DNA of 61,215 nucleotides from an uncultured Bacilli bacterium. Its GTDB lineage: Bacteria; Bacillota_I; Bacilli_A; RF39; UBA660. A program made the position numbers and the translations under genes. Each line of letters opens with the position of its first letter. Position 1 is the stretch's first letter. The notes beneath the pieces were generated by a model. The model was not told the origin of the DNA. It ran no database searches and was given only the letters and a program-made list of their open reading frames with translations. This document shows positions 1 to 61,215 of the stretch, piece by piece. Location of the stretch: contig CANQPC010000005.1 of assembly GCA_947625625.1 (NCBI GenBank), positions 1-61,215 of the forward strand. Reading direction: 5' to 3'.

Positions 1-115
1 TTAATTTTTAGTATTTTTTAATCAAAAAATTCTATTTCTGTTGATAGTTTATTTATTCATGAGTCTGAATAGTTACTTATTTTAAATATTTTAGCGCTTA
101 TTATTGCCATTATAA
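1..115. other. Window edge, no gene recognised
   Basis: This AT-rich stretch lies between the window edge and the terminator of the penicillin-binding protein gene. I see no convincing reading frame, RNA or repeat in it. It may hold the end of a neighbouring unit that lies outside the window. Confidence 0.4.
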
Positions 116-142
116 AGTTAAAAAGTCCTAAAATAGGACTTT
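116..142 (-). terminator. Rho-independent terminator of the PBP gene
   Basis: On the minus strand a 9-bp perfect stem (AAAGTCCTA pairing with TAGGACTTT, 3-nt loop) is followed by a short T-rich tail. It overlaps the stop codon of the penicillin-binding protein gene. Confidence 0.7.
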
Positions 143-2306
143 ACTTTAATTCAAAAAAGCTATTAACGACGCGAGAAGAAATTCTCTTTGTAACAGCGGA
201 CTGAGAAGAATTTGGAACACTTACATCCGGCGAAACGACGACGATACTCATCTGCGGATTGACACTTGGCGAATAGCCGACAAAAGAAGAAGTAATCGTC
301 TCCGTATCGACAATGCCATCAGCATCAGTATCGATAAAACTTTGACTTGTTCCTGTTTTACCGGAAGAATTAGTATATACACCCATATAGCCATATCCTA
401 ATCCGCGAGTTACGACGGCACTGAAGCCTTCGTGAACACGATCGATATATTTTTGTTCGACAGATAGTTTTCCTAATTCAGTCTTACTAGCTTTATAAAT
501 TAAAGAACCAAATTGTTCTTCGTTATCACTAGGAGTATACACTTCCTTTAATAGATAAGGTTTTAGTCTCGTACCTCCATTAGCAATGGTATTTATGTAC
601 TGTGATAGCTGAATGGGCGTATACGTATCATACTGGCCTATCGAAAAGTCAAGAAGATGTCCGGGAAGCTTCGATGTTCCCATATAACCTAAGCTTTCGA
701 CGGGAAGGTCGATTCCGGTCTTGATACCGAGTCCAAATTCAGCATACATATCACGATACTTTTGAAAGGCTTCAGGATCTAATGATAAAGCTTCATTATA
801 TACGTAGTTTCCTTTTCCGACACGAATAGCTATTTTATACTGATAGACGTTTGAAGAATTTTGAAGAGCATAAATATCATCAATATTCCCCATTGTCTGC
901 CACGAACATTTTTCCGGAGTATCTTTAATTTTGATACATTCATCATATATGATACTTCCAATATCGATAGCGCCATATTTATAGCCAACCATCATCGAAG
1001 CACCCTTAACTATCGAACCGGGAGTAACGGGAAGAGTTACAACGCCCGGAGTATAATCGACAATGTACCTTTCACCATTATCACGTTCTTTAACCTGCTT
1101 GCCACTCATAGCTAATACTTCACCCGTATTGGGATCAGAAATAACGACAAAAGAGCGATTATAATAATTAGTTCCTGCTTCATATTTAGCATTCATTACT
1201 TCTTCCGACAAAATTTCTTCGAGTGTTTTTTGAAGATTAATATCGATTGTTAAGACAAGATCGTTACCACGTTTTCCTTCCGTGACTAATTCGTAACTAT
1301 TGTCCGATAATAACCTGTAACTAGCCTTAGTACCACGAAGGTAATCTTCATATTGGTACTCTAAATAAGAAATACCTACTCGGTCATCTAAAGAGTAACC
1401 TTTCTCTAAATATTCTTTCGATAATTCCGAAGGTATCCCCTGAGTATTTGACGATACTGAACCTAAAATGGTTTTAAATACATCTCCATAAGGATATGTC
1501 CTTTCCCAATCTAATTTGGTATTAAATCCTTTTAAATTATCAATATTTTCACTAATGTAAGCATATTCTTCTTCGGTTACATTAGCATTCTTAATTATTT
1601 TTTCAGCATAAGAGTACCCTTTATTCATAAGATAATATATATATGCAGCCTCTTTGTCAATTTCAGTATATTCTTTAATTTCTTCTTCGATTCTTTCAAA
1701 AATTAAAGCTTCAATATCACTGTCAGATAGTTTTCTTTTTGAATATAATTCCCATTCTTCATCCGTTATTTTTTTTCGCGAAGCATCATAATTTTGATGA
1801 TAATAAAAGTTCTTAAGTTGCTTTTCAGTTACTTTAGAATAGTCAACTTCAATATTATTAGCAATCGTGTAAGCAAGTTCAATCTCTTCCGAAGCTTTAA
1901 TACCATTTTGTTTTTTATAATAAATAGTTTTAATAGCCTCATTATCTACTAAAATATTGTAGTTGCGATCATATATTCTTCCGCGCGGTGCACTAGTACT
2001 TTCAATTTTCTTTTCCGTCGAATAGGCAAGTTTTTCAGTATATACTTCTTCTTGCATAATTTGAAGATAGAATAATCTAATTCCTACTACCGAAAAGAGC
2101 GCAATAGTAACGACAATAATAATATTAAATCTTCTTTCCATAACTTCTTTTAAGTATTTACTACTACTTTTAACTTTACGATTAATAGGTTTAGTTTTTT
2201 TCTTTACTTCGAGATGCTTTTTATTATTATTTACTTTTTTAGTCTTATTAATTGGCTTTTTACTTTTTTTTATTTCGAGAGTTATTTTTTTCTTTTTCTT
2301 TAACAT
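141..2306 (-). CDS. Class B penicillin-binding protein (transpeptidase)
   Basis: A 721-residue D,D-transpeptidase that cross-links peptidoglycan outside the membrane during elongation or division. A very basic cytoplasmic tail (residues 1-57) precedes one membrane anchor (about 60-80). A PBP dimerisation region follows, starting at APRGRIYDR. The transpeptidase domain has all three catalytic motifs: SIVK (431-434, nucleophile Ser431), SSN (484-486) and KTGT (650-653). The start has a strong GGAGGG ribosome site. It appears to be monocistronic. The lysine-rich tail is unusually long. I cannot say whether it is the PBP2/MrdA-like or the FtsI/SpoVD-like paralogue; no PASTA domain is visible. Confidence 0.9.
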   Translation of the reverse strand: MLKKKKKITLEIKKSKKPINKTKKVNNNKKHLEVKKKTKPINRKVKSSSKYLKEVMERRFNIIIVVTIALFSVVGIRLFYLQIMQEEVYTEKLAYSTEKKIESTSAPRGRIYDRNYNILVDNEAIKTIYYKKQNGIKASEEIELAYTIANNIEVDYSKVTEKQLKNFYYHQNYDASRKKITDEEWELYSKRKLSDSDIEALIFERIEEEIKEYTEIDKEAAYIYYLMNKGYSYAEKIIKNANVTEEEYAYISENIDNLKGFNTKLDWERTYPYGDVFKTILGSVSSNTQGIPSELSKEYLEKGYSLDDRVGISYLEYQYEDYLRGTKASYRLLSDNSYELVTEGKRGNDLVLTIDINLQKTLEEILSEEVMNAKYEAGTNYYNRSFVVISDPNTGEVLAMSGKQVKERDNGERYIVDYTPGVVTLPVTPGSIVKGASMMVGYKYGAIDIGSIIYDECIKIKDTPEKCSWQTMGNIDDIYALQNSSNVYQYKIAIRVGKGNYVYNEALSLDPEAFQKYRDMYAEFGLGIKTGIDLPVESLGYMGTSKLPGHLLDFSIGQYDTYTPIQLSQYINTIANGGTRLKPYLLKEVYTPSDNEEQFGSLIYKASKTELGKLSVEQKYIDRVHEGFSAVVTRGLGYGYMGVYTNSSGKTGTSQSFIDTDADGIVDTETITSSFVGYSPSVNPQMSIVVVSPDVSVPNSSQSAVTKRISSRVVNSFFELK

Positions 2307-2373
2307 AGATTACCCTCCATTAATATTATAACATAAATATTATATTTATACATATAGTTAATTAGGTGAAATA

Positions 2374-2655
2374 ATGAACATTTATTTAATTGAAGAATAT
2401 GTAAATAGACTTAAAAAAAGTGATATTGTCTTTTTTGCTCTCAAGCAAGGAATAATTTTAGATAGCACGGAGACGGACTTAATATACAGTTATATAAAAA
2501 AAGATTACAAGACTATTATATATGGTAATCCTAAAGATATACTACAGGAAATCAAAGAGAAAGTAAAACCTTTGACTTATAATAAAATAGAGAATTTATA
2601 TTTAAAATTTAAAGATAAAATTGATAACTTTACAAAAAAGATAAGAGAAAACTAA
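2374..2655 (+). CDS. Small DUF2624/YqfT-like protein
   Basis: A 93-residue, mostly helical and charged protein without signal or membrane segment. Its pattern (an N-terminal helix, a central 'KQGI.L...ETDLIYSYIKK' stretch, then a helix ending in a lysine-rich tail) resembles the Bacillus YqfT/DUF2624 family. In Bacillus yqfT lies beside yqfS, the endonuclease IV gene. Here it is convergent with endonuclease IV and overlaps it by 4 nt, which supports the assignment by context. The ribosome site is AGGTGA. Its function is unknown. Confidence 0.55.
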   Translation: MNIYLIEEYVNRLKKSDIVFFALKQGIILDSTETDLIYSYIKKDYKTIIYGNPKDILQEIKEKVKPLTYNKIENLYLKFKDKIDNFTKKIREN

Positions 2656-2671
2656 CCTCTTATCTTTTTTA
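2636..2671. terminator. Bidirectional terminator between convergent genes
   Basis: The stem AAAAGATAAGAG / CTCTTATCTTTT, with A and T tracts on both sides, sits exactly over the two convergent stop codons, so it can end transcription in both directions. Confidence 0.75.
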
Positions 2672-3548
2672 TTAAATCAGAATCGAACTTTTTGTCTTTT
2701 ATCATTTGGATTTCGTATTTGTATGGTGAAAATTCTCTCTCTTTAGAAGTATCATCTCTAGTTACATAAGGTGTTTCCAATATCTTTGGAATATTTTCCA
2801 ATCTCTCATTATAGATTACATTAATTAAATTATCGAAACCAATGGTTCCAAAACCGATATTTTCATGACGGTCTTTATGACTTTCTCTCATATTTTTACT
2901 ATCGTTGACATGGATGCAGCCTACTTTATTCAAACCTATTTCACGGTCAAAATCATCTAATAATTTATCGAAATTAGCGATATCATAACCAGCATCATTT
3001 AAATGACAAGTATCTAGACATACTCCTATTTTATTTTGATATTTAATATTTTTAATAATAGACTTTATTTCCTCAAAGGTCTTACCTATTTCATTTCCTT
3101 TCCCGGCCATTGTCTCTAAAAGAATAGTAACATCAAAGTTATTATCTAAAATTAAATTCAAGCCATCAGAAATATTTTTAATTGCTTCCTCTCTCGGACA
3201 GTTAACTGCAGAACCGGGATGCAAGACTAGATATTTTATTCCTAGAGTATTACACCTTTCTACTTCATTCTTAAGAAAAGAGACAGAAAAATCAAAATTA
3301 TTTAGATTAGCAAGATTGACAATATAAGGAGCATGGACGATAACTTTATTTATATCGATATTATTTTCTTTCATTAATTTAAAAGCTTCGACAGTTAAAT
3401 TTTTATCTATTTCTCCCCTAGTGGTATTTTGTGGTGCACCTGTATAAAACATAAATGTATTAGCCCCATACGATAAGGCTTCTTTAACAGATCCTACAAG
3501 ACCAGTACTATTTTTATATGAGACATGACTTCCAATTATTAAATTCAT
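2652..3548 (-). CDS. nfo: Endonuclease IV (AP endonuclease, Nfo/YqfS)
   Basis: A 298-residue AP endonuclease of the TIM-barrel xylose-isomerase-like family, which cuts 5' to abasic sites in base-excision repair using three metal ions. The sequence shows the family pattern: an N-terminal GSHVSYKN, then VIVHAPYIVNLAN, LVLHPGSAVN, a glutamate in ILLETMAGKG, CLDTCHLNDAGYD, and a C-terminal VNDSKN...RHENIGFGTIG. These supply the His, Glu and Asp metal ligands. The length is normal. In Bacillus this enzyme (YqfS) is made in the forespore and protects spore DNA, which fits the other spore genes in the window. Confidence 0.93.
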   Translation of the reverse strand: MNLIIGSHVSYKNSTGLVGSVKEALSYGANTFMFYTGAPQNTTRGEIDKNLTVEAFKLMKENNIDINKVIVHAPYIVNLANLNNFDFSVSFLKNEVERCNTLGIKYLVLHPGSAVNCPREEAIKNISDGLNLILDNNFDVTILLETMAGKGNEIGKTFEEIKSIIKNIKYQNKIGVCLDTCHLNDAGYDIANFDKLLDDFDREIGLNKVGCIHVNDSKNMRESHKDRHENIGFGTIGFDNLINVIYNERLENIPKILETPYVTRDDTSKEREFSPYKYEIQMIKDKKFDSDLIKKIRG

Positions 3549-3611
3549 TGTATACTTCCTTTCCTAACATAATTATACTATTTATTGCCATAAAAGTCAC
3601 GATAAATTAGC

Positions 3612-3641
3612 AAAAGAAAAAGACGTAAGTAAACGCCTTTA
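3612..3641 (-). terminator. Terminator of the pilin gene
   Basis: On the minus strand AAAGGCGT pairs with ACGTCTTT (one G-U) and is followed by a T-rich tail, directly after the pilin stop codon. Confidence 0.6.
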
Positions 3642-3642
3642 A

Positions 3643-4140
3643 TTATTGTTTATGACCAGTCTCTTGAGAGCTTACTGCCCATACTTTTTTACCAGAAATT
3701 GAAAACTTTCCTTCAGTACTTGTTGCTATTAATAATACTTCCGCTCCTCCATTAGATTTTAATCTAATAGCGGAACAAGTAGCATCTGTCGTATTACCTT
3801 CTATATTACCAGTAGGTGCCGTGCCTGTCAAAACAACATCTTTTGAAGAAAGATCCAATTTTTCTGCTAACCCACCACTATTAATATCTCCGATACATTG
3901 CCAATCGGCTTTTGCATAGTTACCTTCACCCAATGCTGAAGTAGAAGCTAGTAAATCCTGTGCTACCATTGTATCATAGCTATTGGCAATTGAACCAGCC
4001 AAATTCCAAATACTATTTACTCTAGCATCTTCAATAGTGGTAATAATTGTAGGTACCGTAACGACAACGATAATAGCTAATATAACAATAACCGCTAGTA
4101 ATTCGATTAATGTAAAACCTTTTTTATTTAATTTTTTCAT
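3643..4140 (-). CDS. Type IV pilin-like prepilin
   Basis: A 165-residue secreted or assembled pilin-like protein. A short basic leader (MKKLNKKG) is followed by the prepilin peptidase site G/FTLIELLAVIVILAIIVVV, with the conserved Glu at +5 and a long hydrophobic helix. The rest is a small Ser/Thr-rich globular domain with two cysteines. I start it at 4140 rather than at an upstream in-frame codon (4182) because GAGGAGG lies just before this ATG. No pilus ATPase, prepilin peptidase or other pseudopilin is nearby, so the assembly machinery must be elsewhere. Whether it belongs to a competence pilus or a surface pilus is unknown. Confidence 0.8.
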   Translation of the reverse strand: MKKLNKKGFTLIELLAVIVILAIIVVVTVPTIITTIEDARVNSIWNLAGSIANSYDTMVAQDLLASTSALGEGNYAKADWQCIGDINSGGLAEKLDLSSKDVVLTGTAPTGNIEGNTTDATCSAIRLKSNGGAEVLLIATSTEGKFSISGKKVWAVSSQETGHKQ

Positions 4141-4307
4141 ACTTATTATTTCCTCCTCTATTCTACAATTCAATATTACCATAAATTTTTTTTTTAGTCA
4201 ATTACTTTTGATAATCAAACATAAATTATTACAAATTTGTAATTAAAAAAAATGTACAACTATTGTGCAGTAAGTTTTATAATCATGTATAATATCTCCT
4301 AAGCAAT

Positions 4308-5327
4308 TTATTTGCTTTCTATTTGTTTTGTTTCATTCATTAATCTATCAAAATCTGATACATAGTTTCTATCTTGTATAACTTTATATTTTTCATATTC
4401 ATTTTCTGCTTTTTTTAATGCTTGATGATGAGAAATTGTACCTTTTCCTTCTAATATATTATAATGAAAAACTTTTAAAGCATTTTCAACTTCGTTTTTC
4501 CAATCATTCATATACATTGCAATATTTCTTTCAGCATTATTTTCAGCTATATCTAAAAATAAGTTCACTAAATTATTTAAATTTTTGAGTTCTTTTTCAT
4601 CTAAATAATTTTTGGCAATAGTAATGTCTGATTTTAGTATTTTACCATCAGGTGATTTTTCCCAATTGGTAAGTCCCATATTTTCTTTTGTAGAATCAGC
4701 TCTGTTATAAACTATTTCAGCAGCGGTTTGCCCTGTTATGGCGTAATGAAATTTATTTTGAATCGTCTTATAAAATTCCATTGCTATTTCACTATTTTTA
4801 TCATAATCAATTGAACATTCTGAAAAAATATCGGTAATTTTTTGATAAAACATTCTTTCACTTGTACGAATTAATTTAATTCTTTCAAGTAATCTTTGAA
4901 AATATTCTTGGTCTTTCTTATTAGCTTTCATAAATCTTTCATCATTTAATACAAAGCCTTGAATCATATAATCTTTAATTATTTTATTGGCCCAAGTTCT
5001 AAATTTAATTGCTTTTTTAGAATTAACCCTAAATCCTATAGAAATAATCATATCAAGATTATAATATTTTGTATTATAAGTTTGTTTTCCTTTGTTACCC
5101 ATATGTTCTATTTTGGAACATGTGATATTTTCTTCAAGTTCACCATCATTATATATATTGTTAATATGTTTAGTAATCGCTGGTCTTTTAACATTAAAAA
5201 GTGTTGCTAAGGCTTCAGTATTTAACCAAACATCTTCATTTTGAAGTAATACTTCAACTTTAGTATTTCCTTCTTCATCATTATAAAATAAAATATTTTT
5301 TTCATTTCCGATTAATTTATCTTTCAC
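4308..5327 (-). CDS. RhuM-family (virulence/antirepressor-like) protein
   Basis: A 339-residue member of the RhuM family, named from a Salmonella pathogenicity island and scattered on mobile DNA; its molecular function is not established. Recognisable parts are the N-terminal winged-helix-like segment 'VWLNTEALATLFNVKRPAITKHI', the 'YNLDMIISIGFRVNS..AIKFRTWA' block, and a helical C-terminal half. I choose the GTG at 5327, preceded by AGAGGA, over an ATG at 5360 that has no ribosome site. It follows the protease gene by about 30 nt. It is an isolated accessory gene with no other phage gene near it. Confidence 0.75.
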   Translation of the reverse strand: MKDKLIGNEKNILFYNDEEGNTKVEVLLQNEDVWLNTEALATLFNVKRPAITKHINNIYNDGELEENITCSKIEHMGNKGKQTYNTKYYNLDMIISIGFRVNSKKAIKFRTWANKIIKDYMIQGFVLNDERFMKANKKDQEYFQRLLERIKLIRTSERMFYQKITDIFSECSIDYDKNSEIAMEFYKTIQNKFHYAITGQTAAEIVYNRADSTKENMGLTNWEKSPDGKILKSDITIAKNYLDEKELKNLNNLVNLFLDIAENNAERNIAMYMNDWKNEVENALKVFHYNILEGKGTISHHQALKKAENEYEKYKVIQDRNYVSDFDRLMNETKQIESK

Positions 5328-5360
5328 ATTTACACTTCCTCTAAAAAAGTATACCAACAT

Positions 5361-6179
5361 TTACAAATTTTTGACTTTAACTTTGTGATGATTATCTTCT
5401 TCAAAGCATTCATATGATGACGATAAGTCAAGATTACTTAAAATTATTCCTAGATTACTATCGAGAGGAATTTCAGGATGCTCTTTTAAATATGATGAAA
5501 ATACTTCACCAAAAAAATAACGTAAATGATAATCGACGACATTAGGAACATTTCTTTTCATAAGTCTACTAACGATTTGGGAATCAAATTTTTTCTCATT
5601 TAGTTTTCCTTTTAAGTAAAGCTTTTCGTAGTAATATTCATAAAGAGCGGATTCTAAATGTCTTCGAGCAAAATATAGTCTATTATTTTGCGTTACATCT
5701 ATTAAAGATGTATATGCTGGTGATATATTTTGTAAATAGTTAACATAAGCATTTTCAATAGCACGAGGAAATACTTCGGCAAAAATAGTATAATGATCGT
5801 CAATAATATGGGGAGTTAAATTTCTATCAATGTAATGACTTAATTCATGAGCGAAAAGAAAATAATCGTAACTACTTTGATGAGGAGAAATATAGGCTTT
5901 GTTGGAATTAATATTAACGTAAGAGTCTTTTAAATCATTACTGATGACAATTCTTCCTCTACTTAATCCATCCATGATTATTTTGTAGTAATCGATATTA
6001 TATTCACGGTAAAAGTTTAATAATGTTTCAAGACTAAATGGAATATCGGCATTATAAGATATATACTTCCTCTTAGGAAACTGTTTGTAATATTTTTTTA
6101 TTTCTTTTGGAGAAAGATATTTTTCCATTTTGACTTGCTCTTCAATTTTTTGTAAAAAGTTTATATATTCTTCATTCAT
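5361..6179 (-). CDS. Putative HExxH zinc metalloprotease-like protein
   Basis: A 272-residue protein of unrecognised family. A zinc-binding HELSH motif (in FLFAHELSHYID, roughly residue 110) is followed about 20-25 residues later by acidic residues in 'IFAEVFPRAIENAY'. That arrangement suggests a gluzincin-type peptidase related to the M3 or oligoendopeptidase group. There is no signal peptide, so it is probably cytoplasmic. Its start overlaps the end of rsmD by 8 nt, so it is translationally coupled to that gene. The peptidase call is inference from the motif; the substrate is unknown. Confidence 0.5.
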   Translation of the reverse strand: MNEEYINFLQKIEEQVKMEKYLSPKEIKKYYKQFPKRKYISYNADIPFSLETLLNFYREYNIDYYKIIMDGLSRGRIVISNDLKDSYVNINSNKAYISPHQSSYDYFLFAHELSHYIDRNLTPHIIDDHYTIFAEVFPRAIENAYVNYLQNISPAYTSLIDVTQNNRLYFARRHLESALYEYYYEKLYLKGKLNEKKFDSQIVSRLMKRNVPNVVDYHLRYFFGEVFSSYLKEHPEIPLDSNLGIILSNLDLSSSYECFEEDNHHKVKVKNL

Positions 6180-6732
6180 TGTTTTCCTCTTTTCGATAAA
6201 TACTTACGTATTTATTACCATATTTTTTATATTTATAAAGATTTAATTGGGGATAGCTTTCTTTTAGCTTATCAAAACTATATTCTAAGACTAAAATACC
6301 TTTGTTTGCTAAAAGGTCATAATCTAAAACTAAATTTATTATTTTTTCGATAACTTGCATTTTGTAAGGAGCATCTACTAAAATAAGATTAAATTTAAGA
6401 TTATTATTTTTTAAATATTTTAGAGCTTCTAGATAGTCTTTATCTAAGATAATACTTTTATTTTTAAGCTTTAAATTATTAATATTTTGATTTAAGTAAA
6501 GTAAAATATCTTTATTATTGTCGACAAAGTAGCATTCTTTAGCACCACGAGATAGGGCTTCGATACCGAGACTGCCCGTTCCACAAAATAAGTCTAAGAC
6601 AGTAGAAGAGATAATATTATCTTGAAGACTATCAAAGATAGATTCTTTTACTCGATCCATCGTCGGTCTTGTCGTCTTAATTTCATAACCTTCGATTTTT
6701 CGGCCTTTTAAAGTACCACTTATTACTCTCAT
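6172..6732 (-). CDS. rsmD: 16S rRNA (guanine966-N2)-methyltransferase RsmD
   Basis: A 186-residue class I SAM-dependent methyltransferase that methylates G966 of 16S rRNA in the assembled small subunit. The start MRVISGTLKGRKI and the TTRPTMDRVKESIFD block are signatures of the family. The SAM motif is LDLFCGTGSLGIEALSRGA. Motif IV, usually DPPY, reads DAPY here, a conservative but unusual change. The gene overlaps ylbF upstream by an ATGA and the protease gene downstream. In Bacillus the same ylbF-ylbH(rsmD) neighbourhood occurs. Confidence 0.92.
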   Translation of the reverse strand: MRVISGTLKGRKIEGYEIKTTRPTMDRVKESIFDSLQDNIISSTVLDLFCGTGSLGIEALSRGAKECYFVDNNKDILLYLNQNINNLKLKNKSIILDKDYLEALKYLKNNNLKFNLILVDAPYKMQVIEKIINLVLDYDLLANKGILVLEYSFDKLKESYPQLNLYKYKKYGNKYVSIYRKEENNE

Positions 6733-7025
6733 GACTTACAACTCCTTATGTCGGTATAATCATTAAACTTTTTATTTATCTTCAAAACATAGTAAAATAA
6801 TTCATTATAATATTTCATATAATTACGATAATCTTCATTTTCATATATTTCTTTTTTTAACGATATTTTTTCATACTGGACTTCCGATTTATTATACTTG
6901 GTAATTAAATCCATTAGTTTGCTATTCATAAGTACTTTACTTTTATAATGTTCGAGCTTTTCGATTAGAGAACTTTTTTCGAAAGTGTCAATTAGGGCTT
7001 TAGTTTTTTGGATGACATCATTCAT
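6729..7025 (-). CDS. ylbF: YlbF/YmcA family protein
   Basis: A 98-residue helical protein resembling YlbF. In Bacillus, YlbF with YmcA and YaaT forms the Y-complex, which controls mRNA maturation through RNase Y and affects competence, sporulation and biofilm formation. The evidence is the length, the alpha-helical 'AKALIDTFEKSSLIEKL..YK.KVLMNSKLMDLI..YNK' style of sequence, and the position immediately upstream of rsmD as in Bacillus. It overlaps smpB and rsmD by a few bases, so the three form one operon. Sequence divergence makes the family call moderate. Confidence 0.6.
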   Translation of the reverse strand: MNDVIQKTKALIDTFEKSSLIEKLEHYKSKVLMNSKLMDLITKYNKSEVQYEKISLKKEIYENEDYRNYMKYYNELFYYVLKINKKFNDYTDIRSCKS

Positions 7026-7462
7026 TAGTGATACTTGATACTCTTTTCCATTTCTTTTTTGATATCGCGCTCTTTAAGGGCTTCTTTTTTATTATAGTTT
7101 TTCTTACCCTTAGCTACACCGATCTCGACTTTAGCTTTTCCTCGAACAAAATATATTTTTAAAGGTATTAAAGTATAACCTTCTATTTCTAATTTATTTT
7201 TTAATTTGAGTATTTCTCTTTTATGAAGAAGAAGTTTTCTCGTTCTTTTTTCTTCGTGATTAAATCTATTACCTTCGTTATATAAAGAAATATGCGCATT
7301 TAATAGGTATATTTCATCTTTTTTTATGATGGCATAACTATCTTTAATATTTGCTTTACCTTGACGAATAGATTTAATTTCAGTACCTGTTAAAACGATA
7401 CCGGCTTCATAAGTATCTTCAATTTCATAATTGTATCTTGCACTTCGATTTAATATTTCCAT
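7025..7462 (-). CDS. smpB: SsrA-binding protein SmpB
   Basis: A 145-residue tmRNA-binding protein required for trans-translation, which rescues stalled ribosomes. It shows the family landmarks: N-terminal NRSARYNYEIEDTYEAGIVLTGTEIKSIRQGKANIKDSYA, central LLHKREI, LIPLKIYF.RGKAKVEIGVAKGKK and a basic tail. It heads the smpB-ylbF-rsmD-protease operon. RNase R, its partner in trans-translation, is encoded 1.4 kb upstream on the same strand. Confidence 0.96.
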   Translation of the reverse strand: MEILNRSARYNYEIEDTYEAGIVLTGTEIKSIRQGKANIKDSYAIIKKDEIYLLNAHISLYNEGNRFNHEEKRTRKLLLHKREILKLKNKLEIEGYTLIPLKIYFVRGKAKVEIGVAKGKKNYNKKEALKERDIKKEMEKSIKYH

Positions 7463-7530
7463 AATGATAGTCCTTTCTTCTTAATTATAGCAGAAACATT
7501 AATTAAAATAAAGAAATTTATTTGTGTATT

Positions 7531-7557
7531 TAAAAAAAGTGAGTATTACTCACTTAA
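7531..7557 (-). terminator. Terminator of the CapA-like gene
   Basis: On the minus strand AAGTGAGT pairs with ACTCACTT around a 3-nt loop and is followed by a run of T. It overlaps the stop codon of the CapA-like gene. Confidence 0.75.
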
Positions 7558-8787
7558 AGCCGCTACTGGTACGGTATCGTCCATACTTTTGATAACTGCA
7601 CTATATTTATTATATAATCTTTGATAATCACTATTGTAATTAGCTATATCTGGATTAGAAAAAGGAATAACTTTATAGTTTCGCCAATTAGGATGTGACG
7701 TATATAATAGTTCGTTATTTAAATCACTTAAGGAGATGGTCGTAGCATCACCTTTGACATTTTTAGTAATCTTTATACTAGTTAAAAGGCCTACCATTTT
7801 GGCATAATCTAAATCAGTTTCTTGAGCGGAAATTAAATTACCTAGTGAATAGATAACTAAAGTGTCATCAATCCAAGTAACGGGCATAACGACATGTGGA
7901 TGTGAACCGATTACGATATCGACACCAAGTTCAGCGAGGAAATTAGCCATATCTATTTGGTAGGCAGTTGGAGTATGCGTATATTCGACTCCCCAGTGCA
8001 TAGCGACCATAAGGACGTCGACTTTATCACGAACACGTTCGATATCAGCTTTGACGGTTTCCTTATATTCTTGATAGGCACTATCGGAAGATGGATCATA
8101 ACCATTAGTCGGCCAAACATTGACAAGATATTCTTTACCACTTGGGACAGGAATGCCATTAGTTCCATAAGTATACGATAAAAGAGTATAAGAAATATTG
8201 TTCTTTTCTTTTATTCTTATTTCATTTCTCTCTTCTTCAGAACAGTAGCTACCCGCTGATAAGACGTCCTCTTTACTATTCCAATAATTACAAGAATTCA
8301 TAATTGCCTGCTCGCCACGATCCATCGTATGATTAGTAGCAAGACTAACTAAATTAAAGCCAATATTAATCATTTCATCTCCTACTTCGTAGGGAGAATT
8401 AAAACAGGGATAAGATGATAAGCCAATTTCATCTCCTCCTAATATGGTCTCCTGATTATAATAGGCTAAATCATAAGGCTCAATTATTTCTTTTAAATAT
8501 TCGTACATAGGGCTAAAATCGTAGCCATTATAGCTAGCATTTCTATTAGCTTCAGCATATATTCCATCGTGAATTAGATTATCTCCAACCATGGCTAAAG
8601 AAAGTTCATAGGTCTCTTCTTTAGGAGCACTCGAAGTATTATTGGGCTTTGTTTCTGTTTTATTAGTGAATCCTTCAAGGGCATATTTTATACCAAAACC
8701 TATTCCCGATATTACTATTATTAAAATAATAAGGCAAAGGAAAATACGGCCTTTACGTAATTTTCTTTTTACTCTTCTCTTTTTCAT
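7546..8787 (-). CDS. CapA/PgsA-family metallophosphatase-like protein
   Basis: A 413-residue membrane-anchored protein of the CapA family, whose members take part in poly-gamma-glutamate capsule synthesis or related cell-surface tasks. A basic N-terminus and one membrane segment (about residues 15-35) precede the extracellular domain. Family motifs are SLAMVGDNLIHDGIY, YNQETILGG, LVSLATNHTMDRG, MVAMHWGVEYTHTPT, DIVIGSHPHVVMP and VIYSLGNLISAQ, which supply the likely metal-binding Asp, Asn and His residues. No capB or capC gene is adjacent, so capsule synthesis is not implied. It is followed by its own terminator. Confidence 0.87.
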   Translation of the reverse strand: MKKRRVKRKLRKGRIFLCLIILIIVISGIGFGIKYALEGFTNKTETKPNNTSSAPKEETYELSLAMVGDNLIHDGIYAEANRNASYNGYDFSPMYEYLKEIIEPYDLAYYNQETILGGDEIGLSSYPCFNSPYEVGDEMINIGFNLVSLATNHTMDRGEQAIMNSCNYWNSKEDVLSAGSYCSEEERNEIRIKEKNNISYTLLSYTYGTNGIPVPSGKEYLVNVWPTNGYDPSSDSAYQEYKETVKADIERVRDKVDVLMVAMHWGVEYTHTPTAYQIDMANFLAELGVDIVIGSHPHVVMPVTWIDDTLVIYSLGNLISAQETDLDYAKMVGLLTSIKITKNVKGDATTISLSDLNNELLYTSHPNWRNYKVIPFSNPDIANYNSDYQRLYNKYSAVIKSMDDTVPVAALSE

Positions 8788-8812
8788 TATTTACTCCTTA
8801 ATATATAAATTA

Positions 8813-10936
8813 TTATTTATTTTTGTCTTTTTTATTTTCTTTTTTAGGATCATATATTTCAAAGTCGACAGTCATACGATTTTTATCCGCTGATAAAACT
8901 TTGACAGTAATATCATCTCCAAAGGTATATCTTTTTCCGGTACGTTTACCTACTAAAGATAGCATATCGTTATTTAGTGTATAGTAGTCTCCTTTGATGT
9001 CTTCTACTTTTATTAAGCCTTCGACGGTATTTTCTAGTTCGACAAAAATACCAAATTCTTGGACTCCCGAAATTATTCCATGATAAACTTCTCCGAGATG
9101 ATCCATCATATATTCTGCCTTCTTCATCTTATCGACATCTCGCTCACAATTTTGAGCGTCCTGTTCTCGCTTCGAACAATGTTCTGATAAAGTAGGTAGT
9201 TTCTCTCTTAACTCGCTTATGATATTATCACTATAGTTATAGTTATAATCGCGAATGAGACGATGAAGGATTAAATCGGGATATCTTCGAATTGGCGAAG
9301 TAAAATGACTGTAGCATTTACTGCCAAGACCAAAATGACCGATATTGATGTCCGAATAAATGGCTTTAGCTTGACTTCTAATAGCCATATCATGTAATAT
9401 TTTGACTTCTTTGACATCTTTAAGCTGCTCTAAAATATTTTGAAGGTCTTTCGAACTAGTAATTTTATTCTTGCCATTGACAACATAGCCATGAAGAGCT
9501 AAAAATTTCATAAATTCTGTAAGTCTTTTTTCGTCTGGTTTATCGTGAACACGATAAATACCCGGTAAATTCTTATAATAAATCGAACTGGCGACAGTTT
9601 CATTAGCGGCAATCATAAAGTTTTCGATAAGTTCTTCACCACTTCTTTGCTCTCTTGCTTCAATCGAAATGGGATGACAATTTTCGTCAACTTTAATTTT
9701 AGCTTCATCACTTTCGAATTCGATATAGCCTCTTTGAATCATTTTTTTACGAAGAATTTTAGATAGTTCATTCATAAGAAGAAGTGTATCTTTAAATGGT
9801 TCATAGCCAACTACTGACTTTCCTTCTTCTAAGATAACATTTACTTCTTCGTATGTCATCTTTTTACGACTGCGAATAATCGAGGGAAAAATATCATATT
9901 TTAAGACATTTCCTTTATCGTCGATAGACATCTCACAGCTCATAGCAAAACGGTCTTCATTTTCATTTAGAGAACAAATACCATTAGATAGCTTATGAGG
10001 TAGCATCGGAATAACACGGTCGACTAAATAGACAGACGTTCCGCGGAAATAAGCTTCATCATCTAGCTTTGTACCTTCTCTAACATAATATGATACGTCG
10101 GCAATATGGACTCCTAAATGGTAGTAACCGCCATCATCCTTTGATAGGGAAATAGCATCATCAATATCTTTAGTATCGGCACCATCGATAGTAAAAATTA
10201 CTTTCTCACGTAAATCAATACGGCCTTTCGATAGTTCTTTATCTATTTCTTCTTCGGTTAAAAACTGCGGAATTTCTTTAATCTCTTCTTTTACTTCGTT
10301 AGGAAATTCAGGATGAAAATCATACTTGTAGACAAAAGATAAGATATCGACACCGACATCATTTTTATGGCCGATAATAGTCGTAATCTCCCCGACTCTC
10401 TTTCCTTCTTTGAGAGGATTTACTACTACTTTATGTCCTTCGACAGCACCCGATAATTTATCTTTAGGAATATAAATATCTTGACCCTTTCTATCAGGTC
10501 TAACGTAATATGATCCATCTATTAGAATTACTTCGCCAATAATTGGATCATAATTTCTCTTAATTATTTTAATTATTTTTCCTTCGGGATGCTGGCTGTC
10601 TTTATTTAAATATTCGAATAGAACAAAATCTCCATCTAAAGCTCCATTTATATTTTTTTCATTGACATAAACGTCCTTAACTTCATCATTAATTTCAATA
10701 AAACCAAAACCTTTCTCATTTAAAATGAGTCTTCCCTTAATTAAGTGACTATTTTCTAAAAGAAGATATTTCTTCTTGCGGTCACTGTAGTATAGTACTC
10801 CATCTTCGACGAGGGAATCTAAATCATTTTCTAATCTTTGATATTCTTCGATAGTACTTAAATGTAATTTATCGTTGATTTCCATTATCGTAAGAGAAGT
10901 ATTTTCTGTCAATATATTTATTATTTTATCTTTCAT
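8813..10936 (-). CDS. rnr: Ribonuclease R
   Basis: A 707-residue processive 3'-5' exoribonuclease that degrades structured RNA and works with SmpB/tmRNA. It has an N-terminal winged helix, cold-shock domains, the RNB catalytic domain with DGADTKDIDDAIS (the metal-binding aspartates), the HFTSPIRRYPDL motif, and a C-terminal S1 domain (YHGIISGVQEFGIFVEL). I start it at the ATG at 10936, which is preceded by GGAGG. An in-frame TTG four codons earlier overlaps that ribosome site. The secG-rnr-smpB order matches many Firmicutes. Confidence 0.95.
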   Translation of the reverse strand: MKDKIINILTENTSLTIMEINDKLHLSTIEEYQRLENDLDSLVEDGVLYYSDRKKKYLLLENSHLIKGRLILNEKGFGFIEINDEVKDVYVNEKNINGALDGDFVLFEYLNKDSQHPEGKIIKIIKRNYDPIIGEVILIDGSYYVRPDRKGQDIYIPKDKLSGAVEGHKVVVNPLKEGKRVGEITTIIGHKNDVGVDILSFVYKYDFHPEFPNEVKEEIKEIPQFLTEEEIDKELSKGRIDLREKVIFTIDGADTKDIDDAISLSKDDGGYYHLGVHIADVSYYVREGTKLDDEAYFRGTSVYLVDRVIPMLPHKLSNGICSLNENEDRFAMSCEMSIDDKGNVLKYDIFPSIIRSRKKMTYEEVNVILEEGKSVVGYEPFKDTLLLMNELSKILRKKMIQRGYIEFESDEAKIKVDENCHPISIEAREQRSGEELIENFMIAANETVASSIYYKNLPGIYRVHDKPDEKRLTEFMKFLALHGYVVNGKNKITSSKDLQNILEQLKDVKEVKILHDMAIRSQAKAIYSDINIGHFGLGSKCYSHFTSPIRRYPDLILHRLIRDYNYNYSDNIISELREKLPTLSEHCSKREQDAQNCERDVDKMKKAEYMMDHLGEVYHGIISGVQEFGIFVELENTVEGLIKVEDIKGDYYTLNNDMLSLVGKRTGKRYTFGDDITVKVLSADKNRMTVDFEIYDPKKENKKDKNK

Positions 10937-10953
10937 AAGGGCCTCCAATTGAG

Positions 10954-10978
10954 AAAAAGACTTAAATTTTAAGTCTTA
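10954..10978 (-). terminator. Terminator between secG and rnr
   Basis: On the minus strand the stem AAGACTTA / TAAGTCTT with a T tail overlaps the secG stop codon and lies just before the rnr ribosome site. rnr is therefore reached by read-through, or has a promoter that is not obvious. Confidence 0.65.
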
Positions 10979-11188
10979 CAATGATATCATTAAGCACAAG
11001 ATAAAGAAAGAAAAACCTAAAACATAAGTTACTCTAGTTATGAATAACTCGAATCCTCTCTCTTTACGATTGGCAAATAAATCAGAATTTCCCCCCTGAA
11101 TTATCTGTGAAGCTGATTCAGCTTTACCACTTTGTAATAAAACGATTGCTATTAATAATACGGCAATTATTACGGCGATTATTTCCAT
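10976..11188 (-). CDS. secG: Preprotein translocase subunit SecG
   Basis: A 70-residue membrane protein that assists the SecYEG channel. It has two hydrophobic helices (about residues 2-18 and 50-68) flanking the conserved loop 'LLQSGKAESASQIIQGGNSDLFANRKERGFE'. Its length and its place upstream of rnr are typical. The ribosome site AAGGAA precedes the ATG. Confidence 0.92.
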   Translation of the reverse strand: MEIIAVIIAVLLIAIVLLQSGKAESASQIIQGGNSDLFANRKERGFELFITRVTYVLGFSFFILCLMISL

Positions 11189-11262
11189 GCTATCATTCCT
11201 TTCATTTATATTATATTATAGCAAATATCTATATATTTGTAAATTAGGTAATATTAATAAAA

Positions 11263-12696
11263 TTAATATTGTATACCCCAAATAACTAATTCTTTAGCGG
11301 GCTTACCGCAGACAATACATTTATCGTCTACTTTTTCTTCTTCAAAAGGAATACATCGTGACTTGCATCCTCTTATTTCTTTAATTTTTTCTTCACATTT
11401 AGAGTCGCCACACCACATAGCTTTGACGAAGCCTGGATGAGTATTTATAATATCTTTAAACTGCTCTAAATCTGTCACTGTATAAGTCATTTCTTCTCTT
11501 CTTCGAAGAGCACGGTCGTACATATCTCTTTGAATATCTTCAAGTAAAATGCTGACATCTTTTACGATATCGGTATTAATAAATACTTCACTCTTCTCGC
11601 GCGTATCTCTTCTTGCCAAAGTTATAATACCTTTCTCTAAATCTCTCTTTCCAATTTCGATTCGAACGGGAATACCATTAACTTCGGCTTCGGCAAATTT
11701 AAAGCCCGGTGACTTATCGCTATTATCGATATATGATTCAATTCCCGAAGCATTTAATTTTTCTAGGTAATCATGAGCTAAACTTAATACCTCTAAATCT
11801 TCACCAATAGGAATAATAACTACTTTTTTAGGAGCTATTTTAGGAGGTAAAACTAACCCATAGTCATCAGAATGAACCATGATTAGAGCTCCGATCATCC
11901 TCGTCGTAACTCCCCATGAAGTTTGATATGGGTAATCGTATTTATTTTCTCGATTTAAATATTTAATATCGTAAGCTTTAGAAAACTTTTGTCCGAAATA
12001 ATGACTAGTTCCCGATTGCAAAGCAACTCCATTATACATGAGTGCTTCGACAGTATAAGTATATTCGGCACCGGCAAACTTTTCCTTTTCGGTTTTTTTG
12101 CCAACGATACTAGGTATAGCTAAATATTCGTGAAAAAAATCATTATAGATATTTAACATTCGAAGAGTCTCTGCTTCGGCTTCAGCCTTGCTTTCATGAA
12201 TTGTATGTCCTTCCTGCCATAAGAATTCACGACTTCGAAGGAATGGTCTCGTCTCTTTTTCCCAGCGGAGGACATTACACCACTGATTATATAATTTAGG
12301 AAGATCACGATAAGACGATATGGTACTTGCATAGTAATCACTAAATAGTGTCTCGGAAGTTGGTCTAATACATAATCTTTCTTCGAGTTTTTTAGTTCCA
12401 CCTTCGGTAACCCATGCTACTTCGGGAGCAAAACCTTCGACTAATTCTCCTTCTTTTCTGAGAAGATTTTCGGGAATTAACAAAGGCATATAGACATTAA
12501 CGTGTCCGGTCTCTTTGAATTTTTGATCGAGAATACTTTGCATTTTTTCCCATATTGCATAACCATTTGGTTCGAAGACCGTACATCCTTTAGTATTAGA
12601 ATAACTAGCTAAGTGAGCTACCCTTACAATATCGGTATACCATTTAGCAAAATCTTTATCTCTACTAGTTATTTCCTTATTCTGTTTGTCATTCAT
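11263..12696 (-). CDS. proS: Prolyl-tRNA synthetase, archaeal/eukaryal-type (short form)
   Basis: A 477-residue class II synthetase that charges tRNA-Pro. It is the archaeal/eukaryal-like form found in some Firmicutes and lacks the bacterial editing insertion. The N-terminus (KEITSRDKDFAKWYTDIVR), motif 2 (RWEKETRPFLRSREFLWQEGHT), ALQSGTSHYFGQ.FSKAYDI, the motif 3 region (WGVTTRMIGALIMVHSDDYGLVLPP) and the C-terminal zinc-binding cysteines (CGDSKCEEKIKEI...CIVCGKPA) are all present. It overlaps the lipoprotein gene by one base. A second prolyl-tRNA synthetase of a different class is encoded at 18742-20016. Confidence 0.94.
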   Translation of the reverse strand: MNDKQNKEITSRDKDFAKWYTDIVRVAHLASYSNTKGCTVFEPNGYAIWEKMQSILDQKFKETGHVNVYMPLLIPENLLRKEGELVEGFAPEVAWVTEGGTKKLEERLCIRPTSETLFSDYYASTISSYRDLPKLYNQWCNVLRWEKETRPFLRSREFLWQEGHTIHESKAEAEAETLRMLNIYNDFFHEYLAIPSIVGKKTEKEKFAGAEYTYTVEALMYNGVALQSGTSHYFGQKFSKAYDIKYLNRENKYDYPYQTSWGVTTRMIGALIMVHSDDYGLVLPPKIAPKKVVIIPIGEDLEVLSLAHDYLEKLNASGIESYIDNSDKSPGFKFAEAEVNGIPVRIEIGKRDLEKGIITLARRDTREKSEVFINTDIVKDVSILLEDIQRDMYDRALRRREEMTYTVTDLEQFKDIINTHPGFVKAMWCGDSKCEEKIKEIRGCKSRCIPFEEEKVDDKCIVCGKPAKELVIWGIQY

Positions 12697-13373
12697 TATT
12701 CTGTCTCCCTTCCAGCACTTTTATTATTACCATTCTTTTTGCGGTACATAAAGAAGGTAATAGCTGACAAGATAAGTAATATTATAAAGCAAACTATTTG
12801 AAAAGTTGTAATAGTAAGCTTAGCCTTAGGTTTCTCACTTTTAATATTCTTAGAAAGAACAAGATATAAATCGACATTATCTTCATCTTCGATCGTCCAA
12901 ATATATTTATCGCCATCAATTTTTTCAGCATTACTTTCGATAATGCCATAATCACTAGTTACATTTATTTTGATACCATCAGATGCCCGACAATAAAAAG
13001 TACCATATGCTCTTATATAATAAAAGTCATCTATCTCTTCGATATTATGCTTTTCAAAGCAACTGTTAATAAGACGGGAGTCAGCATAATTATCATGATA
13101 TTTATAACTTAAATTATATTTATAGCCTTCGTCAGTTTTGTCGAGACTTTTTTGATATAAATCTTCACTATTTAAGAGAGCTTTCTGCTCGTTATACATA
13201 AGCTCTGTTATAGGAGTCATACCATTTTTTTGGCGATCATTTTCTAACTCTTCATCAGTAAAAGTACCGCTTAGGTTTTCAACTATTTCATTATTTTTAA
13301 TATCGATATTATAATTTACAGTACATCCAGTCAAGAAAAGCATTAATGTTAGTATTAGTATTTTCTTTCTCAT
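12696..13373 (-). CDS. Membrane-anchored lipoprotein of unknown function
   Basis: A 225-residue protein with a lipoprotein signal peptide (lipobox LTGC, Cys17), an extracellular domain of about 160 residues and a C-terminal transmembrane helix (about 188-210) followed by a basic tail. It would be held in the membrane at both ends. The extracellular part contains two cysteines, in 'NSCFEKH' and 'TFYCRA', that could form a disulfide. I do not recognise the family. It stops on the start codon of proS and follows the VirB2-like/CHAP gene, so the three may be co-transcribed. Confidence 0.7.
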   Translation of the reverse strand: MRKKILILTLMLFLTGCTVNYNIDIKNNEIVENLSGTFTDEELENDRQKNGMTPITELMYNEQKALLNSEDLYQKSLDKTDEGYKYNLSYKYHDNYADSRLINSCFEKHNIEEIDDFYYIRAYGTFYCRASDGIKINVTSDYGIIESNAEKIDGDKYIWTIEDEDNVDLYLVLSKNIKSEKPKAKLTITTFQIVCFIILLILSAITFFMYRKKNGNNKSAGRETE

Positions 13374-13393
13374 TATTTCCTCCTACTGATAAA

Positions 13394-14395
13394 TTAATTA
13401 GAAGTATACCATGAACCATAGCCCATTATGTTAGAATCATTTAGTTGGTATGTTTTGGCTCCGACGACACCTTCTCCTCCACCGGTATTACCTTCAATAG
13501 TATGAATAGTGCCATCATAATAATTGACAAGACCAACGTGGTCACAGTGAAGAACACTTCCCATACTTTTATCCCAATATTTTCCTTGATTTCGATTAGG
13601 AAACCAAAAGTATATTATGTCACCCTTTTTAGGAGTATAACTGCCTCCATATTGCTTCGAGTAATAAAATTTAAGATTACTATGATTATTAAAACTAGAT
13701 ATCGAACCTCCAGCCATACTTTCAGAATCGAGAGGCCCTTCTTTGGTTACAATACTATAGACGGTTCCAACCCCTTGTACAGTAGTATTTTTTAAATTCC
13801 AAACTGTAAAATAGGCACACCAAGCAAGGGATTCTGTGAGACCACTGTATTTATTTCCTCCTTCATGACCTATTTCCTTACGAGCATTTTCGAGCATTCT
13901 AGTAGCGGCTTCTTCGTAGACTCTATCTTCAGTTGGACTATTGTTAGAAGATCCTCCTTGAGAATTATTACCTGTTTCTTCATCAGGTTCTTCATCAGGC
14001 TCTTCACCGGGATCGTCATTTTGTTTTATTTCTTCATATTTACCGGTTGCATCTTGTAAGCCCTGATAGTACTCGATAGTTTCAATATCACCTGAATTAC
14101 TTATGCACGCAGTATATTCTACACCAAGACCAGCGGTATCTAAAATATTCATGACAACTCTAACTATCCATGGAACTAAAAAGACGATAACAGCATATAT
14201 AATCCTTTTTCCAACTAATTTGGTAGATTTTAATTGTTCACTCTCCTGAGAAATTGTTGCCTTAGCAAAATCGACCATAAGCATGACGATAAGGCCAATG
14301 GGGAGAACTATTGTCAAAATGTTTAAAAACTGCCTTACAAAAAAAAGAACACGTAAAATATCAGGATTCTGACATGCTTCAAACAAAAAATACAT
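13394..14395 (-). CDS. VirB2-like membrane segment fused to a CHAP amidase domain
   Basis: A 333-residue membrane protein. The N-terminal part has two transmembrane helices (about 17-42 and 64-88) with the pattern of small TrbC/VirB2-like proteins: hydrophobic stretch, 'VDFAKA', charged loop, 'GKRIIYAVIVFLVPWIVRVVMNIL'. An acidic Asp/Glu/Pro linker follows. The C-terminal half is a CHAP-type cysteine peptidase or amidase domain, with catalytic Cys in LAWCAYF, His in HCDHVGLV and a downstream Glu/Asn in IEGNTG. It probably cuts peptidoglycan outside the cell. The ATG at 14395, preceded by AGGTG, is chosen over an upstream GTG. No conjugation genes are nearby. Confidence 0.7.
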   Translation of the reverse strand: MYFLFEACQNPDILRVLFFVRQFLNILTIVLPIGLIVMLMVDFAKATISQESEQLKSTKLVGKRIIYAVIVFLVPWIVRVVMNILDTAGLGVEYTACISNSGDIETIEYYQGLQDATGKYEEIKQNDDPGEEPDEEPDEETGNNSQGGSSNNSPTEDRVYEEAATRMLENARKEIGHEGGNKYSGLTESLAWCAYFTVWNLKNTTVQGVGTVYSIVTKEGPLDSESMAGGSISSFNNHSNLKFYYSKQYGGSYTPKKGDIIYFWFPNRNQGKYWDKSMGSVLHCDHVGLVNYYDGTIHTIEGNTGGGEGVVGAKTYQLNDSNIMGYGSWYTSN

Positions 14396-14440
14396 ACATA
14401 TCACCTAGTATTAGTATATATTAGTTTTATCTTTTTTTCA

Positions 14441-14472
14441 AGAGAAAAAGAGAAACTTTATCGTTTCTCTAC
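14441..14472 (-). terminator. Terminator of rpoZ
   Basis: On the minus strand AGAGAAAC pairs with GTTTCTCT around a 6-nt loop, followed by a T-rich tail. It overlaps the rpoZ stop codon. Confidence 0.7.
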
Positions 14473-14658
14473 ATGAATAAGTCCATCATATACTTCTTCG
14501 AGGGCTCTACCTATCTCTTTACTGCACTTGTATTCTTTAAGTGATTTTTGATAATAGCCTGTCCTTGACATCTGTTTACTTCTTTCCGATACAATATAGA
14601 CAAGAGCATATTTAGAGTCAACAATGTTTAAAATTTTATCGATAGATGGATATATCAT
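14458..14658 (-). CDS. rpoZ: RNA polymerase omega subunit
   Basis: A 66-residue subunit that stabilises the beta-prime subunit of RNA polymerase. The sequence MIYPSIDKILNIVDSKYALV followed by SERSKQM and YKCSKEIGRALEEVYDGLI is the omega signature. I place the start at the ATG at 14658. The GTG three codons upstream lies almost on top of the GGGAG ribosome site. It stands alone between terminators rather than next to gmk as in Bacillus. Confidence 0.85.
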   Translation of the reverse strand: MIYPSIDKILNIVDSKYALVYIVSERSKQMSRTGYYQKSLKEYKCSKEIGRALEEVYDGLIHVEKR

Positions 14659-14744
14659 TTGTATCACACTCCCTTATATTATAAGAATATTACATAACAT
14701 AAAATATTACAAGTAAGTTGACAATAATTTGACAAAAGAAAATC

Positions 14745-14773
14745 GTAAAAAAAAGAGAACTTATTTGTTCTCC
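14745..14773 (-). terminator. Terminator of ileS
   Basis: On the minus strand GAGAAC pairs with GTTCTC around a short loop, followed by a run of eight T. It overlaps the ileS stop codon. Confidence 0.8.
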
Positions 14774-17700
14774 TCTATCTTTTCGAGCTTTATTCCAACT
14801 TCATAATCATTTATTTTAATTTTATCTGATAGATTTTCTTTTTCATAAATATTAATAGTTAGAGTCTCTCCTTTAATCATATCTAAATAATTATTAATAT
14901 GTTTCATATATTCACTATCGGCATCTAAATACATATTAATACGATCCATAATATCAAAATTTAAATTTTTACGAAGCTGTTGTACTTTCGATATTGTCTC
15001 TCTAGCTAGTCCTTCCTCTAGTAAATCGGAAGTGATAGTCGTATTTAGAATAACAAACTTATTATTATCCATTCCGACACTAAAGCCTTCCTTCGAAGAT
15101 ATTCTAATATCGACCATATCTTTCGTAACATCATATTTAGTATTATCGATAGTCATTTCAATTGTCATATTATTTTCTAGTTTGGTAATTTCTTCAGTAG
15201 TAAGAGTTAATAATTTTTCTTGAAATTCTTTAATATTTTTACCAAAGATTTTACCTACTTCTTTAAAATTAGGTTTTACTAAGAAATTCATGTATTCATT
15301 TAATTCAGATAAGAATATTACTTCTTTGACATTTAATTCTTCTTTAATTAGTGAAGTTAAATTTCCAATTATTTTTTCTTCCCTTACATCTAAAAGAATT
15401 TCACTAAGAGGCTGTCTTACCTTTATTTTAGCTTCTTCACGGACATTTCTTCCGAGACTTATCAAATCTCTTACTAAATCCATCTTTTCTTCTAATTGTA
15501 AGTTAATTAACTTTTCATCATAAGAAGGAAAATCACTTAGATGAACGGATACTTCGCCAGTTAAATTTTGATAGATCTCTTCACTGATATAAGGCGTAAT
15601 TGGTGCTATTACCTGAGATAGGCCTACTAAAACATCATAAGTGGTCTTATAGACACTTTTCTTTGATAAGGTAAGCTCTCCACCCCAGAATCTATCTCTA
15701 TTTCTTCTAATGTACCAATTAGATAAATCTTCCGAAACAAAGTATGTGAGTGTTCGGACAACTTTATTAAGATCAAATTCTTCATAAAAAGTTGTAACAT
15801 CCTTAAGTAATTTATTGTATTTCGATAGAAGCCACTTATCAATTTCTTCCAAGTCTTCATATTTGACATCTAGCATTTTGGTATCTATTTTATCAATATT
15901 AGCATAAGTTACGAAGAATGAATAAGTGTTACGAAGGGGATTAAAGAACTTAGAATATACTTCTTTTAAGCCATCAATATCGAATTTTAAAGGCGTCCAA
16001 GTCGGAGATACATAAGGAAGATAAAACCTTACCGTATCCGCTCCATGTTCTCGCATTGCCGTAAATGGTTCGACAATATTGCCTCTAGATTTACTCATCT
16101 TCTTGCCTTCGGCATCGAGAAGTAAGTCGTTTACTAAAACGTTTTTATATGGCGAGCAGCCTTTTACAAAGGTCGATATGACAAGTAATGTATAAAACCA
16201 TCCTCGCGTCTGGTCGATACCTTCGGCAATGAAATCCGCTGGAAACTGACTTTCCCATAATTCTTGATTTTCAAATGGATAATGATACTGGGCAAATGGC
16301 ATTGATCCTGAATCGAACCAGCAGTCTAAAACATCAGGTATTCTAGTCATTTCTTTACCACATTTCGGACATTTTAAATGAATATTATCGATATATGGCT
16401 TATGTAAGTCTAACGATTTATCATCAATTTTACAAGTTGCCTTCTCTTTTAATTCTTCTATTGAGCCAATCATTTCCGCATGACCGCATTCACACTTAAA
16501 ATATGGAATTGGAGCTCCCCAATATCTCGTTCGCGATACAGCCCAGTCTTTGGCATTCATAAGCCAGTTATTGAATCTCTTAACGCCAACATACTCAGGA
16601 TACCAATTAACTTTACTATTAGCCTCTACTAATTTATCGCGGAATTTTGATACGGCTATGTAGTAACTTGGCATTGTATAGTATAAAAGAGGACTATCAC
16701 ATCGCCAGCAGTGAGGATACTCGTGACTTAATTTTTGCTTTTTAAATAATTTATCATTTTCTTTTAAGTATTTAATTACTTCGAGGTCAGCATCAAAGAC
16801 GAGCATTCCTTGCCATGGTCCTTCTTTATATGTTCCGTCTAATCCAACGGGATTTACATAAGGAAGATTATATTCTTTGCCGATACGTGAGTCATCTTCA
16901 CCAAAAGCAGGAGCAATATGAACGATACCGGTACCATCTTCCATCGTTACATAATTATCACAAGTGACAAAGAAAGCTTTTTCTTTAACATCAATAAAAG
17001 GAAGTAATTGTTCGTATTCGGTAAATTCTAACTCTTTACCTTTAAATGTTTCGAGGACTTTAACTTCATCACCAAGTACGCGTGAAACTAGAGCTTTTGC
17101 TAGTATAAACTTATATCCCTGTGATTCTACTTTAACGTAATCTTCATCTGGATTAACACATAATGCAACGTTTGAAAGAAGAGTCCAAGGAGTTGTCGTC
17201 CAAACCAAAAAGTATTCGTCTTTATCTTTCACTTTAAAAGGTACTATTACAGTATTTACATCAACCGTTTTATAGCCCTGTGCTACTTCGTGCGAAGCAA
17301 GACCAGTACCACATCTAGGACAATATGGTGTTACTTTTGTTCCTTCGTAGAAAAGGCCTTCTTCAAAGAATTTTTTTAGTATCCACCACTCTGTTTCAAT
17401 GTATTCATTTTTATAAGTAAGATAAGGATTGTCTGTATCGATAAACTGGCCCATCTTATGTGTAAGGTCAGTAAATGCTTTTTCATTTTCACGAACACTC
17501 TTTCGGCATTCTTCGTTAAATTTTTCAACTCCATATTCTTCGATATCTTTTTTTGACTTAAATCCTAATTTTTTTTCGACATGGTTTTCAATTGGAAGGC
17601 CATGGGTATCCCAACCAATTTTTCTAATTATCTTGTAGCCTTTCATAGTCTTATATTTACAGATAATATCTTTAAGATTTTTTCCAACCATGTGATGTAG

Positions 17701-17862
17701 TCCTGGAAAACCATTAGCAAAAGCGGGTCCATCATAGAAAACCCAAGGCTCTTTTCCTTTTTCAATCGACTTATTTAGAACGTCAATTTTTTCCCAATAA
17801 TCGATATATTTTTTCTCATTAACTTCATAGCTATCTTTACTTAACTCTTTAAAATTTTTCAT
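14761..17862 (-). CDS. ileS: Isoleucyl-tRNA synthetase (long, type 2-like)
   Basis: A 1033-residue class I synthetase that charges tRNA-Ile and edits valine in its CP1 domain. The HIGH motif region reads GLHHMVGKNLKDI, and KMSKS is present in GKKMSKSRGN. The GWDTHGLP block, zinc-type cysteines (CPRCGTGLASHE; CPKCGKE) and a C-terminal tRNA-binding region are visible. The length and the HxxV/GWDTHG style resemble the eukaryote-like class of bacterial IleS, which is often less sensitive to mupirocin; that last point is family knowledge, not shown here. A T-box leader precedes it and a strong terminator follows, so it is a single-gene unit. Confidence 0.95.
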   Translation of the reverse strand: MKNFKELSKDSYEVNEKKYIDYWEKIDVLNKSIEKGKEPWVFYDGPAFANGFPGLHHMVGKNLKDIICKYKTMKGYKIIRKIGWDTHGLPIENHVEKKLGFKSKKDIEEYGVEKFNEECRKSVRENEKAFTDLTHKMGQFIDTDNPYLTYKNEYIETEWWILKKFFEEGLFYEGTKVTPYCPRCGTGLASHEVAQGYKTVDVNTVIVPFKVKDKDEYFLVWTTTPWTLLSNVALCVNPDEDYVKVESQGYKFILAKALVSRVLGDEVKVLETFKGKELEFTEYEQLLPFIDVKEKAFFVTCDNYVTMEDGTGIVHIAPAFGEDDSRIGKEYNLPYVNPVGLDGTYKEGPWQGMLVFDADLEVIKYLKENDKLFKKQKLSHEYPHCWRCDSPLLYYTMPSYYIAVSKFRDKLVEANSKVNWYPEYVGVKRFNNWLMNAKDWAVSRTRYWGAPIPYFKCECGHAEMIGSIEELKEKATCKIDDKSLDLHKPYIDNIHLKCPKCGKEMTRIPDVLDCWFDSGSMPFAQYHYPFENQELWESQFPADFIAEGIDQTRGWFYTLLVISTFVKGCSPYKNVLVNDLLLDAEGKKMSKSRGNIVEPFTAMREHGADTVRFYLPYVSPTWTPLKFDIDGLKEVYSKFFNPLRNTYSFFVTYANIDKIDTKMLDVKYEDLEEIDKWLLSKYNKLLKDVTTFYEEFDLNKVVRTLTYFVSEDLSNWYIRRNRDRFWGGELTLSKKSVYKTTYDVLVGLSQVIAPITPYISEEIYQNLTGEVSVHLSDFPSYDEKLINLQLEEKMDLVRDLISLGRNVREEAKIKVRQPLSEILLDVREEKIIGNLTSLIKEELNVKEVIFLSELNEYMNFLVKPNFKEVGKIFGKNIKEFQEKLLTLTTEEITKLENNMTIEMTIDNTKYDVTKDMVDIRISSKEGFSVGMDNNKFVILNTTITSDLLEEGLARETISKVQQLRKNLNFDIMDRINMYLDADSEYMKHINNYLDMIKGETLTINIYEKENLSDKIKINDYEVGIKLEKIEENK

Positions 17863-17882
17863 TCTTTCCTCCTTCTAAAATA

Positions 17883-18118
17883 AAATGCACTTATGTAATA
17901 AGGACGGATAATTATTCGCGGTACCACCTTATTTCACATAAGTGCTCTTATTTTTGATAACGGGATATCCCCGATTTTTCTTAATTAATTATTTTCAGAA
18001 AAACGCATCTAGAGTGATCCATATAGTAAGTTCATATCAGTTTTCACCACATCACTGACTCTCTATTAATCGCTTATTATATCGTCTCTTTCAACTGCTT
18101 TAAATACAAACTTATTAT
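17883..18118 (-). promoter_or_regulatory. T-box riboswitch leader of ileS
   Basis: On the minus strand the conserved T-box AAGGTGGTACCGCG (17919-17932) sits in an antiterminator that pairs AATAAGG with CCTTATT. The alternative terminator pairs GCACTTATGT with ACATAAGTGC and is followed by a T-rich tail. The upstream stem I region contains AGTCAGTGA and GGTGAAAACTGA elements and a candidate Ile specifier ATC at 18016-18018, followed by A. Uncharged tRNA-Ile would favour read-through into ileS. The exact stem I borders are estimated. Confidence 0.88.
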
Positions 18119-18151
18119 ATGATAATTTCTCTCTAATGTCAATTAAAATAT

Positions 18152-18676
18152 TTATTTTATCTTATTTTTGACTTTTTGATATTCTTTTAAAGCTTCAATC
18201 ATCTCTTCGGTAATTACTTTATTGACAGGATTATCTGGTATACTATCAATTAATACTTTAGTAACATCAGAAAGAGGAACCCTTTTAACTGTAAAGCTAC
18301 CTTCTCTTTCCCAATCAGTTAAGTTATTTTTATCTAGCCTGGGATTCCTATCGGTATTTATTAAGACATAGTAGATATCATTTTGCCGATTAAGACCTGT
18401 ATCGTGATAATTTTTATTATAATGAGATAATTTGAAAAAAGGAGTTACTGGTATATCTTCAATATCCATTCCTAATTCTTCCTTTAGTTCTCTAACTAGG
18501 CATTCTTTGATTGTCTCCCCTTTTTCTAAATGTCCTCCCGGAAATTGATATGTCTTATGTGAATAGCCAAGTAATATCTCATCACTACTATTTATTATTA
18601 TTGCCTTTACTCTCGTAACTACTTCATCTATTTCTTCTTTCTTTAGATTGTCATAATTATATATTTTTTCTTGCAT
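18152..18676 (-). CDS. Nudix hydrolase
   Basis: A 174-residue protein with a complete Nudix box, from GGHLEKGETIKECLVREL through KEELGM, the metal-binding motif that hydrolyses nucleoside diphosphates linked to another group. The substrate cannot be read from the sequence. It is encoded between the ileS T-box and the second proS. A weak GGCGAT ribosome site precedes the ATG. Neighbouring genes look accessory, so a house-cleaning or modification role tied to them is possible but not shown. Confidence 0.88.
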   Translation of the reverse strand: MQEKIYNYDNLKKEEIDEVVTRVKAIIINSSDEILLGYSHKTYQFPGGHLEKGETIKECLVRELKEELGMDIEDIPVTPFFKLSHYNKNYHDTGLNRQNDIYYVLINTDRNPRLDKNNLTDWEREGSFTVKRVPLSDVTKVLIDSIPDNPVNKVITEEMIEALKEYQKVKNKIK

Positions 18677-18741
18677 ATTTATCGCCTTCTTCTACAATAT
18701 ATATTGGCACAAAAAGTTATTTTTTTACATCATAAATAAAT

Positions 18742-20016
18742 TCATATTTTTTTTAAATAATCTAAAATGTCTTGTTTATTTATTAGATCTTTATTATTAG
18801 TTTTCAAATCCTCTATTTCATAATTTTCAGAATCATATTTATTACCTAACACAATTAGTTTTGGAGTCCCTAATACATATGCATCATTTATTCTATTTCC
18901 AATAGTTAAATTATCGCGATCATCAATAATAGCAGATACATTATTATCATTTAAATAATGATACAGTTCTTCTGCTTCTTCTTTATTTTTCTCATTATAG
19001 ATTATTTGAACTTTATATGGTGCTATATTATAAGGTAATACAAAACCTTTTACTGTGTTACCATCTTTTATTACACTATTTTCAATTATACAAGCGATTA
19101 TTCTTCCTAGTCCAATTCCATAGCAGCCCATATAGTATGGTTTCTTATTACCATCTTCATCCTTATAGAACAACTTCATACTTTCAGAATATTTTGTTCC
19201 CAGCTGAAAATTATTTCCCAGTTCTATCGTATTAAATTCTTGAAAATCATTTAAATTTTGAACTCCCAATTGCTTTAAATATTCTTCTTTATTAACTTGC
19301 TCTAATACTTCTTTGTTAATACCAATATCATTTTTTTCATTATATAATGTTTTATCTTCACCTAAATTTGTAATGGCTTGGAATTCTTCGGCAACTTTAC
19401 CACCGATAACTCCACTATCACTAACAGTAGGAATTATTTTAATTCCTAGTCTTTTAAAAATATTTAAATATACTTGGTGCATCAACTTATAGGTCTTTTT
19501 CATTTCTTCTTCATTCTTATCAAATGAGTAAGCATCCATCATTACAAAAGTTCTAGGTCTAAATAAATAACCTCTCGTTCTTATTTCCTTCCTAAATTTT
19601 TCTCCTATTTGATAATATATAGCGGGCAAATTTTTATAAGAACCTAGTCTATTAGCCCCAAATAAGCCCGCACATTCTTCCGCTGTTGGAGCAAGTCCAT
19701 ATTCCCCTAAGTTATTTTCTAATGTAAACATTATATCTCCATCTTTGGTATAAGTATCCCAACGATTAGATTGTATCCATATTTTTTTTGGTTGCAATTT
19801 AGGAAACTCTACTTGAATACATCCGACTTTATCTAATTCTTCAATTATAATATTTTCAACAATTCTTTCCAGTTTAGTCCATAAATTACCATAGCCATAA
19901 ATGCCACTTTCATATTGATATAATTCGCCTAATTTAAATAAAATGTCTTGTCCCGAATAACTTTTATCTACGTCATCGAGATTTATTTTTTTAATATTTA
20001 AATTACTTAATCTCAT
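18742..20016 (-). CDS. Second prolyl-tRNA synthetase, bacterial-type without full editing insertion
   Basis: A 424-residue class II synthetase. Motif 2 reads FRKEIRTRGYLFRPRTFVMMDAYSFD and motif 3 reads YYMGCYGIGLGRIIACIIE, both typical of bacterial ProRS, followed by a C-terminal anticodon-binding domain (NIAPYKVQII...LIVLGNKY). Bacterial ProRS is usually about 570 residues with an INS editing domain of roughly 180 residues between motifs 2 and 3. Here that span is only about 90 residues, so the editing domain is missing or vestigial, as in alphaproteobacterial forms. Because proS at 11263 is also present, this may be a horizontally acquired paralogue. The word TCGA, common in neighbouring core genes, is rare in it. 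Confidence 0.87.
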   Translation of the reverse strand: MRLSNLNIKKINLDDVDKSYSGQDILFKLGELYQYESGIYGYGNLWTKLERIVENIIIEELDKVGCIQVEFPKLQPKKIWIQSNRWDTYTKDGDIMFTLENNLGEYGLAPTAEECAGLFGANRLGSYKNLPAIYYQIGEKFRKEIRTRGYLFRPRTFVMMDAYSFDKNEEEMKKTYKLMHQVYLNIFKRLGIKIIPTVSDSGVIGGKVAEEFQAITNLGEDKTLYNEKNDIGINKEVLEQVNKEEYLKQLGVQNLNDFQEFNTIELGNNFQLGTKYSESMKLFYKDEDGNKKPYYMGCYGIGLGRIIACIIENSVIKDGNTVKGFVLPYNIAPYKVQIIYNEKNKEEAEELYHYLNDNNVSAIIDDRDNLTIGNRINDAYVLGTPKLIVLGNKYDSENYEIEDLKTNNKDLINKQDILDYLKKI

Positions 20017-20048
20017 TTTTTACATCCTTTCATCAATATTCTAAATCT

Positions 20049-20918
20049 TTAAACTTTTTTACTATCATCTAATTCTCTTTCTTCTTCAATATATTTATAG
20101 TTTAATGTATTAGCACTTGTTATTACTGACTCTCCTAATTTGCTTTCGAGGTCTTTCCTAGCAATTTTGGCCGTATTACCACCCATTTTTGCTATTTTTT
20201 TATTTTGTTCTAGACCATAGGGTCTATGTTTTTTGACAAGTTCTCTTGTTGCAATTTCTCCTAAATCAGTAAGAGCAATTTCTATATCAGACATATTGTC
20301 TCTTAAAGATTCTTTTCTGATACCTTTATATGCTTTATATTCACTTGCCTTCATGCCAGACCATTCTTTATATATTTCATTAGTTAGTATTCCATATTCA
20401 TAATTTTCGGTAATACCTCCTTCTTTCCATATATCAGCTAGTTTATTTCGATTTAGTATTCCTTTTAGACTAGCTTCAATCCATTTATCAGAATAGCCTC
20501 TTTTACGATAATAATTAATTGCTCTTCCAATAGCAATTTCTGGATCGAATATCTCATCAATTCTCTCGCTACCTAAATTGGCAAGCCATAGTTTAAATGG
20601 TTCTGCCTTAGGACTTGGAATAGACTCTATAAGTCTAAATATTCCTTTCGTATCTAATGTGTCAGTCTCTCTTAATTTACCATCTTGAGCTTTCATTTTC
20701 AACTGGTTAGTATTACTAACCAGTTCACTTCCTTCATCACTTAGCTTACTTTTTAACCATTTCCAATAATTCCTAGCTTTGGCATAATCATTATCAGTTA
20801 ATACACCAATAACGTCAACCACACTAAAATAATAATCTTCTTTTTCACTATTCCAAATACTTCTTATTTCTTTCCCTTCAAATAGATTTGAAATTGTTTC
20901 TAATTTATCTTGATTCAT
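20049..20918 (-). CDS. Bro-N / DinD-like protein
   Basis: A 289-residue protein. The N-terminal half is a Bro-N domain (SIWNSEKEDYYFSVVDVIGVLTD...ARNYWKWLKSKL...DTKGIFRLIESIPSPKAEPFKLWL), typical of phage antirepressors. The C-terminal half ('IALTDLGEIATRELVKKHRPYGLEQNKKIAKMGG..A..ARKDLESKLGESVITSAN') resembles DinD, a DNA-damage-inducible protein that inhibits RecA filaments in E. coli. The ATG at 20918, preceded by GGGGG, is chosen over GTG at 20921. A promoter carrying a LexA-box-like sequence lies upstream, which suits a DinD role. It overlaps no other gene. Confidence 0.75.
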   Translation of the reverse strand: MNQDKLETISNLFEGKEIRSIWNSEKEDYYFSVVDVIGVLTDNDYAKARNYWKWLKSKLSDEGSELVSNTNQLKMKAQDGKLRETDTLDTKGIFRLIESIPSPKAEPFKLWLANLGSERIDEIFDPEIAIGRAINYYRKRGYSDKWIEASLKGILNRNKLADIWKEGGITENYEYGILTNEIYKEWSGMKASEYKAYKGIRKESLRDNMSDIEIALTDLGEIATRELVKKHRPYGLEQNKKIAKMGGNTAKIARKDLESKLGESVITSANTLNYKYIEEERELDDSKKV

Positions 20919-21011
20919 CACTTAACCCCCTTAATAAAAACTAATATTATGGTAATTCTAACTTTTCTTTTCCTTACCTAATTCTTTAAAAATATTTTGT
21001 CATCCATTATC

Positions 21012-21040
21012 ATTCTAGCATAAGTACATTTGTTCGTCAA
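21012..21040 (-). promoter_or_regulatory. Promoter with SOS/LexA-like box upstream of the DinD-like gene
   Basis: On the minus strand TTGACG and TAGAAT are separated by 17 bp. The sequence CGAACAAATGTACT (21023-21036) overlaps the -35 element and spacer. It matches 12 of 14 positions of the Gram-positive LexA consensus CGAACRNRYGTTYC as I recall it. Binding by LexA would block this promoter. The leader of about 90 nt holds nothing else evident. Confidence 0.4.
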
Positions 21041-21150
21041 TATATTTTTTTATCTTCTATTTTTGATATTGAAAATGAGTTAACTAAGATGTAGAAAATA
21101 ATTTCTAATTATAAAATCTCTTTAATATTATTTTTTAAGCATATTAGTTT

Positions 21151-21927
21151 TTATAAACTTTTATATAAATTTTCTGCTACTTTAAGAGCCAAAAATAATA
21201 TTTTCACTTTTACATCCATGCTATGGCTTCCATCGAAAAGCCCTCTCGGATCCCATTTATCACCATCTAAATTATCTGCTGCATAAAAAAATTGTACTAA
21301 TCCTTTCTTTCTAAATTGAGCTACTGCTAAGCAAGAAGCACACTCCATTTCTACAACTATGCACCCTTCATTTTTTCTTTTTTGAATTTTATTTTTTGTT
21401 TCACGATAAACAGCATCAGTAGTCCACGTCTTGCCAATGACATAATCAGTATTTGTTTCTTCTAACGTTTTTAGTAAAACATTCAAATCTTCTTCTTTGA
21501 CAGATATTTCTCTAGTATCAGGTAAATAATGATAGCTTGTCCCCTCATCTCTAATAGCGGCATTAGGAACTATAATTCCAAATTCTTCAATACTTTTATC
21601 GAGGACACCAGCCGAACCAAAAATAACAATTTTCTCAGCACCCATCGCATATATTTCTTCGATTGCAATAGCACAAGCAGGGCCTCCTACTCTAGCTTTA
21701 AATACGGCTATACTAATGCCATTATTAGTAATTTTATAAATAGGGCTTCTTTCATTAGCATTCTTCAAAACACCTATTTCTTCGGGATGTAAAGCATCAA
21801 CTAAAGATTCTAAAATTCTTCTGGAAAAACATCCGACAGCAACTTTTGGGAAATTATCTTTATTTGTATTAAAATCATCTTCGGGATTTAAAATAGCAGG
21901 ACTATCATCATATTCTGTTAATATCAT
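21151..21927 (-). CDS. Nucleoside phosphorylase (uridine phosphorylase-like)
   Basis: A 258-residue PNP/UDP-phosphorylase family enzyme that cleaves nucleosides with phosphate. Characteristic parts are KVAVGCFSRRILE, the phosphate/ribose region 'ARVGGPACAIAIEEIYAMGAEKIVIFGSAGVLD', and VVEMECASCLAVAQFR carrying the substrate-contacting Glu-Met-Glu. The C-terminal segment with NLDGDKWDPRGL differs from the common Udp and DeoD enzymes, so the base preference is uncertain. It lies in the accessory patch with Nudix and the second proS, with no obvious operon partner. Confidence 0.82.
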   Translation of the reverse strand: MILTEYDDSPAILNPEDDFNTNKDNFPKVAVGCFSRRILESLVDALHPEEIGVLKNANERSPIYKITNNGISIAVFKARVGGPACAIAIEEIYAMGAEKIVIFGSAGVLDKSIEEFGIIVPNAAIRDEGTSYHYLPDTREISVKEEDLNVLLKTLEETNTDYVIGKTWTTDAVYRETKNKIQKRKNEGCIVVEMECASCLAVAQFRKKGLVQFFYAADNLDGDKWDPRGLFDGSHSMDVKVKILFLALKVAENLYKSL

Positions 21928-21979
21928 TTAATTATTCTCCTTTCTTAATATTAATTATTATATCACATTATCAATTTAA

Positions 21980-22159
21980 ATAATAGAATTTATATCAAAA
22001 TTTAAAGAATTTAATAATATAGAAGATGCCATTAATAAATTAGTAGAATACTATACAAATTATGAAATGGCATCTAATCCTAAAAAAGTAAAAACCATTT
22101 TTGAAGAAGTTTTAAATTTACCAAAACATAAAAAATTTGTTTTAGAAAAAGAGCATAAA
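21980..22159 (+). pseudogene. Remnant of an unidentified gene (3' end)
   Basis: About 59 codons are open on the plus strand without a start codon. The peptide (KFKEFNNIEDAINKLVEYY..., ...KTIFEEVLNLPKHKKF) looks like a helical protein tail. At a run of five T near 22140 a one-base shift would let the frame continue to 'LEKEHK' and a TGA at 22161, which suggests frameshift decay. I cannot name the parent. It occupies part of the gene-free stretch 21928-22380. Confidence 0.35.
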
Positions 22160-22270
22160 TGATGCATCTTTTTTATTTAAACTTGATTTAAATAATAAAT
22201 TTGTAATTTTCATTTTTCTTATTACAATTATCATCTCCATCAATTATGATTATAACATCTTTTATATACT

Positions 22271-22370
22271 TTGATAATTTTGTACGATGGAGCGTATTTT
22301 TTTGCCATTTTTGATAATTTTGTACGATGGAGCGTACTTTTTTGCCATTTTTGATAATTTTGTACGATAC
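22271..22370. repeat. 40-bp tandem repeat, 2.5 copies, with hairpin/T-tract
   Basis: Three head-to-tail units begin at 22271, 22311 and 22351 (the last partial, 20 bp). Copies 1 and 2 differ at one position. Each full unit contains GTACG-ATGGAG-CGTAC (in copy 1 the last base gives a G-U pair) followed by T6-T7, a terminator-like hairpin on the plus strand. The unit lies just downstream of the yqfD stop codon. The open frame that crosses it on the minus strand looks like a by-product of the repeat. Confidence 0.7.
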
Positions 22371-22380
22371 ACGATAAAAT

Positions 22381-23577
22381 CTAGAAAGAAGCACTATCAT
22401 TATCTTCAGTATCATTTATAACTTCACGATATTCAGTAATGTCTTCATCACATATAATAAAAAGTGATAAGAAAATATGTGATGTTTGATCTTTTTCTTT
22501 AAGTATTTTAACATCATTTATTTTACTTATATTAGAGTATTTTTCGGTAAGTCTCTCTTTAGCTTTAATAATAGCCTTATCCTTTGCTTCATTATAAGTA
22601 TATATATTGTCAATAACATTTGTTTCATATTGATATTCATAAGTTAATGACATTGGAATATATAGATTTTCAAAGATAACCTTTGTATCTTTTTCAAAAT
22701 TTTTATACTTATGAAAATCAAAGAATGATATTCTCTTATTAGCAAAATTAAAGACTAATACTTTTTTCTTTTTACCAGTATAAGATATTTCATGATAATT
22801 ATAAGGATATTCAATATCTACTTTGTACCATACTTCGCCAATTACTTTGCCATGTGCTCCTACTGCTACTTTTTCATTATTGGGAAGAGTTACATCGGAA
22901 GAAATAATTACCTCTCCTTTTTTTACATAAGTATTAGGTGACTTTATCTTTTCACCTGAAGATGCTTCAATAGCCTTGATGACGGCACTTTTAGAGGCAA
23001 CAATATCATATAGTTTGTTATCTTCGACATTATTATTTAAAATACGTTCTTCTACCCTAACAGTATATTTAGTTCCCTCTCTTATTATTTCAATCCATTC
23101 TAAAGTATCTTTATTATCGTCTAATATTTCTTTCTTAATTTTCTCTATTTCATAATAATTTTTAGCAAATGAATATTTTTTTATACCATGATTATTGAGT
23201 TCTTTTTCAATTAAATGGACGATATTTTGATTAGAATGGACGATATTTATATCAAATATTATATTTGATAAAGTATAAATAATAAGAAGACTGACAAAGA
23301 AAGAAAAAAGAAGATAAATATTTTTATTTATAAATTTTAATATTCGTAATTTCCCATAATATTTAATTATTTCGATATCGTAAATTGTCTTATATTTTTC
23401 AATCTTGGCAAGATCATTATATTCAATTATTAAATGAACTTCTTTATATGATATGGGTATTAATTTTACAATATTTATATTATTTTTAATTATTCTTTTG
23501 ATAAAATTATTAACATTTCTTCCTGTCACTGATATTTTAACATTACTAGAAAAAAAATTTAATATTTTACTTTTCAT
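22381..23577 (-). CDS. yqfD: Sporulation protein YqfD
   Basis: A 398-residue YqfD-family membrane protein, made in the mother cell under SigE in Bacillus and needed for efficient sporulation; its biochemical role is not settled. The N-terminal domain (SVTGRNVNNFIKRIIKNNINIVKLIPISY) precedes one transmembrane helix (about 88-112). A conserved external region follows: EWIEIIREGTKYTVRVEERIL..., DIVASKSAVIKAIEASSGEKIKSPNTYVKKGEVIISSDV, and VGAHGKVIGEVWY. It sits 17 nt downstream of yqfC, the same pair and order as in Bacillus. Confidence 0.88.
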   Translation of the reverse strand: MKSKILNFFSSNVKISVTGRNVNNFIKRIIKNNINIVKLIPISYKEVHLIIEYNDLAKIEKYKTIYDIEIIKYYGKLRILKFINKNIYLLFSFFVSLLIIYTLSNIIFDINIVHSNQNIVHLIEKELNNHGIKKYSFAKNYYEIEKIKKEILDDNKDTLEWIEIIREGTKYTVRVEERILNNNVEDNKLYDIVASKSAVIKAIEASSGEKIKSPNTYVKKGEVIISSDVTLPNNEKVAVGAHGKVIGEVWYKVDIEYPYNYHEISYTGKKKKVLVFNFANKRISFFDFHKYKNFEKDTKVIFENLYIPMSLTYEYQYETNVIDNIYTYNEAKDKAIIKAKERLTEKYSNISKINDVKILKEKDQTSHIFLSLFIICDEDITEYREVINDTEDNDSASF

Positions 23578-23594
23578 GCTATATCACCTATATT

Positions 23595-23834
23595 TTAAGA
23601 AAATGTGATGTTTTGAATATCTCCTATTACTAATAATTCATCATCAAACATTTTTGATATGACGAGATTACTTCCAGTAATACTATATGTACGATCTTGA
23701 TAACGGACTGATATTTTACTACTAGAAAAGTCTAATATTTCACTGTAATTCACTATATTTAGTTTATTATTTCGATAAGTTATTACAAATTCTCGCTCAC
23801 TTACATAGTTATCTATTAATTTAGTTAATTTCAT
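23595..23834 (-). CDS. yqfC: Sporulation protein YqfC (YabP/YqfC family)
   Basis: A 79-residue beta-rich protein of the YabP/YqfC family. The blocks LNIVNYSEILDFSSSKISVRY and YSITGSNLVISKMFDDELLVIGDIQNITF match the family pattern of a small double-strand sandwich ending in 'G.I..I.F'. In Bacillus yqfC is SigE-dependent and pairs with yqfD, which follows here. The ribosome site is weak. No other sporulation gene is directly attached. Confidence 0.82.
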   Translation of the reverse strand: MKLTKLIDNYVSEREFVITYRNNKLNIVNYSEILDFSSSKISVRYQDRTYSITGSNLVISKMFDDELLVIGDIQNITFS

Positions 23835-23921
23835 ATTAAAATATATGATTTATTTTTTAAAAGTATACTATTCCAAGTTAATAATCGAGATAAAATTATT
23901 ACTTTTTTAGGTATTAGTTGT

Positions 23922-23950
23922 GTATTTTTTACTTACTCTAACATAAGTTA
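23922..23950 (+). promoter_or_regulatory. Candidate mother-cell sigma (SigE/SigK-like) promoter of the CotZ-like gene
   Basis: CATAAGTTA (23942-23950) fits the mother-cell sigma -10 pattern CATANNNTA. It is preceded at 14 bp by GTATTT (23922-23927), similar to the SigE -35 element. The predicted start would lie about 10 bp before the ribosome site. No good SigA promoter is seen here. This is motif inference only. Confidence 0.3.
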
Positions 23951-23978
23951 TATTGAATATAAAAAAGGGGTGGATTAT

Positions 23979-24398
23979 ATGTGTAACAATGATAATAATT
24001 CTTGTGAGAATTGTATTGCGGACATACTAAAAGTCATTCTACTATTACAACAGAGCGTATGTCAAAATGATTGCTGCCTTGAAACATGTGACAGAGGTTT
24101 CTTAGGACAAAGTAGTAGTCTCTACTATAATACTAGACCAATAGTATTGTATACGACAGGAACTGGCAGTACACCGCTAGCAATGCCTATAAGTAAAGAT
24201 CCAGCAATAACTACGACTTCGACAGTCTTTAGACTTGAAAAATTAGATGGTTGCTGTGCTACATGTCGTGTTCTAGCACCAAATAGCGATACTACTAGTA
24301 CATTCCCATACGAAGCAACCAATTCTTTCTTTACAATTAACTTAAATTGCTGCTGCGTTTTAAGATGCTTAGATGACACTTATGTCGAAGGTATATAA
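23979..24398 (+). CDS. Spore coat protein of the CotY/CotZ family
   Basis: A 139-residue cysteine-rich protein. Its pattern matches Bacillus CotY/CotZ, structural proteins of the outer coat/crust that form disulfide-linked lattices. N-terminal 'SCENCIADILKVILLLQQSVCQ' corresponds to the CotZ 'CV.EAV..I..LQ.AV' helix. 'VFRLEKLDGCCATCRVL' matches 'FFRVE...G.CATL.LL', and 'FFTINLNCCCVLRCLDDTYV' matches '.CIEVDL.CFCAI.CL.P.L'. I use the ATG at 23979 because GGGGTGG precedes it at the right distance. The gene is monocistronic with its own terminator, as is common for coat genes. Confidence 0.8.
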   Translation: MCNNDNNSCENCIADILKVILLLQQSVCQNDCCLETCDRGFLGQSSSLYYNTRPIVLYTTGTGSTPLAMPISKDPAITTTSTVFRLEKLDGCCATCRVLAPNSDTTSTFPYEATNSFFTINLNCCCVLRCLDDTYVEGI

Positions 24399-24428
24399 AA
24401 AATAGGTATACGTACCTATTTTTTTATT
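24396..24428. terminator. Bidirectional terminator after the CotZ-like gene
   Basis: The stem AAAATAGGTA / TACCTATTTT with a TACG loop is flanked by A and T runs. It lies between two convergent genes and can serve both. Confidence 0.8.
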
Positions 24429-24765
24429 ATCTTTGAACGTAAATATCACGAATAGTATTTATAGGAATATACTCTCCATCCATCGTAATAAGATTGGTCT
24501 TAGTCTTACCGACAATTCGCTTATTAATACTTCCTTTATCAGTTACAATCGTTACATCAATTTTATATATATAATTAGGAGAATTGAAAATATTATATAT
24601 TTTTTGTTCGACAGTGTAGTTGCGGTCATCACTGTTATTAATAAAAAGAAAGTCATTACTTGCTTTCTTTGAAGAAGAAGTATCATACATGGTCGAATAG
24701 ACTCGGCTATTATTTTCAATATCTTTATCAATTTTACGATGATACATTTTTGGCAGTTCTTTCAC
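24427..24765 (-). CDS. Small protein of unknown function next to coat gene
   Basis: A 112-residue protein with a charged, disordered-looking N-terminus (about 1-45) and a C-terminal beta-rich region (YIYKIDVTIVTDKGSINKRIVGKTKTNLITMDGEYIPINTIRDIYV). The latter reads like a small Sm-like or barrel domain that recurs in some spore coat proteins. It starts at GTG with AGAGGTG upstream. Its only neighbours are the convergent CotZ-like gene and the divergent rodA-like gene. A coat-related role is speculative; I do not recognise the family. Confidence 0.5.
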   Translation of the reverse strand: MKELPKMYHRKIDKDIENNSRVYSTMYDTSSSKKASNDFLFINNSDDRNYTVEQKIYNIFNSPNYIYKIDVTIVTDKGSINKRIVGKTKTNLITMDGEYIPINTIRDIYVQR

Positions 24766-24859
24766 TTTTTCACCTCTAGTAGATTATATGAAAATATACC
24801 TTTAGATATTTATTATTTTTTTATTTTGTGGTATCATAAAATAATGAAAGAGTGATGCA

Positions 24860-25990
24860 ATGACAAAAGAATCAAAGTTTAAAGTTGAAAAAATTATTTT
24901 GATACCGATAATATTATTTGCAATAATTAGTGTTATAACTATTTTTGCTACTAGAGGGATGCTGGCCGATGAATATCAAAGTCTCTATTTAAAACAAATT
25001 ATTTGGTATGTACTAGGTTTTGCTATTGCCTATATAATGATGACTGTTGGAAATAAATTTCTCTATAATAATGCCTATATTTTTTATCTAGTCGGTGTTA
25101 TTTTATTACTACTTGTCCTCTTTTTTGGAAAAGAGATTAACAATGCTAGATGCTGGTTTGTCATTCCTTACATAGGAAGCTTTCAGCCGTCGGAATTTAT
25201 GAAAATATTTCTCATGATTACTCTGGCTCGAATGATTGGCGATTTTAACGAAAGAAGTGAGAATCATGAAATTGGCGACGAATTTAAATTTCTTTTAAAA
25301 ATTTTAGTAATCGTCGGTATACCATCGATACTTACTTTTATCGAACCCGACACTGGTGCGGTATTAATATATTTTGTCATTACGATTGTCATGTTATTCG
25401 TCGGTGGCTTCAGATCGAGATGGTTTATTATCACTTTATCTTCCATAGCTCTTCTAGGTGGCGGTTTTATTCTCTTATATTTCTTCAAGCAAGACTTATT
25501 TATCGACATTTTTGGAACAAGTTTCTTCTACCGAATGGATAGAATATTAAATTGGTCTAATTCGAGTGGAATGCAATACACTAATGGTATTACAGCAATT
25601 GCATCGGGAGGAATCCTAGGCCATGGTTTTAATAAGACGCCAATTTATTTTCCAGAAATGCAAACGGACTTTATCTTTGCAGTATTTGCTTCTAACTTTG
25701 GTTTTATCGGATCCTTTCTTTTACTTGGGCTTATCGTCTTTTTCGATACTACCATTATTGGCCTTGCCGAAAAATCGACGAATTTAAGCGATAAACTTAT
25801 TGTCGGCGGAGTTATTTCAGTATTATTATTCCAACAAGTGTATAATATCAGTATGACAATTGGCCTTCTTCCGATAATGGGAATTACTCTTCCATTTATA
25901 TCTTATGGAGGTTCTTCCTTAATTTCCTATATGATTCTAATTGGTATGCTCTTTAATATTTCAAATGAAAATATCAGATTTAAAAATTAA
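24860..25990 (+). CDS. FtsW/RodA/SpoVE-family peptidoglycan polymerase
   Basis: A 376-residue SEDS-family glycosyltransferase that polymerises lipid II, normally with a partner class B PBP. About ten hydrophobic helices are present. Family motifs include the conserved Asp in FIEPDTGAVLIYF, NNARCWFVIPYIGSFQPSEFMK, ASGGILGHGF, FPEMQTDFIFAVFASNFGFIGS, and the C-terminal GITLPFISYGGSSLISYMILIGML. The PSE and EPDTG blocks suggest RodA more than FtsW, but SpoVE is possible given nearby spore genes. It is monocistronic and ends in a strong terminator. Confidence 0.9.
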   Translation: MTKESKFKVEKIILIPIILFAIISVITIFATRGMLADEYQSLYLKQIIWYVLGFAIAYIMMTVGNKFLYNNAYIFYLVGVILLLLVLFFGKEINNARCWFVIPYIGSFQPSEFMKIFLMITLARMIGDFNERSENHEIGDEFKFLLKILVIVGIPSILTFIEPDTGAVLIYFVITIVMLFVGGFRSRWFIITLSSIALLGGGFILLYFFKQDLFIDIFGTSFFYRMDRILNWSNSSGMQYTNGITAIASGGILGHGFNKTPIYFPEMQTDFIFAVFASNFGFIGSFLLLGLIVFFDTTIIGLAEKSTNLSDKLIVGGVISVLLFQQVYNISMTIGLLPIMGITLPFISYGGSSLISYMILIGMLFNISNENIRFKN

Positions 25991-26018
25991 TACTATTTTC
26001 TTAATAGTATTTTTTTAT
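25988..26018. terminator. Bidirectional terminator of the rodA-like gene
   Basis: AATACTATT pairs with AATAGTATT around a 5-nt loop, followed by T7 on the plus strand. It also lies just beyond the convergent ylbE stop codon. Confidence 0.8.
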
Positions 26019-26236
26019 TTTAAAACATCGAGAAAAGCCTCTATCATACTTAGATTATCTAACATTTTAGTTATTCTATCACTTGTTTTTAATTTATATT
26101 TATCTTTCATAGCTAAATTAAATTCATGGAAAAGATTAGGATTGCGATTTAATCTCTTATACCAAATAGGATTTTCCCGCAGAAAAGTTCTTAATCGGAT
26201 ATCAGAGTTTATCTTCATCTGAAGGTCAATACTCAT
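26015..26236 (-). CDS. ylbE: YlbE-like protein
   Basis: A 73-residue protein matching the YlbE-like family: 'INSDIRLRTFLRENPIWYKRLNRNP' corresponds to the conserved 'L..FIRENP.WYR.LSRNP' of Bacillus YlbE. Function unknown. It overlaps the stop codon of the upstream ylbD-like gene (TAATG), as expected for a ylbD-ylbE operon. In Bacillus this pair lies in the ylb cluster with ylbF and rsmD, which here are about 19 kb away. Confidence 0.75.
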   Translation of the reverse strand: MSIDLQMKINSDIRLRTFLRENPIWYKRLNRNPNLFHEFNLAMKDKYKLKTSDRITKMLDNLSMIEAFLDVLK

Positions 26237-26616
26237 TAATCATCAAACCTTCGATATACCGGTCTCGGCTCATAAGTATTAGTATTAGGAGTAGTATCAT
26301 TTTTAGTAACCATATCGCCAAAAAGACCGATAGCTTTTTGAATAGAAGTAATACCTTCTTGAAGTTTATTGGCATCCATTTTTTTCGCCATCTCAATAAT
26401 ATTAGCAATAGATAGTGAACTCTTGGAAGGAGAATTACTCGCAGTAGTCTTCTCTTCAGGTTCTTTTTTTAAATAGTCATCCCATACTTTATTTTCTTCT
26501 CCATATAAATCATATAACTCATAAAATTTTTGCCATGACATTGTACCATTTCGAACAAACGTTACGAGAGTGGGATTTTTTCTTACAAATGATTTAAAAT
26601 TGTCGACATTAGACAC
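26236..26616 (-). CDS. ylbD: YlbD-like putative spore coat protein
   Basis: A 126-residue protein with the YlbD coat family signature near the N-terminus: 'VDNFKSFVRKNPTLVTFVRNGTMSWQKFYELYDLYGEENKVWDDYL'. The C-terminal part is a low-complexity Ser/Thr/Pro linker and a helical segment rich in Lys and Gln. I set the start at the GTG at 26616, which has AGGTG six bases upstream; another GTG lies at 26625. It is coupled to ylbE. A coat role is inferred from the Bacillus family name. Confidence 0.72.
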   Translation of the reverse strand: MSNVDNFKSFVRKNPTLVTFVRNGTMSWQKFYELYDLYGEENKVWDDYLKKEPEEKTTASNSPSKSSLSIANIIEMAKKMDANKLQEGITSIQKAIGLFGDMVTKNDTTPNTNTYEPRPVYRRFDD

Positions 26617-26649
26617 ATATATCACCTACTCTAATATATGCTAATACCT

Positions 26650-26687
26650 AAAAAGTGATATCATTTTAATTTTGATATCACTTTTAT
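26650..26687 (-). terminator. Terminator after the trmD-linked gene
   Basis: A 13-bp stem, AAAAGTGATATCA with TGATATCACTTTT, is followed by T residues on the minus strand and overlaps the upstream gene's stop codon. Confidence 0.8.
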
Positions 26688-27166
26688 CTTCCATGTCCTC
26701 TTTTTACATCATCATCTAAAGCAAATCTTTCGAACATTTCCAGCATCATTCTTTCTCTATTTCTTTTATTAATAAGATACAGTTTAGAACGATAGCCATT
26801 TATTATAATTTCTAATTTTTCGAGTGTTAAATTAGCATATTCTTTACCTAAATATTTAATATAATTATTTATAATATTTAGTTTAAGTCTTTCGGCTTCG
26901 ACTAACTTATCACGTACTCTAATACCACCGTCGTCATCATCACCATCTATGGTATTTAAATCATTTAATAACTTACTTATTTTAAGCTCAACTTTCTTTT
27001 TAATTAGCTTTTCTGTCAAAGTCGGAGAGACAAAGACAATTTTATTTACTTCGATAGCATCTTTTTTCTTAACTTTAGGATTTACTTGGTAGCCTTTATT
27101 CTTATCGAACTCTAAATAGAGAATTTCTCCACTTTTATTATCTTTACTGACGAAATAATTACTCAT
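26684..27166 (-). CDS. Conserved-looking hypothetical protein downstream of trmD
   Basis: A 160-residue charged, soluble protein. The N-terminal third is beta-like (NYFVSKDNKSGEILYLEFDKNKGYQVNPKVKKKDAIEVNKIVFVSP). An acidic DGDDDDGG loop follows, and the rest is helical and rich in Arg, Leu and Lys. It overlaps trmD by 8 nt with a GGAGGAG ribosome site inside trmD, so it is co-translated with it. I do not recognise the family. Coupling to a tRNA methyltransferase could mean an RNA-related role, but that is only context. Confidence 0.6.
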   Translation of the reverse strand: MSNYFVSKDNKSGEILYLEFDKNKGYQVNPKVKKKDAIEVNKIVFVSPTLTEKLIKKKVELKISKLLNDLNTIDGDDDDGGIRVRDKLVEAERLKLNIINNYIKYLGKEYANLTLEKLEIIINGYRSKLYLINKRNRERMMLEMFERFALDDDVKRGHGR

Positions 27167-27833
27167 GCTCTCCTCCTAACAAATCAGGTCTATTTTCTTT
27201 AGTTATTCTAATTCTTTCTTCCATACGATATTTTTCAATATTTGCATGATGTCCGCTCAAAAGAACTTCCGGTACTTTCATACCTCGATATTCGAATGGT
27301 TTCGTATAATTAGGATAATCTAATAGTCCATCATTAAAGCTTTCTGTTTCCAGTGAACCGCTAGTAATAACGCCATCTAATAGTCTGATAACTGAATCGA
27401 GAACAACCATCGAAGGTAACTCTCCTCCTGTCAGAATGTAATCGCCAATTGATATTTCGAGGTCGACAATACTTTTTATTCGCTCGTCAAATCCTTCGTA
27501 GTGGCCGCATAAAATTATTAAATGTTTTTTTGATGATAGATCGAAGGCTGTTTTTTGTTTGTAAACTTTTCCAGAAGGAGTCATCATAATGATATATGAA
27601 TCGGGAGTCTTTAAATCATCAACGGCTCGAAAAATAGGATCGCACATCAGAACCATACCATTTCCACCGCCATAAGGATAATCGTCGACTTGGTTGTTGT
27701 TATAGACAGTATAATCTCTAATATTATGAATATTAACAGTAACTTTTTTACTTTCAATAGCCCTTTTGATAATTGACTCACTTAAAAAATTATCATACAT
27801 ATTAGGAAATAATGTAAGGACATCAATCTTCAT
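27159..27833 (-). CDS. trmD: tRNA (guanine37-N1)-methyltransferase TrmD
   Basis: A 224-residue SPOUT-class enzyme that methylates G37 of tRNAs to prevent +1 frameshifting. Diagnostic blocks are MKIDVLTLFPNMYDNFL, DDYPYGGGNGMVLMCDPIF, LILCGHYEGFDERI, and SIGDYILTGGELPSMVVLDSVIRLLDGV, the last forming the trefoil-knot SAM pocket. I use the ATG at 27833, preceded by AGAAGG, not the TTG at 27851. The usual rpsP partner is absent; rimM is nearby but separated by an unknown gene with its own promoter. Confidence 0.96.
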   Translation of the reverse strand: MKIDVLTLFPNMYDNFLSESIIKRAIESKKVTVNIHNIRDYTVYNNNQVDDYPYGGGNGMVLMCDPIFRAVDDLKTPDSYIIMMTPSGKVYKQKTAFDLSSKKHLIILCGHYEGFDERIKSIVDLEISIGDYILTGGELPSMVVLDSVIRLLDGVITSGSLETESFNDGLLDYPNYTKPFEYRGMKVPEVLLSGHHANIEKYRMEERIRITKENRPDLLGGEHE

Positions 27834-27920
27834 AACATTACCTTCTTTCAATTAACTACTATTATAATATAAGATGAAATAATTGTAAAGTATTGATAGT
27901 AGAGATTACTCGAAAATAAA

Positions 27921-27988
27921 CTAATAAAAAAATCAAAATTTATTTGATGTTTCCTATAGGAATTTACAACAAAGCTTTTGATTTTCAT
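27921..27988 (-). terminator. Long terminator-like hairpin with an internal palindrome
   Basis: On the minus strand AAAATCAAAA pairs with TTTTGATTTT, followed by T7. The roughly 40-nt interior pairs further and centres on the perfect 12-bp palindrome TTCCTATAGGAA. It lies directly after the stop codon of the gene at 27988. Confidence 0.6.
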
Positions 27989-28560
27989 TATCTATATCGT
28001 ATTTTCTTTTTTGTATTTATTTTAAAATCTTTTTGCATTTTTTTGGGTTTTATAACATGAGAAATGAGATTTAATTTGACATTTCCTTCTTCATCTTCTG
28101 GCAAAAAGGAAAATTTTCTCTCTTCTTTTTTGGTATCGATAGTAAGATAAGAAATTTCGTCTTTATAATTACGGTTTTCTAGTATTATTCGGGCATCAAT
28201 ATTAGCACATACAAAATAACAATCAAACGATTTATTATATTCATCATACCTACTAAGTAGGCATGTTTCATTGTTATCAATACCAGCAAGTGATAGTATT
28301 TCACTAAATTTTCTATTTATCATTTCTTTCTTACCATTGGAAATATGCTTCATTCGAAGAATTTCTTGGACGCTAAGGTCGGTATTAGTTAACATTCCGT
28401 ATTTTCTTTGCTTTCTTTTGGCGGGCAGTACTTCGAGCCACTGTCCGAGGCCGACGATAAGTCTTAAGTTATCACATATAACAGTAGGATGTTTCTTTTC
28501 TCCACTATCTTTAGCTTCAACCTGTCTTTCCCACCCTGTTTTTTTATTTTCTTCTTTCAT
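27988..28560 (-). CDS. Hypothetical protein with its own SigA-type promoter
   Basis: A 190-residue basic protein with no signal or membrane segment. It has a central region rich in Lys/Arg ('EVLPAKRKQRKYGML'), a stretch with several cysteines ('DNNETCLLSRYDEYNKSFDCYFVCANI'), and a strongly basic tail. I use the ATG at 28560, preceded by AGGGGG; an earlier ATG at 28620 lies upstream of the promoter. A clear promoter and a large terminator make it an independent unit inside the trmD/rimM area. Family not recognised; the basic regions could bind nucleic acid. Confidence 0.6.
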   Translation of the reverse strand: MKEENKKTGWERQVEAKDSGEKKHPTVICDNLRLIVGLGQWLEVLPAKRKQRKYGMLTNTDLSVQEILRMKHISNGKKEMINRKFSEILSLAGIDNNETCLLSRYDEYNKSFDCYFVCANIDARIILENRNYKDEISYLTIDTKKEERKFSFLPEDEEGNVKLNLISHVIKPKKMQKDFKINTKKKIRYR

Positions 28561-28581
28561 TTTATGTCCCCCTGTAACTTC

Positions 28582-28611
28582 ATTATAAAGTATTAATTCC
28601 AAGCTTGTCAA
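28582..28611 (-). promoter_or_regulatory. SigA-type promoter of the 27988 gene
   Basis: On the minus strand perfect consensus hexamers TTGACA (28606-28611) and TATAAT (28582-28587) are separated by 18 bp, about 22 nt before the start codon. This is the strongest SigA promoter I noticed in the window. Confidence 0.75.
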
Positions 28612-28651
28612 GGTAGACATTAGAAATTTTATATTAAAAATAATTAGCTAA

Positions 28652-29146
28652 TTAATCAGAAAATAAGCCTTCAATGTCTTTGATGTATATTTTTTTATCT
28701 TCGATATCGATTTTATCAATTAAGTTAGAGTTATAGGGAATTAAATAAGTCTTACCATTATTTTGAATATTAATAAGAGTATTTTTGGCATATCTTTCAA
28801 TATTTTTAACAGTACCTCTATCTTTATTCTCGTATATAGCGGTTAATCCTATTATATCTTCATCTAAGTAAACGCCAGCATCTAGTTTAATATCATCCTT
28901 ACAAACGTAGACTTTTTGTCCTTTGTATTTTAATACTTCATTGATATTATTGTAATCTTTCATAGTTATCATATCAAAATTTTTATGCTGACGGTATGTA
29001 TTTATTATTTCTCTATTTACTTTATTGATATAGATAGGCATATCTTTTTTAAAAACTTTATCTTTATATGGAAACTTAGAAATAATTCTAAGTTCTCCTT
29101 TAATACCATGGGTATTGACTATTTTACCTATTTTGATTAGATTCAT
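28652..29146 (-). CDS. rimM: Ribosome maturation factor RimM
   Basis: A 164-residue protein that binds S19 and helps mature the head of the 30S subunit. The N-terminal MNLIKIGKIVNTHGIKGELRIISKFPYKD is the RimM signature. The C-terminal PRC-barrel reads LIGLTAIYENKDRGTVKNIERYAKN...LIPYNSNLIDKIDIEDKKIYI. Start at 29146, seven bases after AGGTG. Its first codons overlap the end of the upstream SpoU methyltransferase gene by 23 nt, so the two are coupled. Confidence 0.9.
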   Translation of the reverse strand: MNLIKIGKIVNTHGIKGELRIISKFPYKDKVFKKDMPIYINKVNREIINTYRQHKNFDMITMKDYNNINEVLKYKGQKVYVCKDDIKLDAGVYLDEDIIGLTAIYENKDRGTVKNIERYAKNTLINIQNNGKTYLIPYNSNLIDKIDIEDKKIYIKDIEGLFSD

Positions 29147-29870
29147 TATTATACACCTCATATAAAATAATAGAAGAAGCTACGGCAACATTTAAGCTTT
29201 CGACTTGATTACTTATTTTAATATAAATATTTTCATCGCATAGCTTACTTAATTTTTCTGACATTCCCTGTCCTTCATTTCCCATGATAATTGCATACTT
29301 CGAAGGAATAGTAACTTTTCTTATATCACGACCTCCATCAACTTTCGTACCAAATATCTGATATTTCTCTTTTTTTAATGATTCGATAAATGGTTCTAAG
29401 TCACGGACAATAATATTCAAATGGAAAATCATTCCTTTCGTAGCACGAATAACTTTGGGATTGTATAAATCTACTGTTTTAGGACTTAGAACTAAAGTAT
29501 CAACTCCAAAAGCAAGCGAAGACCTAATTATCGTTCCGAGATTACCGGGATCTTGAATATCTTCGAGAATGAGAACTTTATTACCAGTCTCTCTCTCTTC
29601 TTTTTTATACACTACTGCCATAATTTTTGGTGGGCTTTCCATACTTGATAATTTTTTCATAACATTAGAAGTTACATAAGTAATATTTCCATCATAGTTA
29701 AAATCAAGTTTATCGACCGCTATTAATTCTTTTACTAAGCCTTCTAAAAGAGCTTCTTTAATAAGGTGTTCTCCTTCGATAAGAAAAGTATTAGTAATAT
29801 CGCGGTACTTTTTCTCTTTTAATTTATTTATTTCTTTAATATGTTCGTTATTTAAAGATGTTATAATCAT
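29124..29870 (-). CDS. SpoU/TrmH-family RNA 2'-O-methyltransferase
   Basis: A 248-residue rRNA or tRNA ribose methyltransferase of the SPOUT class. The N-terminal substrate-binding domain (FLIEGEHLIKEALLEGL) is followed by the three SpoU motifs: DPGNLGTIIRSSLAFGVD, IMGNEGQGMS, and QVESLNVAVASSIILYEVYN. The exact target is not readable; family members modify 23S rRNA or tRNA. It overlaps rimM. Confidence 0.9.
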   Translation of the reverse strand: MIITSLNNEHIKEINKLKEKKYRDITNTFLIEGEHLIKEALLEGLVKELIAVDKLDFNYDGNITYVTSNVMKKLSSMESPPKIMAVVYKKEERETGNKVLILEDIQDPGNLGTIIRSSLAFGVDTLVLSPKTVDLYNPKVIRATKGMIFHLNIIVRDLEPFIESLKKEKYQIFGTKVDGGRDIRKVTIPSKYAIIMGNEGQGMSEKLSKLCDENIYIKISNQVESLNVAVASSIILYEVYNNESNQNR

Positions 29871-29924
29871 AAATTTATTCCTTTCTTTAAATATATTATA
29901 TAATAAATATTTGTAATTTACAAA

Positions 29925-29959
29925 TTAAAAAAAGAAAGATCAAATACTTATCTTTCTAA
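29925..29959 (-). terminator. Terminator of yneF
   Basis: On the minus strand AGAAAGAT pairs with ATCTTTCT, followed by T7, at the end of the tkt-sirA-yneF unit. Confidence 0.75.
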
Positions 29960-29963
29960 AATA

Positions 29964-30173
29964 TTACATAAATTTATTCATTTGTTTCATCATCTGATTA
30001 ACTTGTTTTTGAGAAGGTGTTCTTCCCATACTACTCATCATTGTTCTAATCATCTGTTCGTTAATAGGTGGATTTTTCTTAAGCTCCTTCTTCATTAATT
30101 TGCGGGCAATAAGAAATCCTATTACTAGACCTATTATTAATCCAAATACTACATATAATATGTCCCAAAGCAT
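29964..30173 (-). CDS. yneF: YneF/UPF0154 membrane protein
   Basis: A 69-residue single-pass membrane protein of the UPF0154 family. [65 protein letters not shown] is a typical family sequence with the conserved GRTPSQ motif. Function unknown. I use the ATG at 30173, preceded by AGGAG. It follows sirA by 24 nt, exactly the Bacillus tkt-yneE(sirA)-yneF order. Confidence 0.9.
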
Positions 30174-30197
30174 AATATTCTTCCTCTCCTTCAATTT

Positions 30198-30641
30198 CTA
30201 TTGTACTATTAATTCTTTACTTTGTAAAGAACTTAACTTTAGTTTACTGAGCCAGAAATAATCGTAGTTTTCGAAATCGCATACAAATAAGTTGTCATTA
30301 TAAGTATTTAAAATATCAAAAAAGCGAGAATAATTATTGCTAGTCTTAAGTTTAATATTATAATTATTTATAGTCATAATACTATTTTCGATATTATTTA
30401 GATAATGTATATTATCTTCTCTTTTATACCCATATTTAAACTTGTATTCATAACTAATATATTCATTTATCATTATTTTATTAAAAGGATTTATAATTTG
30501 CTCGATTATTCCATAATTTTTAATTAGTGAGTTATCTTTAGTACGATATATTTCTTCAAATATTTTATACATTTTATATGGCTTATTTTTATACATATAT
30601 TTGTAGTATTTATTGACATTAAAAATATAGTATGTTCGCAT
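30198..30641 (-). CDS. sirA: Sporulation inhibitor of replication SirA (YneE)
   Basis: A 147-residue protein resembling SirA, which binds DnaA domain I at the onset of sporulation and stops new rounds of replication. The N-terminal MRTYYIFNVNKYYKYMYKNKPYKMYKIFEEIYRTKDN corresponds to Bacillus 'MRTYYLY.I......YFGRESKMYELF.EY..T.N', and the C-terminal FVCDFENYDYFWLSKLKL matches 'FAIDFEN.RYGWLNPIKL'. The tkt-sirA-yneF synteny strongly supports the call despite divergence. A Spo0A-box-like sequence lies just upstream. Confidence 0.82.
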   Translation of the reverse strand: MRTYYIFNVNKYYKYMYKNKPYKMYKIFEEIYRTKDNSLIKNYGIIEQIINPFNKIMINEYISYEYKFKYGYKREDNIHYLNNIENSIMTINNYNIKLKTSNNYSRFFDILNTYNDNLFVCDFENYDYFWLSKLKLSSLQSKELIVQ

Positions 30642-30663
30642 ATCTAATCACCAGTATTAGTCT

Positions 30664-30693
30664 AACATACTATATTTATTTTTTTATGTCGAA
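30664..30693 (-). promoter_or_regulatory. Candidate Spo0A-controlled promoter of sirA
   Basis: On the minus strand TCGACA (30687-30692) and TATGTT (30664-30669) are 17 bp apart. The -35 lies inside TTCGACA, the reverse complement of the Spo0A box core TGTCGAA (30687-30693). In Bacillus sirA is activated by phosphorylated Spo0A. The match is short, and TCGA is common in this genome, so this is suggestive only. Confidence 0.38.
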
Positions 30694-32664
30694 TTATAAG
30701 CTGTTTTTAATTTTTATAACTAAATCTTGAATATCATATTCAAAATAGTTTAATACGTCTTCTTCACTACCACTCTTTCCAAACTTCGTTACACCGATAA
30801 AATCTTCCTCCGAAGATATAAGTTTAAACCAGTTTGCATCATTGGAAAGTTCGATTACCATACGACGATATCCTGTCGGAAGAACTTGTTCTTGATAGTC
30901 TTTACTTTGTTTTAAAAAGATATTTAAATTTGGCATCGAAACAACTCTAGCTTCAATATAATTCTTTAGTAGTTCCTCTTTAATTTTGATAGCTAGCGAT
31001 ACTTCACTACCAGTAGCTATTATTATTAAATCGAGTCTCGTTTTAACTTCGCTAATTATATAACCGCCACGAATAACTTTCTTAGCACTAGTGTATTTCA
31101 TCGTCTCTGTTCGGCCACGAGGAAGTACCAAAGCACAAGGTCCTCCTTCTTTTAAAATGTTAGTCCAAGAGCCAATTAACTCCTTATAGTCGCATGGGCG
31201 ATATACTGTAAATTCGGGAATACTGCGGAGCATTCCTAACTGTTCGATAGGCTGATGGGTAGGACCATCTTCACCTACTCTAATACTGTCATGAGTAAAT
31301 ATATAAGTTACGGGAAGATGCATCATGGCCGATAATCTAATCGATGGTTTCATATAATCTGAAAAAGCTAGAAAAGTACTTACGTAAGGTCTTAGATTAG
31401 ATAAAGCAAGTCCATTGGCTATGGCTGCCATTGCATTTTCTCTTACTCCAAAATAAATATTTCTACCAGCATAATTATCTTCTGTCAATTCTTTTTTTCC
31501 TTTGAGATATGTCTTCGTACTACATAACAAGTCGGCACTTCCACCGAGAAAACTTTGAATAAAGGTTCCTATAACATTCATAATTTGATAATTAATATCG
31601 CGCATTGGTTTATCTTCAAAAATTTTACTAGCATCGATGACAGATTCGATATCGAGAGAAATATCTTCATTATCAATAATAAGATTTAGAGAATCTTTTT
31701 CACTATCTGTCGAATTAGCAATATACATTTCATATTCTGAATACCATTCGCGGTAATAATCTTCCGTTCCCTCTTTGATAAATCTTAAAAGATCATTTCG
31801 GCATGTCTCATCATATGTAAAAGGTTTATCTCCCTTTAATGATAGGCGAATATTTTCTAAGTCTTCTTTTTCTAAAGCTCCCGAATGGACTTTATTTGTT
31901 CCCTCGTATTTGGAATATTTACCGATAGTGGTATTTATTTCGATAAGAACGGGACATTTACTCTTTTTAGCTTTATCGATAGCACTGGAAATATCCGCTA
32001 CTGAATCGCCATTTTTAACATAAATTACTTCCCAGCCCATGCTGTCAAAACGTGAGGCAACATCTTCAGTAAAGGATTTATCTCTCGCTCCATCAGCTGT
32101 CACATTATTAGAATCATATAATACAATTAAATTATCTAAGCCGAGTGTTCCCGCTAGAGAGGCCGCTTCGTACGATATTCCTTCCATTAAATCACCATCG
32201 GAGCAAAGGCAATAAATATAGTAATCAAAAAGAGTATTTTTCTTGCGATTGAAAGTAGCTTCGAGATTTTTTTCGGCTATAGCCATTCCTACCGAAGTAG
32301 CAAATCCTTCTCCTAATGGACCTGTCGTCATTTCAATACGATTATTTAAGTTATATTCAGGATGACCGCTTAATGGTGAACCAATCTTTCGAAAATTTTT
32401 TAATTCTTCAATATTATATTCATCTAGGCAATAAAATAAAGTAGCATATAATAAAGCTGAACCATGCCCTGCCGATATAACAAGTCGGTCCCTATTACAC
32501 CATTCTTTTCGTTCTAAATCAAACTTTAAATGATATGTAAATAATGTAAATAATGTTGGAGCGGCTCCAAGGGCAATGCCAGGATGACCGCTGGCAGCAG
32601 AATCAATCATATCGAGAGCTAAAAGTCTAATATCATTAACCATTCTTTTTTCATTTAATTTCAT
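30694..32664 (-). CDS. tkt: Transketolase
   Basis: A 656-residue thiamine-diphosphate enzyme of the non-oxidative pentose phosphate pathway that moves two-carbon ketol units. Visible features are DSAASGHPGIALGAAP, the ThDP-binding CSDGDLMEGISYEAASLAGTLGLDNLIVLYDSNNVTADG, the central-domain GVRENAMAAIANGLALS, FTHDSIRVGEDGPTHQPIEQL and a C-terminal domain (IIATGSEVSLAIKI). The length is normal. It leads the tkt-sirA-yneF group. Confidence 0.96.
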   Translation of the reverse strand: MKLNEKRMVNDIRLLALDMIDSAASGHPGIALGAAPTLFTLFTYHLKFDLERKEWCNRDRLVISAGHGSALLYATLFYCLDEYNIEELKNFRKIGSPLSGHPEYNLNNRIEMTTGPLGEGFATSVGMAIAEKNLEATFNRKKNTLFDYYIYCLCSDGDLMEGISYEAASLAGTLGLDNLIVLYDSNNVTADGARDKSFTEDVASRFDSMGWEVIYVKNGDSVADISSAIDKAKKSKCPVLIEINTTIGKYSKYEGTNKVHSGALEKEDLENIRLSLKGDKPFTYDETCRNDLLRFIKEGTEDYYREWYSEYEMYIANSTDSEKDSLNLIIDNEDISLDIESVIDASKIFEDKPMRDINYQIMNVIGTFIQSFLGGSADLLCSTKTYLKGKKELTEDNYAGRNIYFGVRENAMAAIANGLALSNLRPYVSTFLAFSDYMKPSIRLSAMMHLPVTYIFTHDSIRVGEDGPTHQPIEQLGMLRSIPEFTVYRPCDYKELIGSWTNILKEGGPCALVLPRGRTETMKYTSAKKVIRGGYIISEVKTRLDLIIIATGSEVSLAIKIKEELLKNYIEARVVSMPNLNIFLKQSKDYQEQVLPTGYRRMVIELSNDANWFKLISSEEDFIGVTKFGKSGSEEDVLNYFEYDIQDLVIKIKNSL

Positions 32665-32779
32665 ATTCCCTACCTACCTTATAATTTAATTATAGCAGAA
32701 AAGATAAGAAATAGAAAGAAAAATTTGCTTGCTGACACTTTTTCCCGAATATTTACTTAACTTTTTTGGATTAATATGC

Positions 32780-32785
32780 TATAAT
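32780..32785 (+). promoter_or_regulatory. -10 element of tRNA-Ser
   Basis: A perfect TATAAT lies 9 bp before the tRNA start. The -35 region is weak (TTAACT at 17 bp). Confidence 0.45.
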
Positions 32786-32794
32786 TATCTAAAC

Positions 32795-32882
32795 GGAGAG
32801 ATGTCCGAGCGGTTTAAGGTGTAGCTCTCGAAAAGCTATGAACTATTTGGTTCCGAGGGTTCGAATCCCTCTCTCTCCGCCA
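32795..32882 (+). tRNA. tRNA-Ser(CGA)
   Basis: An 88-nt class II tRNA with encoded CCA. The acceptor GGAGAGA pairs with TCTCTCC. The anticodon stem TAGCT/AGCTA encloses loop CTCGAAA, giving anticodon CGA for codon UCG. A long variable arm (GAACTATTTGGTTC) and the T arm GAGGGTTCGAATCCCTC are present. It is followed by a terminator shared with the convergent kinase gene. Confidence 0.95.
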
Positions 32883-32890
32883 ATAAAAAA

Positions 32891-32930
32891 TTAATAGACA
32901 AGTATTTACAAGTACTTGTCTATTTTTTCA
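32891..32930. terminator. Bidirectional terminator after tRNA-Ser
   Basis: The stem AATAGACAAGTA / TACTTGTCTATT is followed by T on the plus strand and flanked by A on the other side. It overlaps the stop codon of the convergent histidine kinase gene. Confidence 0.8.
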
Positions 32931-34714
32931 AATATTTTATCTTTATCAATAGGTTTAAGTATAAAATCATCAAATCCATATTTTAAATATTTATCGTCGT
33001 ATTCATAACTATTATTCTTGGTAAGTAATAATACTGGTGTATTAAAGCTTCTTATCTCCTTTAATTTACTGATGACATCGATACCACTTAATGGTTTCAT
33101 TTCTTCATCTAATAAAATTAAATCATACTTTTCTTTGTTTCTTATTTTATCTAAGCATTCTTTACCAGTCATAACTATATCAAGATTAATATTTGATTCA
33201 TCAAAAATCTTTTTAAATATCTTACAGCTTGCTTCGCTATCGTCGACGATTAGAATATCTTTTTTATCGTAAACTTTTTCATATTTTTTCAAATTTCCTT
33301 CTTCTTCAGAAATTTTTTGGTCGAGGACTATTTTTATCGTCGTTCCTTTTCCAAAAATACTAGTTGGTATAATCGTACCACCAATCAAAGTAATTAGTTT
33401 ACGGGCATTATATAAGTTATCACTTAAATTTGTTCCTTCTCTTTCTTCATCATTCTTACTTACGAAAATACGATTTAGTTCTTCAGATTTAATTCCAGTT
33501 CCAGAATCTTCGACAGCAATAATTAATCTGCATATATCTCTTTTCTTGATAACGTTTACACGAAGTTCAATATAACCTTTTTCAGTATATTTATAAGCAT
33601 TATCAATAATAGTAGTTAAGGCCTTCTTTAGGTTAATACTATCTCCATATAAATATTCAGGAATATCACTGGCAATATTTAGTCTAAAAGCAAGACCTTT
33701 ATTCTCACATTTATTCTTATACATCGAGTATACTTCACGAATAATATTCTTTACACTATATTTTTCATTATATATTTTAATATTACTACTGTCTACTTGT
33801 GAAATATCGAGTATCTCATTAGTCATAGTTGTAAATTTAGCTGTGCTAGCTTTTATCTCTCGAGCAGAATTACTAATATTTTCAATATTTACTTTATTGT
33901 CATCTGTTTCATTTAAAATAAAATCAGCTTCTAAATCTATATCTCTAATAATGCCTCTTATTTCATTAGTCATATTATACAAGAACATCATTTTATCTTC
34001 ATTAGAGCTATCTGATATTTCTTTAGCTTTATGAAGTTCTTCTAATACTTTGGTATCGGGATTTTCAATCGTATGATACATAATAAGTGCGATAAATATT
34101 AAAACTGGATTAATTAAATAATTCAAAGAAGGAACTAGCATTTGGGTAATTAATGTAATAGTTCCTAATAAAATTAATAAATAAACAGGAACATATTTTT
34201 TATTTTTAAGGCTTTTATAATTTAAAATCAAAGAAACTATTTCAACAATAAAGCCAACAGCAAACATCGTATAATTGAACATGACACTAGGTCCTGTTGC
34301 AATAGCTTCACCATTTGGAGTTACACTGACATTAGTTGGTAATATAACAATTACTAATATGCTAATTGTTATAATAATTGTAAATATTTTTTTAAGTTTT
34401 TTTAACTTTTCTTTGTGTTTTAAAGATATATACATAATATAGAATGTAAATATAGCTATCCAAAGAAATAAACTTACAAGATAAAATTTATTAAATAATA
34501 TAACAACAGTTTTGTCAAAAGGAATAATTGGTGTAACGACAAGTCCCAAGATTAAACCACTAAGTGACATAAATAAATTGACGAAAAGAAAGATACTATA
34601 TGTTCTATCTTCTACCTGTCCTAATCTTTTTTTACTCCAAAAAACAATAGATGTCGAAAATAAAACTAAGAATGAGTATATATTGACAATTAAAAAACCT
34701 TGCATATTTTCCAA
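32906..34714 (-). CDS. Hybrid histidine kinase-like protein lacking the phospho-acceptor His
   Basis: A 602-residue membrane protein with seven or so N-terminal transmembrane helices (residues 8-212), then DHp, HATPase and receiver domains. The H-box, normally F..NMSHEIR.P, reads FLYNMTNEIRG, with Asn250 (codon AAT) in place of His. The N-box (DNAYKYT, 371-377) and G1 (DSGTGI) remain. The G2 segment (EGTNLSDNLYNARKL) is degenerate. The receiver keeps its acidic pair, acceptor Asp536 (LILLDEEM), Thr565 and Lys587. It is probably a pseudokinase sensor. It starts at TTG with GGAGTG upstream and lies 24 nt downstream of an AMP-forming ligase gene, so the two likely form an operon. Confidence 0.85.
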   Translation of the reverse strand: MENMQGFLIVNIYSFLVLFSTSIVFWSKKRLGQVEDRTYSIFLFVNLFMSLSGLILGLVVTPIIPFDKTVVILFNKFYLVSLFLWIAIFTFYIMYISLKHKEKLKKLKKIFTIIITISILVIVILPTNVSVTPNGEAIATGPSVMFNYTMFAVGFIVEIVSLILNYKSLKNKKYVPVYLLILLGTITLITQMLVPSLNYLINPVLIFIALIMYHTIENPDTKVLEELHKAKEISDSSNEDKMMFLYNMTNEIRGIIRDIDLEADFILNETDDNKVNIENISNSAREIKASTAKFTTMTNEILDISQVDSSNIKIYNEKYSVKNIIREVYSMYKNKCENKGLAFRLNIASDIPEYLYGDSINLKKALTTIIDNAYKYTEKGYIELRVNVIKKRDICRLIIAVEDSGTGIKSEELNRIFVSKNDEEREGTNLSDNLYNARKLITLIGGTIIPTSIFGKGTTIKIVLDQKISEEEGNLKKYEKVYDKKDILIVDDSEASCKIFKKIFDESNINLDIVMTGKECLDKIRNKEKYDLILLDEEMKPLSGIDVISKLKEIRSFNTPVLLLTKNNSYEYDDKYLKYGFDDFILKPIDKDKIFEKIDKYL

Positions 34715-34738
34715 AATATATCACACTCCAACTGAATA

Positions 34739-36772
34739 TTATTTTTTCTTTATTTTAACTTTATTTTTATTAGGATATATTTCTATACCTTTAATTGATA
34801 AATTCGTCTCATCGACATCGACATTTATTTCAGTACCATCAAGTCCTTCATCACGAATAGTATTAAAATCAATTTTACTATTTTTCGTAAGTGGTAGTGA
34901 AGATCTAAAACGAAACTTCGATGGTATTTGTCTTGTCTGCATGTTAGGATTAGCAATAATATTATTATAGACAATATCTTTAACTAACTCCAAAGCTGCT
35001 TCTTCATTTTCTAATATTTTCTCATCCATCGGTACTATATGGCAAATTGGCATATATCCGCGGTAACGTTCATCAAAATAATCGACAACAATGACTTGAT
35101 GAACATTAGGATTTTGAATTATTTCTTTTTCAATTTCATAAGGTTTAACCTTATATCCTTCAATTCTGGCAAATGAACGATCTTTACGTGATTCATGGAA
35201 AAAGACACCATCACGATTCATAGTTACAATGTCACGAGTTCGAATATAAGATTCGTTATCCATATCATAATGTGGAATAATCGTTTCGCCATGTAAAACT
35301 CCGTCAGTAACAGCTTCCGATGATACAACTAATTCACCTGATAATAAGTCCTTACCATCTTCAAATTTAAGAGGTACTAGCTTATCTTCAATGTTTGGAT
35401 CAACAATTGCATATATTGTCTTAGGAAGTGGTATTCCTATCGAACCAGGCACATTATATTCCTTTTGAGCATAGGAACCGCAACCTAAAAATTCACTCAT
35501 ACCGTGACCAGTTGTCAATTCAACTGTACAACCATGAGAACGAAGCCATTTATTTACTCTTTCGATATCTTTTATCGTCATTGCTTCAGCACCATATATT
35601 ATTCTTGTAATACATGACAAATCTTCATTTTGAAGATATTCACAATCAGGAAGCGCCGCTATCCAAGTAGCTGTTCCAATTATAACATTAGGATGATATT
35701 TCTTTAAAAGATAGCCAAATTCACTAATTTTAAATTCTGGTACTGACAAATTATTAGAACCACTCGATAAATTAAATATATAATTATCATAAGCACCAAA
35801 TGGAGCAAATAATGGTAACACACGTAAGCACTTATCTTTAGGATTCCAATTAACCCTACCACCAAATAATTGTTCAATTGTAGATATTCCATTTTTATTC
35901 GTTACTGGAATTGGTTTTGGTTTTGAACCACTGGTTCCTGAAGTATGTCCAATATAGTTTGTCGTATTAATGTCGGTATCTTGAAGATATTTTCTCGTAC
36001 ATAAGCAGTCTCTTTCTAAGTCACTATACTTATATACTTGTAAAATGGAATTACTCATAGCTTCTTGAAGTGCTCTATTTAGTTTTTGCATATTTTGAAT
36101 TTGTTCTAAAGCAGCCTGATACCATTTTAATCTCTTAACATCATCTTTGATATTTTTTTCTATTTGGCTTTGTGCTTGCATATCACGCATATTTTTAATT
36201 GAATTATAATTAATAACATCTTTCAAATAATCAATTTTTCCCTGTAAATTCATAGCATCACTAGCAGAAACAACGATTATTTTATCAATTCCAAGTTCTT
36301 TAAGTTCTTTTTCAATTGGTTTTAACATCCCCAAATAACACTGATCCAAAGCGACAATATATTTAGCCTTTTCACTTTTGATAAGCTCTAATACCTTGTC
36401 AGCATTAGCTCGTGCACTAATATTATCAGGACGTGGATCAACAAAATCAGATATGGCACCTATTTGTGTAGCTCCAAGCCATAAGTAACCTGCTTCGGGA
36501 ATATTTGGCATGAGGCTCATAATTATTTCGCCTTTTTTAATGCCAAGTTCTGAAAGAATAGTAGCTGCTACATCAGCTTTATCAAAAAGTTCATCATAAG
36601 TCGTCTTCTTACCATAGTAAGTTTCTGCGACTAAATTCATTCTCTCTTCATTACGCATTTTTAGATATTCTGTTAAATTTGTCTGTGGTAAACTAGTATA
36701 GACAGCATCTTTGTCATAATATTTCATCCAAGGCTTATCTATATGTGGATACCCTGTTAGTTTATTTTCCAT
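34739..36772 (-). CDS. AMP-forming acyl-CoA synthetase/ligase-like (ANL) protein with coiled-coil insertion
   Basis: A 677-residue ANL-superfamily adenylating enzyme. The P-loop HTSGTSGSKPKP lies at about 276-287, about 100 residues later than usual, because residues about 190-245 form a predicted coiled coil rich in Gln and Lys. Further motifs are LTTGHGMSEFLGCG (A5), YIRTRDIVTMNRDGVFFHESRKDRSFARIEGYKVKPYEIE (A7-A8 hinge) and the catalytic-lysine region LPLTKNSKIDFNT. The substrate is unknown; no carrier protein or CoA enzyme is adjacent. I use the ATG at 36772 with GAGGAGG upstream. The pseudokinase gene follows. Confidence 0.82.
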   Translation of the reverse strand: MENKLTGYPHIDKPWMKYYDKDAVYTSLPQTNLTEYLKMRNEERMNLVAETYYGKKTTYDELFDKADVAATILSELGIKKGEIIMSLMPNIPEAGYLWLGATQIGAISDFVDPRPDNISARANADKVLELIKSEKAKYIVALDQCYLGMLKPIEKELKELGIDKIIVVSASDAMNLQGKIDYLKDVINYNSIKNMRDMQAQSQIEKNIKDDVKRLKWYQAALEQIQNMQKLNRALQEAMSNSILQVYKYSDLERDCLCTRKYLQDTDINTTNYIGHTSGTSGSKPKPIPVTNKNGISTIEQLFGGRVNWNPKDKCLRVLPLFAPFGAYDNYIFNLSSGSNNLSVPEFKISEFGYLLKKYHPNVIIGTATWIAALPDCEYLQNEDLSCITRIIYGAEAMTIKDIERVNKWLRSHGCTVELTTGHGMSEFLGCGSYAQKEYNVPGSIGIPLPKTIYAIVDPNIEDKLVPLKFEDGKDLLSGELVVSSEAVTDGVLHGETIIPHYDMDNESYIRTRDIVTMNRDGVFFHESRKDRSFARIEGYKVKPYEIEKEIIQNPNVHQVIVVDYFDERYRGYMPICHIVPMDEKILENEEAALELVKDIVYNNIIANPNMQTRQIPSKFRFRSSLPLTKNSKIDFNTIRDEGLDGTEINVDVDETNLSIKGIEIYPNKNKVKIKKK

Positions 36773-36907
36773 AAAACCCTCCTCTTTTAGAAAGTATATA
36801 ACTTTCATTATTTTATAAATTTGATATTGTAATTATATCACTATTTAAGTATACCACTTTTAATTCTTTTTTTAAACATTATTTTACAAAATTCGCCAAA
36901 AAATAAA

Positions 36908-36946
36908 GCAAAAAAAGCAATACAAAAATATAGTACTGCTTTAAAT
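36908..36946 (-). terminator. Terminator of rpmF
   Basis: On the minus strand AAGCAGTAC pairs with GTATTGCTT (one G-U), followed by T7, just after the rpmF stop. Confidence 0.7.
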
Positions 36947-36947
36947 A

Positions 36948-37196
36948 TTATTCTTCACTTTTTTTTGAAGATTTTGCTTTTTTAGGAGCTTTCTTTTCCT
37001 CAGCTACTTTTACTTCTGTTTTAGTTTCTTTAGAAGTATCTACTCCCTTATAAAAACCACACTTTGGACATGCTCTATGAGGTCTTATTTTAGCACCGCA
37101 ATTAGAACATTCTACTAATCCATTAGCAGTAATTTTATAATGAGTTCTACGCATATCTCTTCTTGTTTTGCTTACTTTTCTAAATGGAACGGCCAT
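36948..37196 (-). CDS. rpmF: 50S ribosomal protein L32 with extended C-terminus
   Basis: An 82-residue L32. The core MAVPFRKVSKTRRDMRRTHYKI and the zinc ribbon CSNCG...CPKCGFYKG are complete. L32 is normally about 57-60 residues; here a Lys/Glu/Ala-rich tail of about 25 residues is added. I use the ATG at 37196, eight bases after AAGGAG. It follows the DUF177 gene by 5 nt, the standard bacterial pairing. Confidence 0.95.
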   Translation of the reverse strand: MAVPFRKVSKTRRDMRRTHYKITANGLVECSNCGAKIRPHRACPKCGFYKGVDTSKETKTEVKVAEEKKAPKKAKSSKKSEE

Positions 37197-37201
37197 CTCT
37201 T

Positions 37202-37666
37202 TCACTCCTTCCTTAATAAATCTTCAAGACTACTTAGAGGCTTATTAGAAGTCGTAACTTCATCCTCACTTATTAATCTCCATCCTTCTCCTTCTAATCT
37301 AATATTCTTATTTTTATCATTTATAGCTTGGAGAGGAACTTCCACAAGAATATTTTGCCATAAATCTTCAGTAATATCAAGTGTTTTTTGCAAATTTATC
37401 CTTGTTTCGTCTATTTTTTCTTCAATTTCGCTAGTAAAATTATATTCATAATCTTCCAAAGTTATATCATCGGGAATAATCATCGTTCCTGTAATTTTTC
37501 CTAATAATGTAAAACTTCCATCGACTAACTTTTCCAATGATCCATCAAAACTTATTTTATTTAATCTTCTAATAGAACTATTTTCAAGCATTTGAGAGGG
37601 AATTACTACTTCACCTTCAATATCTATCTTGTTCTTGGTTATAAAATCAAATAAATTAATTATCAT
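37202..37666 (-). CDS. yceD: DUF177/YceD-family protein
   Basis: A 154-residue protein of the DUF177 family, linked in other bacteria and plastids to 23S rRNA accumulation and found next to rpmF. The family pattern is visible in 'GSLEKLVDGSFTLLGKITGTMIIPDDITLEDYEYNFTSEIEE', though the usual cysteine of the 'C.R.L' motif is not present. The acidic C-terminus with 'PLSSLEDLLRKE' is typical. It is translated just before rpmF. Confidence 0.8.
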   Translation of the reverse strand: MIINLFDFITKNKIDIEGEVVIPSQMLENSSIRRLNKISFDGSLEKLVDGSFTLLGKITGTMIIPDDITLEDYEYNFTSEIEEKIDETRINLQKTLDITEDLWQNILVEVPLQAINDKNKNIRLEGEGWRLISEDEVTTSNKPLSSLEDLLRKE

Positions 37667-37779
37667 AATTTCACCTGCCTATTAATTATATAATAATTTT
37701 TAGAAAATAGCAACTACTTTTTATAAGTATAAATTAACTATATGTTTATAATTTAAAAAATTCATATTATATAATTTTA

Positions 37780-38355
37780 TTATTTTATATCATTTCCAAA
37801 TTCTTTTTCAAATTCTTCTTTTAAATCACTTAAAGTATATATACGTCTCATTTGTTCTGGTTTTAAATCACATTTATAACCTGCACCCGTAGCATTTTCA
37901 TTAAGTTCATCTTTGCCTCGATTATGAAGCCTAACACATACTCCATTATGATTAATTATTTGATTCTCAAAATCAATATTTTCTATTTTTATACAATACA
38001 TATATATGTCATTGGGAGCAATTCCTAGAAATAAAACTCCATTATAATCTCCATTCTTCTTTAAGCCTTCATTTTGAAACTTGCCATTTTTATCAAGAGA
38101 AGAAGTCTTAATTTCAAATTTCATCTTGCCAATTTTTAAATCCCAATCTCCTTGATCACCATCCCGGTACTCAATTCTCCGAGGATATAATCTCGATAAA
38201 TTTAGCATATAGAATCTTTCCCCAATACTACCTCTTTTATCTATTTGAATTTTTCTTTGATTTATAAATTTAGCATTTTTCCATTGTTCAGGCATATCTT
38301 CAATTACCATTTCATCTAGTAAACTAACTAAAAAATCATCCAAATTATCTGTCAT
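37780..38355 (-). CDS. Putative type II restriction endonuclease (PD-(D/E)xK)
   Basis: A 191-residue protein with a likely PD-(D/E)xK core: an Asp in 'GDQGDWDLKIG' followed 8-10 residues later by FEIKTSS (E-x-K), and an upstream helix with 'GSIGERFYMLNLSRLYP'. It overlaps the 3' end of an adenine methyltransferase gene by 11 nt, with its ribosome site (AGGGAGG) and start at 38355 inside that gene. That arrangement is typical of a restriction-modification pair. The recognition sequence is not known. Nuclease activity is inferred from motif and context. Confidence 0.65.
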   Translation of the reverse strand: MTDNLDDFLVSLLDEMVIEDMPEQWKNAKFINQRKIQIDKRGSIGERFYMLNLSRLYPRRIEYRDGDQGDWDLKIGKMKFEIKTSSLDKNGKFQNEGLKKNGDYNGVLFLGIAPNDIYMYCIKIENIDFENQIINHNGVCVRLHNRGKDELNENATGAGYKCDLKPEQMRRIYTLSDLKEEFEKEFGNDIK

Positions 38356-39403
38356 AATAACCTCCCTCAATAATTTGATTCATAATCAAATCAGTCCGCA
38401 AATTAAGTGCACCATTAGTCGAAATAAAAGCAACCTTTTCCCAATTAACTTTATTATAAAACAAATCTTTCAATTTATCTTGTTCTTTTTTAAATACAAT
38501 GCCATAACCTCTTCTATTAGGTAATTTTTCAAAACTATTATAAGCACGCATTCCTTTAAAGCAGGTTGAAGGTAAATATACGTCACACTTATCGAGCATT
38601 TTTTTATTTCGTGTACTAGATGGTGTTCCACCATCTGACAAACTATACACCTTAGCATAAGTCTCACAAGTTTTTATCTCTTTTATTTTTATATTTTCAG
38701 TATTTACTTTAACCCATACTTGAAATATCGTAGCAACATCAACTAAAGTACCATCAGGATATTGATACGAATTTCTCGGAAGATTTTCCGTATAAGCTAA
38801 TTTATATCCTTTCACCCTCTTCATTGGTACTCCCTTTCCTGTCGAATTAAATAAAGGTGGCAAGATAAAAGCTACTACATCAGCAAAATCATATGAATGA
38901 TTTATAAATCGTAATGCCAAATTGCCTCTTAATCCAAATGGAGGATTACCTATAACTATATATTTCTTATTACAATCTGGAAAAAAGTTTAAATAATCAG
39001 ATTTTTTTAATTCATTTTTTAATTTTCCTTTAGGATCAATGTCGACACCTATTCTTCTTTCTTTGGGAAGCAGTGTATAAAAATTACAACAACCAGCACT
39101 AGGCTCAATATAGATATAATCTTTTTCGTCAATTTTAAGTTCTTTTAATATACTTAACATCTTTTTATAACAATATTTAGCAGTTTCCTTGGTAGTATAA
39201 AATTGATCGTTGTCTCTATATTCCTTTTTATTTTCATATTTATCGCCTAACAAAGCATTTAAATCATTAAAATAGTTTTTCGGAACAGCATTTAATGTTT
39301 TCCATCTTCTGACCGTACCAATATGTAGATTAAGCTTGTCGGCAATGTCACCAATCGTTTTATTTTCTAGTAATTCATTAAACAAATCGATAGTTTCCAT
39401 CAT
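38345..39403 (-). CDS. Adenine-specific DNA methyltransferase of an RM system
   Basis: A 352-residue protein. The N-terminus carries a helix-turn-helix-like segment (TIGDIADKLNLHIGTVRRWKTLNAVP), which may allow self-regulation. The catalytic part has the SAM-binding region 'YIYIEPSAGCCNFYTLLP...IGVDIDPKG' and the N6-adenine motif IV NPPF in 'YIVIGNPPFGLRGNLALRFI'. The C-terminal part is probably the target-recognition region. The putative endonuclease gene overlaps its end. The pair lies between the rpmF unit and ftsK, an accessory insertion in core DNA. Confidence 0.82.
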   Translation of the reverse strand: MMETIDLFNELLENKTIGDIADKLNLHIGTVRRWKTLNAVPKNYFNDLNALLGDKYENKKEYRDNDQFYTTKETAKYCYKKMLSILKELKIDEKDYIYIEPSAGCCNFYTLLPKERRIGVDIDPKGKLKNELKKSDYLNFFPDCNKKYIVIGNPPFGLRGNLALRFINHSYDFADVVAFILPPLFNSTGKGVPMKRVKGYKLAYTENLPRNSYQYPDGTLVDVATIFQVWVKVNTENIKIKEIKTCETYAKVYSLSDGGTPSSTRNKKMLDKCDVYLPSTCFKGMRAYNSFEKLPNRRGYGIVFKKEQDKLKDLFYNKVNWEKVAFISTNGALNLRTDLIMNQIIEGGYYDR

Positions 39404-39457
39404 ATCACCACAATTTTCATTATATTTTCCTTTAATATCATATACAAATAGTGACGA

Positions 39458-41653
39458 CTATTCATCATCACTATTTTGCTCTCCTTTAACTAATACTTCA
39501 CGTGGTTTAGAACCATTTTGAGGTCCAATAATACCTCTTTCTTCTAGTAAATCGATAATACGAGCTGCCCTATTATAGCCAATACGATATTTTCTTTGAA
39601 TTAAAGATGCAGATATTTTTCCAAATTCCATTGCAAAACTTACAATTTCATTATAAAGTGGATCGTCGTATTCTTCTTTTGACTCGTAGCCATCATCATA
39701 TTTTCCAGCATCTTCTGAGCCGCCACCTCTTTCTTCAGTAAGCGAATTATCATAATTAGCCTTTTGCTGGGATATCGTATAATCGACTATTTTTTGAAGT
39801 TCTTCATCACTTACATATGCACCTTGAATTCTAACTGGAGAATTTTCCCCCATCGGTTTAAAGAGCATATCACCTTTACCAAGTAACTTTTCCGCTCCAG
39901 TTTGGTCGAGAATCGTTCGGGAATCGATCGACGAAGAGACAGCAAAAGATATACGAGAAGGAATATTGGCTTTTACGACACCGGTGATGACGTCAGTAGA
40001 TGGTCTTTGAGTAGCTACAATTAAATGAATTCCTGCTGCTCTTGCCATCTGAGTAATACGCATAATGGAATCTTCGACATCTTTAGCGGCTACTAGCATT
40101 AAGTCAGCTAACTCATCGATGATAAAGACAATATATGGTAGTTTTTGATAATCAGTATTTGTTTCACAAAATTTATTATACGAACCAATGTTTTTACATT
40201 TAGTATCTTCAAAAACTTGATATCTTCTCTCCATTTCGGCGACAATATTCTTAAGAGCTATCGAAGCTTTCTTGGGATCAGTTACAACGGGTGCTAACAA
40301 ATGAGGAACGCCATTATACATCGATAATTCAACCTTTTTAGGATCGACCATGACAAGTTTTACTTCGTCAGGTTTAGTACGCATCAGTATCGAAGAAATA
40401 ATACAATTAATGCAAACTGATTTACCACTACCAGTAGCTCCAGCTACGAGAAGATGGGGAGTAGCATTAATTTCCGCCCATTTGACAGTGCCCATAATAT
40501 CTTTTCCGAGTCCAACGGCGAGAAGTGACTTTTCGCTAGGTTCGGGAAGTTTAGATAATACTTCACGAAATGATACGGGAGAAGTTACTTTATTAGGAAG
40601 TTCGATTCCAATAGTACTCTTTCCAGGAATTGGTGCTTGAATACGAACATCTTTAGCCGCCAAATTAAGAGCAATCTCTTTTTGAATAGATAATAGCTTA
40701 TTAACTTTCGTACCGGCTTTCAATTCTAATTCATACTGTGTAACAGATGGTCCAATATGACATTCTTTAATCTTTCCAGGTATATCAAAATCCGCTAAAA
40801 CTTTTTCGAGGGTAATAATGTTTTGCTTTACTGCCTCGACATTTTCTTTATCGTTACTTCCTTTAGTCTGCTTTAAAAGTGAAAGAGGTGGAAGTTTATA
40901 ATTAACATTAATAACTGGCTTTTCTTCGGCGGCTTCTTCGACAGTAGGACTATCAATCGTTTTAATAGGAATATCTGATTCCGATGGTAAAGCCTCTTTT
41001 TCGCCTACCTTATCGGTATCTTTGGATGACGATAGAATAATTCGCTTGTCATCTTCCTCCTCATCATCCTCTTCATCTTTTTCTTTCTTCTGATGTTTTG
41101 GAAGTTTAATTTTTCGAAGTAAATCCATAATACTTGTATTAAATAGTAAAATAGCTCCAATAATCATAAGCGTTATTATGACAATCGTCGTTCCATTTCT
41201 AAAAAGACTATAAAAAACATAAGTAAATAAAGCTCCAATAATACCACCTCCACTATTGGAAATAGCACTAGGGCTTTTAAAACAAACTAGTAAATTATTA
41301 AATGTTTCGGTTATTATTTTAGTTCCTTCCTGAGAATTTAAAGTTATATATTTCATGTGAAGTAGAACTAAAAAGCCTATCAAAATAACAGCAAAGCCAA
41401 TCCATCTAGGATTTAAAAAGTCGGGTGTCTTTCTCTTTAAAATTAGATATCCACCAAGAATAAGAATAGCTAAGAGTAAAAATATATAAATATTACCCAT
41501 TAAAAAAACAGCAAACGAACGAATAAAATTACCGGCAGGACCATAACCTCCTATTCCAATAATTGCCGCTAAAATGAGAATCATTCCGACAACTTCATTA
41601 CTATATTCAAACTTTTTCTTTTCAGCATCTTTTTTTTGTTTTTTCTTTGCCAT
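39458..41653 (-). CDS. ftsK: DNA translocase FtsK/SpoIIIE
   Basis: A 731-residue DNA pump that clears chromosomes from the division or sporulation septum. It has four N-terminal transmembrane helices (between about residues 20 and 172), an acidic linker, and the motor with Walker A AGATGSGKS (404-412), Walker B (PYIVFIIDELADLML), and ATQRPSTDVITGVVKANIPSRI. The C-terminal winged-helix gamma domain (LIQRKYRIGYNRAARIIDLLEERGIIGPQNGSKPREVL) reads KOPS-like sites. The SpoIIIE role is possible given other spore genes. It appears monocistronic. Confidence 0.95.
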   Translation of the reverse strand: MAKKKQKKDAEKKKFEYSNEVVGMILILAAIIGIGGYGPAGNFIRSFAVFLMGNIYIFLLLAILILGGYLILKRKTPDFLNPRWIGFAVILIGFLVLLHMKYITLNSQEGTKIITETFNNLLVCFKSPSAISNSGGGIIGALFTYVFYSLFRNGTTIVIITLMIIGAILLFNTSIMDLLRKIKLPKHQKKEKDEEDDEEEDDKRIILSSSKDTDKVGEKEALPSESDIPIKTIDSPTVEEAAEEKPVINVNYKLPPLSLLKQTKGSNDKENVEAVKQNIITLEKVLADFDIPGKIKECHIGPSVTQYELELKAGTKVNKLLSIQKEIALNLAAKDVRIQAPIPGKSTIGIELPNKVTSPVSFREVLSKLPEPSEKSLLAVGLGKDIMGTVKWAEINATPHLLVAGATGSGKSVCINCIISSILMRTKPDEVKLVMVDPKKVELSMYNGVPHLLAPVVTDPKKASIALKNIVAEMERRYQVFEDTKCKNIGSYNKFCETNTDYQKLPYIVFIIDELADLMLVAAKDVEDSIMRITQMARAAGIHLIVATQRPSTDVITGVVKANIPSRISFAVSSSIDSRTILDQTGAEKLLGKGDMLFKPMGENSPVRIQGAYVSDEELQKIVDYTISQQKANYDNSLTEERGGGSEDAGKYDDGYESKEEYDDPLYNEIVSFAMEFGKISASLIQRKYRIGYNRAARIIDLLEERGIIGPQNGSKPREVLVKGEQNSDDE

Positions 41654-41792
41654 AACATCAACCTTCTATCAGTATTAATTATATCATTGCTAACTTTAAT
41701 TGTAAAGTTCTATCGAGCTATTTGAATAATTTTTGACAGTGAACTATCAAGATATTTTAAGAAGTTTTAAATGACTTTTTTGATAAAATATT

Positions 41793-42146
41793 TCATTCTA
41801 ATTGACGATTAATCCACCTCATAATGACCTCTACTATATAGGTGATTTCTTCTTCAGTTAAATTTTTATTTTTAGCAATATGATGCCATTTATACAAGCA
41901 TTTGCGGCAACAACTAGCGGTCGCATGCTCCGCTACAAAAACCGGGTGTCCGTGCATTGGAGTTTGCTTGCCATCATTTAATGGACTAGCGGGTGCTAAG
42001 CGCAATCTGATAAATTCAAAAGCGTGCTCTCTTATTTTTTCGAGACCATTTTTTCTTATATACTCCACTTCTTTAGTATTTAGATGAAAACTACTTCGAA
42101 ATTTAGAATTATTTAATTTGGCAAGAATAATATCGATATTATCCAC
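41793..42146 (-). CDS. DUF4186-family protein
   Basis: A 117-residue protein of the DUF4186 family, recognised by 'FRSSFHL..KE..YI..KG.E.I..HA.EFI..RLAPA.P.NDGKQTPM.GHPVFVAQHATA.CCR.CL.KWH.I' here as SPLNDGKQTPMHGHPVFVAE and ATASCCRKCLYKWHHI. The two adjacent cysteines and two histidines suggest a metal site. Function unknown. It overlaps the DUF5131 gene by one base, so they are an operon. This pair recurs on phages and plasmids. Confidence 0.82.
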   Translation of the reverse strand: MDNIDIILAKLNNSKFRSSFHLNTKEVEYIRKNGLEKIREHAFEFIRLRLAPASPLNDGKQTPMHGHPVFVAEHATASCCRKCLYKWHHIAKNKNLTEEEITYIVEVIMRWINRQLE

Positions 42147-43021
42147 TACTTTTCACACTTTCCACAATTAGAGCAGCCATTACAAATAAGTTTTCCTCCA
42201 CAAGTATTGCATCTTGCCTTAAAGGTAGGTGTATAAAGCCACTCTTTCACTAAAACATTTCCAAATAAATCAAATAATTTATATTCAATTTCTCGTCCTT
42301 GATAATTCATCTTCGATAGATAAGCCATTCGACTTTGAACTTCTTTACTAGGAATAGTATATAATTTGCCATCTTTTAAAAATTTTGTTCCCGTTTCAAT
42401 AAAGCAAAAAGTCACATTGTATTTAACGCATTCTTCTCGTAACTTCTTAACCCAATCGTAATTACAAATACGAGATCCTCCATAATTTTCACCGCCAACA
42501 ATCACTTGTTCTATTTTGCCTGTTTTTAAATATTTCTCAATACTGACTTCCGAAATAAATGGAGCACACATAATTCCTTTATGCTTAAAGGGAAGCTTTA
42601 ATAAATATGGTATTCGCTCATCAGCTCGCTTCTGATTTTCACAAGTGACATTGAAAAAAACATTTTCATAGCCATCATTCCAATCTTTCGGTAGACAGTT
42701 AGTAACTCTTTCTGGTCTTTTCGTCAAAAGAAAAAATTTAACATCACTTCTCTTCTTAATGATTTCCCAAGCACTATCTCGCCACAAATCAGCCTCCGGA
42801 AGAAAAAAGTCCGAATTCATGCATACGCGTATCTGTTCTCCAGGCTTTATCTTATACATCCCCCTGCGGTCTTTACTTAAAGGATAATTAAAATTTTTAG
42901 TTTTGTAAATATTACTTCCATCTTTACCCGCTCTTACTTTATCTAAATAATACATATAGCAGTTTTGACATCCTTCACTTATCTTCTTACACCCATGCCA
43001 TGGATTCCATATATCGTGCAT
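42146..43021 (-). CDS. DUF5131 (phage Gp37/Gp68-like) radical-SAM-like protein
   Basis: A 291-residue protein of the phage Gp37/Gp68 family. The N-terminal IWNPWHGCKKISEGCQNCYM holds three cysteines (C..6..C..2..C) in the style of an iron-sulfur/radical SAM site. 'FFLLTKRPERVTNCLP..W', 'NVFFNVTCENQKRADERIPYLL', 'VIVGGENYGGSRICNYDWVKKLREEC' and 'FCFIETGTKF' are family motifs. A C-terminal zinc ribbon-like tail is present (CNTCGGKLICNGCSNCGKC). The biochemical role is not known. It has a clear promoter and DUF4186 follows. Confidence 0.82.
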   Translation of the reverse strand: MHDIWNPWHGCKKISEGCQNCYMYYLDKVRAGKDGSNIYKTKNFNYPLSKDRRGMYKIKPGEQIRVCMNSDFFLPEADLWRDSAWEIIKKRSDVKFFLLTKRPERVTNCLPKDWNDGYENVFFNVTCENQKRADERIPYLLKLPFKHKGIMCAPFISEVSIEKYLKTGKIEQVIVGGENYGGSRICNYDWVKKLREECVKYNVTFCFIETGTKFLKDGKLYTIPSKEVQSRMAYLSKMNYQGREIEYKLFDLFGNVLVKEWLYTPTFKARCNTCGGKLICNGCSNCGKCEK

Positions 43022-43045
43022 CTTCTCACTTCCATATCTATAATA

Positions 43046-43094
43046 AGTATATAGCTATAATAAAATAAAGTCAACAATTTATCGAACAAATGTA
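43046..43094 (-). promoter_or_regulatory. Promoter of DUF5131-DUF4186 with adjacent SOS-like box
   Basis: On the minus strand TTGACT (43069-43074) and TATACT (43046-43051) are 17 bp apart. Nine bases upstream of the -35, the plus strand reads CGAACAAATGTA (43083-43094). This 12-mer is identical to the core of the candidate LexA box before the DinD-like gene. Confidence 0.45.
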
Positions 43095-43107
43095 TATATT
43101 TATATGT

Positions 43108-43135
43108 AATTAAAAAGGCACTATTTTGTGCCTTA
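43108..43135 (-). terminator. Terminator of the repeat-protein gene
   Basis: On the minus strand AAGGCAC pairs with GTGCCTT around a 6-nt loop, followed by T-rich sequence, about 50 bp past the repeat-protein stop codon. Confidence 0.7.
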
Positions 43136-43182
43136 AATCTATAATAATTTTATATGAATTAAAGATAAGAATATATATAAGT

Positions 43183-43983
43183 TTACTTATCATTATTACT
43201 TTTTAAATCATCATTTAAACGTACTAATTTTTTTCCTTTCGAAGCAGTATTTTCTACAAATAAATTCTCATATGTTTGTTTATTATCTATAATGGCCTCA
43301 TATTTTTCTTTTCGCAATAATTTTGCTAACTTTTTTAAGCTATCTTTTTTTGCTCTCTCATTATTTCGTGCTTGAATAACCACTTCTTCTAATTTAGTGA
43401 TATTTGCTCCTCTTACATCTCTTGCAAAGTAATAAATATATTTAGAATTTTGAGCTTGAATAACCGCTTCTTCTAATTTTGTAATATTTGCTCCTGGTAT
43501 ATTTATAGCAAATTTATAGATATATTCAGCATTTTGGGTTTGAATAACCGCTTCTTCTAATTTAGTGATATTTGCTCCTCTTACATCTCTTGCAAATTCA
43601 TAAATATATTTAGAATTTTGGGTTTGAATAACCACTTCTTCTAATTTAGTGATATTTGCTCCTCTTACATCTCTTGCAAAATAACAAATGTATTCAGCAT
43701 TTTGGGTTTGAATAACTGCATCTTCTAATTTTAAAATATTTGTTCCTGATACATTTAAAGCAAATTCATAAATATATTCAGCATTCTGAATTTGAATAAC
43801 TGCATCTTCTAATTTAGTAATATTTGCTTCTTTTATATCTCTTGCAAAATAATAAATATATTCAGCATTTCTACTTTCAATAGCGGCATCACAGCCTATT
43901 TCTTTGTCAATAATTCCTAGTTCTACTAATTTTATAAATCCTTTAAAATTATTATTCATTAAGAATTTAATATTATCATTCAC
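43183..43983 (-). CDS. Protein with six 28-residue tandem repeats
   Basis: A 266-residue protein with a short N-terminal cap (about 1-37), then six consecutive 28-residue repeats (about 38-205) of the form 'QNAEYIYxFARDVRGANITKLEEAVIQT', and a lysine-rich C-terminal tail. The repeat is likely a two-helix solenoid that binds other proteins. At DNA level the unit is 84 bp and several copies are almost identical, so the array was amplified recently and may vary in number between strains. It starts at GTG after AAGGAA. Family not recognised; no signal peptide. Confidence 0.7.
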   Translation of the reverse strand: MNDNIKFLMNNNFKGFIKLVELGIIDKEIGCDAAIESRNAEYIYYFARDIKEANITKLEDAVIQIQNAEYIYEFALNVSGTNILKLEDAVIQTQNAEYICYFARDVRGANITKLEEVVIQTQNSKYIYEFARDVRGANITKLEEAVIQTQNAEYIYKFAINIPGANITKLEEAVIQAQNSKYIYYFARDVRGANITKLEEVVIQARNNERAKKDSLKKLAKLLRKEKYEAIIDNKQTYENLFVENTASKGKKLVRLNDDLKSNNDK

Positions 43984-44045
43984 AGTAACATATTCCTTTC
44001 TTTAATTTTAAATATATATAGTTATAAAATAATTACTTTTATAAT

Positions 44046-45419
44046 TTACAATATTAATTTCTTATCGTGAAGAATATTCCTTCCAAAAATAACTTCCGAA
44101 TAGAAAGAAAATTTTTCATGATTTTTATAGTTAGAGATAATTTCCATGATATTTTTATCGCCAGTAAGCTCATAATAAGTACTTAAAAGAATAAGCTTTT
44201 TAATAGTATTAATATTTTCTTCAATTGTAAAAACTTCATTGGCAAAAAAGAGCATTTCTTTTTCTAAATATTTTAAATCATTTTCCGTAATTTCCATATC
44301 TTGCATTTCAGTTTTTGCCTTTGCTAGTCCTTCTTTACTATATAGAGCATATTCTGGCATATCTAAAGCATATAAGAGGCGATTTCTTGTTTTAATTAAT
44401 TCTGAATTACTACCATAATTATTAATATAATCATCTAATTTATTTAAATAATTTAAGTAAAAGTATTTATCAGCCTCAGTAGAATTAGAATATTCTTCTT
44501 CACTTTCTTCAATTACTTCTTCATTTTCTTCATCTTCAGGTACTATATCTTCATCAAAATAACTATTATCATCATATTGATAATCTTCTTCATCCAAAAA
44601 TTCACTATCAGAATCAATATCGAAATAGACATTATCAATCATTTCGACAAGTTTATGAGGAGCAAGACAACCACTTCCAAAGATAGCATAGTGATAAATA
44701 TCTTCGAGAATATCGAGAGGACTAAATTCTAATTGTTCCGATGCGCTTTCATCAACATTTTTTTCATTCCATAAATCGGAATCAAATAATTCTATTTCAT
44801 AATCAAAAGCATAATCTTCTTCTAGTGAAATTGCTACATCTCTAAATGCTTCTTCTTGATAGTCGGGAAGATTAGCAATATTTAAAAGTGTTATACTTCT
44901 TTTTAAGAGTAACTTTTTAAAATTTAAAATATCAATATTAAAGAGAGGACTATCTAATTCTAAATATTTTTTTTCGAGGGTCATTTCTTCTTTGAGCACT
45001 TTTTGTAGAAATTTTCGAATAGTAGAAATACCTAAAACTTTTAATTCTTCACTACCATCACTTATAAAGTCAATAAAATTATATTCCTCTTTATGGTAAT
45101 TATTTCTTTCATTCATGAGTTGATAGTAATCTACATCATCTCGTACATAAATACAACCATCTTTATAATAGCAAAGATGAGAATATTTTTTAAAAAAGGT
45201 CATTAAGTTTTCAATTCCTAATATTATTTTTACCTCCTCGCTTTGGGATTGACTAGAAAGATTTTGATTTTCACCTTTACAAAAATTAACTATTTTATTT
45301 ACAACCTTTTGGTGATATTTTTGAAGAGTGCTTATTTTTACATATCTTTGTTCTTCATACTTCATAAGATAACTTAGGGCTAATAAACTAACATAATTAT
45401 AAGGATAAACTATTTGCAT
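44046..45419 (-). CDS. Large acidic hypothetical protein
   Basis: A 457-residue soluble protein without recognised domain. The N-terminal 230 residues are mixed helical ('YPYNYVSLLALSYLMKYEEQRYV'). Residues about 240-320 are extremely acidic (runs of Asp and Glu around DEEDYQYDDNSYFDEDIVPEDEENEEVIEESEEEY). The last 130 residues are helical. I use the ATG at 45419, nine bases after GAGGTG; the GTG at 45431 overlaps that site. It is monocistronic and divergent from the collagen-like gene. Function unknown. Confidence 0.65.
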   Translation of the reverse strand: MQIVYPYNYVSLLALSYLMKYEEQRYVKISTLQKYHQKVVNKIVNFCKGENQNLSSQSQSEEVKIILGIENLMTFFKKYSHLCYYKDGCIYVRDDVDYYQLMNERNNYHKEEYNFIDFISDGSEELKVLGISTIRKFLQKVLKEEMTLEKKYLELDSPLFNIDILNFKKLLLKRSITLLNIANLPDYQEEAFRDVAISLEEDYAFDYEIELFDSDLWNEKNVDESASEQLEFSPLDILEDIYHYAIFGSGCLAPHKLVEMIDNVYFDIDSDSEFLDEEDYQYDDNSYFDEDIVPEDEENEEVIEESEEEYSNSTEADKYFYLNYLNKLDDYINNYGSNSELIKTRNRLLYALDMPEYALYSKEGLAKAKTEMQDMEITENDLKYLEKEMLFFANEVFTIEENINTIKKLILLSTYYELTGDKNIMEIISNYKNHEKFSFYSEVIFGRNILHDKKLIL

Positions 45420-45521
45420 CTTATGTCTCACCTCTTCTTGTCTTAATATAATAGCAGATACTTTCTTTTTTGTAAATATTTTTTTAGTATAAATATTTAT
45501 ATTTCCTATGCTTTTTCGATT

Positions 45522-45549
45522 ACAATATATCCTATATTTTCATATCTTA
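45522..45549 (+). promoter_or_regulatory. Candidate SigK-like promoter of the collagen-like gene
   Basis: CATATCTTA (45541-45549) fits the mother-cell -10 pattern CATANNNTA, with an AC dinucleotide (45522-45523) 17 bp upstream as in SigK promoters. The start codon lies 24 bp after the motif. This is motif inference in AT-rich DNA; TATAAT at 45548 is a competing SigA -10. Confidence 0.28.
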
Positions 45550-45573
45550 TAATAGAAAGAAAGGAAGATAAAG

Positions 45574-46980
45574 ATGGTTAACTGTCATAAAAAATGTACT
45601 AATAAGATAGATACAAATTGCTGCTTTCCCTCACCTATTTCACAAATATTTGTTCCTCCTGGAAAAGTAGGACCTACAGGTCCAATGGGTCCTACGGGGC
45701 CAGAAGGAAGAGGAATTAATATTTTAGGTTCTTATAGTAATTTAGAAGAACTTACTGAAAATCATCCGACTGGTAATATAGGAGATGCTTATATAGTTGG
45801 TGATGATTTATATATATGGTCTTCGAATAATAGTTGGAGTAATGTCGGCACTATTAGAGGACCTAAAGGCGATCCTGGTGTGCGAGGAGAACAAGGTATT
45901 CAAGGAGAAATAGGACCCCAAGGAGAAAGAGGTCCTCAAGGCGAGCAAGGCATTCAGGGTATTCAAGGACTACAAGGGGAAAGAGGTCCACAGGGAGAAC
46001 AAGGTCCGATGGGAGAGCAAGGACCAATGGGAACTCCCGGCACTAGCGTAACTATTTTAGGTTCTTATGATACTCTAGAGGCTCTTAAAAATGATAATCC
46101 TATCGGCAAAGTTGGAGATAGCTACTTAGTTGGCGGTAATCTATATGTATGGTCGGAATCAAAACAAGAGTGGATCGACGTGGGACTTATAAAAGGTCCC
46201 AAAGGAGACCAAGGGATTCAAGGAATGGCCGGACTGCAAGGAGAAAGAGGACCGCAAGGAGAACAAGGGCCTCAGGGAATTCAGGGCATTCAAGGACCGA
46301 AAGGCGACCAAGGAATTCAAGGAATACCTGGACCTCAAGGACCTATAGGACCACAGGGAGAACAAGGACCACAGGGCCCTAAAGGAGAGATGGGAGAAAT
46401 GGGATTTCCTGGGATTCAAGGGCCAAGAGGAGAACAAGGACCGAAAGGAGAACCTGGTATCGAAGGACCCCAAGGAATGCCCGGACCATTAGAAATACCG
46501 ACCGCTTACTTCGTAACATTTAACGAAGGATTTCCCAATGGTGGATTTGCTGTTCCTTCCAATACAAGAATACCTATCGATTTAAAAGCATACGATACAA
46601 CTGGCGATTTTGTTCTCAATAGCGATACCAATACAATTACCTTTCTCCATAGCGGCATTTATCTTATCAATTTTACCGTCGAAGCGCGCGTTATTAATTC
46701 TACTCTCTTTAATGAAGATTTAGATATCGTATGTGTCGGTTTTAAAAAAGTTGATGAAGAAACCGTATATGCAGGAGCTAGTGTTTGGTGTGATTTACAG
46801 CCGGGAGTCGCGGTAGTAGCAAGGGGAATTGTTCCGACAGTTTTAGATAATGAAGAATTTGAAATTCTTAATTTAGGTCTCAATACAATTTACCTTAATA
46901 GTCCTGGTAAAAATCGTATCTATTCAGAGTCTTCGTTTGTCAATACTGTTCTATCGATGACAATTCAAAAGTTAAAATAA
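45574..46980 (+). CDS. Collagen-like BclA-type surface/exosporium protein
   Basis: A 468-residue protein with a cysteine-bearing N-terminus (residues 1-28, no signal peptide), three Gly-X-Y collagen segments (about 30-46, 96-156 and 208-304, rich in GPQGEQG and GIQG triplets) and a C-terminal beta domain (about 308-468) of the C1q/TNF-like trimerising type. Two copies of a 48-residue module ([13 protein letters not shown]...[26 protein letters not shown]...[13 protein letters not shown]) interrupt the collagen. Such proteins form hair-like filaments on spores (BclA) or phage fibres. Lack of a signal peptide and nearby spore genes favour a spore surface role. It is monocistronic. Confidence 0.82.
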
Positions 46981-47016
46981 AAATATCTACTTATTTTTTA
47001 AGTAAATATTCAATAA

Positions 47017-47073
47017 AAGCTAGTACATGATAGAATACACTTCCGAAAGGATGTGTTTTTCTTATACTAGCTT
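47017..47073. other. Nested inverted repeat between convergent genes
   Basis: Outer arms AAGCTAGTA (47017-47025) and TACTAGCTT (47065-47073) pair perfectly. Inside, ACACTTCC and GGATGTGT enclose a GAAA tetraloop with one mismatch. It may be a bidirectional transcription barrier between the collagen-like gene and pyrG, or a small structured RNA; no strong T-tract follows directly. Confidence 0.5.
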
Positions 47074-47136
47074 CTTTATCATCTAATATCTTTTCCTTAC
47101 AAGATATTTTCATAACTTTTAATCGTTATCATCCTA

Positions 47137-48753
<1,617 letters not shown>

Positions 48754-48827
48754 CTAAACTTCATTTGAGAGAATTTTATAGGCTCTCTTAAATTATACCA
48801 TCTTTTTGGTCTTTACAGAAGTATTTT

Positions 48828-49991
<1,164 letters not shown>

Positions 49992-50017
49992 TTAATATGG
50001 ATAAAAGTTAATTAGGA

Positions 50018-50056
50018 CTATAAGACTTCTTCTTAAAGCTTATGCTTTTCCTAAGT
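50018..50056 (-). other. Structured leader element upstream of tgt
   Basis: Minus-strand arms AAGACTT (50050-50056) and AAGTCTT (50021-50027) pair and enclose an inner hairpin AAAGC-ATAA-GCTTT. No T-tract follows, so it does not look like a terminator. It lies about 50-80 nt before tgt. I could not match it to a known preQ1 riboswitch class. Confidence 0.35.
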
Positions 50057-50143
50057 CTTTGCTCGAAAACTTGACAGTTTTATTGCATAACATATAATTC
50101 TACTTTAATTATTAACTTTTTCTAATTTATTTTGATATTATTT

Positions 50144-50431
50144 CTATAAATTTTCTAATAACATGATAACTTCACTCTTGGGTAAATTTTTTTCATATTC
50201 GAGAATTTTATTTACAAATTCATCATGAGGTATTGCTAATTCTTCTAGCATACTCGTAATTACTTTTTCAATATTACTGACACCATATTTAATTAAAAAC
50301 TTGATATTTAAATTTATATCGACATAGTTATCATTAATCAGTTCTAAAACATAATTATTTTTTTCTCGTAAGATTTTATTATATGTCTCCATCGAAACAT
50401 ACCTAAGTAAATAGTCGGCATTCTTATTCAA
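50144..50431 (-). CDS. Small helical hypothetical protein behind a T-box-like attenuator
   Basis: A 95-residue helical protein (NKNADYLLRYVSMETYNKIL..., ...KNLPKSEVIMLLENL) with no signal or membrane segment and no recognised family. I favour the TTG at 50431, eight bases after AGAGG; the GTG at 50440 overlaps that site. It lies 14-23 nt after a T-box-like terminator, which would make it the regulated gene. That is odd, because T-boxes normally control amino-acid genes. It might be a remnant left where another gene was lost. Confidence 0.5.
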   Translation of the reverse strand: MNKNADYLLRYVSMETYNKILREKNNYVLELINDNYVDINLNIKFLIKYGVSNIEKVITSMLEELAIPHDEFVNKILEYEKNLPKSEVIMLLENL

Positions 50432-50453
50432 TTTTATCACCTCTAGTAATATA

Positions 50454-50556
50454 AAAAGATGATACCTAAAAGGACGAAACTATATCGTGGTATCACCTTT
50501 CTCATGTAATATTAGTATTTTATTAGACTTAACGTCGTTAATATTACTGCTTCTTT
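50454..50556 (-). promoter_or_regulatory. T-box-like attenuator without recognisable specifier stem
   Basis: On the minus strand an antiterminator pairs AAAGG with CCTTT and ACGA with TCGT around the bulge TGATACC. The alternative terminator pairs GGTGATACC (50490-50498) with GGTATCATC (50459-50467) and is followed by T5. This is the T-box layout, but the bulge has TGA where TGG is invariant. Upstream only a simple stem GTAATATTA/TAATATTAC (about 50508-50550) fits in the 124 nt after the previous gene; no stem I motifs are seen. Confidence 0.6.
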
Positions 50557-50568
50557 ATTATCATCTTA

Positions 50569-51297
50569 TTATCTTTTTCTTTCATCGATACACTTTAATA
50601 GTCTTTTAACATTTGTATCAGGATTAGTTAAAATATCGTGACGATAGTATTCTTCCCCAGCATCCATTCTTATTTTGTAGCGGTTAGCATAATTATTTAT
50701 TCCATTCCACAAGCTTTCTCTCTTATCATTAAAATATTCACTCGAAAGAGAAACAGCATAAGATGGCTCAATTTTGACAAGGCTATCGATAATTTTTTGT
50801 CTTGTCTTTATAAGGCCGCCATCGAAATCTTTATTTTGAATTTCACCATTAAAAATGCGATCAAAGAGAAAATTACTTCTATAGTTAAAGCGATAATATG
50901 GATTAGTAGAAAGTTCTCTTTCGAGACCGATAATTCCCTCTTCGAAGACAAGTGAATTTTTTATAACACTCGGATCAAAGTAACTGATATAGTCCAAAGA
51001 ACTTTTCTTCTCTTTCATATCCATTTGCATTAGTGTTAAACATAAACTGGGATCTTCTCTGGCAATTTCCGAATATTTAATTTCTTCTGGGTACATAGCA
51101 CATATTGCATAAGCAATATCAGGGTTTTCACTCAAGTACTTATATGCTCCTTTTAACATTCCCTTATTTGGAAGATTAACTCCCTCCATGATAATTGATT
51201 CAATAGCCTTAGTTAAAATATATTTATAGATATTGGCATTTAAATCTTGCATTTTATATAAATCATCCATACTAGGCATATATATTTTCTTTTCCAT
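50569..51297 (-). CDS. Hypothetical protein downstream of frr
   Basis: A 242-residue soluble helical protein, not recognised. Notable stretches are 'MLKGAYKYLSENPDIAYAICAMYPEEIKYSEIAREDPSLCLTLMQ', which reads like a short helical-repeat region, and a basic C-terminus. A strong AAGGGGG ribosome site precedes the start. It follows frr by 26 nt on the same strand, so it is probably co-transcribed with the ribosome recycling factor; that does not show a shared function. Confidence 0.6.
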   Translation of the reverse strand: MEKKIYMPSMDDLYKMQDLNANIYKYILTKAIESIIMEGVNLPNKGMLKGAYKYLSENPDIAYAICAMYPEEIKYSEIAREDPSLCLTLMQMDMKEKKSSLDYISYFDPSVIKNSLVFEEGIIGLERELSTNPYYRFNYRSNFLFDRIFNGEIQNKDFDGGLIKTRQKIIDSLVKIEPSYAVSLSSEYFNDKRESLWNGINNYANRYKIRMDAGEEYYRHDILTNPDTNVKRLLKCIDERKR

Positions 51298-51323
51298 AAC
51301 CTTTATCCCCCTTTTTAGAAAAT

Positions 51324-51866
51324 TTATAATGTCATCAAATCTTTTTCTTTATCTTTTAATTTTTCTTCGATAATTTTGTTATATTCGTTAATTAGATCTT
51401 GAACTTTCGTTTCTCCTCTTTTTTCTTCATCTTCGGGAAGTTTAAGGGCTTCCAAGCTTCGATTAGCATCTTGTCTAATATTACGAAGAGAAATTTTAGC
51501 TTCTTCCGCTAGTTCTTTTACTTGTTTAACGAGCTCTTTTCGGCGGTCTTCAGTAAGAGGTGGTATAACAATAAAGACAGCTTCGCCATTATTATTTGGT
51601 GTGACGCCAAGATTAGCTTCAAATATTGCTTTTTCGATAGCTCCTAGAGCACTTCTATCAAATGGCTTAACAGATAGTTGTCTAGCTTCTGGTACAGATA
51701 TTGTTGCTAAGCTTTTGATAGGAGTTGGAGTACCATAATACTCTACCATTACTCCATCTAACATCGAAGGACTAGCTCTTCCTGCTCGAACATTAGTAAA
51801 TTTATTTTCCAATGCTTCGATACTAGTTTTCATTTTTTCTTCCGTTTTACTTAAAATTTCATCCAT
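51324..51866 (-). CDS. frr: Ribosome recycling factor
   Basis: A 180-residue protein that, with EF-G, splits the post-termination ribosome. It shows MDEILSKTEEKMKTSIEALENKFTNVRAGRASPSMLDGVMVEYYGTPTPI, LSVKPFDRSALGAIEKAI, and the C-terminal helix with RRKELVKQVKELAEEAKISLRNIRQDAN. I use the ATG at 51866 after AAGGAG. The usual pyrH-tsf neighbours are absent. Confidence 0.96.
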   Translation of the reverse strand: MDEILSKTEEKMKTSIEALENKFTNVRAGRASPSMLDGVMVEYYGTPTPIKSLATISVPEARQLSVKPFDRSALGAIEKAIFEANLGVTPNNNGEAVFIVIPPLTEDRRKELVKQVKELAEEAKISLRNIRQDANRSLEALKLPEDEEKRGETKVQDLINEYNKIIEEKLKDKEKDLMTL

Positions 51867-51962
51867 ATAATTTCTCCTTTTTTCTTTAATATATTGTATC
51901 ATAAACTGTCTTTAAAGTAAATATTTCAGCTTTATTTTAATAATGGTCCTATCTTTTACATT

Positions 51963-52575
51963 AAATAACTAATGGTAAATATTTATATAATAATTAAAGA
52001 CAACTAGAATTATCAGAATTATAAGTTACTCCAAGAGAATTTACATATACTTCAATCTTAGCTTCACTTACTTTAATCCAATTTTTATCTTTCCAGTACC
52101 AGTTAAAGTCATCTTTATTACTCAAATAAGAATTTTCAAAAATAATCGATTTAACGTTAAATAGTTTATATGGAATTCTATTAACAGCATAATTATCTTT
52201 AAAAGTATAGACACTTCCATCTAATTTTGAATATATTCTTTCAGTATCATAATCTCTTGCATAAAAGCGAACATGGCTTTCTTTTAAAGGATAAATATTA
52301 TTGAATTTGCTTACGATATTAAGTTCATTAGTTAGTTCATCTAAAGTAAGATAGCCGGGCAATAAAATTTCATAACCCATATAATTCGAATTACCACCGG
52401 CATTATGATGATTACTATATACTATTTTACTTACTACGCCATAATAGCCCATTTCATATGCTCTTCTTTGAAGGCGAAGAAGACTCTCATCTCCCAAGCC
52501 ATTACCATAAGTATCGGAGGTCCTTGTCATGTATACTTTAAGGCCATGACTTTCGTAGCGACATTTTTCATACAT
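51963..52575 (-). pseudogene. Truncated duplicate of the amidase gene 3' end (613-bp repeat)
   Basis: This segment repeats 54488-55100 with no indels (constant offset of 2525 bp) and only a few substitutions. It contains an open frame (51994-52575) equal to the last 193 residues of the amidase with one residue change noticed (Phe to Ser near the end). It lacks the signal anchor, the Ig-like domain and the first zinc ligand region (DPGHGG), so it cannot be active. The right-hand edge stops exactly at the ATG of 'MYEKC', where tRNA-Cys trailer sequence begins. Confidence 0.85.
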
Positions 52576-52626
52576 AAAATATATTTATTACTCTCGAAAT
52601 AAATTAGTTCAAGTTTTCTATCATAT
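52576..52626 (-). other. tRNA-Cys 3' trailer, copy 1
   Basis: On the minus strand the sequence after the tRNA CCA closely matches the trailer of the second tRNA-Cys (60989-61033). Both can form a stem, CTTGAA/TTCGAG here (one G-U) and CTCGAA/TTCGAG there. Confidence 0.55.
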
Positions 52627-52700
52627 TGGAGGGCCTGATTGGATTTGAACCAACGATCAGGGAGTTGCAGTCCCATGCCTTACCACTTGGCTACAGGCCC
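52627..52700 (-). tRNA. tRNA-Cys(GCA), copy 1
   Basis: A 74-nt tRNA with encoded CCA. The acceptor GGGCCTG pairs with CAGGCCC. The anticodon loop CTGCAAC gives GCA. The D arm (GCCAAGTGGTAAGGC) and T arm (GTTGGTTCAAATCCAAT) are complete. It lies 62 bp downstream of cysS on the same strand, with TATAAT at 52714-52719 as a -10 candidate. Confidence 0.96.
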
Positions 52701-52762
52701 AAATTATAAATATATTATACAATATATTTATATTTTAAATTAATAATAACAAATAAAATTTT

Positions 52763-54211
52763 TTATCGAATCCTTACTTTTGGGGGAATATCAATATCCC
52801 ACTCAGTTGATTTATTGCCATCTTTAAGAATTATTCCTCTCTCAAGCAACTTATTTCTTATTTTGTCTGCCTCTAGCCAATTTTTTTCGTCTTTATAATG
52901 CTTTCTATTCAATATCATTTCATTTATTTCAGTTTCAGCAATATCATATAAAGCTAAATATTTATCCTTTATTTCTTTAATAACTTTGCTAGGGTTTTGC
53001 TGAAGTAATCCTAAAGTTGAATATACTTTTATTAAAGCATTTTTCATATCAACGACCTCTTGAATTTCATTTTTATTGATCATTTTATTCATCAAGTTCA
53101 CATATTCAAAGATATTTCCAATTGCTACAGAAGTATTAAAATCATTATCCATAGCTATTCTAAATTTTTTATCAATATTATTTAAATATTCAGAATTATC
53201 ATTTGGTTTATAGCCATTGCCTAAAAGATCAATTAAATAAAATAATTTATATATCATATATATTTTTGCTTCTTGCTGTTCAAACATCCCATCTACCACA
53301 TTCATATCAGAACGATAATTATTTTCTAATAAAGACATTCTTATTATTTCAAAATTATACTTTTTTAATAAATCTTCTAACAAAATTCCATTATTTAAAG
53401 ATTTACTCATTTTTTGGCCATTAACTTTAATCAATCCATTATGTAACCAATATCTGGAAAATTGTTTACCTGTTAAAGATTCACTTTGTGCTATTTCATT
53501 TTCATGATGAGGAAAAATTAAATCTTTTCCTCCACCATGTATATCTATTGTTTCCCCTAAATATTTCATGCTCATCGTCGAACATTCAATATGCCACCCA
53601 GGTCTTCCTAAACCCCAAGGTGAATCCCAAAAAATTTCATCATTTTTTGCGTTTTTCCATAAGGCAAAGTCTTTATCATCCAATTTACCAGGCTCAACGT
53701 TTTTCCTAACCCCAGATAAGCTATCATCAATTATTCTATTTGATAATTTACCATATTCTGAAAAAGAAGAAACTTTAAAAAATACATCTCCATTTTCAGT
53801 ACTATAAGCATGGCCTGTTTCAATTAATTTCTTTATAAAATCAATCATATCTGGAATACATTCAGTTGCTTTTGATTGAATTGTAGGTTTTTCCACTAAT
53901 AATTGTGACAGTTCGTGATCTATTTTTTTCATCATTTTATTTGCATATTCAGTAGGATTTACACCCAACTCACGGGCTTTAAGAATTATTTTATCATCAA
54001 CATCTGTATAATTTCTAACATATGTCACATCATAACCTATATATTCTAAATATCTTTTTATTACATCAAATATAATTGCTTGGTATGCGTGACCAATGTG
54101 TGCATCACCAGAAGCTGTTATACCACATGCATACATTTTAACTTTCCCATTTTCCAAAGGAATAAAATCTTCTTTTTTTCTATGTAAAACATTATAAACT
54201 TTTAAGCTCAT
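52763..54211 (-). CDS. cysS: Cysteinyl-tRNA synthetase, divergent form
   Basis: A 482-residue class I synthetase for tRNA-Cys. The HIGH motif reads CGITASGDAHIGHAYQ (usual form CGPTVYD..HIGNAR), followed by RYLEYIGYDVTYVRNYTDVDDKI. The zinc site is formed by the N-terminal Cys, PGWHIECSTMSMKYLG and HHENEIAQSE. KMSKS is in GQKMSKSLNN. A complete C-terminal anticodon region is present. The altered first motif marks a separate CysRS subgroup. It has its own promoter, a neighbouring tRNA-Cys, flanking direct repeats and few TCGA words, which suggests acquisition. Confidence 0.93.
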   Translation of the reverse strand: MSLKVYNVLHRKKEDFIPLENGKVKMYACGITASGDAHIGHAYQAIIFDVIKRYLEYIGYDVTYVRNYTDVDDKIILKARELGVNPTEYANKMMKKIDHELSQLLVEKPTIQSKATECIPDMIDFIKKLIETGHAYSTENGDVFFKVSSFSEYGKLSNRIIDDSLSGVRKNVEPGKLDDKDFALWKNAKNDEIFWDSPWGLGRPGWHIECSTMSMKYLGETIDIHGGGKDLIFPHHENEIAQSESLTGKQFSRYWLHNGLIKVNGQKMSKSLNNGILLEDLLKKYNFEIIRMSLLENNYRSDMNVVDGMFEQQEAKIYMIYKLFYLIDLLGNGYKPNDNSEYLNNIDKKFRIAMDNDFNTSVAIGNIFEYVNLMNKMINKNEIQEVVDMKNALIKVYSTLGLLQQNPSKVIKEIKDKYLALYDIAETEINEMILNRKHYKDEKNWLEADKIRNKLLERGIILKDGNKSTEWDIDIPPKVRIR

Positions 54212-54289
54212 TTTTACCTCCCTAAATTTGAATTATTTAATTATATATAAATGAATAATAATTTTTGTCATTTTATATATTTTGCACAT

Positions 54290-54318
54290 ATTATACTATT
54301 ATTTTCTTTTAAAATCAA
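54290..54318 (-). promoter_or_regulatory. Promoter of cysS
   Basis: On the minus strand TTGATT (54313-54318) and TATAAT (54290-54295) are separated by 17 bp. The leader to cysS is about 75 nt, with no T-box seen. Confidence 0.6.
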
Positions 54319-54354
54319 CAATAGATTTTACCTTATTTATTTTTATATGACTAA

Positions 54355-54486
54355 GGACATTTTTACTAATTATTGACCAAATATTCATCTTATTAGTAGG
54401 GACATTTTCACTAATTATTCGTCGCCAAAAATAGAGACATTTTTTCTAATTATTCACATATTTTTTACAATTTTTCTAATTTTTTG
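54355..54486. repeat. Spaced 20-bp direct repeats, IS-end-like
   Basis: Units of the form GGACATTTTYACTAATTATT start near 54355, 54399, 54435 and, degenerately, 54467, spaced 32-44 bp. Multiple spaced terminal repeats of this kind occur at the ends of IS21-like elements. No transposase gene is present, so this may be a leftover IS end. It abuts the 613-bp duplication at 54488. It fills most of the gene-free stretch 54212-54518 together with the cysS promoter. Confidence 0.5.
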
Positions 54487-54487
54487 C

Positions 54488-55100
54488 AAATAACTAATGG
54501 TAAATATTTATATAATAATTAAAGACAACTAGAATTATCAGAATTATAAGTTACTCCAAGAAAATTTACATATACTTCAATCTTGGCTTCACTTACTTTA
54601 ATCCAATTTTTATCTTTCCAATACCAGTTAAAGTCATCTTTATTACTCAAATAAGAATTTTCAAAAATAATCGATTTAACGTTAAATAGTTTATATGGAA
54701 TTCTATTAACAGCATAATTATCTTTAAAAGTATAGACACTTCCATCTAATTTTGAATATATTCTTTCAGTATCATAATCTCTTGCATAAAAGCGAACATG
54801 GCTTTCTTTTAAAGGATAAATATTATTGAATTTGCTTACGATATTAAGTTCATTAGTTAGTTCATCTAAAGTAAGATAGCCGGGCAATAAAATTTCATAA
54901 CCCATATAATTCGAATTACCACCGGCATTATGATGATTACTATATACTATTTTACTTACTACGCCATAATAGCCCATTTCATATGCTCTTCTTTGAAGGC
55001 GAAGAAGACTCTCATCTCCCAAGCCATTACCATAAGTATCGGAGGTCCTTGTCATGTATACTTTAAGGCCATGACTTTCGTAGCGACATTTTTCATACAT
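54488..55100. repeat. 613-bp direct repeat, intact copy
   Basis: This is the parent copy of the duplication at 51963-52575. It includes the last 194 codons of the amidase gene and 31 bp beyond its stop codon. Confidence 0.85.
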
Positions 55101-56207
55101 TGAAACGGTAAGATTCATTTCTTTTTCATAAATATATTCGTTACTAGCTCCGGGATCACTTCCGCCGTGGCCGGGGTCAATTAGAATATCATACTGGTAA
55201 GAAAAGTCAGAAATATCTATTTTTATTTCATCAGTGTCATAGTTAAAAGTCACTAACCTATTACCTACTTTAGCTCTTTTAATTTTATCGATATAAGCAA
55301 GTTTACTTATTAATTTTTCTTTGCCATTAGAGTCAATATAGACAGTATAACTTCCATTTTCAACTTCTGATAAATCAATATTTCCGTTATACTTATTATT
55401 TCCTATATTTGTTAGTTCAAAAAGATAATTAGTATTTCCCTCTAAAGTTAACTGGTAATTACCATTATTATTCTTCTTATACCCTTCGATATAAAAACCT
55501 TTCGAGGTAAAATTATTACTGGTAACAGTATTATCGTAGTCAGTTACGACAAGTTCTTTCTTAACTTCTTTATTTTCATTATTATCGACACGTAACACTT
55601 CTTTAGGCTTATTTACAGTAACTTTTCTCTCGGTACTAGAAGTATTATTGCTACTATCGCTAACTTTATATATTAGCTTATACTCTCCCTCTTTGGAAGT
55701 ATCAACTTTACCTTCGATTATTATTTTATCAGTTAAATCACCATCATAATTGTCAGTAGCGGTTGCTCCTTCCTCTTCATATTCTTCGGTAGTAAGGCAT
55801 GTAATACTACTGCTACCATTTAAGGTAATCGTAGGTTTCGTACTATCGACAACAGTGACAGACCTCGAAGAAGTATACTTTACATTATCGAGAAGAAGAT
55901 AATATTCTATTTGATATTTACCTAAAACATTTAAATTTAATTTACTCGAATCAACTTTTACTTTATCGGTCATATCGATATTGTCGACTAAAACTTTATA
56001 TTTTGGTTCTTGATATTCACTACCAAATTCTATTTTATAATTTTTTTCTTCGTTAAAGACAAATATTACACTATGTTCGTTTCTTTTTTCTTTATATATA
56101 CGAAATGATATTATAGATAATATCGATAGCACTATAATAACGATAATTAAAACAAAAATAATTATTTTCTCTTTTTTGTGACTGCTAAATATTTTCTTAA
56201 TAGACAT
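54519..56207 (-). CDS. Membrane-anchored N-acetylmuramoyl-L-alanine amidase with Ig-like domain
   Basis: A 562-residue cell-wall hydrolase. A basic start and one transmembrane helix (about 14-34) anchor it. Next is a DUF5011/cadherin-like Ig region (about 120-200: DSTKPTITLNGSSSITCL...EEGATATDNYDGDLTDKI...YKVSDSSNNTSSTERKVTV). After a linker comes the Amidase_3 catalytic domain beginning YDILIDPGHGGSDPGAS (zinc His) with the Glu of YEKEMNLTVS, and NHHNAGG later. It cleaves the amide between muramic acid and the stem peptide. Its 3' third is duplicated downstream. Confidence 0.88.
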   Translation of the reverse strand: MSIKKIFSSHKKEKIIIFVLIIVIIVLSILSIISFRIYKEKRNEHSVIFVFNEEKNYKIEFGSEYQEPKYKVLVDNIDMTDKVKVDSSKLNLNVLGKYQIEYYLLLDNVKYTSSRSVTVVDSTKPTITLNGSSSITCLTTEEYEEEGATATDNYDGDLTDKIIIEGKVDTSKEGEYKLIYKVSDSSNNTSSTERKVTVNKPKEVLRVDNNENKEVKKELVVTDYDNTVTSNNFTSKGFYIEGYKKNNNGNYQLTLEGNTNYLFELTNIGNNKYNGNIDLSEVENGSYTVYIDSNGKEKLISKLAYIDKIKRAKVGNRLVTFNYDTDEIKIDISDFSYQYDILIDPGHGGSDPGASNEYIYEKEMNLTVSMYEKCRYESHGLKVYMTRTSDTYGNGLGDESLLRLQRRAYEMGYYGVVSKIVYSNHHNAGGNSNYMGYEILLPGYLTLDELTNELNIVSKFNNIYPLKESHVRFYARDYDTERIYSKLDGSVYTFKDNYAVNRIPYKLFNVKSIIFENSYLSNKDDFNWYWKDKNWIKVSEAKIEVYVNFLGVTYNSDNSSCL

Positions 56208-56274
56208 TCTTCATACTCTCCATTAGTATTATATAATAAATATACTTTTAGGTAAAGAAAAAAAGAAGAATATT

Positions 56275-56679
56275 TTATTTTTTCTTGCTATTCTTCTTTA
56301 ATTCATCTCTTATTTCTTCGAGAAGTAATACTTCTTCTCTCTTCTTTGGCGGCTCTACTTTTTCTTCTTCTTTTGGTCCTTTCTTTCTAGTAAGTTTATT
56401 TATTACTTTTACTAGTAAAAAGACACAAATGGCAATAATAAGGAAATTAATAATACTATTTAGAAAAGATCCGTAACGAATAGAAGCATCCCCGATTCTG
56501 AGAGTGAGACCGCTAAAATCAATTCCTCCCAAAATAACACCCATCATAGGCATCATCATATCACTGACAATGGAATTTACAATACCGCTAAAAGCAGTAC
56601 CAATTACGACACCGACAGCTAAGTCGACGACGTTTCCTCTTTCGATAAACTCTTTAAACTCTTTAAAAATATCCTTCAT
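56275..56679 (-). CDS. mscL: Large-conductance mechanosensitive channel MscL
   Basis: A 134-residue membrane channel that opens under osmotic downshock. The N-terminal amphipathic helix and first transmembrane helix (MKDIFKEFKEFIERGNVVDLAVGVVIGTAFSGIVNSIVSDMMMP) and second helix (FLNSIINFLIIAICVFLLVKVINKL) are standard, as is the lysine/glutamate-rich cytoplasmic tail. The length is normal. Confidence 0.96.
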   Translation of the reverse strand: MKDIFKEFKEFIERGNVVDLAVGVVIGTAFSGIVNSIVSDMMMPMMGVILGGIDFSGLTLRIGDASIRYGSFLNSIINFLIIAICVFLLVKVINKLTRKKGPKEEEKVEPPKKREEVLLLEEIRDELKKNSKKK

Positions 56680-56788
56680 TTTTTAATACTTCCTTTCTGT
56701 CATAATTATACAATAATTTCGATATTTTGTATATATTTTTTTCTTAATTTGAGAAAAGATTTTTCCCTATTAACTACTTTGAAAAAAA

Positions 56789-56815
56789 TTAGCAATTAGA
56801 CTTGACAATTGCTAA
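56789..56815 (+). promoter_or_regulatory. CIRCE-like operator of clpB
   Basis: A perfect 9-bp inverted repeat with a 9-bp spacer, TTAGCAATT-N9-AATTGCTAA. It has the exact geometry of CIRCE (TTAGCACTC-N9-GAGTGCTAA), the HrcA binding site, but the inner three bases of each arm differ symmetrically. The promoter -35 lies inside it, so a bound repressor would block transcription. Confidence 0.75.
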
Positions 56816-56829
56816 TTTGCTGCTATAAT
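56802..56829 (+). promoter_or_regulatory. SigA promoter of clpB
   Basis: TTGACA (56802-56807) and TATAAT (56824-56829) are separated by 16 bp. The -35 overlaps the CIRCE-like operator, consistent with heat-shock control. Confidence 0.8.
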
Positions 56830-56856
56830 TATAGTTGTATAAAAGGAGGGAAATAT

Positions 56857-58968
56857 ATGAATATGAATAATCCTTATGAAGAGAATTTACAAAATCCATT
56901 AGAGAAATACGGACGAGATATTACTAAATTTGCTAAAGATGGTAAAATTGATCCTGTTATTGGACGTGATGATGAGATTCGTTCGATTACGCGAATATTA
57001 TCTCGTAAAACTAAAAATAATCCTGTATTAATTGGTGAACCCGGCGTTGGAAAGACCGCGATTGTGGAAGGATTAGCGCAAAGAATTGTCAAAGGGGACG
57101 TTCCTAATAGCTTGAAAGATAAAAAAGTATGGGAACTTGATATGGGCTCTTTAATAGCGGGTGCCAAGTATCGTGGAGAATTTGAAGAAAGACTAAAAGC
57201 AGTTCTAAAGGAAGTTAAAGATTCAGAAGGCGAAATTATTATGTTTATCGATGAGATTCACATGATTGTCGGATCAGGGAATGCAGAAGGAGCAGTCGAT
57301 GCTGGAAATATGCTAAAACCGATGCTAGCTCGCGGAGAAATTCACTGTATTGGTGCTACTACTTTGAATGAATATCGTAAGTATATCGAAAAAGATGCAG
57401 CCTTAGAGCGAAGATTTCAAAAGGTCCTCGTAAAGGAGCCAACCGTTCTAGATACAATAACAATTCTTCGTGGTTTAAAATCAAAATTTGAAGTTTTTCA
57501 TGGTGTAACTATCAAAGATAAAGCTCTAATTAGTGCAGCTACCCTATCTGACCGCTACATAACTGATAGATTTTTACCTGATAAGGCAATCGATTTAATC
57601 GACGAAGCAGCCGCTACAATCAAAGTACAGATGGAATCGGTACCGACAGAATTAGATAATTTGGAAAGAACAATTATGCGACTCGAAGTTGAAAAAGAAG
57701 CTTTGCGTAAAGAAAAAGATGAACTATCAAAGAATCGCATTTTAGAAATTGAAAAAGAATTAGATAATCTTAAAGCTAGAGAAAAAGATCTCAAAGAAAG
57801 ATGGGAAGAAGAAAAAAATATTAATACTCTTATTAGTAAAAAGAAAGAAGAAATAGATAGTGCCACTTTTAAATTAGAAACAGCCGAAAATAACTATGAC
57901 TTAGAGGAAGCCGCTAAGTTAAGACATGGTACTATTCCAAGGCTTGAAAAAGAACTAGCGGAACTTGAAGAAAAAAATAAATCGGAAATTTTATCTGATA
58001 CGGTCGATGAAGAGAGTGTCGCCGCTATCATTTCTAAATGGACGAATATTCCTATAAGTAAACTAATTGGGGGCGAAAGGGAAAAACTTCTTCATCTCGA
58101 AGAAAATATGAAGAAAAGAGTTAAAGGTCAAGATAATGCCCTACATCTAGTTGCCGAAGCTATAATTCGTGCTCGAGCGGGTATTAAAGATCCAAAGCGT
58201 CCAATCGGTTCATTTATTTTTCTGGGTCCTACTGGTGTCGGTAAAACGGAAGTGGCTCGAACTTTAGCGGAGAATCTTTTTGATGATGAAAGACATATGA
58301 TTAGAATTGATATGTCCGAGTATATGGAAAGTCATTCTGTTGCAAGATTAATCGGGGCTCCTCCCGGATATGTGGGTTACGACGAAGGAGGACAGCTAAC
58401 CGAAGCAGTCAGAAGAAATCCATATTCAATTATTCTTTTTGATGAAATTGAAAAAGCTCATCGTGATATTTTTAATGTTCTCTTACAAATATTAGATGAT
58501 GGAAGAATTACCGATGGTCAAGGAAGGACAGTCGATTTTAAAAACACGATTATTATTATGACTTCTAATTTAGGTAGCGAATATATTTTAGATAACAATA
58601 TCAATCGTGATGAACTTATTTCTAACGAACTAAAAAATACTTTTAAACCAGAATTTATTAATCGTATCGATGAAATAATCATCTTTAATTCACTATCAAA
58701 AGAAGTTATCAATGATATATTAACCAATATTATTAGCGAGATTGAATATCGTCTAAGAGATAAAAATATTCATCTTGTTATTACTGACAAGGCTAGAGAT
58801 TATATTATCAGTTCTTCATATGATGAAAAATATGGAGCAAGGCCAATTAAGAGATTCGTACAAAGAAATATTGAAACTTTAATTGCCAGTGCAATCATTA
58901 AAGATGAAATAAAATTTGGAAGCTCGATTACCATCGATTATGAAAACAATTTGCTTAAATTAAAATAA
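56857..58968 (+). CDS. clpB: ClpB-type disaggregase lacking the N-terminal domain
   Basis: A 703-residue two-AAA+ chaperone. It begins a few residues before the first AAA+ module (Walker A GEPGVGKT, 60-67), has a coiled-coil middle domain (about 270-390, [21 protein letters not shown]...) and [12 protein letters not shown], then the second AAA+ module (Walker A GPTGVGKT). The M-domain length indicates ClpB rather than ClpC. The roughly 145-residue N domain of full ClpB is absent, resembling the short internal-start form of E. coli. I use the ATG at 56857 after AGGAGGG. A CIRCE-like operator precedes it. Confidence 0.9.
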
Positions 58969-58998
58969 GGAAGAGATTTTTCTCTTTCTTATTTTTTG
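58964..58998. terminator. Bidirectional terminator between clpB and rluB
   Basis: AATAAGGAAGAGA pairs with TCTCTTTCTTATT (with G-U pairs), followed by T6. It overlaps both convergent gene ends. Confidence 0.75.
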
Positions 58999-59708
58999 CA
59001 AAGACTATATAATATTTTTACTTCTTTTATTGATAAAGGACGATACTCTCCTACTAAGAGAGATTTTAAATCTAAATTGCCATATTTTTCACGTCTTAAT
59101 TTTATGACTTCATAGCCTAAACTCGAGAACATTTTTTTTATTTGATGATTCTTTCCTTCATGAATAGTAATTTCGACAATCGACGTATTTTTCTTTTTAT
59201 CGAAAGATTTTAATTTTACTTTAGCTCTTTTAGTTGTAATGTCCCCTATTACTACTCCCTTTCTTAATTTTTGAAGATCGGGAATAGTAACTAATCCTTT
59301 AACCTTGACAATATATGTTTTATCAACTAATGAATCAGGTCGCATAAGTAAATTAGCGAGCTTCCCATCATTAGTTAAAATAAGGGCACCGGTGGTATCA
59401 TAATCGAGTCTTCCGACAGGGTATATTCTCGTTTTAGTATCGATAATATCGACAACTGTCTTTCTTCCCTTTTCATCATTTGTCGTCGTCACAACTCCCT
59501 TTGGTTTATTAAGTAAATAGTATTCATAACTTTTGGTATTATCGAGAATATTTCCCTCAACGGTAATAATGTCGCCAGGATTTACGGTAGTGCCAAGCTT
59601 AGTTACTACCTCGCCATTTACTAGTACTTCACCATTTATAATAAGTTCTTCAGCTTTTCTTCTAGAACAGTATCCTAAATTAGCAATTTTTTTTTGCAAT
59701 CTTTCCAT
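58989..59708 (-). CDS. rluB: Pseudouridine synthase RluB/RsuA family
   Basis: A 239-residue rRNA pseudouridine synthase. The N-terminal S4 domain (MERLQKKIANLGYCSRRKAEELIINGEVLVNG) is followed by the catalytic region with YLLNKPKGVVTT and the active Asp in YPVGRLDYDTTGALILTNDG, then EGKNHQIKKMFSSLGYEVIKLRR. Length and motifs fit RluB, which modifies 23S rRNA; other RsuA-family targets cannot be excluded. Confidence 0.92.
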   Translation of the reverse strand: MERLQKKIANLGYCSRRKAEELIINGEVLVNGEVVTKLGTTVNPGDIITVEGNILDNTKSYEYYLLNKPKGVVTTTNDEKGRKTVVDIIDTKTRIYPVGRLDYDTTGALILTNDGKLANLLMRPDSLVDKTYIVKVKGLVTIPDLQKLRKGVVIGDITTKRAKVKLKSFDKKKNTSIVEITIHEGKNHQIKKMFSSLGYEVIKLRREKYGNLDLKSLLVGEYRPLSIKEVKILYSLCKK

Positions 59709-59774
59709 CTTTATACTCCTCTTTCACTTCTAATAATTATACAATAATATTAAAGTAAAGTAAAGATTGTTAGA

Positions 59775-60212
59775 TTAAATCCTATCGCACAAGAAATCCA
59801 TCGAAACACCATATTTAAGACATATTTGATATGCAAAAGTAGTAAGTATCAATGTTTTACCATTTTCATAAGCACTTATGGTCGAATGTGAGGTATTAAG
59901 GATTTGGGCTAACTGTGACTGAGTAACTTGATTTTTCTTTCTGATTTCTAATAACTTTTTCCCAATTACTTTTCTATCTAGTACTGGTTTATCTTCTACT
60001 ATCTTAGCTTTTTTAATATTTGAAAAACCGACAATATAGTCCATGCTAACTTTAAAGTAGTTAGCATAAATGTTTAATTTTTCTAAAGGAATTATTTCTT
60101 TTGTATTCTCCCACTGTGAAATAGCCGCACGACTAACACCGATTATTTTTCCCATTTCTCTTTGTGTCAAATCGTTTTCTTCTCTTAAAAAATATAGTCT
60201 TTCTAAGTTCAT
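59775..60212 (-). CDS. Transcriptional regulator with two XRE-type HTH domains
   Basis: A 145-residue protein made of two Cro/C1-type helix-turn-helix domains: residues about 4-60 (LREENDLTQREMGKIIGVSRAAISQWEN) and about 82-140 (IRKKNQVTQSQLAQILNTSHSTISAYENGKT), joined by a short basic linker. It could bind two half-sites as a monomer. I use the ATG at 60212, seven bases after AGGTG. It is divergent from two small membrane protein genes, which are candidate targets. Confidence 0.85.
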   Translation of the reverse strand: MNLERLYFLREENDLTQREMGKIIGVSRAAISQWENTKEIIPLEKLNIYANYFKVSMDYIVGFSNIKKAKIVEDKPVLDRKVIGKKLLEIRKKNQVTQSQLAQILNTSHSTISAYENGKTLILTTFAYQICLKYGVSMDFLCDRI

Positions 60213-60329
60213 ATTATTCACCTAGAAATAATCTTCTCATTATTTTTATAAATATTATTTTTTTGTAAGAAAATACGACAATATGTGATATAATTATAAT
60301 AGCTATATCAGGTAGTTGGAGGAAATAGC

Positions 60330-60584
60330 ATGAGCAGTGATTTAATAATTAATATAATATTATGTGTATTAATTTTACTATTAACTTTTGCATATTTAAT
60401 ATATATAATTAATATTGACAATAAAAAGAAAATAAAATATTACCAAAAGGTAATTAATTATGATACAGACTGGGACAAATATGATACAATGGTAAAAAAG
60501 CAGAAAAAGATAATTATCGGTAAGAAAATTAAATTATTATTATTAATAGTTATCGTCAAAATTAAGAGGTTTTTATGGAAATAG
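60330..60584 (+). CDS. Small membrane protein 1 of a two-gene unit
   Basis: An 84-residue protein with a hydrophobic helix at residues about 4-28 and a second, strongly basic hydrophobic segment at the C-terminus (IIIGKKIKLLLLIVIVKIKRFLWK). Good GGAGG ribosome site. It overlaps the next gene by 10 nt. Family not recognised. It lies divergent from the double-HTH regulator. Confidence 0.65.
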   Translation: MSSDLIINIILCVLILLLTFAYLIYIINIDNKKKIKYYQKVINYDTDWDKYDTMVKKQKKIIIGKKIKLLLLIVIVKIKRFLWK

Positions 60585-60814
60585 AAAATTATATTGAAGT
60601 TATTATGATAATTGTCTTACTAATAGGAACTATTCCTGTTATTATCTTTTTCTTTCGTCTTAAGAATAATAATGATGATAGCTACTATTATAAACTTATC
60701 GATAATCTAAATAAACAAAAAGAAGAAAATTTAGAAAAAATAAAAATTGGAACCAATATAATCGACGATTTAGAAAAGAAAATATCTTATTATAAAAAAG
60801 AATTAAAGCGATAA
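60575..60814 (+). CDS. Small membrane protein 2 of a two-gene unit
   Basis: A 79-residue protein with one transmembrane helix (about residues 8-27) and a charged coiled-coil-like tail (YYKLIDNLNKQKEENLEKIKIGTNIIDDLEKKISYYKKELKR). Ribosome site AAGAGG lies inside the previous gene. The tail could mediate oligomerisation. Family not recognised; similar in build to other small two-gene membrane units, but no toxin or secretion motif is seen. Confidence 0.62.
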   Translation: MEIENYIEVIMIIVLLIGTIPVIIFFFRLKNNNDDSYYYKLIDNLNKQKEENLEKIKIGTNIIDDLEKKISYYKKELKR

Positions 60815-60871
60815 TTCACTCAAATTTTAAAAATTTCTCGTATCATAAATTTACTTTTTTCATAAAATATA

Positions 60872-60900
60872 TTGTATATTTTATTTAATTTTGTTATAAT
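60872..60900 (+). promoter_or_regulatory. Promoter of tRNA-Cys copy 2
   Basis: TTGTAT (60872-60877) and TATAAT (60895-60900) are separated by 17 bp, 14 bp before the tRNA. Confidence 0.65.
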
Positions 60901-60914
60901 AAATATGCAATGAC

Positions 60915-60988
60915 GGACCTATAGCCAAGTGGTAAGGCACGGGACTGCAACTCCCTGATCGTTGGTTCAAATCCGACTAGGTCCTCCA
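60915..60988 (+). tRNA. tRNA-Cys(GCA), copy 2
   Basis: A 74-nt tRNA with encoded CCA, anticodon GCA. It differs from copy 1 in the acceptor stem (GGACCTA/TAGGTCC instead of GGGCCTG/CAGGCCC) and in a few other bases, keeping all pairs. It is followed by a conserved trailer and a terminator. Confidence 0.96.
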
Positions 60989-61033
60989 ATATGATAGGAA
61001 ACTCGAACTTTTGGGATTTCGAGAGTAATAAAT
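60989..61033 (+). other. tRNA-Cys 3' trailer, copy 2
   Basis: The trailer shares ATATGATAG, AAACT, GAAC and TTTCGAGAGTAATAAAT with the trailer of copy 1, and forms the stem CTCGAA/TTCGAG. Confidence 0.55.
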
Positions 61034-61034
61034 G

Positions 61035-61057
61035 CTAACAGAAATGTTAGTTTTTTT
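61035..61057 (+). terminator. Terminator of tRNA-Cys copy 2
   Basis: CTAACA pairs with TGTTAG around a GAAA loop, followed by T7. Confidence 0.85.
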
Positions 61058-61215
61058 GTTAAATTTAAACTTCAAATGATAATTAACAAAAGTTAGAGAA
61101 TTAAAATTATATAAGCTATTTACTATTAAAATTAATTTTGCTATAACCCGAGTTTGACAGTTAATAAAGCAAAAAATCACCGTTTAGCCTAGTGTTTATA
61201 TGGCTTTATGATGAT
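61058..61215. other. Window edge, no gene recognised
   Basis: AT-rich sequence to the window end. The last 70 bases are less AT-rich and may begin another element, but no coding region, RNA or complete repeat can be supported. Confidence 0.35.

Follow-up and report, generated by a model that had tools for sequence, protein, structure and literature searches.

The locus raises the question of whether a T-box-like leader with an altered tRNA-binding bulge is a decayed T-box that now acts as a fixed attenuator, or a switch that reads another signal, the two alternatives of the original prediction. The element lies at 50569-50453 on the minus strand of the window (the whole 61,215-nucleotide stretch of DNA that was analysed), flanked by genes for 242-aa and 95-aa proteins. 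Comparison with relatives strongly supports the first alternative: with a probability of about 0.9, the element is a decayed Phe T-box leader, a non-sensing relic that would act as a fixed terminator or attenuator.

Position, fold and gene context of the element

The 242-aa gene (51297-50569) and the 95-aa gene (50431-50144), both on the minus strand, are separated by ~137 nt. The locus is composed of the following features:

50569..51297, minus strand: 242-aa upstream gene, neighbour of frr, from the ORF list; homologues are likewise placed in most examined congeners
50531..50569, minus strand: remnant of the stem I 5' strand; in the profile of the lineage's Phe T-boxes it corresponds to model positions 2-40
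50503..50530, minus strand: 28-nt residue of ~112 model positions, from the alignment with intact leaders
50506..50547, minus strand: plain 9-bp hairpin GTAATATTA/TAATATTAC left from the truncated stem I, in the minimum free energy (MFE) and centroid folds
50469..50500, minus strand: T-box antiterminator (AAAGG/CCTTT, TGATACC bulge, ACGA/TCGT), from the sequence and a lineage profile match of 30.6 bits
50493, minus strand: G replaced by A in the bulge that pairs with the tRNA acceptor end, so that TGG reads TGA; intact leaders have TGGTACC
50453..50500, minus strand: intrinsic terminator with T tract, predicted at -16.2 kcal/mol; 3' arm GGTATCATC at 50466-50458
50144..50431, minus strand: 95-aa gene with a TTG start after AGAGGTG; orthologues in 8/10 other congeneric genomes, pN < pS

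The minus strand at 50500-50469 reads AAAGG-TGATACC-ACGA...TCGT-CCTTT, in which a helix A1 of 5 bp, a bulge of 7 nt and a helix A2 of 4 bp reproduce the geometry of a T-box antiterminator. The CCTTT is followed by GGTATCATCTTTTT. In the terminator, the 5' arm of the antiterminator pairs with GGTATCATCTTT at 50466-50455, next to the T run. The predicted T-box geometry of both structures can thus be read in the sequence at 50500-50455, as can the TGA in place of TGG, with its A at 50493. The MFE fold of the leader consists of the terminator and the small upstream hairpin (z-score -2.69). In intact relatives the terminator energies run from -12.4 to -22.5 kcal/mol, which brackets the value of the element. 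The canonical antiterminator fold, at -3.8 kcal/mol vs -16.2 kcal/mol for the terminator, is predicted to be unable to compete with it.

The gene that follows encodes 95 residues, as foreseen, and its function likewise stays unassigned: searches of Pfam, NCBIfam, PADLOC and PDB sequences returned nothing credible, and AlphaFold gave an all-helical model of low confidence (mean pLDDT 60.7). Since its frame is intact and pN (0.22-0.26) is lower than pS (0.53-0.70) against the orthologues, with pS near saturation and the values not branch-specific, the gene is probably still functional. The gene and its orthologues encode a conserved protein of ~95 aa, predicted to be all-helical, that belongs to no known family. 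In this bacterial family the gene lies behind the Phe T-box and ahead of pheS, and it persists where pheST has gone. Two other observations concern the neighbourhood. On the minus strand, a 193-aa ORF (51994-52575) repeats the C-terminal part of a 562-aa ORF (54519-56207) almost letter for letter; the two flank cysS and might stem from a recent duplication of part of the gene, or from one made in assembly. On the plus strand, positions 45574-46980 encode a protein of 468 aa that contains long collagen-like repeats (Gly-X-Y).

Homology to intact Phe T-box leaders

The Rfam T-box model RF00230 scored the element at 17.7 bits (E = 0.11), whereas its gathering threshold is 93; this is a match at a permissive cut-off, far under the family threshold. 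Two further weak Rfam matches in the region at that cut-off, STnc40 and a snoRNA, were dismissed as chance. Elsewhere in the genome, the Rfam search found seven T-boxes at E <= 0.001, one of which sits inside the window at 18103-17897. A nucleotide profile built from 16 intact Phe T-box leaders of the lineage matched the element in two pieces: 50502-50452 (model positions 153-204) at 30.6 bits and E = 9e-9, and 50569-50531 (model positions 2-40) at 6.4 bits and E 0.24 over the whole window, the latter weak alone. The two pieces are collinear and in the correct order in the leader, and the best profile score among 1000 dinucleotide-shuffled leaders was 2.1 bits.

Scanning genome contigs for homologous loci gave 0 loci with a single-sequence query and 13 loci with an alignment query. 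The source organism is an uncultured member of the Bacilli; those relatives that carry a name are gut-type MAGs under the labels Bacillales, Tenericutes or Bacilli. Seven of the eight congeners that encode the 95-aa orthologue carry a full T-box leader before the small gene (96-113 bits), with stem I, AGAGAG, a GGTG-type apical motif, GAATTCACCC, TGGTACC and a terminator. GAATTCACCC holds the specifier UUC, for Phe. In these seven congeners pheS comes next after the small gene, with pheT behind it wherever the examined stretch is long enough; both names were assigned from the translations on the basis of the known families. Seven further family members, in which pheS was recognised by the beginning of its reading frame, have an identical arrangement (88-110 bits), and the GTDB records L048, L050 and L051 have TGG and the specifier motif ahead of the small gene and pheS. 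The congeners G002 and G003 lack the small gene, and a similar T-box stands immediately before pheS. In L049, pheS is present after the small gene with no T-box, on a contig that starts only 176 nt upstream; positions 1-176 of this record have no Rfam match and contain a promoter-like stretch with hairpins, possibly a different leader or an assembly edge. Because relatives carry a Phe T-box before the small gene and pheS or directly before pheS, the leader is, by ancestry, the pheST T-box. The comparison that had been proposed for the locus thus places intact Phe T-boxes with a homologous antiterminator at the same position.

Alignment with these leaders reveals what has been lost. Between the two profile pieces, ~112 model positions are represented by 28 nt (50503-50530), and hence the stem I apex, the specifier loop and the linker are gone; stem II/III are also missing. 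The 28 nt are still similar to AAG(T/C)CTAATAAAATA-CTAATAT, the stem I 3' strand, and contain no GAATTCACC-like specifier loop. The remnant of the stem I 5' strand retains AGTAATATTA, common to intact leaders. The flanks of the deletion have collapsed into the plain 9-bp hairpin. The leader is indeed too short for a normal stem I, as had been noted; its stem I is truncated by internal deletions and not simply absent. This truncated form was found in no relative examined.

The altered bulge and the departure of pheST

The second G of TGG is replaced by A at 50493, which turns the UGGUACC bulge of intact relatives into UGAUACC. The original prediction held that the terminator partner had changed to match; this part does not stand, as T50462 of the terminator arm is also T in relatives with an intact TGG, where it forms a G-U wobble. 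An identical GGTATCATC arm faces TGGTACC, with the wobble at this position, in L014, L015, L031 and L032. A single transition removed the CCA-pairing site and converted a G-U wobble of the terminator into an A-U Watson-Crick pair.

Across 243 genomes of the family, AAGGTGATACCNCG occurs at two sites, and the TGG form in 237/243 genomes, mostly several times per genome. The second TGA site (L070 1300-1700, G037:C19, minus strand) is a near-full T-box of 81 bits, probably with a Tyr specifier, as suggested by GAATTACAAA. Downstream of it, ~370 nt hold no noteworthy gene; next are a small ORF and a serine recombinase, in that order. The best tyrS match of G037 lies on another contig. Both TGA leaders are orphaned, and because neither any longer precedes a synthetase gene, the second one gives independent support for TGA as a mark of decay. 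The idea of the TGA T-box as a functional variant was rejected after the search of the 243 genomes, in which the sole other site is also an orphan leader. Separately, a further AAGGTGATACC in the source genome (contig C10) has no antiterminator, terminator or T-box match around it and was set aside.

In the source genome, pheST is absent from the locus, and the 95-aa gene is followed by tgt and pyrG. The only pheS found in this genome is on contig C24, behind its own T-box, which has TGGTACC and, in the specifier loop, TTTC as the Phe specifier. The encoded PheS is 78% identical to that of the congener G005 and 35-38% identical to those of other congeners, and the C24 pheS belongs to a different lineage. 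In G005 (L022, 110-3585), the other pheST lineage stands directly behind the ancestral T-box and small gene, and its PheS is about 40% identical to those of its congeners, as if pheST had been replaced in place with the leader retained. Where pheST still follows the small gene, the T-box is intact (7/7 congeners). G010, a second congener without pheST after the small gene, has no T-box, only a short hairpin and a T run; this genome is 75% complete, and its pheS may simply be unassembled. A small tree of Frr and the 95-aa protein grouped the source genome with G009 and G010 (0.95), and one or two losses of pheST are possible because the order within this group is uncertain (0.59).

Origin and class of the element

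These comparisons suggest the following course for the decay of the Phe T-box leader. In the ancestral leader, uncharged tRNA-Phe would have paired at two sites, its anticodon with the UUC specifier of stem I and its NCCA end with UGGU of the bulge. This would have favoured the antiterminator and allowed transcription of the small gene, pheS and pheT. In the lineage of the source genome, pheST is gone from the locus, and a different pheST with its own T-box lies elsewhere. Deletions have taken the stem I apex, specifier and linker from the leader, and its UGG has become UGA; we infer that the loss of pheST came first and relaxed selection on the leader. The remnant is predicted to fold into the terminator by default and is expected to stop transcription constitutively, in part or in full, after the frr/242-aa unit and before the 95-aa gene. 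Because the specifier, linker and UGG are missing, a tRNA would find no recognised anchoring site in the leader. That the antiterminator helices and terminator are well kept could mean that the decay is recent, or that selection maintains more than a plain terminator.

In T-boxes, UGGN of the bulge pairs with tRNA NCCA (PMC7778990), and in all known varieties a specifier decodes the anticodon (PMC7583486). The likeness of the element to the class I transcriptional T-box (RF00230) of tRNA-Phe and pheST is one of common descent: the stem I 5' strand, antiterminator helices and terminator stand in equal order and place before the same small gene. It differs in having no specifier loop, apex, linker, UGG or following pheST. 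T-boxes with a short stem I and the specifier in the apical loop exist (PMC7583486), and they share with the element a short stem I hairpin followed by an antiterminator; they keep the specifier and UGGN, however, whereas the element has no recognisable specifier or stem II, has UGAU in its bulge, and owes its shortness to deletion from a long form. A plain intrinsic terminator resembles it in the stable hairpin, T tract and lack of a ligand, and this is most likely its present working mode, although its arms are of T-box sequence and a weak antiterminator can still be formed. The antiterminator and terminator are both formable from one common strand, and the orthologous position and homology to intact T-boxes identify a T-box relic. 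Despite this descent, the element should be recorded as a T-box relic and not as a T-box, because it falls below the RF00230 gathering threshold (17.7 bits vs 93), has no stem I with a specifier codon, carries UGAU where a UGGN complementary to NCCA would stand, and precedes no amino-acid or aminoacylation gene. We found no description of such a relic in the open-access literature.

Other readings fit the same locus less well. The second original alternative, a truncated leader that alternates between antiterminator and terminator under a non-tRNA signal (a protein, a small RNA or translation of the upstream gene) as a conditional attenuator of the 95-aa gene, is improbable: the antiterminator pairs and terminator are both still formable and the 95-aa gene is intact, but the specifier, linker and UGG are gone, no sensor domain exists beyond a plain hairpin, the antiterminator is weak against the terminator, and no relative has the truncated form. 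A truncation of an intact leader by assembly or sequencing error is still less probable. The source genome, the single one of its species in the comparison, is a 48-contig draft of one strain with 91.8% completeness and 3.9% contamination, which leaves room for such an error; against it, point changes including TGG to TGA run along the remnant, the leader has intact genes on both sides within a 61-kb contig, and pheST lies elsewhere with its own T-box. We consider it most improbable of all that the element is a functional minimal T-box that senses tRNA with UGA for UGG and without a classical specifier. The antiterminator/terminator geometry and the UGA T-box of G037, with its near-complete stem I, would be in keeping with it; however, the G037 leader is likewise an orphan, known T-boxes are described with a specifier (PMC7583486) and UGGN:NCCA pairing (PMC7778990), and the 28 nt leave neither a specifier loop nor stem II/III.

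As a decayed Phe T-box leader, the element offers a snapshot of riboswitch decay once the controlled genes no longer adjoin, in which the sensing parts are lost and the terminator is kept. It also cautions against taking every T-box-like motif with a changed bulge for a new type of switch. The intact leaders in relatives would let the course of this loss be traced.
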